Positions 1 to 29,536 are shown, counted from the first letter of the stretch. The stretch: 29,536 nt of DNA from a virus (IMGVR_UViG_3300029448_000277:1-29536), one strand, 5' to 3'. A program made the numbers and translations. Notes: a model not told the origin generated them from the sequence alone.

Positions 1-99
1 AGAAGCATTAATACAAGTAGAATCAGAACTAGCAGATTTGAATGAAAGAATTACTGGTTTTAGGTCTGAACAATTAACAAATTTAGTTGGATTAAATAA
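1..99. repeat. Terminal overlap, left copy (circular assembly)
   Basis: These 99 bases are identical to the last 99 bases of the window. They lie inside a protein-coding gene, and the reading frame continues without interruption when the two copies are merged. This is what an assembler leaves when it closes a circle with a fixed word length, so I read it as proof of a complete circular or circularly permuted genome and not as a biological terminal repeat. Confidence 0.95.
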
Positions 100-733
100 A
101 GAGTTGTTAGAAGCAGAAAATGAACTTGCAACATTTGGAAAAACAGAAAGAGAATTAGAAATAACAGAATTAGACCAATGGTATCAACAAAAATTAGATT
201 TAGCCATAAGGTCTGGTCAAGATGTTACTAAAGTAACAGAAGAATTTGAGAAGCGACAAGCATTAATAACAAAGAAATTTCAAATGCAAAAAGTAGATGC
301 AATAGGTCAAGCAGTATCTATGGCAGGTGCTTTATTTAAAGAAGGTACAATAGCACAAAAAGGCTTTGCAATAACAAGTGCTATAATTGATACATATAAG
401 TCAGCAAATATGGCTTTAGCAACATACCCACCACCAGCAGGTTCTATTATTGCAGGATTAAGTATTGCTACTGGGTTAGCCAATGTGAAAAAAATACTTG
501 AAACAAAACCAGAAAGCGATTCACTTCCTAATATAAGTAACATATCATCCCAATCAACTGGTGGTTCGGTAAATCAAGGTAATCAAGGTTTACAAATGCC
601 TAATATTAGTGGCTTTAACCTAGAATCTTCTACTTCAATGTTTCAGCAACCAATTCAAGCCTATGTAATACAACAAGATATAGAAGACCAAACAGAAATA
701 TCAACACAAATTCAAAATAGAGCAACATTATGA
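1..733 (+). CDS. Tail tape-measure protein, 3' part
   Basis: This is the C-terminal half of the gene that begins at 28524; codons start at position 2. It carries a long charged coiled coil (about the first 90 residues), then a glycine/alanine-rich hydrophobic region (encoded near 300-490, including MAGALF and AGLSIATGLANV) that resembles the membrane-active segment near the C-terminus of Bacteroidetes phage tape-measure proteins, then a Ser/Asn/Gln-rich tail. The stop at 731-733 overlaps the next start at 730 (ATGA), which suggests translational coupling to the protease gene. Confidence 0.75.
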   Translation, partial: EALIQVESELADLNERITGFRSEQLTNLVGLNKELLEAENELATFGKTERELEITELDQWYQQKLDLAIRSGQDVTKVTEEFEKRQALITKKFQMQKVDAIGQAVSMAGALFKEGTIAQKGFAITSAIIDTYKSANMALATYPPPAGSIIAGLSIATGLANVKKILETKPESDSLPNISNISSQSTGGSVNQGNQGLQMPNISGFNLESSTSMFQQPIQAYVIQQDIEDQTEISTQIQNRATL

Positions 734-1437
734 CAAAAATTGTAGAATTAATTATTGACGAAGAAAACGAAGAAAACCAAGATGGTGTATTTGCTATTAG
801 TTTAGTAGAACAACCTGCAATAGAATCAGATTTTATTGCATTATCTAAACAAGAGAAAAAGGTAGAGGTGCAATTTGCTACATTAAACAAAGACAAACAA
901 ATTCTAACTGGTGCAGTATTAATACCTAACAAACAAATATTAAGGGTCAATAAAGAAACTGGAGATGATTTCTATGTTTATTTTTCTAAAGATACCATAA
1001 GAAAAGCAAGTGAGTTGTTTATGATGAATGACAAACAACATAACCATACTTTGCACCATAAATCAGAATTAAACAATTTAACTGTTGTAGAAAGTTGGAT
1101 AAAAGACAACCCCATAGACAAATCTGTTAAATATGGTTTTGAGAAATTACCAGAAGGCACATGGTTTGTGTCTGTTAAAGTAAATGACAAAGCAATATGG
1201 GATGAATATGTTAAAACTGGAAAGGTAAAAGGGTTCTCAATCGAAGGGTATTTTACAGATAAAACAGAGTTAAGTAAAAAAGAGGAAGAATATGCAGAAA
1301 TAAGAAAAAATAGTGATTGTTCTGATGGCTGGGAACACAAAATGCCAGATGGAACTTGGATGTGTGGTAAAACTATGAAATATACAGAAGAAGAATTATT
1401 GATAAATAAAATTAAAGAAATAATTAGAAAAGGATAA
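730..1437 (+). CDS. Prohead maturation protease, XkdF-like (peptidase S78_2 type)
   Basis: This 235-residue protein looks like the XkdF-like serine protease domain that cleaves scaffold and capsid N-termini during head maturation. Visible hallmarks are an N-terminal SLVEQPAI segment, a beta-rich core with TGAVLIPNKQILR (60-72), a histidine cluster HNHTLHH (104-110) followed by ESWI, and the serine motif VKGFSIEGYF with Ser170, the expected His and Ser of the catalytic set. It sits two genes upstream of the capsid gene, as usual for this role. The C-terminus carries an extra segment with CSDGWEHKMPDGTWMCG (about residues 197-213), a motif I have seen as a small tail on other phage head proteins but whose function I do not know. 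It starts within the tape-measure stop codon. Confidence 0.8.
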   Translation: MTKIVELIIDEENEENQDGVFAISLVEQPAIESDFIALSKQEKKVEVQFATLNKDKQILTGAVLIPNKQILRVNKETGDDFYVYFSKDTIRKASELFMMNDKQHNHTLHHKSELNNLTVVESWIKDNPIDKSVKYGFEKLPEGTWFVSVKVNDKAIWDEYVKTGKVKGFSIEGYFTDKTELSKKEEEYAEIRKNSDCSDGWEHKMPDGTWMCGKTMKYTEEELLINKIKEIIRKG

Positions 1438-1458
1438 ATACTAACTTTTATTAAAAAT

Positions 1459-1472
1459 CATCTTTGTATTTA
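1459..1472 (+). promoter_or_regulatory. Candidate promoter -7 region of the capsid block
   Basis: The 58-base gap before the scaffold gene contains CATCTTTGTATTTA. Its CATCTTTG part matches the Bacteroidetes -7 box TAnnTTTG except at the first base, and TTTGTAT is shared with the candidate promoters at 10246 and 19840. No clear -33 TTTG is visible. A promoter here would let capsid protein be made at higher levels than the tape measure. Confidence 0.4.
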
Positions 1473-1495
1473 CGAACATAATCAAATTTTTTAAA

Positions 1496-2068
1496 ATGGC
1501 AAATAGCAAAAATGTACTAAACTCTATTCGCACTATCTTGGGTATGGAATCTGAAATTGAATTACTAGCAGAAGCAGTATTAGAGGACGGCACAAAGATA
1601 GCAACAGAAAGCGAACAATGGGGCGAAGGTGTTATGGCTTATGTTGTTTCGGAAGATGGAGAAAAAATGCCTTTACCAACTGGAAGTTACTCTACACAAG
1701 ATGGAGTGCAAATGGAGGTTGTTGATGGCGAAGTTACATCAATATCTAAAGAGGAAGCAGTAGAAGAAGCCAAATCTGAGGAAAAAGAGGAAAAAGAAGA
1801 AGAAATGTCCTCAGAGATTGACTTGTCTGCATACGCTACGAAAGAACAATTAGTCGAAGCGCTTGGACAACTTCATGCAGAACTATCAGAAATGATTAAC
1901 AATGTAGTTTCTGAAAACAATTCTCTTAAAGAAAATTTAGAGAAAGTATCAAAAATGTCGGCTGAAAAACCAGTTAAACATTCTCAAACAAATTTAAACC
2001 AAGAAGTATCTTATAATACTGGAGATAAAGTATTAGATATGATGTTAAAACTTAAAAATGAAAATTAA
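1496..2068 (+). CDS. Capsid scaffolding-like protein
   Basis: 190 residues, placed between the prohead protease and the major capsid protein, the classic place for a scaffold. The N-terminal 75 residues look like a small folded domain (repeated acidic beta segments). Residues about 80-105 are extremely acidic (runs of Glu with Lys), and residues about 110-155 form a predicted amphipathic coiled coil, ending in a basic/polar tail. Acidic composition and coiled coil are typical of scaffold proteins, and it would be a substrate of the neighbouring protease. The start lies in the AAAATGG context common to this phage. It could alternatively be a capsid decoration protein. Confidence 0.6.
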   Translation: MANSKNVLNSIRTILGMESEIELLAEAVLEDGTKIATESEQWGEGVMAYVVSEDGEKMPLPTGSYSTQDGVQMEVVDGEVTSISKEEAVEEAKSEEKEEKEEEMSSEIDLSAYATKEQLVEALGQLHAELSEMINNVVSENNSLKENLEKVSKMSAEKPVKHSQTNLNQEVSYNTGDKVLDMMLKLKNEN

Positions 2069-2069
2069 A

Positions 2070-3095
2070 ATGGCTCAAAAAAAATACGAATTGGCAACAG
2101 ATATTGCCGTTTCTGCAAATACTTATGCAGGGGAACTAGCATTACCTTATTTGACTCCTGCAGTTAAAACTGCAACATCAGTAGCAAATGGATATGTAAC
2201 ATCTTTAGATGCTATTACATCTAAAGCAGTAGTTTCTAGTTTAACGGCAGGAACTATGATTAAGGCAAGTGCTTGTGATTGGGACAATGACCCAACAACC
2301 TTAACTTTAAAAGAAAAAGTTCTTACAACCGTTGATATGATGGTTAATGAAAGAGTTTGTAGAGGTACTATTTATCCAACATGGGTAGGTAGAAACTTTA
2401 ATGGTCGTAATGGTGCAATACCATCAGACTTTGCTACTTTCTTAATGAGTACTGTTGCAGGTAAAACTGCTGAAGAAATTGAAGATAGAATTTGGATTGG
2501 TGGTGCATTACCTAATTTTACTGGATTCTTATCTAATGATGCAGTTTTTGATAGAGCAGGTTTCGGTGCTTCTCAATTAGTTTGTGGTGCATCATCAGGT
2601 GGGTATGTTGGGGCAGGCCTAACAAATGGACAAGCAATTACGGCAACTGGTTCAGCAGTAGTAAATGCTGATTTAGGTTTAGTATATGACAAAGCAGTAG
2701 CACAATGTTCTGGAATTTTAGGAAAATCAGATACACAATTTTTAGTAAATGCTAAAACTTACGGACACTACATGATGCACTTAGCAAATTCTGGAAGTGG
2801 ACAAGGTGTTAATATGCAAGGTTCAAACCAATCTTTTGCTGATATTACTTTCTTGGGTATTCCAGTAAATGTTTGTACTGGTATGCCAGATGATTGTATT
2901 ATTCTTTGTCAAGCATCTAACTTATTCTTTGGAACTAATTTAGGTACTGATACAACAGAAGCGAAAATGATACCATTCTATGAATATGATGGTTCAGACA
3001 ATGTTGGTATTTCAATGAGATTCCAAGTAGGTGTTCAAGTAGGTGTTCCAGAAAATGTAGTAGTTGGAGCAAAAACGGCAGTATTACCTGCATAA
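2070..3095 (+). CDS. Major capsid protein (HK97-fold type, probable)
   Basis: 341 residues from the ATG at 2070, chosen over an in-frame ATG at 2058 because that one lies inside the upstream gene and 2070 has the AAAATGG context of other genes. The sequence is Gly/Ala/Thr-rich with few charges, has an acidic helical segment around TAEEIEDRIWIGG, and ends in alternating beta strands with GVQVGVPENVVVGA, like the P-domain end of HK97-type capsid proteins from Bacteroidetes phages. Its position directly after protease and scaffold supports the call. Several cysteines (CDWDN, VCRG, VCGAS, NVCTG, CIILC) are unusual in a capsid protein and may matter for stability. I do not see a separate decoration gene. 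Confidence 0.75.
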   Translation: MAQKKYELATDIAVSANTYAGELALPYLTPAVKTATSVANGYVTSLDAITSKAVVSSLTAGTMIKASACDWDNDPTTLTLKEKVLTTVDMMVNERVCRGTIYPTWVGRNFNGRNGAIPSDFATFLMSTVAGKTAEEIEDRIWIGGALPNFTGFLSNDAVFDRAGFGASQLVCGASSGGYVGAGLTNGQAITATGSAVVNADLGLVYDKAVAQCSGILGKSDTQFLVNAKTYGHYMMHLANSGSGQGVNMQGSNQSFADITFLGIPVNVCTGMPDDCIILCQASNLFFGTNLGTDTTEAKMIPFYEYDGSDNVGISMRFQVGVQVGVPENVVVGAKTAVLPA

Positions 3096-3115
3096 TTAAC
3101 ATTAAACCTTAAAAT

Positions 3116-3700
3116 ATGGCTTGTACAATAAGTAAAGGAAAAAAAAGGTATTGCAAGGTACAACCTGGAGGTTTACAAAATTTGTATGTATCTTCAATGT
3201 ATACTGCAAATGTAATAACTAAGGTTGTTCCAGATGCAACTACTGGTATAGTTCCACATACTGGGATTACAAATGCAGGAGATTTAGATATGTATGGGTT
3301 TGAATTAGACCCTTACTTATCTGCTCTTACACAAACTATAATAGTTGATGCAGGTGGTGGAATAGGTTACCAACAAGACCTTGAAATAGTTTTAAAAGGT
3401 GTTTATGGTAAAGCAGATTTACTTGTAGATGCTTTAACTAGAGGTGCTTGGCAAATGCTTGTAGAGGACAATAGTGGTAGTTTTTATTTCTGTGGTTTAA
3501 AAGCAGGAATGATTTGTACTGGTGGTTCTTTTATACATAATGGAGATAAAGCATTAGCAGATGGACTTGCTTACACCTTAACTTTTTCTGCACAAGAAAA
3601 AGATTATGCTTCAAACTTTGGGGATGAAACCAATATTGCATTACTAGAGTCAAATACTAAAATTAGTAGAACTTTCACTGGTGCATTAGATGGTTCTTGA
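3116..3700 (+). CDS. Major tail tube-like protein
   Basis: 194 residues, mostly beta-rich. The C-terminal part, with a GLKAGMICTGGSF strand, a GDKALADGLAYTLTFSAQE turn-strand pair and then DYASNF, resembles the last beta hairpin of siphovirus tail tube proteins, where a conserved Gly-x-x-Leu-x-Asp turn precedes a strand ending in Thr-x-x-Glu. The gene immediately follows the capsid gene (20-base gap) and is followed by a strong terminator, consistent with a highly expressed structural protein. Its distance from the tail chaperone genes at 19858 is unusual. A head-associated structural protein is the main alternative. Confidence 0.5.
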   Translation: MACTISKGKKRYCKVQPGGLQNLYVSSMYTANVITKVVPDATTGIVPHTGITNAGDLDMYGFELDPYLSALTQTIIVDAGGGIGYQQDLEIVLKGVYGKADLLVDALTRGAWQMLVEDNSGSFYFCGLKAGMICTGGSFIHNGDKALADGLAYTLTFSAQEKDYASNFGDETNIALLESNTKISRTFTGALDGS

Positions 3701-3722
3701 TAGATAGTTAATTAGGTTAATT

Positions 3723-3762
3723 AAAGGGGTAGGTAAAATAGATGCCTATCCCTTTTTTTTTT
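3723..3762 (+). terminator. Intrinsic terminator after capsid/tail tube genes
   Basis: An 11-bp stem pairs 3723-3733 (AAAGGGGTAGG) with 3745-3755 (CCTATCCCTTT) with a single G-T wobble and an 11-base loop, followed by an uninterrupted run of ten T from 3753 to 3762. This is the strongest terminator in the window and ends the capsid transcription unit. Confidence 0.9.
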
Positions 3763-3767
3763 ACATT

Positions 3768-3947
3768 ATGGAAAGATTAAAATTTAAGAAAGAATTTTTA
3801 GGTAAGAATTTCGAGGTATCAAAGGCTTGTGAGTTTATTATGTGTGATTATATTACGGAAGGGCAATATGTTTATATGTTAAAAAATTACCCTCAATTTT
3901 TCGAGTCTAAAAAGAAGAAAAAAAATGATAAGAATAAGCAGGACTAA
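3768..3947 (+). CDS. Small basic protein between capsid and portal
   Basis: A 59-residue frame starts with ATG six bases after the terminator T-run. It begins MERLKFKKEFLGKNF, has an aromatic central part (ITEGQYVYMLKNYPQFFE) and ends in a Lys-rich tail (KKKKKNDKNK). Its stop lies 23 bases inside the next gene. Small proteins of this size with a Lys-rich end occur between capsid and portal genes in Bacteroidetes phages; the role is unknown. Because it lies so close to the terminator it either relies on read-through or has its own unseen promoter. Confidence 0.6.
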   Translation: MERLKFKKEFLGKNFEVSKACEFIMCDYITEGQYVYMLKNYPQFFESKKKKKNDKNKQD

Positions 3948-4374
3948 TGGCAGAAAATATATATCTATAAACAATAAAAAAAGTCTGTATTCTAATACAA
4001 CTTCCATAAATCAATACTTACCTTATAGTGGTAGGTTTGAACCTTATAATTCTGGAAGTACATCTAAAGCAACTTTGTTTATATCTAATTTATCTACAAA
4101 AATAAATTATAGTATAGAGTTAAAGTTTTACGAATCTAATAATAGAAGCATAATATACTTCTTTGACTATACAACAGATTTGTTTCCACAAAACGGAACA
4201 TATTCTTATCAGATACAAGAAAATGTTGCAGATGCAAGTAGAAATAGTGCAGGAGTATATAAAATTATTGATACTGGTTTGTTTTTAATGTATAATGAAG
4301 ATACCTTTATCGAACAATATATTACACCAGACAAGGAAACAATTCCTGCAACAATAACATATAAGCCATCTTAA
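3925..4374 (+). CDS. Predicted beta-rich structural protein, unknown role
   Basis: 149 residues with alternating hydrophobic and polar residues, suggesting a beta sandwich: ATLFISNLSTKINYSIELKFY, then YSYQIQENVADAS, then GLFLMYNE and a C-terminal TIPATITYKPS. No cysteine or catalytic motif is visible. It overlaps the preceding gene by 23 bases and ends one base before the portal start, so it is probably made with the portal. A small head- or tail-associated protein is likely from its position. I do not recognise the family. Confidence 0.6.
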   Translation: MIRISRTNGRKYISINNKKSLYSNTTSINQYLPYSGRFEPYNSGSTSKATLFISNLSTKINYSIELKFYESNNRSIIYFFDYTTDLFPQNGTYSYQIQENVADASRNSAGVYKIIDTGLFLMYNEDTFIEQYITPDKETIPATITYKPS

Positions 4375-4375
4375 A

Positions 4376-6481
4376 ATGAGTGATTTTTATCAACTAGGCA
4401 AAGGGCATCAATATACAGATGATACAGAAGTAATAAAACAAGGAGATGATTTTGTTTCTTATGGCAGAAATAATGATTATCCAGACTTTTTAATTGATTT
4501 ATATCAAAAGTCAGCAGTACATAACGCTTTGTGTAATTCTATTTCAACTTGGGTTTATGGAGATGGAATTACAAGTCCTCAAATAAATTCAAAATCAGAA
4601 TCTTGGGCAAAATTTAAACTATTATTTGAACAAGGAGTAGGAAAAAATACTATACAAAAATGTATATTAGATTTAAAGGTTCATGGTGGCTTTTACCTAT
4701 CTATTTCTTATTCAATAGATAGAACCACTATTTCTGAAGTTAATCATATGCCTTTTGAGTGTATGAGAGTTCAACCAGAGATAGAAGGAGATTATTCTGA
4801 TTTTTATCTATACTCTAAAAACTGGAAAAACTATAAAAGGCTTGGATATTCAAAAATTAAGGCATTTGACCCTAAAATGAAAAAAGAATATCCTAACCAG
4901 ATTGCTTGTTTTAAGATGTATTCAGTAGGTCAATACTATTACCCAAAACCAGATTATCAAGGGGGTATAAATTATATAGAATTAGACAAGAATGTATCTG
5001 AATTTCATTTAGCGAATATTAAGAATGGTCTTGCACCATCTTTTATGATTAATTTCAATAATGGAATACCATCAGAAGAAAAAAGGAGAGCAGTAAAAGA
5101 TAGTATCGAGAATGAGTTGTCTGGTGCAAGTAATGCAGGTAAGTTTATTGTCTCTTTTTCAGATGATAGAAATAATAGTCCAGAAATTACTGTTATGCCA
5201 CAATCTGATGCAGACAAACAATATGAGTTTTTGTCTAAAGAGATTACCTCTAAATTAATGATTTCTCATAGAGTGGTTTCTCCAAGATTATTTGGAGTAA
5301 ATAGTGATGGTGGTGGTTTAGGTAATAATGCTGATGAGTTAAGAACTGCATCAATTTTGTTTGAAGACACAGTTGTAAATAATTATAGAGATATATTATT
5401 AAAAGCAATGGAACTTATTATGGCAGAAGCAGGTCAGCCATTACAATTAGAGTTTGTTTCTAAACAACCATTTCAAACAGAAGATGATGTTAAAAGAGAT
5501 GTAGAAGAAATAGAAGCATCTAAACATAATTTAAAAAGTTTACAAGACATTGATACTAAACCAACTAAAGGTATGGTACAAGAGGCTAAAAAAGGATTAG
5601 AATGGAGAAGAGAATATGGTAGAGGTGGAACTGAAATAGGTGTTGCAAGAGCAAGAGATATTTCAAATGGTAAAAATATGTCTATTGATACCATAAAAAG
5701 AATGTACTCATTTTTCAGTAGACATGAAAAATCTTCAAAACAAGGTAAAGGTTTTGATATAGGTGAAGATGGTTTTCCTTCTGCTGGCCGTATAGCATGG
5801 GCTTTATGGGGGGGAGATGCAGGTTTTAGTTGGTCAGCAAAAAAAGTTAATGAAATAGAAAGTGTTCAGAATCTAGGTCAAGAAATTGACATGGAAGAAG
5901 AAGATGAAAAGGCTTGGCTAGAATACTTAAAAGATAGGGGAGAAAAATTAGATGAAGAGTGGGAGTTATTAGAAGAAACAGAAGTATTAGATGCAGAAGC
6001 AGAAGCACAAGTTCATAATGAACCAACTAAATTATTTAAGAGATACGCTAACCCAGACGATAAATCAAAAGTTGATAAAGGCCTTTATAAAATACGATAC
6101 AGATATTCTAAAAACATATCTAAAAATAGCAGGTTATTTTGTAAAAATATGGTAGCGAATGCAAAGAATGGGGTAACATATAGGTTTGAAGATATAAAAG
6201 AAATGGGGGATGATGGGATAAACAAAGAGTTTGCAGAAAGAGGAAAATCTAAATATTCTATATGGTTATATAAAGGTGGTTGTTTTTGTCATCATAAATG
6301 GATTAGACAAGTCTGGTTTAGAAAACGAGATAAAGGTAGATTTTTACCAAACAAAGGTCTTGACAATGATATAGATGTAACAAATCAAGAACCAAAAGGA
6401 GAAGGGTTGAGAAATGCTAAAGGTTGGAAAAAAGCAAATACAACAACAAACGATATGCCAAATAGAGGTAAAATAAATTAA
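4376..6481 (+). CDS. Portal protein fused to two C-terminal phage domains
   Basis: 701 residues. Residues 1-390 look like a phage portal (the dodecameric DNA gate of the head): a YGRNNDYPDFLIDLYQKS segment, a gate/stem region, and ISHRVVSPRLFGVNSDGGGLGNNADELRTAS, typical of portals that select against small metabolite enzymes by long helices. Residues about 395-490 form a separate domain with WRREYGRGGTEIGVARARD and GFPSAGRIAWALWGGDAG, a module I know from phage head morphogenesis proteins, often joined to proteases. Residues about 550-665 form a third domain with YRYSKN, SRLFCKNM and WLYKGGCFCHHKWIR, another module typical of Bacteroidetes phage head proteins; the Cys/His pattern suggests metal binding. 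The fusion makes it longer than ordinary portals (about 400-500 residues). It starts at the AAAATGAG next to the preceding stop. Confidence 0.75.
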   Translation: MSDFYQLGKGHQYTDDTEVIKQGDDFVSYGRNNDYPDFLIDLYQKSAVHNALCNSISTWVYGDGITSPQINSKSESWAKFKLLFEQGVGKNTIQKCILDLKVHGGFYLSISYSIDRTTISEVNHMPFECMRVQPEIEGDYSDFYLYSKNWKNYKRLGYSKIKAFDPKMKKEYPNQIACFKMYSVGQYYYPKPDYQGGINYIELDKNVSEFHLANIKNGLAPSFMINFNNGIPSEEKRRAVKDSIENELSGASNAGKFIVSFSDDRNNSPEITVMPQSDADKQYEFLSKEITSKLMISHRVVSPRLFGVNSDGGGLGNNADELRTASILFEDTVVNNYRDILLKAMELIMAEAGQPLQLEFVSKQPFQTEDDVKRDVEEIEASKHNLKSLQDIDTKPTKGMVQEAKKGLEWRREYGRGGTEIGVARARDISNGKNMSIDTIKRMYSFFSRHEKSSKQGKGFDIGEDGFPSAGRIAWALWGGDAGFSWSAKKVNEIESVQNLGQEIDMEEEDEKAWLEYLKDRGEKLDEEWELLEETEVLDAEAEAQVHNEPTKLFKRYANPDDKSKVDKGLYKIRYRYSKNISKNSRLFCKNMVANAKNGVTYRFEDIKEMGDDGINKEFAERGKSKYSIWLYKGGCFCHHKWIRQVWFRKRDKGRFLPNKGLDNDIDVTNQEPKGEGLRNAKGWKKANTTTNDMPNRGKIN

Positions 6482-6484
6482 ATT

Positions 6485-7114
6485 ATGGAAGTAGTAAGTT
6501 TTACAGAAGCACAATTAAGATTTTCACAAACATCAAAAAAAGTTGGTTTTATAGCAAAACAATTAATAGGCGACCAACAAATAGTAAATGGTGGAGACTT
6601 TACTAATGCTAGTTCTTGGGCAAGTACTGGAGATATTATAATATTAGATGGTAGGCTAAATGGCTTTGGAGATGGAAATATAGAGCAATCAGAAACTCCA
6701 GTAGTAGGAAAACCATATAGAATAGAAATAGACAATTTAGTAAATACGTCAGGTGGTATTAAAGTTTCAATAGGTGGGGTTGAAACACCTTTAATGACAG
6801 AAAGTAACAAAACTTATGTTTTTCATGTTACTCCAATTAATACTGGTAATACTAAAGTAATAGGGGTAGGTTGGAATGGTACTTGCGACAATTTGAAAAT
6901 ATCAGCAGGTGAGCAGTCTGATTCATTAGATATGATAGACCCTAACCCAAAAGCAATTTGGGTCGCATCTGGTGGAACAATAAGGCTTTTAACTATGAGT
7001 GGTACAACTTTTCAAGTAACAAGTGTTCCATCAGACCAATATATAGATTGGATTAGAATTAAAAGGTTGTATAAATCAGACACAAGTATGACAAGTATTA
7101 TAGGATTATATTAA
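6485..7114 (+). CDS. Head spike-base-like protein with inserted carbohydrate-binding-like domain
   Basis: 209 residues. Its N-terminus (FTEAQLRFSQTSKKVG) and C-terminal 65 residues (NPKAIWVASGGTIRLLTM ... YIDWIRIKRLYKS ... GLY) match the next gene almost end to end. That C-terminal pattern resembles the small spike-base protein of gene transfer agents and siphophages (RCAP_rcc01079 family). Between them, residues about 27-140 form a beta-sandwich like CBM4/9 modules: it opens with QIVNGGDFTNASSWAS, followed by strands and ends with CDNLKIS. I infer a head spike or fibre that binds surface sugars. No enzyme motif is visible. It is 4 bases after the portal stop and is co-transcribed with its paralogue. 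Confidence 0.6.
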   Translation: MEVVSFTEAQLRFSQTSKKVGFIAKQLIGDQQIVNGGDFTNASSWASTGDIIILDGRLNGFGDGNIEQSETPVVGKPYRIEIDNLVNTSGGIKVSIGGVETPLMTESNKTYVFHVTPINTGNTKVIGVGWNGTCDNLKISAGEQSDSLDMIDPNPKAIWVASGGTIRLLTMSGTTFQVTSVPSDQYIDWIRIKRLYKSDTSMTSIIGLY

Positions 7115-7123
7115 ATAAACAAA

Positions 7124-7414
7124 ATGGCACAACTTACAGAAGACCAATTAAGATGGTCGCAAACAACAGAAGAATTAGGGAATGTAATAAAATCTTTAGA
7201 CGCAGAATTTAGCGATACAGTTGATTTATTAGATGAAAATCCAAAAGCAATTTGGGTAAAAAGTTCTGGTACATTAAAGGTTGATACAGTTGGTGGTACA
7301 ACGATTGAAATAGAAGGCATAAATAATGATACAAAAATTGACTGGATTAGAATAAAAAGAATTTATAGTTCAACTACTGGTTCAGCAGTTAGTGGTGTTT
7401 ATGGAATATATTAA
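7124..7414 (+). CDS. Head spike-base-like protein (short paralogue)
   Basis: 96 residues: LTEDQLRWSQTTEELG at the N-terminus, then NPKAIWVKSSGTLKVDTV, a GTTIEIEGI strand and KIDWIRIKRIYSS with a final GVYGIY. It lacks the inserted module of its upstream neighbour, so the pair reads as tandem duplication followed by domain insertion in one copy (or loss in the other). DNA identity is visible too, for example CCAAAAGCAATTTGGGT in both. The pattern of a Val/Thr beta repeat ending in an Ile-Arg-Ile-Lys-Arg strand resembles spike-base proteins attached to capsids. It would presumably anchor the spike or occupy a different site on the head. Confidence 0.6.
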   Translation: MAQLTEDQLRWSQTTEELGNVIKSLDAEFSDTVDLLDENPKAIWVKSSGTLKVDTVGGTTIEIEGINNDTKIDWIRIKRIYSSTTGSAVSGVYGIY

Positions 7415-7417
7415 GAT

Positions 7418-7978
7418 ATGAATGCACAAATAATATTTATAGATGCTGACTATATAAAGGCATATAGTCAAGTAGGTGGTAATGTAGATGATAAGTATTT
7501 ATTGTCTGCAACTATTACTGCACAAGATAAATACATACAACCAATGTTAGGCACTAACTTGTATAAAGACCTTAAAACTAACATCGCTAATTTAAGTGGT
7601 GCTAATGCGAACTACCCAACACTTATGGATGAATATATCCGTATGGCTACAATGAGGTGGACTTTAGTTGAATTATACCCTTACCTATCAAACAAGGTGT
7701 TAAATAGTAGTATATCTCAAGTTTCTGGTACTAATGCAAGCCCTATTCCTAAATCAGAAGTTGATTCTTTAATATCTTTAGAAAGAAACAATGCACAATT
7801 CTATTCAGAACGACTTATAGACTATTTACAAGCCAATACAGACCTTTTTCCTAAATATAATACTACAACATCATCAGACCAAATGCAACCATCTTATTCA
7901 GCCTATTATGAAAATGGAATGACTATAAGTGGGGATGCAAATAGAAACTGGTTAAACAAAATAAATTGTTGTAAGTAA
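7418..7978 (+). CDS. Head-tail adaptor-like protein
   Basis: 186 residues, largely helical in the first two thirds (IDADYIKAYSQVGGNVDDKYLLSATITAQDKYIQPMLG; RWTLVELYPYLS), with a less ordered C-terminus ending NRNWLNKINCCK. The pattern of an N-terminal helix bundle beginning with a sequential alpha-helix around a LGTNLY turn resembles the connector proteins that sit under the portal in Bacteroidetes phages (gp6/gp15-like, DUF6712 type from memory). Position after portal and spike genes agrees. Its stop overlaps the next ATG (TAATG). Moderate confidence; no sequence motif is decisive. Confidence 0.5.
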   Translation: MNAQIIFIDADYIKAYSQVGGNVDDKYLLSATITAQDKYIQPMLGTNLYKDLKTNIANLSGANANYPTLMDEYIRMATMRWTLVELYPYLSNKVLNSSISQVSGTNASPIPKSEVDSLISLERNNAQFYSERLIDYLQANTDLFPKYNTTTSSDQMQPSYSAYYENGMTISGDANRNWLNKINCCK

Positions 7979-8076
7979 TGGGCAGACCAAAAGGTAGTAA
8001 AAATAATAAAGAGGAACACAAAGAAAAACTTCGACTTTATTTAGAAAAGAAAAAGAAAGTATGCAAGAAAAGTTAG
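7978..8076 (+). CDS. Tiny basic protein with GRPKGSKNN motif
   Basis: A 32-residue frame starts at the TAATG overlap: MGRPKGSKNNKEEHKEKL, then a Lys-rich end. The GRPKG start looks like an AT-hook, a minor-groove DNA-binding motif, but in phages it is also a common N-terminus of small terminase-like or unknown proteins. More than a third of the residues are lysine or arginine. It overlaps the next frame by 16 bases. Real translation is plausible because of the exact start-stop overlap, but a frame this short could be accidental. Confidence 0.45.
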   Translation: MGRPKGSKNNKEEHKEKLRLYLEKKKKVCKKS

Positions 8077-8207
8077 ATACAATAATATTTAATACTATTA
8101 ATGCAGGTGCAATAGGGATAACATTTACAGATATTGAACAGACTCTTACAATCTTATTATTAATTACTGCTTTATTATATAACCTTAAAAAATTACGAGG
8201 AAAATGA
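8061..8207 (+). CDS. Small membrane protein, holin candidate 1
   Basis: 48 residues: a polar N-terminus (MQEKLDTIIFNTINAGA), one strong transmembrane helix (TLTILLLITALLYNL) and a basic end (KKLRGK), so the C-terminus should face the cytoplasm. Its stop overlaps the start of the next membrane protein (ATGA at 8204). Lying two genes before the endolysin, it may be part of the holin system that lets the endolysin reach the cell wall. Confidence 0.6.
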   Translation: MQEKLDTIIFNTINAGAIGITFTDIEQTLTILLLITALLYNLKKLRGK

Positions 8208-8437
8208 GTAAAGATATAGAAGGCTTAAATATTTCTTTGAAAACTTTATTGTCAGTAGGTGCAATAATTTTTTTGTTAATAGGAGAATATATTTTGCTAC
8301 ATAAAGAAATAGAGGAAGCAAAACGGCTACCTACTACTGAGGTTACAAAAGTAGAGTTTGAGTACATTAAAAGAGATGTGCAAACCTTACATAAAGAAGT
8401 TAATGACATTAAAAAAACCTTAAATGAAGCACTTTAA
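8204..8437 (+). CDS. Small membrane protein with coiled coil, holin or spanin-like candidate
   Basis: 77 residues. A short cytoplasmic start is followed by one transmembrane helix at about residues 13-33 (LLSVGAIIFLLIGEYILL), then a charged helical part (IEEAKRLPTTEVTKVEFEYIKRDVQTLHKEVNDIKKTL) with heptad-like spacing, so a coiled coil. The single-helix plus coiled-coil design fits inner-membrane spanins or haemolysin XhlA-like proteins in lysis cassettes. It overlaps the upstream membrane protein (ATGA) and the endolysin by 14 bases. Assignment to holin, XhlA-like or spanin cannot be settled from sequence alone. Confidence 0.6.
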   Translation: MSKDIEGLNISLKTLLSVGAIIFLLIGEYILLHKEIEEAKRLPTTEVTKVEFEYIKRDVQTLHKEVNDIKKTLNEAL

Positions 8438-8774
8438 CCCAAATGAATTTGTCTGCGACAATGAAATTTGTTACGACAAAATGAATCAGAATCTACTTAA
8501 TATGTTAGAAGAAGCAAGAGAGATAGCAGAGATACCTTTTATAATAACAAGTAGTTGGAGGTCGGAAGAAAAAAATAAAGAAGTTGGAGGAAAACCAAAT
8601 TCAGCACATTTAAGAGGAAGTGCAGTAGATATATCTTGTAATAATTCTGTTAGCAGAATGCGAATAATAGATGCTTTGGTTATTTCTGGTTTTACAAGAA
8701 TAGGAATAGCAAAAAACTTTATTCATGCTGATTGTGATATAGAGTTACCACAAGAAGTTATGTGGTTATATTAA
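8424..8774 (+). CDS. Endolysin, peptidase M15 family (D,D-/L,D-peptidase type)
   Basis: 116 residues matching the small M15_3/VanY-like peptidases that cut peptide cross-links in peptidoglycan. Zinc and catalytic residues are visible: SAHLRGSAVDI gives His62 and Asp69, and FIHADCD gives His101 with Asp103; SSWRS at 43-47 is the usual conserved Ser/Arg patch. There is no signal peptide or cell-wall-binding domain, so release depends on a holin, for which the two preceding membrane proteins are candidates. The start lies 14 bases inside the previous gene, and the stop overlaps the next ATG (TAATG). Some M15_3 proteins are virion-associated instead, but the lysis-like neighbourhood favours endolysin. 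Confidence 0.85.
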   Translation: MKHFNPNEFVCDNEICYDKMNQNLLNMLEEAREIAEIPFIITSSWRSEEKNKEVGGKPNSAHLRGSAVDISCNNSVSRMRIIDALVISGFTRIGIAKNFIHADCDIELPQEVMWLY

Positions 8775-8908
8775 TGTTTTGGAAATTAAGTATTGGTTTT
8801 TATACTGGAATATTAATAGGTCTATATACTGAAAAATACGAAGATGGTTTTGGACACTATTTATATATTCCTTTTTGTTTCATCTGTTTAGATATGTATT
8901 ATGAATGA
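8774..8908 (+). CDS. Very small hydrophobic protein
   Basis: 44 residues starting in the endolysin stop codon (TAATG). It has hydrophobic, aromatic segments (LSIGFYTGILIGLY; YLYIPFCFICLDMYY) separated by a charged loop, so two membrane helices are possible. Its stop lies just inside the next frame. The start-stop overlaps on both sides support translation. It may take part in lysis; no family recognised. Confidence 0.5.
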   Translation: MFWKLSIGFYTGILIGLYTEKYEDGFGHYLYIPFCFICLDMYYE

Positions 8909-9059
8909 TTTTATTACACAAAACTGGGGAGAGTTATTAATTAGTTTTATGGCTTTTCTGAAAGTTGTTGTAAACCTTACACCAACTGAAAAAGATAATC
9001 AAGTATTTGCAAAATTAGATAATCTTATTAATTACTTTATTAAAGACAAAATAAAATGA
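8901..9059 (+). CDS. Small protein of the lysis region
   Basis: 52 residues: MNDFITQNWGELLISFMAFLKVVVNLTPTEKD, then FAKLDNLINYFIKDKIK. The first half contains one hydrophobic helix (about residues 12-26); the second half is amphipathic. I recall similar short proteins with an NWGELL start and a LTPTEKDN motif in flavobacterial phages, where they lie in lysis or tail-end gene clusters with unknown role. Overlaps both neighbours (8 bases upstream, ATGA downstream), which supports it as a real gene. Confidence 0.6.
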   Translation: MNDFITQNWGELLISFMAFLKVVVNLTPTEKDNQVFAKLDNLINYFIKDKIK

Positions 9060-9271
9060 TATTAAAAGAAGCATTAAAGAGTGTTGGAAAAATATCAGAA
9101 GTATTTAAGGAAGGCCAAAGGCAAAAAAAATGGTCTGCAAAAAGGTCAGTAAGTGGTATATTAGCAATGACTTCTGTTTCAGATATGACTATAAATGGTT
9201 TAAATGAATATAATGTAGTATTATCTTTTATAGCAGTCTTGCCTTTATGTTTTAGTGCATTTCAAAAATGA
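9056..9271 (+). CDS. Small membrane protein of the lysis region
   Basis: 71 residues: an amphipathic charged N-terminus (EALKSVGKISEVFKEGQRQKKWSAKRS) and a C-terminal hydrophobic region with two possible helices (SVSGILAMTSVSDMTI and NVVLSFIAVLPLCFSAF). The start overlaps the preceding stop (ATGA) and the stop overlaps the metallophosphoesterase start (ATGATA), a chain of four coupled small genes. A second holin or antiholin is possible; nothing in the sequence decides this. Confidence 0.55.
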   Translation: MILKEALKSVGKISEVFKEGQRQKKWSAKRSVSGILAMTSVSDMTINGLNEYNVVLSFIAVLPLCFSAFQK

Positions 9272-10116
9272 TAATAGAAAGAGATAATCCTCATGTTCTG
9301 AAAATAAAAATGAAATTTCAGAAAGACTTTGAACAATGGTTCTTACTTTCTTCTGATAGGCATTGGGATAATCCTCATTCTAATAGAAAATTACAAAAAG
9401 AACATCTTAATTTAGCAAGAGAAAGAAATGCTAAAATATTAGATTTTGGTGATTTATTTTGTGTAATGCAGGGTAAATTTGATAGAAGGGCTTCTAAATC
9501 AAATGTTAGACCAGAACACCAAGTAGATAATTATTTAGATGCAGTTGTAAATACGGCAGTAGATTGGTTTAGTCCTTATGCAGATATGTTTGCGCTTGTA
9601 AGTGAAGGTAATCACGAATCAGCAATAAGGAAACATCACGAAACAGATTTAATTGAAAGATTTGTTACTACACTTAACTATAAAAACAACACAAAACTAA
9701 CAAAAGGTTTATATACTGGATGGGTAAGGTTTCAGTTAATTCATGAAGCAGGTGGTCAATCACACTCATTTAACTTAAACTATACTCATGGTTACGGAGG
9801 TGGTGGACCCGTTACAAAAGGAACAATACAAGCAAATAGAAAAGCAGTTTATTTACCAGATGCTCATTTTTGTATAAGTGGACATATTCACGAACAATGG
9901 TTACTTACTAATGTAAGAGAGAGAATTTCTAATAGAGGTGAACTTTATTTAGATGAGCAAGTTCATGTTTGCTTACCAACATATAAAGAAGAATATATGA
10001 TTGGTCAAGACTTTCATAGAGAAAGAGGTAGACCACCTAAACCTTTAGGTGCTTACTGGTTAAGGTTTTATTATAAAAACATGAAGATACATTATGAATT
10101 TATAAGAGCAAAATAG
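9268..10116 (+). CDS. Metallophosphoesterase (calcineurin-like)
   Basis: 282 residues with all metal-binding blocks of calcineurin-like phosphoesterases in order: SSDRHWD (Asp30, His32), DFGDLF (Asp62), EGNHES (Asn115, His116), THGYG (His174) and SGHIHEQ (His206, His208). These enzymes bind two metal ions and hydrolyse phosphoesters; phage relatives include nucleases and nucleotide phosphatases, and the true substrate cannot be read here. The RHW in place of the usual xHxG in the first motif is a variant common in phage members. It is the last gene of the rightward late unit, followed by a terminator at 10155. It may degrade host DNA, process phage DNA or act on nucleotides. Confidence 0.8.
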   Translation: MIIERDNPHVLKIKMKFQKDFEQWFLLSSDRHWDNPHSNRKLQKEHLNLARERNAKILDFGDLFCVMQGKFDRRASKSNVRPEHQVDNYLDAVVNTAVDWFSPYADMFALVSEGNHESAIRKHHETDLIERFVTTLNYKNNTKLTKGLYTGWVRFQLIHEAGGQSHSFNLNYTHGYGGGGPVTKGTIQANRKAVYLPDAHFCISGHIHEQWLLTNVRERISNRGELYLDEQVHVCLPTYKEEYMIGQDFHRERGRPPKPLGAYWLRFYYKNMKIHYEFIRAK

Positions 10117-10144
10117 TATATTTGCCCAACAATTTGGGAAATTG
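10117..10144 (+). promoter_or_regulatory. TATATTTG box followed by a palindrome
   Basis: Immediately after the metallophosphoesterase stop, TATATTTG (10117-10124) matches the Bacteroidetes -7 consensus TAnnTTTG perfectly, although no -33 TTTG is seen. Six bases later comes CAATTTGGGAAATTG (10130-10144), a perfect 6-bp inverted repeat around GGG, placed where a start site would be, so it could be an operator. CCCAA/TTGGG (10125-10138) can also pair as a small RNA hairpin. Confidence 0.35.
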
Positions 10145-10154
10145 GTTAGTAAAG

Positions 10155-10188
10155 AAAAAGGCTGGGACATATCGTTTCAGTTTTTTTT
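10155..10188 (+). terminator. Intrinsic terminator at end of the late unit
   Basis: CTGGGAC (10162-10168) pairs with GTTTCAG (10174-10180) around the loop ATATC, with two G-T wobbles. The stem can extend outward as AAAAAGG against the following T-run. Eight T follow at 10181-10188. It would end transcripts coming from the lysis/metallophosphoesterase genes before the early region. Confidence 0.75.
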
Positions 10189-10234
10189 ATATATAATATG
10201 TAAAAACTTTTTTATATAATATTGCTATATATAA
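10183..10234. repeat. AT-only direct repeats in the control region
   Basis: Two imperfect direct copies, TTTTTTATATATAATATG (10183-10200) and TTTTTTATATAATATTG (10208-10224), are followed by CTATATATAA, which is an inverted match to the middle of the first copy. Almost no G or C occurs between 10181 and 10244. The tract could ease DNA opening at a promoter or origin, or bind a regulator. This gap of 177 bases is the longest non-coding stretch of the genome. Confidence 0.6.
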
Positions 10235-10253
10235 AATAAATTTACTATATTTG
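10222..10253 (+). promoter_or_regulatory. Candidate early promoter, Bacteroidetes type
   Basis: TATATTTG at 10246-10253 matches the -7 box TAnnTTTG exactly; TTG at 10222-10224, 21 bases upstream, is a possible partial -33 element. It follows a terminator and AT-rich repeats and leads with a 40-base untranslated leader into the early genes starting at 10294. It is the best promoter candidate in the window. Confidence 0.65.
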
Positions 10254-10293
10254 TATAACAATGATAGAGTACTAACCTAAACAATTAGAAATT

Positions 10294-10482
10294 ATGAAAA
10301 AATTTATTGATTATTTACAAAAAGATTCAAGTTTAGAAAATTTCCCTTATTTCTTTGAATGGTATGAGTTTGTAAATAGAGTTCCAAGTTTACGATTTCA
10401 AAAATTTCAATCTATTTCAGATGCTAAAAGATTTTACAAGCAGAATACAGAGTTAATTTTTAACATTAGAAACTATGTATAA
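10294..10482 (+). CDS. Small early protein, unknown
   Basis: 62 residues, first gene of the early unit: MKKFIDYLQKDSSLENFPYFFEWYEFVNRVPSLRFQKFQS and a basic helical end. It is rich in aromatic residues (more than a fifth Phe/Tyr/Trp) and lacks cysteine, membrane helices and known motifs. It overlaps the next frame by 8 bases. First-position early phage genes often encode host take-over proteins, but nothing shows this directly. Confidence 0.6.
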   Translation: MKKFIDYLQKDSSLENFPYFFEWYEFVNRVPSLRFQKFQSISDAKRFYKQNTELIFNIRNYV

Positions 10483-10630
10483 AATAGTAGGAAGTTACAA
10501 CGGAAGTCCATACGAAGAAATAGAAATAGTAGAAACATTAAGTTATGCTAAATATTTAGTAGAAGAATACAGAATGGCTTATGGCAATCAATGGAGAATT
10601 AATTATTATAATATAGAAGATGATGAGTAA
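10475..10630 (+). CDS. Small early protein, unknown
   Basis: 51 residues: MYKIVGSYNGSPYEEIEIVE, then TLSYAKYLVEEYRMAYGNQWRINYYNIEDDE. The layout (beta strand with a turn, an amphipathic helix with EYRMAYG, then a final strand) suggests a compact alpha/beta fold; short phage proteins with a similar 'sugar-phosphate-like' helix and W-x-I strand occur widely, with no known role. It overlaps the genes on both sides by about 8-11 bases. Confidence 0.6.
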   Translation: MYKIVGSYNGSPYEEIEIVETLSYAKYLVEEYRMAYGNQWRINYYNIEDDE

Positions 10631-10832
10631 ATTATTTAGAGAATTTATAAAACGAGTAATGAAAAACAATCCTTATTTACACAATGACTTGTTAGAAATG
10701 CAATTAGATGCAGAGTACAAAGAATATCATTACATGAGAGATGAATGGATTCAAGGAATTAGAACACCAGAAACACATTCAATCAAAGAATGGGAGTATT
10801 TAGGAAAACCAACAAAACAATCTAAACAATAA
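10620..10832 (+). CDS. Small helical early protein, unknown
   Basis: 68-70 residues; two adjacent ATG codons (10620 and 10623) can serve as the start. The sequence is helical and highly charged (FREFIKRVMKNNPYLHNDLLEMQLDAEYKEYHYMRDEW) with a polar end PTKQSKQ. No motif recognised. It overlaps the preceding gene by 8-11 bases and is followed after 5 bases by the next small gene, so it is part of the early operon. Confidence 0.6.
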   Translation: MMSKLFREFIKRVMKNNPYLHNDLLEMQLDAEYKEYHYMRDEWIQGIRTPETHSIKEWEYLGKPTKQSKQ

Positions 10833-10837
10833 AAATT

Positions 10838-11038
10838 ATGAAACTAGATAGATACAAGCAAAATCTTACAATAAAAAATGGAAATGAGGTATGGTCTTAC
10901 ACAACAAAAGTAGGGCAAATTGACTGGAAAAATGATACCCTTACAGAACTAGGGTATTGGTCAATGACAACAAGAAAACATATTAACTATGCAGGTAAAT
11001 TCTGCAACTTAAAAATTAACTATTATGAAAATGATTAG
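10838..11038 (+). CDS. Small early protein, unknown
   Basis: 66 residues with several Trp/Tyr-containing beta-like segments (NEVWSYTTKVGQIDWKND; LGYWSMTTRKHINYAGKF) and a NYYEND end. The alternating pattern suggests a small beta-sheet protein. No membrane segment or catalytic motif. Overlaps the next gene by 14 bases. Confidence 0.6.
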   Translation: MKLDRYKQNLTIKNGNEVWSYTTKVGQIDWKNDTLTELGYWSMTTRKHINYAGKFCNLKINYYEND

Positions 11039-11372
11039 ATGCGACAAATACCAATATATTAAGAATTGCAGTACAGAAAAAGCCTATGCAATTAAGTATT
11101 CAAGTTCTGCAAATATATTTTTCTTATCTAAAAAGTATGTTAAACTGACTAAAGAAGAAAGTGAAGAAACAAAGAACTGGTTTTACTACTGGTTTGAAAT
11201 ACCAGAATGGCTTTATAATAAAATGAGTAAAGAAGCAAAACAAGATATTGAATCATTTGATAAAGATGCTTTAGATAGATTAATAGAACATGATAGACTT
11301 ACAGACCCTAAAAATAAAAACTGGCATGATGATAAAGAGATTTGCCAACATTTAAAACCTTTCGGATGTTAG
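11025..11372 (+). CDS. Early protein of 115 residues, unknown
   Basis: Starts at 11025 (ATGAAAATG; 11031 is an alternative). The N-terminus has a CDKYQYIKNCSTEKAYAIKY segment and a hydrophobic strand (ANIFFLSKKYVKL), followed by an acidic linker, the aromatic helix WFYYWFEIPEWLYNKM and a charged helical end with Cys/His (EICQHLKPFGC). The four cysteines at the two ends might bind a metal, but spacing is not that of a standard zinc finger. The family looks like one frequent in Bacteroidetes phage early regions; role unknown. Confidence 0.6.
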   Translation: MKMIRCDKYQYIKNCSTEKAYAIKYSSSANIFFLSKKYVKLTKEESEETKNWFYYWFEIPEWLYNKMSKEAKQDIESFDKDALDRLIEHDRLTDPKNKNWHDDKEICQHLKPFGC

Positions 11373-11539
11373 CAGAAGTTTGGTTTTACAACGACAAAAA
11401 GTATTATTTAGTTGCTGAATTTAGAGAAGAAACTTTATATAAAAGAGTAATACCATTTTTAAAAACAACTGCAGGAAAAAAAAGAATGAAATATAGAATA
11501 GTACATAAACGAGAAATAGAATTAGAATCAAAATTATGA
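11366..11539 (+). CDS. Small basic early protein, unknown
   Basis: 57 residues from the ATG at 11366, which overlaps the previous stop (ATGTTAG); an in-frame TTG at 11342 would add 8 residues lying inside the previous gene and is less likely. Beta-like N-terminus (VWFYNDKKYYLVAEF), then a very basic part (TTAGKKRMKYRIVHKREIELESK). The charge suggests nucleic acid binding, but no motif is visible. Overlaps the HTH gene by 4 bases (ATGA). Confidence 0.55.
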   Translation: MLAEVWFYNDKKYYLVAEFREETLYKRVIPFLKTTAGKKRMKYRIVHKREIELESKL

Positions 11540-11748
11540 GAGAAACACACAAAACAAGATTACTAGATTACTTAAAAAAGTATGGAAGTATAACATCATT
11601 AGAAGCAATTAGAGATTTAGGTAATACTAGATTATCAGCCACCATCTTTACTTTAAGAAAAGAAGGACATAAAATAATATCAAATGATATACAAGTTCCA
11701 ACAAGATGGCTAACAACAACAACTATTGCAAAATATACTTTAGTGTAA
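11536..11748 (+). CDS. Helix-turn-helix protein (HTH_39-like)
   Basis: 70 residues forming a single winged-helix-like domain: THKTRLLDYLKKYGSIT (helix 1), SLEAIRDLGNTRLSATIFTLRKEGHKI (helices 2 and 3; recognition helix near TRLSATIFTLRKEG), then a wing (ISNDIQVPTRW) and a final strand. The pattern LEYLK-GSIT-EAI-DLG-TRLSA-IF-LRK-G matches a small helix-turn-helix family common in phages just before SSB or recombination genes. It is probably a DNA-binding regulator or accessory replication factor. Ends 51 bases before the SSB-like gene, at a likely promoter. Confidence 0.8.
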   Translation: MRETHKTRLLDYLKKYGSITSLEAIRDLGNTRLSATIFTLRKEGHKIISNDIQVPTRWLTTTTIAKYTLV

Positions 11749-11761
11749 CAAATTTATTTTA

Positions 11762-11791
11762 TATATTTATAGACTATTAATTAACCTAAAC
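11762..11791 (+). promoter_or_regulatory. Candidate promoter and leader before the SSB-like gene
   Basis: TATATTTA at 11762-11769 differs from the -7 box TAnnTTTG only at the last base. Downstream, TAACCTAAAC (11782-11791) repeats exactly the leader element found at 10273-10282 before the first early gene; both lie 8-11 bases before their ATG. The shared 10-mer may be a translation enhancer or a regulator site. Confidence 0.45.
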
Positions 11792-11799
11792 TAACAAAA

Positions 11800-12261
11800 A
11801 TGGAAGTAAAAAATTCAAAAGTAATGAGTATTCAGCCAAATGGAACTTGGGAAGGTGCTTACGGAGTAATGTACAAATTTGAAATAGTATTTCAGAACGG
11901 AGATGTAGGGGAATATTCTTCTAAATCTAAAGACCAAAACAAGTTTGAGCAAGGGCAAGAAACAGAGTATGAATTTTATGGTGGTAAATTTCCAAAGATA
12001 AAGCCACATTATCAAAAGCCACAAGGAAATTTTAGTGGTAATAAATCTTTTGGTAAATCAGATGATGTTCAAGTAAAAATAGTAAGACAATCAATGCTTA
12101 AAGCATCAGTAGATTTTCATGCTATAAACCCAGGCTTAAAACCAACAGAAATAGATATAATGAAAACCGCAGAAAGGTTTGTATCTTTTGTAACTGGTAA
12201 TAATGATGTTCAGTTGTCAGAATCATTTACAAAGCAGGATAAGGATGATTTACCTTTTTAA
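11800..12261 (+). CDS. ssb: Single-stranded DNA-binding-like protein
   Basis: 153 residues. The N-terminal 70 residues are beta-rich like an OB fold (KNSKVMSIQPNGTWEG; YGVMYKFEIVFQNGD; TEYEFYGGKFPKIKP), followed by a Gly/Gln/Phe-rich linker (HYQKPQGNFSGNKSFGK), a helical section with KIVRQSMLKASVDF, and the acidic tip DKDDLPF. The tip matches the DDxPF end by which SSB proteins recruit replication and repair partners. Such proteins coat single strands during phage replication. Its own leader and the promoter candidate at 11762 suggest high expression. The helical insert is longer than in the bacterial protein, so it is a phage-type SSB and not a close relative of the host one. Confidence 0.7.
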   Translation: MEVKNSKVMSIQPNGTWEGAYGVMYKFEIVFQNGDVGEYSSKSKDQNKFEQGQETEYEFYGGKFPKIKPHYQKPQGNFSGNKSFGKSDDVQVKIVRQSMLKASVDFHAINPGLKPTEIDIMKTAERFVSFVTGNNDVQLSESFTKQDKDDLPF

Positions 12262-12300
12262 GAACCAAAATAGGCTCTCTCACGAGAGTTCTCTAATTTT
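12261..12300 (+). terminator. Hairpin after the SSB-like gene, weak terminator or attenuator
   Basis: CTCTC (12275-12279) pairs with GAGAG (12284-12288) around TCAC, and AGAAC (12261-12265) can pair with GTTCT (12288-12292), giving a nested structure. Only a short T-run follows (12297-12301). It could cause partial termination, lowering transcription of the replication genes relative to SSB, or stabilise the SSB message. Confidence 0.4.
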
Positions 12301-12315
12301 TAATATATAACCACT

Positions 12316-12525
12316 ATGATAAAATTTAGCGCACACACACCACAAGAAAAGTGGATAAAAAAACACTACGATAGTAAAGAGGAATTAATTATAGCAACTG
12401 GACTATCAAGACCAACGATTGATAAACTGTGTAAGGATATAAACTTATTTTATAAGTATGTTCCATTATTTTCAAAGGTTACAAAATTAAGTAAACAATC
12501 AATAATTAGAAATGTATCTAAATAA
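12316..12525 (+). CDS. Small helix-turn-helix protein
   Basis: 69 residues, basic and helical. The stretch EELIIATGLSRPTIDKLCKDI (residues about 22-42) fits a helix-turn-helix with the turn at TGLSR and recognition helix PTIDKLC, and a second part (FSKVTKLSKQSIIRNV) is similar. It may regulate the early region or act in replication. The stop and the next ATG overlap (TAATG), so it is co-translated with the RepO-like gene. The small size and lack of a dimerisation domain distinguish it from CI/Cro-type repressors. Confidence 0.6.
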   Translation: MIKFSAHTPQEKWIKKHYDSKEELIIATGLSRPTIDKLCKDINLFYKYVPLFSKVTKLSKQSIIRNVSK

Positions 12526-13298
12526 TGGAGTATTCATTTAACACAGAACACGCTAAAAAGTATGGGGTAAATGAGGCCATAATGATAAAGAATTTTCAAT
12601 TCTGGATAAAAAAGAATGTGGCTAATAAATATTCTTTACATGATAATAGGACATGGACTTATAATTCTACTAAAGCATTTCAAGAGTTATTTACATTCTG
12701 GAGTGTTGGGCAAATAAAAAGAATATTAAAATCATTAGTAGAACAAAATGTTTTAATGGTAGGCAACTATAATAAGTTAAAATACGATAGAACAAAATGG
12801 TATGCTTTTGTAGATGAATCGTTGTTTGTTTGTAATGATAAAACCATTAGTAGAAATCAGCCAATGGATAGTTTAAAAACGACTAATGCAATAGCAGAAA
12901 ATAGCCAACCTATACCATATAGTAAAACTACATATAGTAAAACAGATAGTAAAAACATATTATATAAAGATATGATTGTTATCTACGATAACTTTTGTCA
13001 AATGACTTTTTATGCACCTGCTAAAATAAATGGTTTAGAAGGTAAATCTATGAAACAAATAATTTTATATCTTAAAAATGTATGTAAAGCAAAAGGTAAT
13101 GATTCTGATGATTCAGTAAAAGATGCTTTTACCTATATATTATCTCATTGGGACAAACTAGATTCTTTTTATCAGAAGCAAATTAAATTAGCACAAATAA
13201 ATTCTAACCTAACTAACATAATTAATCAAATAAAAAATGGAAGTCAAAAATCAAGTAGCAGTTCAATCGCACAAGAGATACTTGCAAAATATCAGTAA
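12525..13298 (+). CDS. Replication initiator-like protein (RepO-type winged helix)
   Basis: 257 residues. The N-terminal 110 residues match the winged-helix pattern of phage/plasmid replication proteins: YGVNEAIMIKNFQFWIKKN, then HDNRTWTYNSTKAFQELFTFWSVGQIKRILKSLVEQNVLMVGNYNKLKYDRTKWYAF in shape (helix, recognition helix, wing). A polar linker (KTTYSKTDSKN, about 130-145) leads to a C-terminal helical domain (DMIVIYDNFCQMTF ... AFTYILSHW) likely to bind a helicase or loader. I infer that it melts the phage origin and brings in the host helicase, since no phage polymerase, primase or helicase is present. The last 62 bases overlap the next gene. Confidence 0.7.
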   Translation: MEYSFNTEHAKKYGVNEAIMIKNFQFWIKKNVANKYSLHDNRTWTYNSTKAFQELFTFWSVGQIKRILKSLVEQNVLMVGNYNKLKYDRTKWYAFVDESLFVCNDKTISRNQPMDSLKTTNAIAENSQPIPYSKTTYSKTDSKNILYKDMIVIYDNFCQMTFYAPAKINGLEGKSMKQIILYLKNVCKAKGNDSDDSVKDAFTYILSHWDKLDSFYQKQIKLAQINSNLTNIINQIKNGSQKSSSSSIAQEILAKYQ

Positions 13299-13782
13299 TC
13301 CAATAAGTGCAGATTTTAAAACGGATATATTAAAAATGGATATGAATAAGATTGTAGGCTTTGTTTTACAATCAAAACCAGCATCTATATATAAAGAATA
13401 TAAACAAAATCAAGAAAAGACAATAGATATTATGATGTTAATGCTTATTCAATTTCAAGATTTTTATAATTGTAAGTCTAAAATGAATAAAGAGCAATTA
13501 CAAGAAACTGCACATTTTATAGTACAGAATTTTAGGCACTTAAACTATTACGACATTGGTTTATGTTTTAAGAATGCAAAGTTAAACGCTAAAGTTTATG
13601 ATAGAATTGATGGTGGTATGATTTTAGAGTGGCTAACTAGTTATGATATTAATAGAACTGGAATGATTATTCAATACAGAGAGCAGGAAAAATCAAAGCA
13701 GAATGGTGAATGGTCTGCATTATCAGAAAGAACAAGCGAACTAACAAGAAAAAAATGGTTAAGTATAGAGCCAAAAAAATAA
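13237..13782 (+). CDS. Replication partner protein, helicase-loader-like position
   Basis: 181 residues, all helical, starting in AAAATGG context inside the previous gene (62-base overlap). A conserved-looking core contains QETAHFIVQNFRHLNYYDIGLCFKNAKLNAKVYDRIDGGMILEWL, a pattern I know from Bacteroidetes phages and mobile elements next to RepO-like proteins; family name uncertain (DUF6633-like from memory). The C-terminus is charged and disordered (SELTRKKWLSIEPKK). From its place it may help load the host helicase, but no Walker motif is present, so it is not a DnaC-type ATPase. Confidence 0.55.
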   Translation: MEVKNQVAVQSHKRYLQNISNPISADFKTDILKMDMNKIVGFVLQSKPASIYKEYKQNQEKTIDIMMLMLIQFQDFYNCKSKMNKEQLQETAHFIVQNFRHLNYYDIGLCFKNAKLNAKVYDRIDGGMILEWLTSYDINRTGMIIQYREQEKSKQNGEWSALSERTSELTRKKWLSIEPKK

Positions 13783-13788
13783 ACTAAT

Positions 13789-13920
13789 ATGGACTATTAT
13801 ATATTAAATATAGGAATATCAAATTGTTGTGGTGCTAATGTGTTAGAAAACACAGAAAGATGTTCTAGTTGTAAAGAAAATTGTGTTGTAATAAATAAAG
13901 ATGAAATTAAAAAAAAATAA
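13789..13920 (+). CDS. Small zinc-ribbon protein
   Basis: 43 residues containing two cysteine pairs: NCCGA at 12-16 and CSSCKENC at 25-32, with a Lys-rich end. This CC ... CxxC pattern is a compact zinc ribbon found in many short phage proteins, probably for nucleic acid or protein binding. The frame overlaps the next one by 20 bases and starts 6 bases after the previous stop. Confidence 0.6.
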   Translation: MDYYILNIGISNCCGANVLENTERCSSCKENCVVINKDEIKKK

Positions 13921-14065
13921 ATATGTAACTAAATCTATATGGGAGTTAGTTACTGGATGGAAACAAGCAGGTAATTTTATGACTAGAATTAGTATTTCTG
14001 GTGAGTATAAAACTAACAATGGAATGTTTAATGGCAAACCATATATTAATGAGAAAACACACTAA
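13901..14065 (+). CDS. Small basic early protein, unknown
   Basis: 54 residues: MKLKKNKYVTKSIWELVTGWKQAGNFMTRISISGEYKT, then NGMFNGKPYINEKTH. Basic N-terminus, an aromatic helix and a short beta pair. No motif recognised. It overlaps both neighbours by about 17-20 bases, as is usual for this operon. Confidence 0.5.
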   Translation: MKLKKNKYVTKSIWELVTGWKQAGNFMTRISISGEYKTNNGMFNGKPYINEKTH

Positions 14066-14312
14066 AATATATATAAAATATTTTGACTATATTGCAGATG
14101 ATTTTATTCCTTGTGAAATTTGCAATAGTAAAGCAGTAGATATTCATCATATTAAATCTAGGGGTATGGGTGGTTCTAATAAGGATAAAATCGAAAACCT
14201 TATGGCAGTTTGTAGAAAATGCCACATTAATTATGGCGATAAAAAAAAGCATCTGGACTGGTTACAAAAAGTCCACAACAAAAAAATCAAAGAACAATCA
14301 ACCAGAATATGA
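14049..14312 (+). CDS. HNH endonuclease
   Basis: 87 residues from the ATG at 14049; a GTG 48 bases upstream would add residues that lie in the previous gene. The HNH beta-beta-alpha metal site is clear: CEIC (22-25) and CRKCH (55-59) hold a structural zinc, and DIHHIKSRGMGG (31-42) with Asn50 forms the catalytic part. Such small HNH enzymes cut DNA and in tailed phages either support packaging, act as homing enzymes or resolve recombination products. The gene is in the replication region and not beside terminase, so a replication or recombination role is favoured. It overlaps the VRR-NUC gene by 80 bases. Confidence 0.85.
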   Translation: MRKHTKIYIKYFDYIADDFIPCEICNSKAVDIHHIKSRGMGGSNKDKIENLMAVCRKCHINYGDKKKHLDWLQKVHNKKIKEQSTRI

Positions 14313-14634
14313 GTTGCAAAAAGCCATTTGCAGGTATTTAGATATAAAACATAATAAAATTTTTTATAATGGTTCAGCAGGTGGTATGCGAACATTTTTA
14401 TCAGTTGCAATAAGAATGAAAGCAACTGGTTATCAAGCAGGGTTTCCAGACTTATTTATTTATGAACCTAGAAATGGTTATCATGGACTAGCAATAGAGT
14501 TAAAAGTAAAAGGTAACTATGCAAGTGATAAACAAAAAAAAATCATAAAAACTTTAAATGATAAAGGTTATAAAGCAGAAATATGTACTGGTTTAGATGA
14601 AGCAATAGATACAATAGACAATTACCTAAATTAG
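14233..14634 (+). CDS. VRR-NUC domain nuclease
   Basis: 133 residues from the ATG at 14233, which gives an 80-base overlap with the HNH gene in another frame; an earlier ATG at 14170 would make it deeper still. The VRR-NUC pattern (a PD-(D/E)xK type) is visible: Glu26 in EYELQKAICRYLD, GSAGGMRTF, GYQAGFPDLFIY with Asp73, AIELK with Glu89 and Lys91, then DKQKKII with Gln101. Phage VRR-NUC enzymes are stand-alone Holliday-junction or flap nucleases. With the adjacent HNH enzyme it probably processes replication and recombination intermediates before packaging. Confidence 0.85.
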   Translation: MAIKKSIWTGYKKSTTKKSKNNQPEYELQKAICRYLDIKHNKIFYNGSAGGMRTFLSVAIRMKATGYQAGFPDLFIYEPRNGYHGLAIELKVKGNYASDKQKKIIKTLNDKGYKAEICTGLDEAIDTIDNYLN

Positions 14635-14639
14635 CAATT

Positions 14640-14801
14640 ATGATACCAAAACCTAAAAATAAAGAACTAAATAAGAATTTTATTAATAGGTGCATGGTAG
14701 ATGATTATATGATTAAAACATATAAAAATATAAATCAAAGATTAGCAGTATGTTCAAGTAGGCTAAAGTTCAAGCCTAAAAAACAAGATGAAAAAATATA
14801 G
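14640..14801 (+). CDS. Small protein with FxxRCMxDxxM ... QRxAVC motif
   Basis: 53 residues: MIPKPKNKELNKNFINRCM, then VDDYMIKTYKNINQRLAVC and a basic end. The pattern Phe-x-x-Arg-Cys-Met-x-Asp-x-x-Met ... Gln-Arg-x-Ala-x-Cys matches a short module I know as part of larger phage head-morphogenesis proteins; here it is free-standing between a nuclease and a sigma factor. Two cysteines could bind metal. It overlaps the sigma gene by 14 bases. The identity of the motif is from memory and should be treated as tentative. Confidence 0.55.
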   Translation: MIPKPKNKELNKNFINRCMVDDYMIKTYKNINQRLAVCSSRLKFKPKKQDEKI

Positions 14802-15309
14802 TGTAGTTGAAATTTTATATAAAGATTATGATAAACTTGTACGCTTTGCAGTATCGTTATTAAAGAATAAAAGTTTAGCAGAAGATGTAGTGCAGGATGT
14901 TTTTTTGCAATTAATATCAAGTAATTCAAATCATTTAGTTTGGATATATGGAAATGGAAAAGGATTAAGTTATTTGAATAAAATTATAGCAGTAAGGTGT
15001 TTATCAAAAAAATCAAAGTTTTATAAAGAACAAATATTATATCAAAAAAATAAATTACCTACTAGCGAAAGTGAGTTAGAGTATTTATATAATAAAACAA
15101 ATTTAGAACAAACAATAGTTGATAAAAAACTTTTAAAAAAAATACATTTAATTGTAAATACTTTTGACGAATACGAAAAAAATTTATTCTTATTATATTA
15201 TGAAAGTGAAATGACTTACAAAGAATTATCAGAAGAAATAGGAATACCTAAAATATCTATTTATAATACTGTTAGAAAGGTTACAAAAAAAATTAAAGAA
15301 TTAATATGA
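14788..15309 (+). CDS. ECF-type RNA polymerase sigma factor
   Basis: 173 residues with the two-domain layout of ECF sigma factors. Region 2 includes LYKDYDKLVRFAVSLLKN and AEDVVQDVFLQL (31-42), the core-polymerase contact with its typical Ala-Glu-Asp-(x)2-Gln-Asp-x-Phe. Region 4 (about 125-173) includes EYEKNLFLLYYESEMTYKELSEEIGIPK, where MTYKELSEEIGIPKISIYNTVRKV forms the helix-turn-helix that reads the -35-type element. No anti-sigma gene is beside it. A phage-encoded sigma factor at the end of the early block suggests that it switches host polymerase to the late genes, for example at the shared TTTGTAT elements. Its start overlaps the previous stop and its end overlaps the next gene by 4 bases. 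Confidence 0.85.
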   Translation: MKKYSVVEILYKDYDKLVRFAVSLLKNKSLAEDVVQDVFLQLISSNSNHLVWIYGNGKGLSYLNKIIAVRCLSKKSKFYKEQILYQKNKLPTSESELEYLYNKTNLEQTIVDKKLLKKIHLIVNTFDEYEKNLFLLYYESEMTYKELSEEIGIPKISIYNTVRKVTKKIKELI

Positions 15310-15707
15310 TATTTTCATCTACTACATTAGCAAGTGATAGAATTGCTATTTGTGAATCATGTAAACATTTTAGAAAAACAACTAGGACTTGTGGCACACC
15401 AGTAAAGGGAAACAAGATTGGTAAGAAAAGATTATGTGGTTGTTTTATGGATATTAAGACAACACTAAAATTTGCTAGTTGTCCAATGAATAAATGGGAT
15501 GGATTGCAAATAACACACAAAGAATATTTAGAGGTAAAAGAATTATTAGATTCTACTAAAACCAGTATAACAAGCATTCAGCAACAACAATTAAGATTTT
15601 ACGGAGAAAAGTATTTAGGTATTAAAATACAAAGTAGCAGTTGTGCGCCTTGTGTAAAAAATAATTTAAACAGATTACAACAAATAATTAATGAATATGA
15701 AAAATGA
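15306..15707 (+). CDS. Cysteine-rich zinc-binding protein, unknown role
   Basis: 133 residues. The N-terminal 65 residues carry a zinc-ribbon-like pattern: ICESCKHF (15-22), then TCGTP, RLCGCFMDIK and ASCPMNKWDG. I know this arrangement (two CxxC-like knuckles followed by CGCxMxIK and CPxxKW) from phage and host proteins of unknown role. The C-terminal half is helical with a second SCAPCVKN pair near residues 113-120. It starts in the sigma stop codon (ATGA), so it may work with the sigma factor, for instance as an anti-sigma or co-regulator, but this is only from position. Confidence 0.6.
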   Translation: MIFSSTTLASDRIAICESCKHFRKTTRTCGTPVKGNKIGKKRLCGCFMDIKTTLKFASCPMNKWDGLQITHKEYLEVKELLDSTKTSITSIQQQQLRFYGEKYLGIKIQSSSCAPCVKNNLNRLQQIINEYEK

Positions 15708-16401
15708 AAAAAAATATACTGAAGAAGATTTAAAAGAAAAACTAGTTAAAATAGTAGAATATCCAAACGGCACTTACGAAATACATACTGAAAAACTAAT
15801 ACTTAGAGATTCACCAAAAGTAAATAAATCTAATCCTAGAGTAATTAAAGATGCTGATTTTAAAAAGTTAGTTAAATCAATAAAGGAGTTCCCAGAAATG
15901 CTAGAGTTAAGACCTATTGTGGTTGATGAAGATGGAATAATTTTAGGTGGTAACATGAGGTATCAAGCCTGCATAGAAGCAGGAATAAAAGAAAAAGATA
16001 TACCAAAACAAGTTGCAAAGGGGTTTACGGATGCGCAAAAGAAAGAGTTTATAATAAAAGACAATGCTAGTTCTGGAGAATGGGATTGGGATATTCTTGC
16101 AAACGAGTGGGACACAAAAGAATTAAACGAATGGGGTGTACAGGTTTGGCAAAATATGGATGATATTGTTGATTCAGTAAATAAAGGTGATGAATTTTCT
16201 GAATGGGTAGGTATGCCTGAATTTGAATCAAAGGAAGAACCATTTAAGATTGTTGTTAGTTTTTTAAATGAAAAAGATAGAGATGCTTTTGTAAATGAAA
16301 AAGATATGCAAGTTTCTTTAGCAAAAGAGGGTTCAAGAACTTGGAGTACAACTTATCCATTTAAAGAAAGAGAGGACATAAAATCATTACGATATGAATA
16401 A
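15691..16401 (+). CDS. ParB/Srx-fold N-terminal domain protein
   Basis: 236 residues. Residues about 40-115 form a ParB-like nuclease/NTP-binding domain: NPRVIKDADFKKLVKSIKEF, RPIVVDEDGIILGGNMRYQA with the typical GGNMRY box at 86-91, and IPKQVAKGFTDAQKKEFIIKDN. In phages this domain is often paired with DNA methylase or modification genes and not with partition genes. A C-terminal part (DWDILANEWDTKELNEWGVQVW; then FKIVVSFLNEKDRDAFV) resembles the tail of such methylase-associated proteins. No ParA is present. It stands directly before the glycosyltransferase module, which supports a link to DNA modification. It starts 17 bases inside the previous gene. Confidence 0.75.
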   Translation: MNMKNEKKYTEEDLKEKLVKIVEYPNGTYEIHTEKLILRDSPKVNKSNPRVIKDADFKKLVKSIKEFPEMLELRPIVVDEDGIILGGNMRYQACIEAGIKEKDIPKQVAKGFTDAQKKEFIIKDNASSGEWDWDILANEWDTKELNEWGVQVWQNMDDIVDSVNKGDEFSEWVGMPEFESKEEPFKIVVSFLNEKDRDAFVNEKDMQVSLAKEGSRTWSTTYPFKEREDIKSLRYE

Positions 16402-16456
16402 AATACCAAAACGATTTATTAGAATTTGGTTAGGCAAAAAACCAATGCCAATATAA
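16394..16456 (+). pseudogene. 20-codon relic of a sugar-binding (GT32-like) glycosyltransferase
   Basis: An ATG at 16394, overlapping the ParB-like stop by 8 bases, opens a frame of only 20 residues: IPKRFIRIWLGKKPMP follows the first two residues. This matches the very start of glycosyltransferases with a DXD sugar-binding region (typical opening Ile-Pro-Lys-x-Ile-His-x-Ile-Trp-x-Gly-x-Lys-Pro-Met-Pro). The stop follows at once, and its last base is the first base of the next ATG (TAATG). It looks like the remnant of a full gene removed by deletion, or a leader kept for translational coupling. The decay call depends on recognising this short pattern. Confidence 0.55.
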
Positions 16457-17337
16457 TGAAGACGCATTATCCAATATATATAGTTTCAAAAGGTAGGCAC
16501 GAAAATCCTATGACTGCAAATATGTTTAAGCAAGAAAATTTGGATTTTAAAATAGTAGTTGAGCCACAAGAATATGATTTGTATTGCGAATCAGTTGGTA
16601 AGGAATATGTATTGGAATTGCCATTTGCCAATTTAGGTGTTGGTTCATTTCCTGCAAGAAACTTTTGTTGGGAAGATAGTATTAAGAATGGCTTTGATAG
16701 GCATTGGGTGTTTGATGATAATATATCTAAAATACGCAGAATAAATAAAGGCAGAAAAATATCTTGTAATGCCAAAAAAGCAATAGAAACATTAGAAGAA
16801 TTTACAGACAGATATAGTAATGTTGGAATAACTGCATTTAATTATACCAATTTTGTAGTCGCAGGTAGTTCAGACAAAAAACCATTTTATATAAATACGC
16901 ATTGTTATAGTGCTATGCTTATGAAAAATGATATGGATTGTAGATGGCGAATGAAGTACAATGAGGATGTGGACTTATGCTTACAAGTATTGAATAAAAG
17001 ATTATGTACTCTAAATTTTAATGCGTTCACAGTAGATAAAACAAGTACAACGGCTAAGATGAAAGGTGGAAATCAAACAGAATTGTATAAGGGTAATGCC
17101 TATGAAATGAAAGTTCTTAAAGCACGAAGCCTTGAAAAAATATGGCCTAAGTATTGTTCGACTATTATAAGATTTAAAAGACCACATCATTGGGTGAATT
17201 GGGCAAAGTTTAAACACGGATTGATACACAGAAAGAATATTGACTTTAATAAACTAAAAACCAATAAATTTAAACTAAAGCAAATTGATAAAATAAAAAG
17301 TAAGTCGTTAAAAAAATTCTTTAAAGAAACAAAATGA
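16456..17337 (+). CDS. Glycosyltransferase, TET-associated (TAGT-like) family
   Basis: 293 residues from the ATG at 16456; an in-frame TTG 30 bases upstream lies in the relic. The pattern is that of the phage GT-A-fold enzymes described as GREB/TET-associated glycosyltransferases: YIVSKGRHENPMT (8-20), FKIVVEPQEYDLY, PFANLGVGSFPARNFCWEDS (56-75), HWVFDDNI (83-90; Asp-Asp metal/sugar-nucleotide site), a hydrophobic core, and MKYNEDVDLCLQVL (167-179; catalytic-side acid). Family members attach sugars to modified DNA bases. No TET/JBP oxygenase, deoxycytidylate hydroxymethylase or similar base-making gene is visible, so the acceptor here is unknown; a virion protein or a host-made base is possible. 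It overlaps the epimerase by 4 bases. Confidence 0.7.
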   Translation: MKTHYPIYIVSKGRHENPMTANMFKQENLDFKIVVEPQEYDLYCESVGKEYVLELPFANLGVGSFPARNFCWEDSIKNGFDRHWVFDDNISKIRRINKGRKISCNAKKAIETLEEFTDRYSNVGITAFNYTNFVVAGSSDKKPFYINTHCYSAMLMKNDMDCRWRMKYNEDVDLCLQVLNKRLCTLNFNAFTVDKTSTTAKMKGGNQTELYKGNAYEMKVLKARSLEKIWPKYCSTIIRFKRPHHWVNWAKFKHGLIHRKNIDFNKLKTNKFKLKQIDKIKSKSLKKFFKETK

Positions 17338-18185
17338 AAGTATTAGTTACAGGTGGTGCAGGTTTTGTTGGTTCAAATCTAATAAAGCATTTAAAAGAAA
17401 ATACAGATTACCAAATAACATCTATTGATAATTATTTTACTGGTGATGAAAAAAATCATATTGAGGGTATAAAGTATTTTATAGGAAATGCAGGAGATAG
17501 GATTCAAAATATTGAAAAACAAGATATAGTATTTCATTTTGCAGAGTATTCAAGAGTTGTGCCATCGTTTAAGGATATTGATTATTTAACAAAAACAAAT
17601 TTATATGGTACTGCAAGGGTAATAGAACAATGTAAACAATGGGATGCCAAACTTATATATTCTGCATCAAGTTCTAAATTTGGTGGTAATGAAAACCTTA
17701 GTCCTTATTCTTGGGTAAAAGCCAAAATGGTGGAGATGATAAAAAACTATGGTGTATGGTACGGACTAATATACGAGATTTGCTATTTCTATAATGTGTA
17801 CGGAAAGAACCAAATTATGAAAGGGGATTATGCAACTGTGATAGGAATCTTTGAAAGGTTATATAAAGAAAACAAACCATTAACAATATATGGAGATGGT
17901 ATGCAAACAAGGCAATTTACTCACATTAATGATTTGGTAAATGGTATTTCCAAAGTTATAGATATGGACTATAACGAGGAATGGTATTTAAGTTCTGAAC
18001 AAGAACATACAATAAATGAAATAGCAGATATGTTTATGCACCCTAAAAAATACATAAAAGCCAAAAAAGGTGAAAGAATAACGGCAGTAATACCAAAGAA
18101 TAATACTAAAGAATTATTGGATTGGAAAATAGAATATAAAATAAGAGATTGGATTGAAAACATAATACACAATGAACAAAACTGA
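17334..18185 (+). CDS. NAD-dependent nucleotide-sugar epimerase/dehydratase
   Basis: 283 residues, extended short-chain dehydrogenase type. The Rossmann motif GGAGFVGSNL is at 7-16; VFHFAEYSRV replaces the usual xHLAA motif; the catalytic Ser region is SASSSKFGG (110-118); and the Tyr-x-x-x-Lys motif is YSWVK (Tyr125, Lys129). Further typical segments are YFYNVYGKNQ, LTIYGDGMQTRQFTHINDLVNGI and a C-terminal substrate part. These enzymes convert UDP- or GDP-sugars, for example UDP-glucose to UDP-galactose. The Lys-Phe in place of Val-Tyr after the serine block is unusual, but the triad is intact. It overlaps the glycosyltransferase (ATGA) and very likely makes its donor sugar. It could also serve host-surface polysaccharides. 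Confidence 0.85.
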   Translation: MKVLVTGGAGFVGSNLIKHLKENTDYQITSIDNYFTGDEKNHIEGIKYFIGNAGDRIQNIEKQDIVFHFAEYSRVVPSFKDIDYLTKTNLYGTARVIEQCKQWDAKLIYSASSSKFGGNENLSPYSWVKAKMVEMIKNYGVWYGLIYEICYFYNVYGKNQIMKGDYATVIGIFERLYKENKPLTIYGDGMQTRQFTHINDLVNGISKVIDMDYNEEWYLSSEQEHTINEIADMFMHPKKYIKAKKGERITAVIPKNNTKELLDWKIEYKIRDWIENIIHNEQN

Positions 18186-18534
18186 ACAACATAAAAAAGC
18201 AATTCTTGAAGCACTTGAAAAATCTCTAGGTATTGTTACAACGGCTTGCAAGAAAGTAGGGATAGGTAGAACACAATATTATAATTGGCTAAAAGAAGAT
18301 GTAGAATTTGCAGAAAGAGTTAAAGATATATCTAATATAGCATTAGACTTTGCAGAAAGTAAGTTACATGAACAAATAGCAGATAAAAATACATCAGCAA
18401 CTATATTTTTCTTAAAGACTAAGGGTAAAGGTAGGGGTTATATAGAAAGAAGTGAGGTTGATGTTTCCACAGATGATAGAATAAAAATAGAAATTACGCC
18501 TTTTGAAGAAACAGAGGATAACATTATTTCCTAA
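18172..18534 (+). CDS. terS: Terminase small subunit
   Basis: 120 residues immediately before the large subunit (32-base overlap). The N-terminal half is a helix-turn-helix typical of small terminases: ILEALEKSLGIVTTACKKVGIGRTQYYNWLKEDVEFAERVKDI, followed by an oligomerisation helix (DFAESKLHEQIADKNTSATIFFLKTKGKGRGY) and an acidic C-terminus (ITPFEETEDN). It would recognise the packaging start on phage DNA and load the motor. It starts 14 bases inside the epimerase gene, which ties the sugar genes to the packaging unit. Confidence 0.85.
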   Translation: MNKTEQHKKAILEALEKSLGIVTTACKKVGIGRTQYYNWLKEDVEFAERVKDISNIALDFAESKLHEQIADKNTSATIFFLKTKGKGRGYIERSEVDVSTDDRIKIEITPFEETEDNIIS

Positions 18535-19822
18535 ACAGATAGAGTGTTTTAAATATTTAGAAGATAATCATACATCAGAAGTTTTATTTGGTGGTGGTGC
18601 AGGAGGCTCTAAAACATTTACTGGTTGTTTGTGGCAAATTACAAGGAGATTAAAATACCCAAACACAAGGAGTGTAATAGGTAGGTCAAAGTTAAAAAAC
18701 CTTAAAAGCACAACATTAAATACATTTTGGGAAGTAGCAATAAATTATTGTGGTTTAAAACCAAACAGAGATTTTCAATATAATGCTAATGGTTTTAAAA
18801 TTAGTTTCTATAATGGTTCTGAAATTTATTTAAAAGACTTATTTCTATTTCCATCAGACCCAGAATTTACAAGTTTAGGTGGTTTAGAAATAACAGATTG
18901 CTTTGTAGATGAATGTGCAGAAGTAACAGAAAAAGCAGTAAACATTTTAAATTCTAGGATAAGATATAAATTGGATGAGTTTAATCTAATACCTAAAACA
19001 CTACTTACTTGTAATCCATCTAAAGGGTGGTTATATACACAATTCTATAAACCTGCCTTAACAAATGATTTACCAGAACATAAAAAGTTTATTAAATCTT
19101 TAGTTACAGATAACAAAGCAATATCTAAACACTACATTACACAACTAGGAAAACTAGATAAAATAAGTAAAGAAAGATTATTGTTTGGAAATTGGGAATA
19201 TAATAGTGATGATGCTTTACTATTTGATTATGATGCTTTGCTAGATATATTTACTAATGAATATGTAGAAGAAGGAATAAAAGTAATTACCTGCGATGTA
19301 GCGAGGTTTGGAGATGATAAGACAATTATATGTCAATGGAATGGCTTAATATTAGAAAAAATAGTTAAGCATGACAAAAGTAGTGTTTTACAAATAGTTC
19401 AAGATATTAAAGAAATGTGCATAAAACATAGCATACCAAATAGTAAAATAGTTATAGACCAAGATGGTGTAGGCGGGGGAGTTGTAGATTATCTTTCTGG
19501 GAGTATAGGTTTTGTAAACGGAGGAAAAGCACTTAAAGGAGATAACTATCAAAACTTAAAAACACAATGTTTTTATAAATTAGCAGAATTAGTAAATACT
19601 GGTAAAATATATATATTAGATAATCAATATAAAGATTCTATAATATCAGAACTTGAAATAGTAAAAAGAGATAAAGTTGACAAGGATAGTCAAAAACTAG
19701 CAATAGAAGGAAAAGAAATACAAAAACAAAAACTAGGTCATTCTCCAGACTTTGCTGATGCAATTATGATGAGAATGTGGTTTGAGTGTAAAGGCAACTA
19801 TGGGGACTATGCAGTAATTTAA
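18503..19822 (+). CDS. terL: Terminase large subunit (packaging ATPase and nuclease)
   Basis: 439 residues from a TTG at 18503; no ATG lies near the conserved N-terminus (LFPKQIECFKYLED). The ATPase has Walker A GGGAGGSKT (30-38), Walker B ITDCFVDECAE with Asp136 and Glu137, and coupling motif LLTCNPS (167-173). The RNase H-type nuclease has Asp265 in ITCDVARFGDDKT, Asp319 in IVIDQDGVGGG and Asp416/Asp419 in SPDFADAIM, so both activities should be intact. The enzyme drives DNA into the prohead through the portal and cuts it. Length is typical. The 35-base gap after it contains a promoter-like box, and tail genes follow where portal and head genes would normally be. Confidence 0.93.
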   Translation: MKKQRITLFPKQIECFKYLEDNHTSEVLFGGGAGGSKTFTGCLWQITRRLKYPNTRSVIGRSKLKNLKSTTLNTFWEVAINYCGLKPNRDFQYNANGFKISFYNGSEIYLKDLFLFPSDPEFTSLGGLEITDCFVDECAEVTEKAVNILNSRIRYKLDEFNLIPKTLLTCNPSKGWLYTQFYKPALTNDLPEHKKFIKSLVTDNKAISKHYITQLGKLDKISKERLLFGNWEYNSDDALLFDYDALLDIFTNEYVEEGIKVITCDVARFGDDKTIICQWNGLILEKIVKHDKSSVLQIVQDIKEMCIKHSIPNSKIVIDQDGVGGGVVDYLSGSIGFVNGGKALKGDNYQNLKTQCFYKLAELVNTGKIYILDNQYKDSIISELEIVKRDKVDKDSQKLAIEGKEIQKQKLGHSPDFADAIMMRMWFECKGNYGDYAVI

Positions 19823-19839
19823 TAACTTTAATATAAAAT

Positions 19840-19850
19840 AACCTTTGTAT
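19840..19850 (+). promoter_or_regulatory. Candidate tail-operon promoter element
   Basis: AACCTTTGTAT in the 35-base gap before the tail chaperone gene resembles the -7 box TAnnTTTG at seven of eight positions and shares TTTGTAT with the elements at 1459 and 10246. The ATG is only 11 bases downstream of the box, so a transcript from here would have a leader of a few bases at most. Confidence 0.35.
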
Positions 19851-19857
19851 AAATAGG

Positions 19858-20466
19858 ATGGCAGAACAAATAGAAATAATTGTACCAACTAATTGGCAGG
19901 ATGTTACATTAAAATCATATCAAAAATATGTTTCTAAAATAGGAGACTTAAAAAAAGATGATGAAATTATAATACATTCTATAAGTTCGCTTTGTAATAT
20001 ACCACTAAAAGTGGTTAAATTGCTTAAAGTAAATGACATTAAAACCATATACAAAAACCTATCTAAACTTATATCATTACCGATTAACAAGCAAGTAATA
20101 AATAAGATTGAATTAAATGGAGTTAGATATGGCTTTCACCCTAGTTTAGATGAATTGACAATGGGAGAATTTGTAGATTTAGATGAATATAGTAAAGAAG
20201 GTGTTGATGGTTTACATTACATTTTATCAATACTATATAGGCCAATCATAGAAGAAGAAGGAAGTTTGTATAAAATAGAACCATATACTGACCATCATAT
20301 TAATAACGCTAAACACTTTGAGAATTTAAGTATAGACACAATAAACGGAGTGATGGTTTTTTTTTACAATTTAGGAAGCAAGTGTCTAATGAGTTCGCAA
20401 AACTTTTTGCAAAGACTGGTGGAAAACCAAGCGCAAGAAGTCAGTACGGATGGTTTAGTATCATAG
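19858..20466 (+). CDS. Tail assembly chaperone, gpG-like
   Basis: 202 residues in frame. Beta/alpha N-terminus (IEIIVPTNWQDVTLKSYQKYVSK), then helices, then HPSLDELTMGEFVDLDEYS, LHYILSILYRPI and a helical end VMVFFYNLGSKCLMSSQNFLQRL. This layout (a helical protein of about 200 residues with a LTMGEFVDLDEY segment and a ILYRP motif) is that of the first tail assembly chaperone in Bacteroidetes siphophages. It does not enter the virion but helps load tube subunits on the tape measure. A run of nine T near codons 167-169 and the -1 frame downstream make it the gpG half of a gpG/gpGT pair. Confidence 0.75.
   Translation: MAEQIEIIVPTNWQDVTLKSYQKYVSKIGDLKKDDEIIIHSISSLCNIPLKVVKLLKVNDIKTIYKNLSKLISLPINKQVINKIELNGVRYGFHPSLDELTMGEFVDLDEYSKEGVDGLHYILSILYRPIIEEEGSLYKIEPYTDHHINNAKHFENLSIDTINGVMVFFYNLGSKCLMSSQNFLQRLVENQAQEVSTDGLVS
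20356..20366 (+). promoter_or_regulatory. Slippery site for -1 frameshift (T9 run)
   Basis: The gpG frame reads GTT TTT TTT TAC over 20356-20367, so P- and A-site tRNAs can slip one base back onto TTT TTT without mispairing. The -1 frame is open from 20322 to the stop at 20586-20588, so a slip here gives a fusion. The overlap of frames, the position near the gpG end and the absence of a separate ATG for the second frame match lambda gpG-T biology. Confidence 0.7.
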
Positions 20467-20588
20467 ATAGTTTAGCAGGTAATGACATACTAAAATTTAA
20501 TGCAGTAACAGAATTATCTTTTAGGCAATGTTTTATAAAACTACAAATGATGAAAGATGAATCAATAGAAAATTCTAAAAAGAAATGA
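20364..20588 (+). CDS. Tail assembly chaperone extension, gpT-like (made by -1 frameshift)
   Basis: After slippage at the T9 run, 74 codons are read in the -1 frame: a short joint, then SNEFAKLFAKTGGKPSARSQYGWFSIIDSLAGND, then a helical part FRQCFIKLQMMKDES and a Lys-rich end. The GpGT product would have about 243 residues. The YGWFSIIDSLAGND pattern is typical of the second chaperone (gpT) of Bacteroidetes siphophages, where it may also be a separate gene; a GTG at 20382 could start it alone. Its stop overlaps the next ATG (ATGA). Confidence 0.7.
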   Translation, partial: LQFRKQVSNEFAKLFAKTGGKPSARSQYGWFSIIDSLAGNDILKFNAVTELSFRQCFIKLQMMKDESIENSKKK

Positions 20589-21871
20589 TTACATATACTG
20601 GAATAATACAATACTTTCAAAAATTTGCAGACCAACATATGCAGATTAATTCGTTTTCAGAAGGTGCTATTGAGCAGATAGAGAATAGAAAAATAACTGA
20701 ATACCCCTTACTACATATTATTGTTTCTGGTTGTAATATACAAGATAATACAATGATATATGATATAGATGTATATATTTTAACTGGTATTGAAGATGAC
20801 AAGAGTGCAGGAACAAGGCAAGATGCAGTATCAAGCACTCTAATGATAATGCAAGATTTAAGGTCTGAGTTTTTTAAGGGCAAATACTTACTTAATTATC
20901 CTATTTTATTACAAGGTTCAGAAGATATTAGTTGTGAGCCAATAGAGGAAGATTTCCAAAATAGGGTATATGGTTGGAGTACATCAATTAGTGTAACTGG
21001 TGTTAATGAATCAACGCAATGTAATATACCTTACCACCCAACAGAGATGTGGAATGGAACTACATTCACAAGTCCAGTAACAAGAATGGCTAATGTGTTA
21101 TGGTTTAGTGGAACAGAAGATGTTTATTCAAATGCAACAGTTACAATTTTGTCTGGTAGTTATAGAATATCAGAATTAAATTATTTAGTAGGTACAGATG
21201 TTATACAAGCAACAAATCAACCAATAAGAGCAAGTGCAGGTGGGTTGCATCAATATTCTTTAGAAAAAAACGGAATATCTTTAAATAATACTTTATCATC
21301 TTCTGGTTACTTTTACGAAAAGTTACAAACTGCTGATGCAAGTTCTTTTGCACATTACACAATAGGTTTAAAAGTTTCACATATATCTGAACACACTTCT
21401 GGTTCTAAATATACTTCATTGTTTTTTATAGTAGATAATCATGCTAACCCAACTAAAGGTTTAGGTGTTTATGTTGGTGCATCAGACCACCCAACAACTG
21501 CACATAGAAACAAAGTAGTGTTGCATAATATAGAAACTAATACATATTTAGTAGCACAAGATATTTCAGATGGCTCAAAAAATTTTATAAGAGAAAATAA
21601 TTTAACTATTATTTTAAGGGTAAATGGTACTGATTCGACTGCTGATGATAATAAAACATTTTTACAAGTAGATGGTATAAATCAATTATCACCTCTTACA
21701 ATTTCATTTGATGAATCTGCATTATTTTATTATGGTGTAGGTACTTTAGTAAATGCTAGTTCTTTTGGTGGTTCTTATGTTTTAAAAGAATTAACATTAG
21801 CAAGTACGAATGGTAACATAAACAACAACCCAGATTTTAATGAATTATACAGATGGCTGAACAATCGTTAA
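20585..21871 (+). CDS. Tail terminator-like protein fused to a concanavalin A/LamG-like lectin domain
   Basis: 428 residues in two parts. Residues 1-155 (MITYTGIIQYFQKFADQH; EYPLLHIIVSGCNIQDNTMIYDIDVYILTG; RQDAVSSTLMIMQDLRSEFF; YGWSTSISVTGVNES) look like a tail terminator/completion protein, with a beta sheet and a helix with the usual spacing. Residues about 190-428 form a jelly-roll with features of LamG/concanavalin-like lectins: FAHYTIGLKVSHIS, KGLGVYVGAS, NLTIILRVNGTDS, LFYYGVGTLVNA, SYVLKELTLAST and a WLNNR end. I infer a sugar-binding arm on the head-proximal end of the tail. The fusion is one intact frame with no sign of a frameshift. The alternative is that the first part is another minor tail protein. 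Confidence 0.55.
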   Translation: MITYTGIIQYFQKFADQHMQINSFSEGAIEQIENRKITEYPLLHIIVSGCNIQDNTMIYDIDVYILTGIEDDKSAGTRQDAVSSTLMIMQDLRSEFFKGKYLLNYPILLQGSEDISCEPIEEDFQNRVYGWSTSISVTGVNESTQCNIPYHPTEMWNGTTFTSPVTRMANVLWFSGTEDVYSNATVTILSGSYRISELNYLVGTDVIQATNQPIRASAGGLHQYSLEKNGISLNNTLSSSGYFYEKLQTADASSFAHYTIGLKVSHISEHTSGSKYTSLFFIVDNHANPTKGLGVYVGASDHPTTAHRNKVVLHNIETNTYLVAQDISDGSKNFIRENNLTIILRVNGTDSTADDNKTFLQVDGINQLSPLTISFDESALFYYGVGTLVNASSFGGSYVLKELTLASTNGNINNNPDFNELYRWLNNR

Positions 21872-22440
21872 TTTATAAAAACACTACAAAGGTCTTTAAC
21901 ACTTATGGCAAGTTAGTTTTAAAACGAGCAAAGAGGAATTTAAAGATTAAAAAGAAAGTAGATGGTAAATATATTACGGCTGATGGTTCTGGTGCTTTAG
22001 CCAATAGTTTATATTATAAAATAAACCTAGGGAAGAAAAAATTAAATATAAAGTTTTTAAGTAGTTTAGATTATGCTGATTTCATGGAACAAGGTGTTCA
22101 AGGTTCTGGGAGATTTCAAAAAGGTCAAAGAAATAAACAAATTAAACAATCAGCCAAGAATAGTCCTTATAAATTTAGAAAAAAGAATATATCTAAAGGT
22201 GTTTTAAGGGGTATGATTGAAAGTCCAAGATTTAAAATGAGAGATGGCAACGGAAAGTTTATTAAAAAAACACCACAATCAATTAAAAGTGCAGAATACT
22301 TAATAGGAAGAAGTATAGCAACAACTGGTTTAAGTGCGAGAGGATATATGAAAAGCGCAATAGAAGAAACAAAGAAAAGGTTTATCCTAAATGTTAAAGA
22401 GGGGTTAGTCAAAGATTTAGTTACTGGATTAAATTTATAA
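21853..22440 (+). CDS. HK97 gp10-like head-tail/tail completion protein
   Basis: 195 residues, very basic. Conserved-looking features of gp10-like proteins are the long N-terminal helix (TTKVFNTYGKLVLKRAKRNL), GALANSLYYKINLGKKKLNIKFLSSLDYADFMEQGVQGSG (the beta hairpin with a YADFMEQGVQG signature) and a C-terminal helix (SAEYLIGRSIATTGLSARGYMKSAIEETKKRF). The YADFMEQG and GLSARGYM pattern is diagnostic for this family in Bacteroidetes phages. These proteins complete or connect the neck of siphovirus tails. The gene starts 19 bases inside the previous gene and is followed closely by the next tail gene. Confidence 0.75.
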   Translation: MAEQSLIYKNTTKVFNTYGKLVLKRAKRNLKIKKKVDGKYITADGSGALANSLYYKINLGKKKLNIKFLSSLDYADFMEQGVQGSGRFQKGQRNKQIKQSAKNSPYKFRKKNISKGVLRGMIESPRFKMRDGNGKFIKKTPQSIKSAEYLIGRSIATTGLSARGYMKSAIEETKKRFILNVKEGLVKDLVTGLNL

Positions 22441-22442
22441 TA

Positions 22443-23858
22443 ATGGCAATACAGAATCATAATTTCAACAATTCAAACTATGTGTTAAGTGGCTCAAAAA
22501 GAGTAATAACTTGTACGAGTTCAAAAACGGCAGAACCAAAATTTAGGTTTTATTTAGAGGTTATATATAATAGTAAAACTTATGCTTATACATTTAGACC
22601 AAACAATTTAGATTATGGTCAAATAGATATATCTTCAATATTACAATCAATAGTATTCCCAACAAGCACACAAGAGGTTTTAACTGTTCCACAAGCAATA
22701 GAAGGCTCTGGGACAACAAATGAGTTTAAACAAAACATACACTCAATACCTCATAAAAAATATACTGGTGGAGTTTATGTAGACCAATTTTTATCAACTG
22801 GTGGTTCAAGTGCTACAAGAGTAGAAGTAAAATTATATGATTTTTATGCTACTAGTTCTTCTACTGCACCAGTAAAAGTAGGTGGCTCAACAGATGGTTA
22901 TTTTTATTTGCTACATGGATATAATATAAGCACAGATTTAATAAATTATAGTTTTGATGACTTTAAACTAGGCTCAACAACAAAGAAATTTATTAGTGGC
23001 AATTATAACCCTATAAGCACAACAAGGTGTGATATTGATGTAGCATTGACTGATTACGGAACATTAGCATTATTAAATAGAACAGATGATGTAAATGATT
23101 CTGCTGAAACACAATACATAACTATTAAATATTATAACACAAGTAATGTTTTAACAGATACACAAGTGTTTACTAATTCAAATACTAATGGTGGTCAATA
23201 TAATGCTTCTGGTGTAACAGATGATAGTATGATTATCTATTTTGGGTGTTATCCTGCAAACCTAGACAAACTACCTGCTAGTTACGATAGACCACAAGAC
23301 CAAACTGATTTGTCGTATTACGAGGTGTATGCTTCTAGTGTGTCTGGTGTAACTGCATATAGTAAAAAGTATAGGTTTAATATTGTATCTAAATGCGAAA
23401 AGTATGACAGACAAACATTAACATATATTAACAAGTTTGGAGTATGGGAATATATATCATTTGACAAGAAAAGGACTGACAATATTTCTAATAGTAAGAC
23501 TGAAATAAAAAAATCTATATACGATTACACAAAGGCTTATGCAACTGTTACAAGTGGTTATAATGAAAAACCATTTGTGCCAAATGTAGCACATGAATCA
23601 AGAAAGAATGTATCTACTAATGTAAAGCAAACATTTACTATTAATACTGGTTTCTTAGATGCTTATAAAATAGAACAAGTAAAAGATATGTTTATAAGTT
23701 CTAAAATATCTTATATAAATTCAGATGGTTCAGCCTTAGCAGTAATACTAACTAATAGTAGTATTGAAGAAGTTGTAGTATCCCATAAGTATGAGCAAAC
23801 AGAATATGCTTTAAACTTCGAGTATTCAATAGAAACATATAACCCAATATTGTTATAA
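22443..23858 (+). CDS. Tail structural protein (distal tail/baseplate-like)
   Basis: 471 residues, all beta-rich with no cysteine pattern of enzymes. It begins NHNFNNSNYVLSGSKRVITCTSS, has a set of beta segments with YNSKTYAYTFRPNN, HSIPHKKYTGGVYVDQFLSTGG, a middle of Ser/Thr-rich strands, and ends with SIEEVVVSHKYEQTEYALNFEYSIETYNPIL. The last segment, a Lys-Tyr-Glu-Gln-Thr-Glu-Tyr-Ala-Leu-x-Phe-Glu-Tyr strand, is known to me from tail proteins of flavobacterial phages upstream of the large tail-tip protein. A place at the tail tip is likely from order; exact role unknown. The stop overlaps the next start (TAATG). Confidence 0.6.
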   Translation: MAIQNHNFNNSNYVLSGSKRVITCTSSKTAEPKFRFYLEVIYNSKTYAYTFRPNNLDYGQIDISSILQSIVFPTSTQEVLTVPQAIEGSGTTNEFKQNIHSIPHKKYTGGVYVDQFLSTGGSSATRVEVKLYDFYATSSSTAPVKVGGSTDGYFYLLHGYNISTDLINYSFDDFKLGSTTKKFISGNYNPISTTRCDIDVALTDYGTLALLNRTDDVNDSAETQYITIKYYNTSNVLTDTQVFTNSNTNGGQYNASGVTDDSMIIYFGCYPANLDKLPASYDRPQDQTDLSYYEVYASSVSGVTAYSKKYRFNIVSKCEKYDRQTLTYINKFGVWEYISFDKKRTDNISNSKTEIKKSIYDYTKAYATVTSGYNEKPFVPNVAHESRKNVSTNVKQTFTINTGFLDAYKIEQVKDMFISSKISYINSDGSALAVILTNSSIEEVVVSHKYEQTEYALNFEYSIETYNPILL

Positions 23859-26800
23859 TGGCATATCAACTATTTGCTAAAGGAAAAACTATTACACCAG
23901 TAACTTCAAGTTTAATAACAAGTACTGGCCAATTTACAGATAATGGAAACTCTAATGTAGCATTATCATCACTTTCATTAACTGGTTTTACTGCAACAAG
24001 CAGTTCAGTAAACAAAATACCAGTTTGGTTAAATGTAAATAATCTTGTAGTGGGTCAAGAATATTCTTGGTCATTTAAGTTGTTAAGTGCTAGTACATCC
24101 ACAGTTACATATAATATTAACCCACAAGGTGTCAGTAATCCTTACTTACAAACCCCAGTAATTAATATGGCAGTAGGAACTACTTATACTGGTTCATTCA
24201 TAGCAACTGAAACTACTGCACAAATTGGTTTTAGGTATAATTTTAATAGAATAAGTACAAGCAATTATACAATATCAAACTTTTCATTTATTGGTGATAC
24301 CATAGGTTTTAATGGTATAACAGAACTAGATATACAAAGTGGTAGTCCTTTTACACTAGATTTTAACTTTAAAGATATTAAAGACCTTAAATCTAAAGGT
24401 TCACACTCATATAATTTTAGGTTACCAAGCACACCAAATAACGATACTTTTTTTGGGCATTATTTTAAAGTAGGTTCTTATTATTCTTCCGATAACTTTT
24501 CTTTTAACCCTTTTGGTAGTGCAAGTTGTTATGTATTAAAAAATACTTTAGAAGTTTTTAAAGGTAATTTGCAATTAACTAATGTCTATTTAAAAGATAA
24601 AAATAGATACGAATATGAATGTATTTTATATAGTGATGAAGTAACATTTTTAGACTTAATAAAAGGTATAAAATTTAAAGACCTAGATTTTACAGAATTA
24701 AATCATCAATTAACAAGAACAAATGTTTACGAATCATACAATAGTAATTCTCTTGATGGTGGAAACTTAGTTTATAGTTTATGGGATTATGGTATAGGTC
24801 ATGCTTCTAATGAATACCCTAACTATTTTCAACAACCAGTAGGTAATGATTTCTTTTCTTGGCAATCTTTTTCATTTGTAATATCAAAATTAAGACCACA
24901 AGTAAAAATAAAAGCATTAATAAATAAAGTTTTTGCATTAACTGGGTATACATATAAATCTAATTTTATAAGTAGTGATGCTACTTTTCAAAAAGTCTTT
25001 ATGGACTTAAATAACAATAAAAGCGAATCTATTACTACAACAATTCCTGCATCAGCATTTAATTCACAAGTAACAAATACTTCACAAAACATAATCAACT
25101 CTAATGGCTATGTACCTACAAGAGTTGTACAATTTCCAACAGAAGTTTCTGACCAGTCTGCACAATGGAACAATACTAGCCATTACTGGACACCTGCCGT
25201 TGATGGTTGGTATAAAGTAACTATTTCTGGAATAATAACACCAAGCACAACACCTACTGTTACAACAAATAATGTATTATTTAATATATGGAAAAATTGG
25301 AATGGGACAGACATAATTCCAGAACCAGAAATAGTAGGATATTTTCCAGTTTTATCAGTTGGTAGTGCTACAACATTTAGTGTTGATTTGACTGAATATT
25401 TTCAGAGTTCTACAAATATATTTGACAGAATGTATATTGATTTAATGCCATTAATATCTTCAAATGATTCAGTTACTTGGCAATTAACTGATATGGTTTT
25501 AAATATAGAAGCCATAGAGATACAAGAAGAAGATACTAATGTTGTATTTATAAACAATTTGTTTGGAGATTTAACAATAGAAAGTTGGTGGAAATCAATA
25601 TTATTATCATTTAACCTAGTAGTTGTTCCTAATAAAGATGACCCTACTGAATTAATAATTGAACCTTATGATGATTTTGTAGATACTGGAGATACTTATG
25701 ATTGGTCTGAAAAAGTAGATTACAAAAAAGATGTTAAAATAATACCACCATCAACTTATTGTGGTAAAAGAGTTGTATTCAAACATACAGAAAGTGAAGA
25801 TTATGTTTACCAAAATCTAGGTTCTACATTTGACCAACAATCAAGTAATTATGGAGATTATATTGAAGCAGGGGTAAGAAATCAATTTGCAGAAAAAGAC
25901 AAAGAGTTTAAATCAATATTTTGCCCAACTATTAATTATCCTTTAAATTCATCTGTTTTTGATTTAGGAGTATATACTTGTGCAATATGGGCTTTTAATC
26001 AAGATGGTGTAAAGAAAAATACTGGTGGTATAAGGTTATCTTTTTTTCATGGAGTAAAACCATTACCTAACAACCTTAATTATGCTTTATCTAATAGTAA
26101 TAATTTTGGTGGTAATAGTCATAATAATTACCCTTTTTTTAGTGCTTATTCAAAAAAAGATTTTACAGATGGTTCTGATGTTTGGTCAGTTAATTGGCAA
26201 GATAATTTATCATACCCACCACAATCTTGGGATGCACTACCATCATTTGGTTTAGCAAGAAAGTATTGGAGAAATTATGTATTAGACAACTTTAATGTTA
26301 ATAGCAGAATGTTATCATTAAATATAAGATTAAATTCTAAAGATATATATGATTTTTCTTTTGCTGACACAATAAAATTAATGGGTCAAAATTATAGAGT
26401 AAATTCTATAAAAGGTTTTCCAGTTTCATCAGATGGAAATTCTAAAGTAGAATTACTTCTTGTAAATAAAAGCAACTTTATTCCTACTACTGCGATAAGT
26501 CAAGATGGTGGAGTAATAGTTGGAGATAATGTAATAGAGTGTGATTTTACTTTTCATAGTGTAGCACAATTTACTGGTATGTTACAATTTACCACATCAA
26601 CTAATGCAACACCTACACCATCAGATATAACACAAGAATGTTGTGTGGGTTTAGGTTATCAATGGAAAGAAGTTCCTAATTCGGTAAATGGCTTTTATTG
26701 TTTTATGCCAGAATGGGACAACCCATCTGATAACCAGACAGAATTAAGAACTGGTGCAGGTAATTTTACAGATAATGGAACAAACATTTTAAATGGTCAA

Positions 26801-28306
26801 TCTAATACATCAAGAGGTGCAAGTAACAATATTATAGGCGCACAAAATACAATACGCTTTAATTCTTTTGACAATAGAATAGAAGGTAATGAAAATGAAA
26901 TATTAAATGATGTACAAAGTACATTTATATATGGGAACAATAATAAGGTTACTACATTCACAAAGAATACGATAATATTTGATGAATTTGTAAGATATAT
27001 AAATAAAATAAAAGGTGGTAGGTTGTCTGGTGTTTATGGCCAATTATTAATAAATGGTGATGATATTTTGGCTAAAGGTAACATTAACATCCCAATAGGT
27101 TCTATACAGAAAGGTAATTTTGTTGTAAGTGGAAATCAAGGTAGTTCAGATTCTACATTTTATTTAGGTCATAATGGAGAGTTTACTCTTTCATCTGGGT
27201 ATAATTCTATTGCAGGTTTAAACGCTATTAGATTTCCATTTAAAAGCAATATAAGGTTAAGTTTAGAAATAGTAGGTATAATTCAAGAGGACACAAATAA
27301 CATTTACAAAGATAAAGCCATAATTAATAAGACTATTCTTATTTCTAATTATCAAAACCCTATTATTATATATGAGAATACAGATAGTTCAACAATAGAT
27401 ACTAATTTCGGTACAGTTACACATGAAGTGTTTACATTAACAAAACCACCTTATACTGGTGGTGGTATTGCTTTAAAATTAACAAGCAATGGTAGAAAAG
27501 AAATAGAATGGACTGCTAGTTTTAAATACGAAACTACTACATTAAAAAATCTTGCTAGTGCAACCATACAAAACCCAACTGCAATTACTGGTTGTGTATT
27601 GTGGCTTGATGCTTCTAATGAAGGAAGTCTAACTTTATCGGGAAGTGATGTAACAGAATGGAAAGATATTTCTGGGGGTAATAATCATGTTTTACAAGCA
27701 AGCGCAACATACAAACCAGAATGGAAAATTGATGATTGGCATCGACCACATTTAGAATTTGATGGTGTTACTGCAAACCTAAATAATGAAGATGCAGATT
27801 TAGTAGGTTTAGCAGGAAGCAATAATACATTTATTGCCGTATATAAATCAGATGTTACTACTGCTGAATATTATGGGCAAGTAATAATGGGTTGTATTCA
27901 GCCTACATACACACCAAGAGTAGGGCTAAGAATTAATGCAAATGGTAGTTCTGGTGCAGGTGGTTCTGATAGTATTGCTTATTCTAGTCAATCATCATCT
28001 TCATCAGTAAACGCTTGTAATATACCAAGTGCAGGGGTAGATAATTTAAGTATTGCAGTTGGAACAAGAGATGGTGTAAATGTTAAAGTTTATGATGGAA
28101 ACGGAAACACCGATACTGGAACTACTGGTGCAAATAATGCTTCGGTAACAGATTTTTGTGTTGGTGGTTCTTCAACAAGTGGCACTACTGATATATATGA
28201 ATTTAATGGAAAAATATACGAATTAATTTGTTACAATGTAGCACTATCAGATACACAAGTAAATCAAGTTATAACATATCTTAAAAACAAATGGAATATA
28301 GTATAA
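23858..28306 (+). CDS. Large tail hub/receptor-binding protein with sugar-binding modules
   Basis: 1482 residues, the largest protein. (a) Residues about 14-143: a beta-sandwich with SWSFKLLSASTSTVTYNI and NYTISNFSFIGD, resembling CBM4/9 modules, inserted after MAYQLFAKGKTITPV. (b) About 145-890: a tail-hub core of Bacteroidetes siphophages, starting GFNGITELDIQSGSPFTLDF and ending SFADTIKLMGQNYRVNSIKGF; within it about 430-560 is another beta-sandwich (YWTPAVDGWYKVTISGI). (c) About 890-1030: Asn/Gly-rich repeats NNIIGAQNTI, NRIEGNENEI, FIYGNNNKV, like YadA-head beta-rolls of trimeric fibres. (d) About 1234-1482: a LamG/concanavalin-like lectin (GCVLWLDASNEGS; EFNGKIYELICYNVALSD). I infer a trimeric tip fibre that binds host surface polysaccharide. 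No depolymerase motif is seen. Confidence 0.7.
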   Translation: MAYQLFAKGKTITPVTSSLITSTGQFTDNGNSNVALSSLSLTGFTATSSSVNKIPVWLNVNNLVVGQEYSWSFKLLSASTSTVTYNINPQGVSNPYLQTPVINMAVGTTYTGSFIATETTAQIGFRYNFNRISTSNYTISNFSFIGDTIGFNGITELDIQSGSPFTLDFNFKDIKDLKSKGSHSYNFRLPSTPNNDTFFGHYFKVGSYYSSDNFSFNPFGSASCYVLKNTLEVFKGNLQLTNVYLKDKNRYEYECILYSDEVTFLDLIKGIKFKDLDFTELNHQLTRTNVYESYNSNSLDGGNLVYSLWDYGIGHASNEYPNYFQQPVGNDFFSWQSFSFVISKLRPQVKIKALINKVFALTGYTYKSNFISSDATFQKVFMDLNNNKSESITTTIPASAFNSQVTNTSQNIINSNGYVPTRVVQFPTEVSDQSAQWNNTSHYWTPAVDGWYKVTISGIITPSTTPTVTTNNVLFNIWKNWNGTDIIPEPEIVGYFPVLSVGSATTFSVDLTEYFQSSTNIFDRMYIDLMPLISSNDSVTWQLTDMVLNIEAIEIQEEDTNVVFINNLFGDLTIESWWKSILLSFNLVVVPNKDDPTELIIEPYDDFVDTGDTYDWSEKVDYKKDVKIIPPSTYCGKRVVFKHTESEDYVYQNLGSTFDQQSSNYGDYIEAGVRNQFAEKDKEFKSIFCPTINYPLNSSVFDLGVYTCAIWAFNQDGVKKNTGGIRLSFFHGVKPLPNNLNYALSNSNNFGGNSHNNYPFFSAYSKKDFTDGSDVWSVNWQDNLSYPPQSWDALPSFGLARKYWRNYVLDNFNVNSRMLSLNIRLNSKDIYDFSFADTIKLMGQNYRVNSIKGFPVSSDGNSKVELLLVNKSNFIPTTAISQDGGVIVGDNVIECDFTFHSVAQFTGMLQFTTSTNATPTPSDITQECCVGLGYQWKEVPNSVNGFYCFMPEWDNPSDNQTELRTGAGNFTDNGTNILNGQSNTSRGASNNIIGAQNTIRFNSFDNRIEGNENEILNDVQSTFIYGNNNKVTTFTKNTIIFDEFVRYINKIKGGRLSGVYGQLLINGDDILAKGNINIPIGSIQKGNFVVSGNQGSSDSTFYLGHNGEFTLSSGYNSIAGLNAIRFPFKSNIRLSLEIVGIIQEDTNNIYKDKAIINKTILISNYQNPIIIYENTDSSTIDTNFGTVTHEVFTLTKPPYTGGGIALKLTSNGRKEIEWTASFKYETTTLKNLASATIQNPTAITGCVLWLDASNEGSLTLSGSDVTEWKDISGGNNHVLQASATYKPEWKIDDWHRPHLEFDGVTANLNNEDADLVGLAGSNNTFIAVYKSDVTTAEYYGQVIMGCIQPTYTPRVGLRINANGSSGAGGSDSIAYSSQSSSSSVNACNIPSAGVDNLSIAVGTRDGVNVKVYDGNGNTDTGTTGANNASVTDFCVGGSSTSGTTDIYEFNGKIYELICYNVALSDTQVNQVITYLKNKWNIV

Positions 28307-28539
28307 CAAATAAAAAAGCAAAAAACATAAAAGTAGATTACATCTTTAAATTAGATACACTTGATAATCATTTAGAGGAATGTATATCTATTATTAGCCC
28401 TCTCCTTGATGTTCTCCCAGAATATAGGCACATATATACACCAAGCAAAATAGAGGACTATTATGGCAGGTTAAAAAGAAATTATGAAGTTCAAAAATGT
28501 AAATGGAAACATAGAGAAAAGTTATGGCAGAAAAAGTAG
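28291..28539 (+). CDS. Small tail-region protein, unknown
   Basis: 82 residues starting inside the end of the large tail protein (16-base overlap) and overlapping the tape-measure start by 16 bases. Helical with a NKKAKNIKVDYIFKLDTLDNHLEECISIISPLLDVLP segment, then a YTPSKIEDYYGRLKRNYEVQKCKWKHREKLWQKK basic end. No motif recognised. Its place just before the tape measure suggests a tail assembly or tail tip role. Confidence 0.55.
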   Translation: MEYSITNKKAKNIKVDYIFKLDTLDNHLEECISIISPLLDVLPEYRHIYTPSKIEDYYGRLKRNYEVQKCKWKHREKLWQKK

Positions 28540-29536
28540 TTATTGATGTAGATTTTGAAACTAATGCAGATGAAACGGCAGAAGATTTTGAAAAGATTAA
28601 AGAGGAATTAGGTCAAATCAAAGATGAGTTAAAGGCTATTAAAGAAGCAGAAGCAACTTCTTCAAGTTCACTAAAAAAAATAGCAAAAGGTTTTAGTGGT
28701 GTAGGTCTTGCTATTAAGGCAATGGGAATAGGTTTGTTAATGGAAGCATTTAGATTCCTCAAAGATATTTTAATGGAAAACCAAACTGTTGTAGATGCTT
28801 TAAATGTAGCAACAACATCAATAGGTATTGTATTTAACGAGGTTGCATCTAATGTTGTTACTTTAGGGGAAAGTATAATTAGTGCTTTTACAAACCCTAA
28901 AAAAGCAATAGAAGATTTGTGGGGACTTATAAAAGAAAACATTATTAATAGGTTTGAAGGTTTTATTAATCAATTTAAAGCCTTAGGAAAAGTAATTGAA
29001 GGTGTTTTTAATTTAGACTGGGAAAAAGTAAAAGAAGGTGCAAGTGATTATGCTACATCTTTAGTGCAAGTTGTTACTGGTTTAGATAAGGTACAACAGA
29101 CAAAAGCAGTTGAATTTTTTAAAGATACTGCTACTGCATTAATAGAAACTACAAAAGAAGCAGTTAAGACTGCAAGTGAAATAACTAATCTTACAAATAA
29201 GGTAAGGCTATTAGAAGCAGAACAACAAAAGTTAATGTTTACTTATTTACAAGAACAAGAGATACAAAGACAAATAAGAGATGATATTACAAAAACCTTT
29301 GCAGAAAGAATACAAGCAAATGAAAAGTTAGGAGAAAGTTTAACAAAGCAATTTGAAGAAGAAAAAGCAATAGTTGAAGAAAAGTTAAGGTTAGCACAAT
29401 TAGATTTATCTACCAATGAAGAAAGTATAGAAAAGAAAGAAGCATTAATACAAGTAGAATCAGAACTAGCAGATTTGAATGAAAGAATTACTGGTTTTAG
29501 GTCTGAACAATTAACAAATTTAGTTGGATTAAATAA
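28524..29536 (+). CDS. Tail tape-measure protein, 5' part (continues at position 2)
   Basis: The ATG at 28524 opens a frame that runs off the window end and continues in frame from position 2 to the stop at 731-733, giving about 548 residues after merging the overlap. The N-terminal part has charged coiled-coil helices, then a hydrophobic stretch around residues 60-80 (short Ala/Gly/Leu/Ile helices), then more coiled coil. Tape-measure proteins form an extended rod that sets tail length and helps DNA pass into the cell. The gene overlaps the end of the preceding 82-residue gene by 16 bases. At the usual rule of about 0.15 nm per residue the tail would be roughly 80 nm. No peptidase or lysozyme domain is visible. 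It could be a shorter tail-internal protein, but no other gene fits this role better. Confidence 0.75.
   Translation, partial: MAEKVVIDVDFETNADETAEDFEKIKEELGQIKDELKAIKEAEATSSSSLKKIAKGFSGVGLAIKAMGIGLLMEAFRFLKDILMENQTVVDALNVATTSIGIVFNEVASNVVTLGESIISAFTNPKKAIEDLWGLIKENIINRFEGFINQFKALGKVIEGVFNLDWEKVKEGASDYATSLVQVVTGLDKVQQTKAVEFFKDTATALIETTKEAVKTASEITNLTNKVRLLEAEQQKLMFTYLQEQEIQRQIRDDITKTFAERIQANEKLGESLTKQFEEEKAIVEEKLRLAQLDLSTNEESIEKKEALIQVESELADLNERITGFRSEQLTNLVGLN
29438..29536. repeat. Terminal overlap, right copy (circular assembly)
   Basis: Exact second copy of positions 1-99 (offset 29437). Removing one copy gives a unique length of 29,437 bp. The boundary falls in the middle of the tape-measure gene and carries no terminator, promoter or cos-like palindrome. 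Confidence 0.95.

Follow-up and report, generated by a model that had tools for sequence, protein, structure and literature searches.

A ParB-like protein and a TAGT-family glycosyltransferase as a candidate DNA-glycosylation unit in an exchangeable slot of a small marine phage genome

To our knowledge, phage DNA glycosylation as currently described starts with a hydroxylated base that the phage itself makes. The TET-associated glycosyltransferases (TAGTs), reportedly defined by Iyer et al. in 2013, take their name from such a context, next to TET/JBP or hydroxymethyl-base enzymes. The marine phage genome studied here (~29.4 kb) carries a TAGT-family gene beside its terminase genes and no recognizable gene for such a base, which raises the question of what this enzyme glycosylates. 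The window, meaning the whole stretch of 29,536 nucleotides that was analyzed, begins and ends with the same 99 bases, and the tape-measure gene is continuous across the end-to-end junction. The genome is a complete circular molecule and, because the contig closes on itself, the hypothesis of a fragment with an acceptor gene beyond its end is ruled out. The host is likely flavobacterial, since, among phage records, Flavobacterium phage 11b and Cellulophaga phi10:1 have the closest large terminase subunits (48%), and the portal protein finds its top matches in Nonlabens phages P12024S/L. We propose, with a probability of roughly 0.6, that the locus encodes a self-contained, ParB-guided and TAGT-based unit for DNA glycosylation, placed in a slot that phages use for DNA-modification genes. 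The gene order is small Cys-rich gene, ParB, TAGT, epimerase, terS and terL, with the following features in window coordinates:

15306..15707, + strand: small Cys-rich protein upstream (weak DUF6171)
15691..16401, + strand: ParB-like protein, 236 aa (PHROGs, profile versus PDB, structure search)
16189..16398, + strand: TAGT-partner domain, residues 167-236 of the ParB-like protein (profile searches)
16394..16456, + strand: scar, MNKIPKRFIRIWLGKKPMPI* (alignment to the Gly_transf_sug glycosyltransferase of relatives)
16456..17337, + strand: TAGT-family glycosyltransferase (PF20691), 293 aa from ATG (Pfam, predicted structure)
17334..18185, + strand: NAD-dependent nucleotide-sugar epimerase/dehydratase-family protein, 283 aa (PF01370)
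18172..18534, + strand: terminase small subunit (terS), 3' border of the exchangeable slot (terminase family match)
18503..19822, + strand: terminase large subunit (terL), query for finding close relatives (terminase family match)

An earlier, sequence-only reading of this DNA had described three overlapping genes in one polycistron, forming a compact cassette coupled to terS. All three genes are present, and each of the motifs it quoted (GGNMRY, SKGR, PARNF, HWVFDDNI, NEDVD and YSWVK) is found in the translations. The overlaps hold for TAGT and epimerase (4 nt) and for epimerase and terS (14 nt), so that the cassette does run into terS; ParB and TAGT, by contrast, are separated by a 20-codon frame. 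The small Cys-rich gene is common to phages with and without a TAGT and, therefore, belongs to the gene skeleton rather than to the cassette. A DNA-level search of the island against phage records returned no match.

The glycosyltransferase matches TAGT family PF20691 along the entire profile (positions 1-205 of 205; E = 1.1e-41; 143.5 bits, where the cut-off is 27.5). Its predicted structure (pLDDT 93) adopts a GT-A fold with GalNAc-T2, cellulose synthase and SpsA as neighbors (Z of 12.5-14.5), and the residues of the DDN metal motif (D87-D88) and the NED base motif (D171) are intact here and invariant in 64 TAGT sequences, in agreement with the earlier assignment as TAGT-like. The fold itself gives no acceptor, because its neighbors include both protein and polysaccharide transferases. 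The phage's TAGT is basic (pI 9.6), as are TAGTs in general (median pI 9.42, n = 151, versus 7.68 for 272 similar-sized ORFs of the same loci), which would be expected of an enzyme meeting DNA and weakly suggests such a role.

The only biochemically studied relative is the T6 beta-glucosyl-HMC-alpha-glucosyltransferase, a TAGT that, according to the accessible text of PMC13216743, adds a second glucose to glucosyl-hmC and is predicted to have a GT-A fold. The two enzymes share a Pfam family, the fold, the DDN and NED motifs and a phage DNA-modification setting. However, the T6 gene adjoins a thymidylate-synthase-type (hydroxymethylase) gene, which the phage studied here lacks, and sequence similarity between the two is very low, with a ParB-borne partner domain in the studied phage. 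T6-type function by homology was rejected, as the T6 enzyme is too distant (19.8 bits over 107 residues against the TAGT profile, on a very long branch; long branches make the tree placement of the T6, P12024L, L175 and L178 TAGTs unreliable). The studied enzyme is a TAGT by sequence family, outside the TET-associated context of the name and distinct from the T6 type.

For the ParB-like protein, a Pfam search with the single sequence did not detect the ParB family. PHROGs, a 53-sequence profile against the PDB (matches to ParB/Spo0J/Noc, best 1.1e-11) and a structure search concordantly identify a ParB/Srx fold spanning residues ~43-143, with GGNMR as box II and its arginine, R90, conserved in >90% of sequences, which places the protein in the ParB/Srx superfamily. 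We rejected a canonical ParB partition protein, because the C-terminus is a TAGT-partner domain and not the usual layout of central HTH and dimerization domain; among the ORFs scanned with Pfam and PHROGs, no partner ParA was named.

The last ~70 residues (167-236) constitute a previously undescribed domain with the pattern W-x-G-M-P-x-F ... W-x-x-x-x-P, which reads WVGMPEF ... WSTTYP in this phage. Searched alone against Pfam and PHROGs, the domain matched no significant family, with one sub-cut-off Pfam match at E = 0.017. Run against the 8,563 ORFs of the collected loci, its profile matched 93 ParB proteins, 22 TAGT proteins with the domain as an N-terminal fusion (those of Aeh1 and POP12 among them), a single protein that combines ParB, domain and TAGT, and nine others. 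One of these nine is a ParB cut by a contig end, and the other eight, which are small or fused in a different way, adjoin a TAGT. A TAGT lies directly downstream of 93 of the 94 distinct ParB-plus-domain proteins, mostly overlapping by a few bases, and the remaining one (L208) is itself a ParB-domain-TAGT fusion in a single ORF of 673 aa, a count that mixes loci from TAGT queries and ParB queries. Two less biased tests gave the same picture: a TAGT immediately follows the domain in 33/33 contigs of a viral scan seeded with the stand-alone domain, and in 50,697 phage records all matches (14 records) lie either inside the reading frame of a TAGT or immediately ahead of it. Throughout the loci and records searched, the domain was seen only next to a TAGT or fused with one, an obligate pairing.

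ParB itself is absent from the fused and stand-alone domain-TAGT forms; some larger phages have domain and TAGT without it. ParB is thus optional, and the partner domain is not. The motif is missing from ParB proteins that occupy the same position and serve a methylase, a TET cassette or nothing, and, in L175 and L178, from those that adjoin a divergent TAGT. Scanning cellular genome contigs for ParB proteins with the strict motif EW[VI]GMP[ED]F found no relative, and TAGT-seeded loci in such contigs carry diverged forms of the domain. The gene fusions, through the gene-fusion argument, and the constant pairing lead us to suggest that the ParB-domain protein and the TAGT act as one unit. The ParB-like protein, previously taken as a neighbor of a modification enzyme, is more precisely half of this putative unit, with a C-terminal domain specific to its TAGT partner.

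What this unit might modify is constrained by what the genome lacks. Searches of the complete genome for Tet_JBP (PF12851) and for thymidylate synthase/hydroxymethylase (PF00303) found nothing even at E = 10, which upholds the earlier statement that no TET/JBP, hydroxymethylase or thymidylate synthase-like gene is visible and leads us to reject a hidden TET or hydroxymethylase gene. Among the first 50 related viral records, Tet_JBP gave one sub-cut-off match, and PF00303 and a C5-methylase had two carriers each; 50 more related records had Tet_JBP in L185 only. PF00303 matched only in six large phages of the 47 records tested for it, and 43 further records, which included whole bacterial genomes with domain-TAGT loci, had Tet_JBP in P12024L and in one Winogradskyella bin. 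The Winogradskyella match is a bin-level one and may lie apart from the TAGT contig. The cultured Vibrio phages 1.076.O and 1.124.O, whose records are labeled as partial genomes, likewise encode domain and TAGT and no TET or thymidylate-synthase gene. Comparing 13 TAGT-positive with six TAGT-negative phages, most of them records of unproven completeness, left TAGT as the only family present in all of the former and none of the latter. An acceptor gene elsewhere in the genome was rejected, as no non-TAGT family has the required pattern. Because acceptor-making families are absent or rare in relatives, the acceptor should be a normal base, one that an unrecognized factor makes, or something other than DNA.

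The classical pathway is readily seen where it exists. The cultured Nonlabens phage P12024L, our positive control, has Tet_JBP, TAGT and methyltransferase genes in a row. It resembles the studied phage in being a flavobacterial phage with a TAGT and a distantly related portal protein, but its TAGT has a TET oxygenase and a methyltransferase beside it, is 27% identical and has no N-terminal extension for a partner domain. A further parallel is found in the accessible text of PMC13216743 (2026), where TAGTs without alpha-GT or beta-GT, as in the present case, are counted in 288 of 753 phage genomes and called potentially novel transferases; that text does not report the ParB/partner-domain pairing or an exchangeable slot.

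A tentative but serious possibility, which is a version of our proposal and compatible with it, is that an unrecognized phage enzyme or the host premakes the acceptor base in DNA, to which the TAGT then adds the sugar. The characterized TAGT chemistry of T6 uses a pre-existing sugar on hydroxymethylcytosine (accessible text of PMC13216743), and methylases lie in or beside the cassette of L153, L155 and L038. Nevertheless, no family other than TAGT is both universal in and restricted to the TAGT-positive phages, and domain-TAGT loci are spread over contigs assigned to Bacteroidota, Pseudomonadota, Actinomycetota, Bacillota and Planctomycetota, so that a shared host-made base is unlikely. We regard as doubtful the bolder idea of a minimal system in which the ParB-partner-domain protein and the TAGT put sugar on a DNA base that is unmodified, or that the ParB/partner protein itself has altered, with no hydroxymethyl precursor.

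That the acceptor is DNA at all is suggested by what replaces the cassette in close relatives. We collected these with terL, a query unbiased toward glycosyltransferases. Relatives with a terL 74-85% identical have the same gene skeleton and different content after ParB and before terS. ParB is fused to an N6_N4 methylase in L177, L179 and L180 (in L177, Pfam N6_N4_Mtase PF01555 at 1.7e-17 and ParB_N at 6.9e-7). The slot of L185 holds a P-loop protein and a Tet_JBP oxygenase without a TAGT (2.8e-8, 33.6 bits, just under the 34.9 cut-off, and 35 bits in another run), and that of L186 holds QueD, QueE, FolE, QueC, a DpdA-like protein and a ParB-like protein (7-deazaguanine gene scores of 4.8e-77 for QueC, 4.3e-64 for GTP cyclohydrolase I and 4.8e-28 for PTPS). 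Other TAGTs fill it in L175, L178 and L187 (scores 1.2e-16 and 4.2e-34), PAPS reductase with a second ParB and a GNAT-like protein in L172 and L173, and ABC-GNAT with GNAT in L174. ParB stands alone in L181 and L199, L182 has neither ParB nor cassette, and L153 and L155, from the ParB search, combine ParB, TAGT and a ParB::methylase fusion. Several of these occupants are established DNA-modification families; the PAPS-reductase and ABC-GNAT sets are putative, not proven, DNA modifiers. Because the slot holds established DNA-modification families in close relatives, the TAGT cassette probably acts on DNA too.

Coupling of a ParB fold to DNA-modifying enzymes has precedents. A 2025 survey of ParB folds describes methylase and DUF fusions (PMC12704722), and ParB occurs beside CmoX-type DNA modification (PMC12783734). 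The phage ParB-DNA-methylase fusions of these papers are of the kind that fills the same slot in close relatives, whereas the studied ParB bears the TAGT-partner domain instead. PMC12704722 nowhere uses the word glycosyltransferase, and neither the partner domain nor ParB-TAGT coupling turned up in our literature search, with an earlier mention in Iyer et al. 2013 being possible.

The slot also bears on a proposal in which a virion protein (capsid or tail) receives the sugar from the TAGT, ParB serves packaging and the position on the terS side is that of a late-gene cassette. The missing base-hydroxylating gene, the peptide GalNAc transferases and collagen galactosyltransferase among the GT-A neighbors, the adjoining packaging genes and the other glycosyltransferase-like genes downstream of terL in L028 and L049 would all fit. 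We nonetheless consider it unlikely: close relatives place DNA methylases, 7-deazaguanine and TET genes in the slot rather than protein modifiers, the partner domain is common to TAGTs of large T4-like phages, and a ParB fold together with a basic TAGT suggests a polyanion. The sequence-only reading had left DNA with a non-classical acceptor and a virion protein as its two alternatives; slot exchange and partner-domain pairing now favor the first and weaken the second, and its interpretation otherwise stands in the TAGT, the missing hydroxymethyl-base gene and the compact cassette.

The remaining genes concern the sugar. The epimerase (PF01370, 6.8e-33) has intact TGGAGFVGS and YSWVK (YxxxK) motifs, as in extended SDR NDP-sugar epimerases. 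In the PDB it matches UXS best (82 bits), with UDP-glucose 4-epimerase nearly as close. The stretch aligned to TSEVYG of UXS reads SSSK and lacks the catalytic Glu in this alignment; a UXS-type UDP-xylose synthase is not supported at that residue, which makes UDP-xylose synthesis less likely than a role resembling that of a 4-epimerase. The protein probably supplies the sugar nucleotide as an accessory. The 20-codon frame before the TAGT aligns with the N-terminal 19 residues of a Gly_transf_sug glycosyltransferase of 215-217 aa (score 90-95, with a rank-30 background of 34) that is intact in L014, L084 and L085; in L014, L112 and others, the genes run ParB, Gly_transf_sug transferase, TAGT, epimerase and terS. 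The 20-codon frame is the start of a deleted second glycosyltransferase and, because relatives keep that transferase, the genome has lost one sugar-adding step.

Some relatives add another glycosyltransferase to the cassette, and the 94 ParB-plus-domain proteins have nearby a UDP-glucose dehydrogenase (4/94), a second TAGT (12/94) or an epimerase (32/94). The last figure rejects an obligate trio: the three genes do not always travel together, although ParB-domain protein and TAGT do. As the accessory sugar genes differ among relatives, the glycan would vary while the ParB-domain protein and the TAGT stay. It is very improbable that the island alters host surface glycans (LPS or capsule) for superinfection block or receptor change, given that no flippase or polymerase was recognized in the cassette, the partner-domain pairing is obligate and the cassette swaps with DNA-modification cassettes, even though the epimerase, UDP-glucose dehydrogenase and extra glycosyltransferases of relatives resemble surface-polysaccharide genes.

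We infer from these observations a DNA acceptor, DNA targeting by ParB and protection as the benefit. Under our proposal of a DNA-glycosylation unit, the ParB-like protein would sit on DNA through its ParB/Srx fold, and its C-terminal partner domain would hold or activate the TAGT. A host nucleotide sugar, converted by the epimerase, may serve as the donor, and the TAGT, whose motifs are those of an inverting-type GT-A enzyme, would move the sugar onto phage DNA before packaging, where it could shield the DNA from host restriction or CRISPR.

A two-protein unit that recurs in many phages without a hydroxylated-base gene suggests either a new acceptor or new enzymology. The partner domain offers a sequence tag for finding such systems, the interval between ParB and terS is a place to seek further DNA-modification cassettes, and the fused form is encoded by small Vibrio phages in culture, which makes the system amenable to testing. 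Should an unmodified base prove to be the acceptor, its glycosylation would be an undescribed DNA chemistry with a wide distribution among uncultured small marine phages and prophage-like loci.

In a close relative of the window phage (L186; terL 76% identical to that of the window), a 7-deazaguanine gene set lies 5' of terS, where the window carries its PF20691-family glycosyltransferase (TAGT). The contents of this exchangeable region between ParB and terS in four relatives, and of two further loci, are as follows.

L186, 3655-7644: QueD, QueE, GTP cyclohydrolase I, QueC, a DpdA-like protein and a ParB-like protein
L185, 5829-7662: ParB, a small P-loop protein and a Tet_JBP-family oxygenase
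L174, 504-1974: an ABC-ATPase/GNAT fusion protein and a second GNAT
L172, 4561-7671: ParB, a GNAT-like protein, a PAPS-reductase/DUF3440-type protein and a second ParB
L203, 34-2723: two ParBs, a protein resembling DpdA (judged by eye) and TAGT
L305, 3399-4750: an annotated DNA modification methylase, a divergent TAGT-like gene, then terL

The L185 region lacks TAGT, although the oxygenase is present. On L203, a contig of an Ignavibacteriota bin, TAGT precedes terminase-like genes. Streptococcus phage Javan291 (L305), whose host group is far from Bacteroidota, shows the gene arrangement of the window; its annotated methylase is ParB-sized (197 codons).

Within the window, the ParB/TAGT gap (16394-16456) holds a 20-codon relic of the Gly_transf_sug glycosyltransferase found in some relatives. 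Elsewhere, neighbouring genes at 6485-7111 (in its C-terminal part only) and 7124-7411 both match tail-fibre PHROG 12296 and look like a duplication.

The L174 fusion was assigned to phrog_11143, with a weak match to Mom (E=0.075), and the L172 genes possibly represent an undescribed DNA modification.
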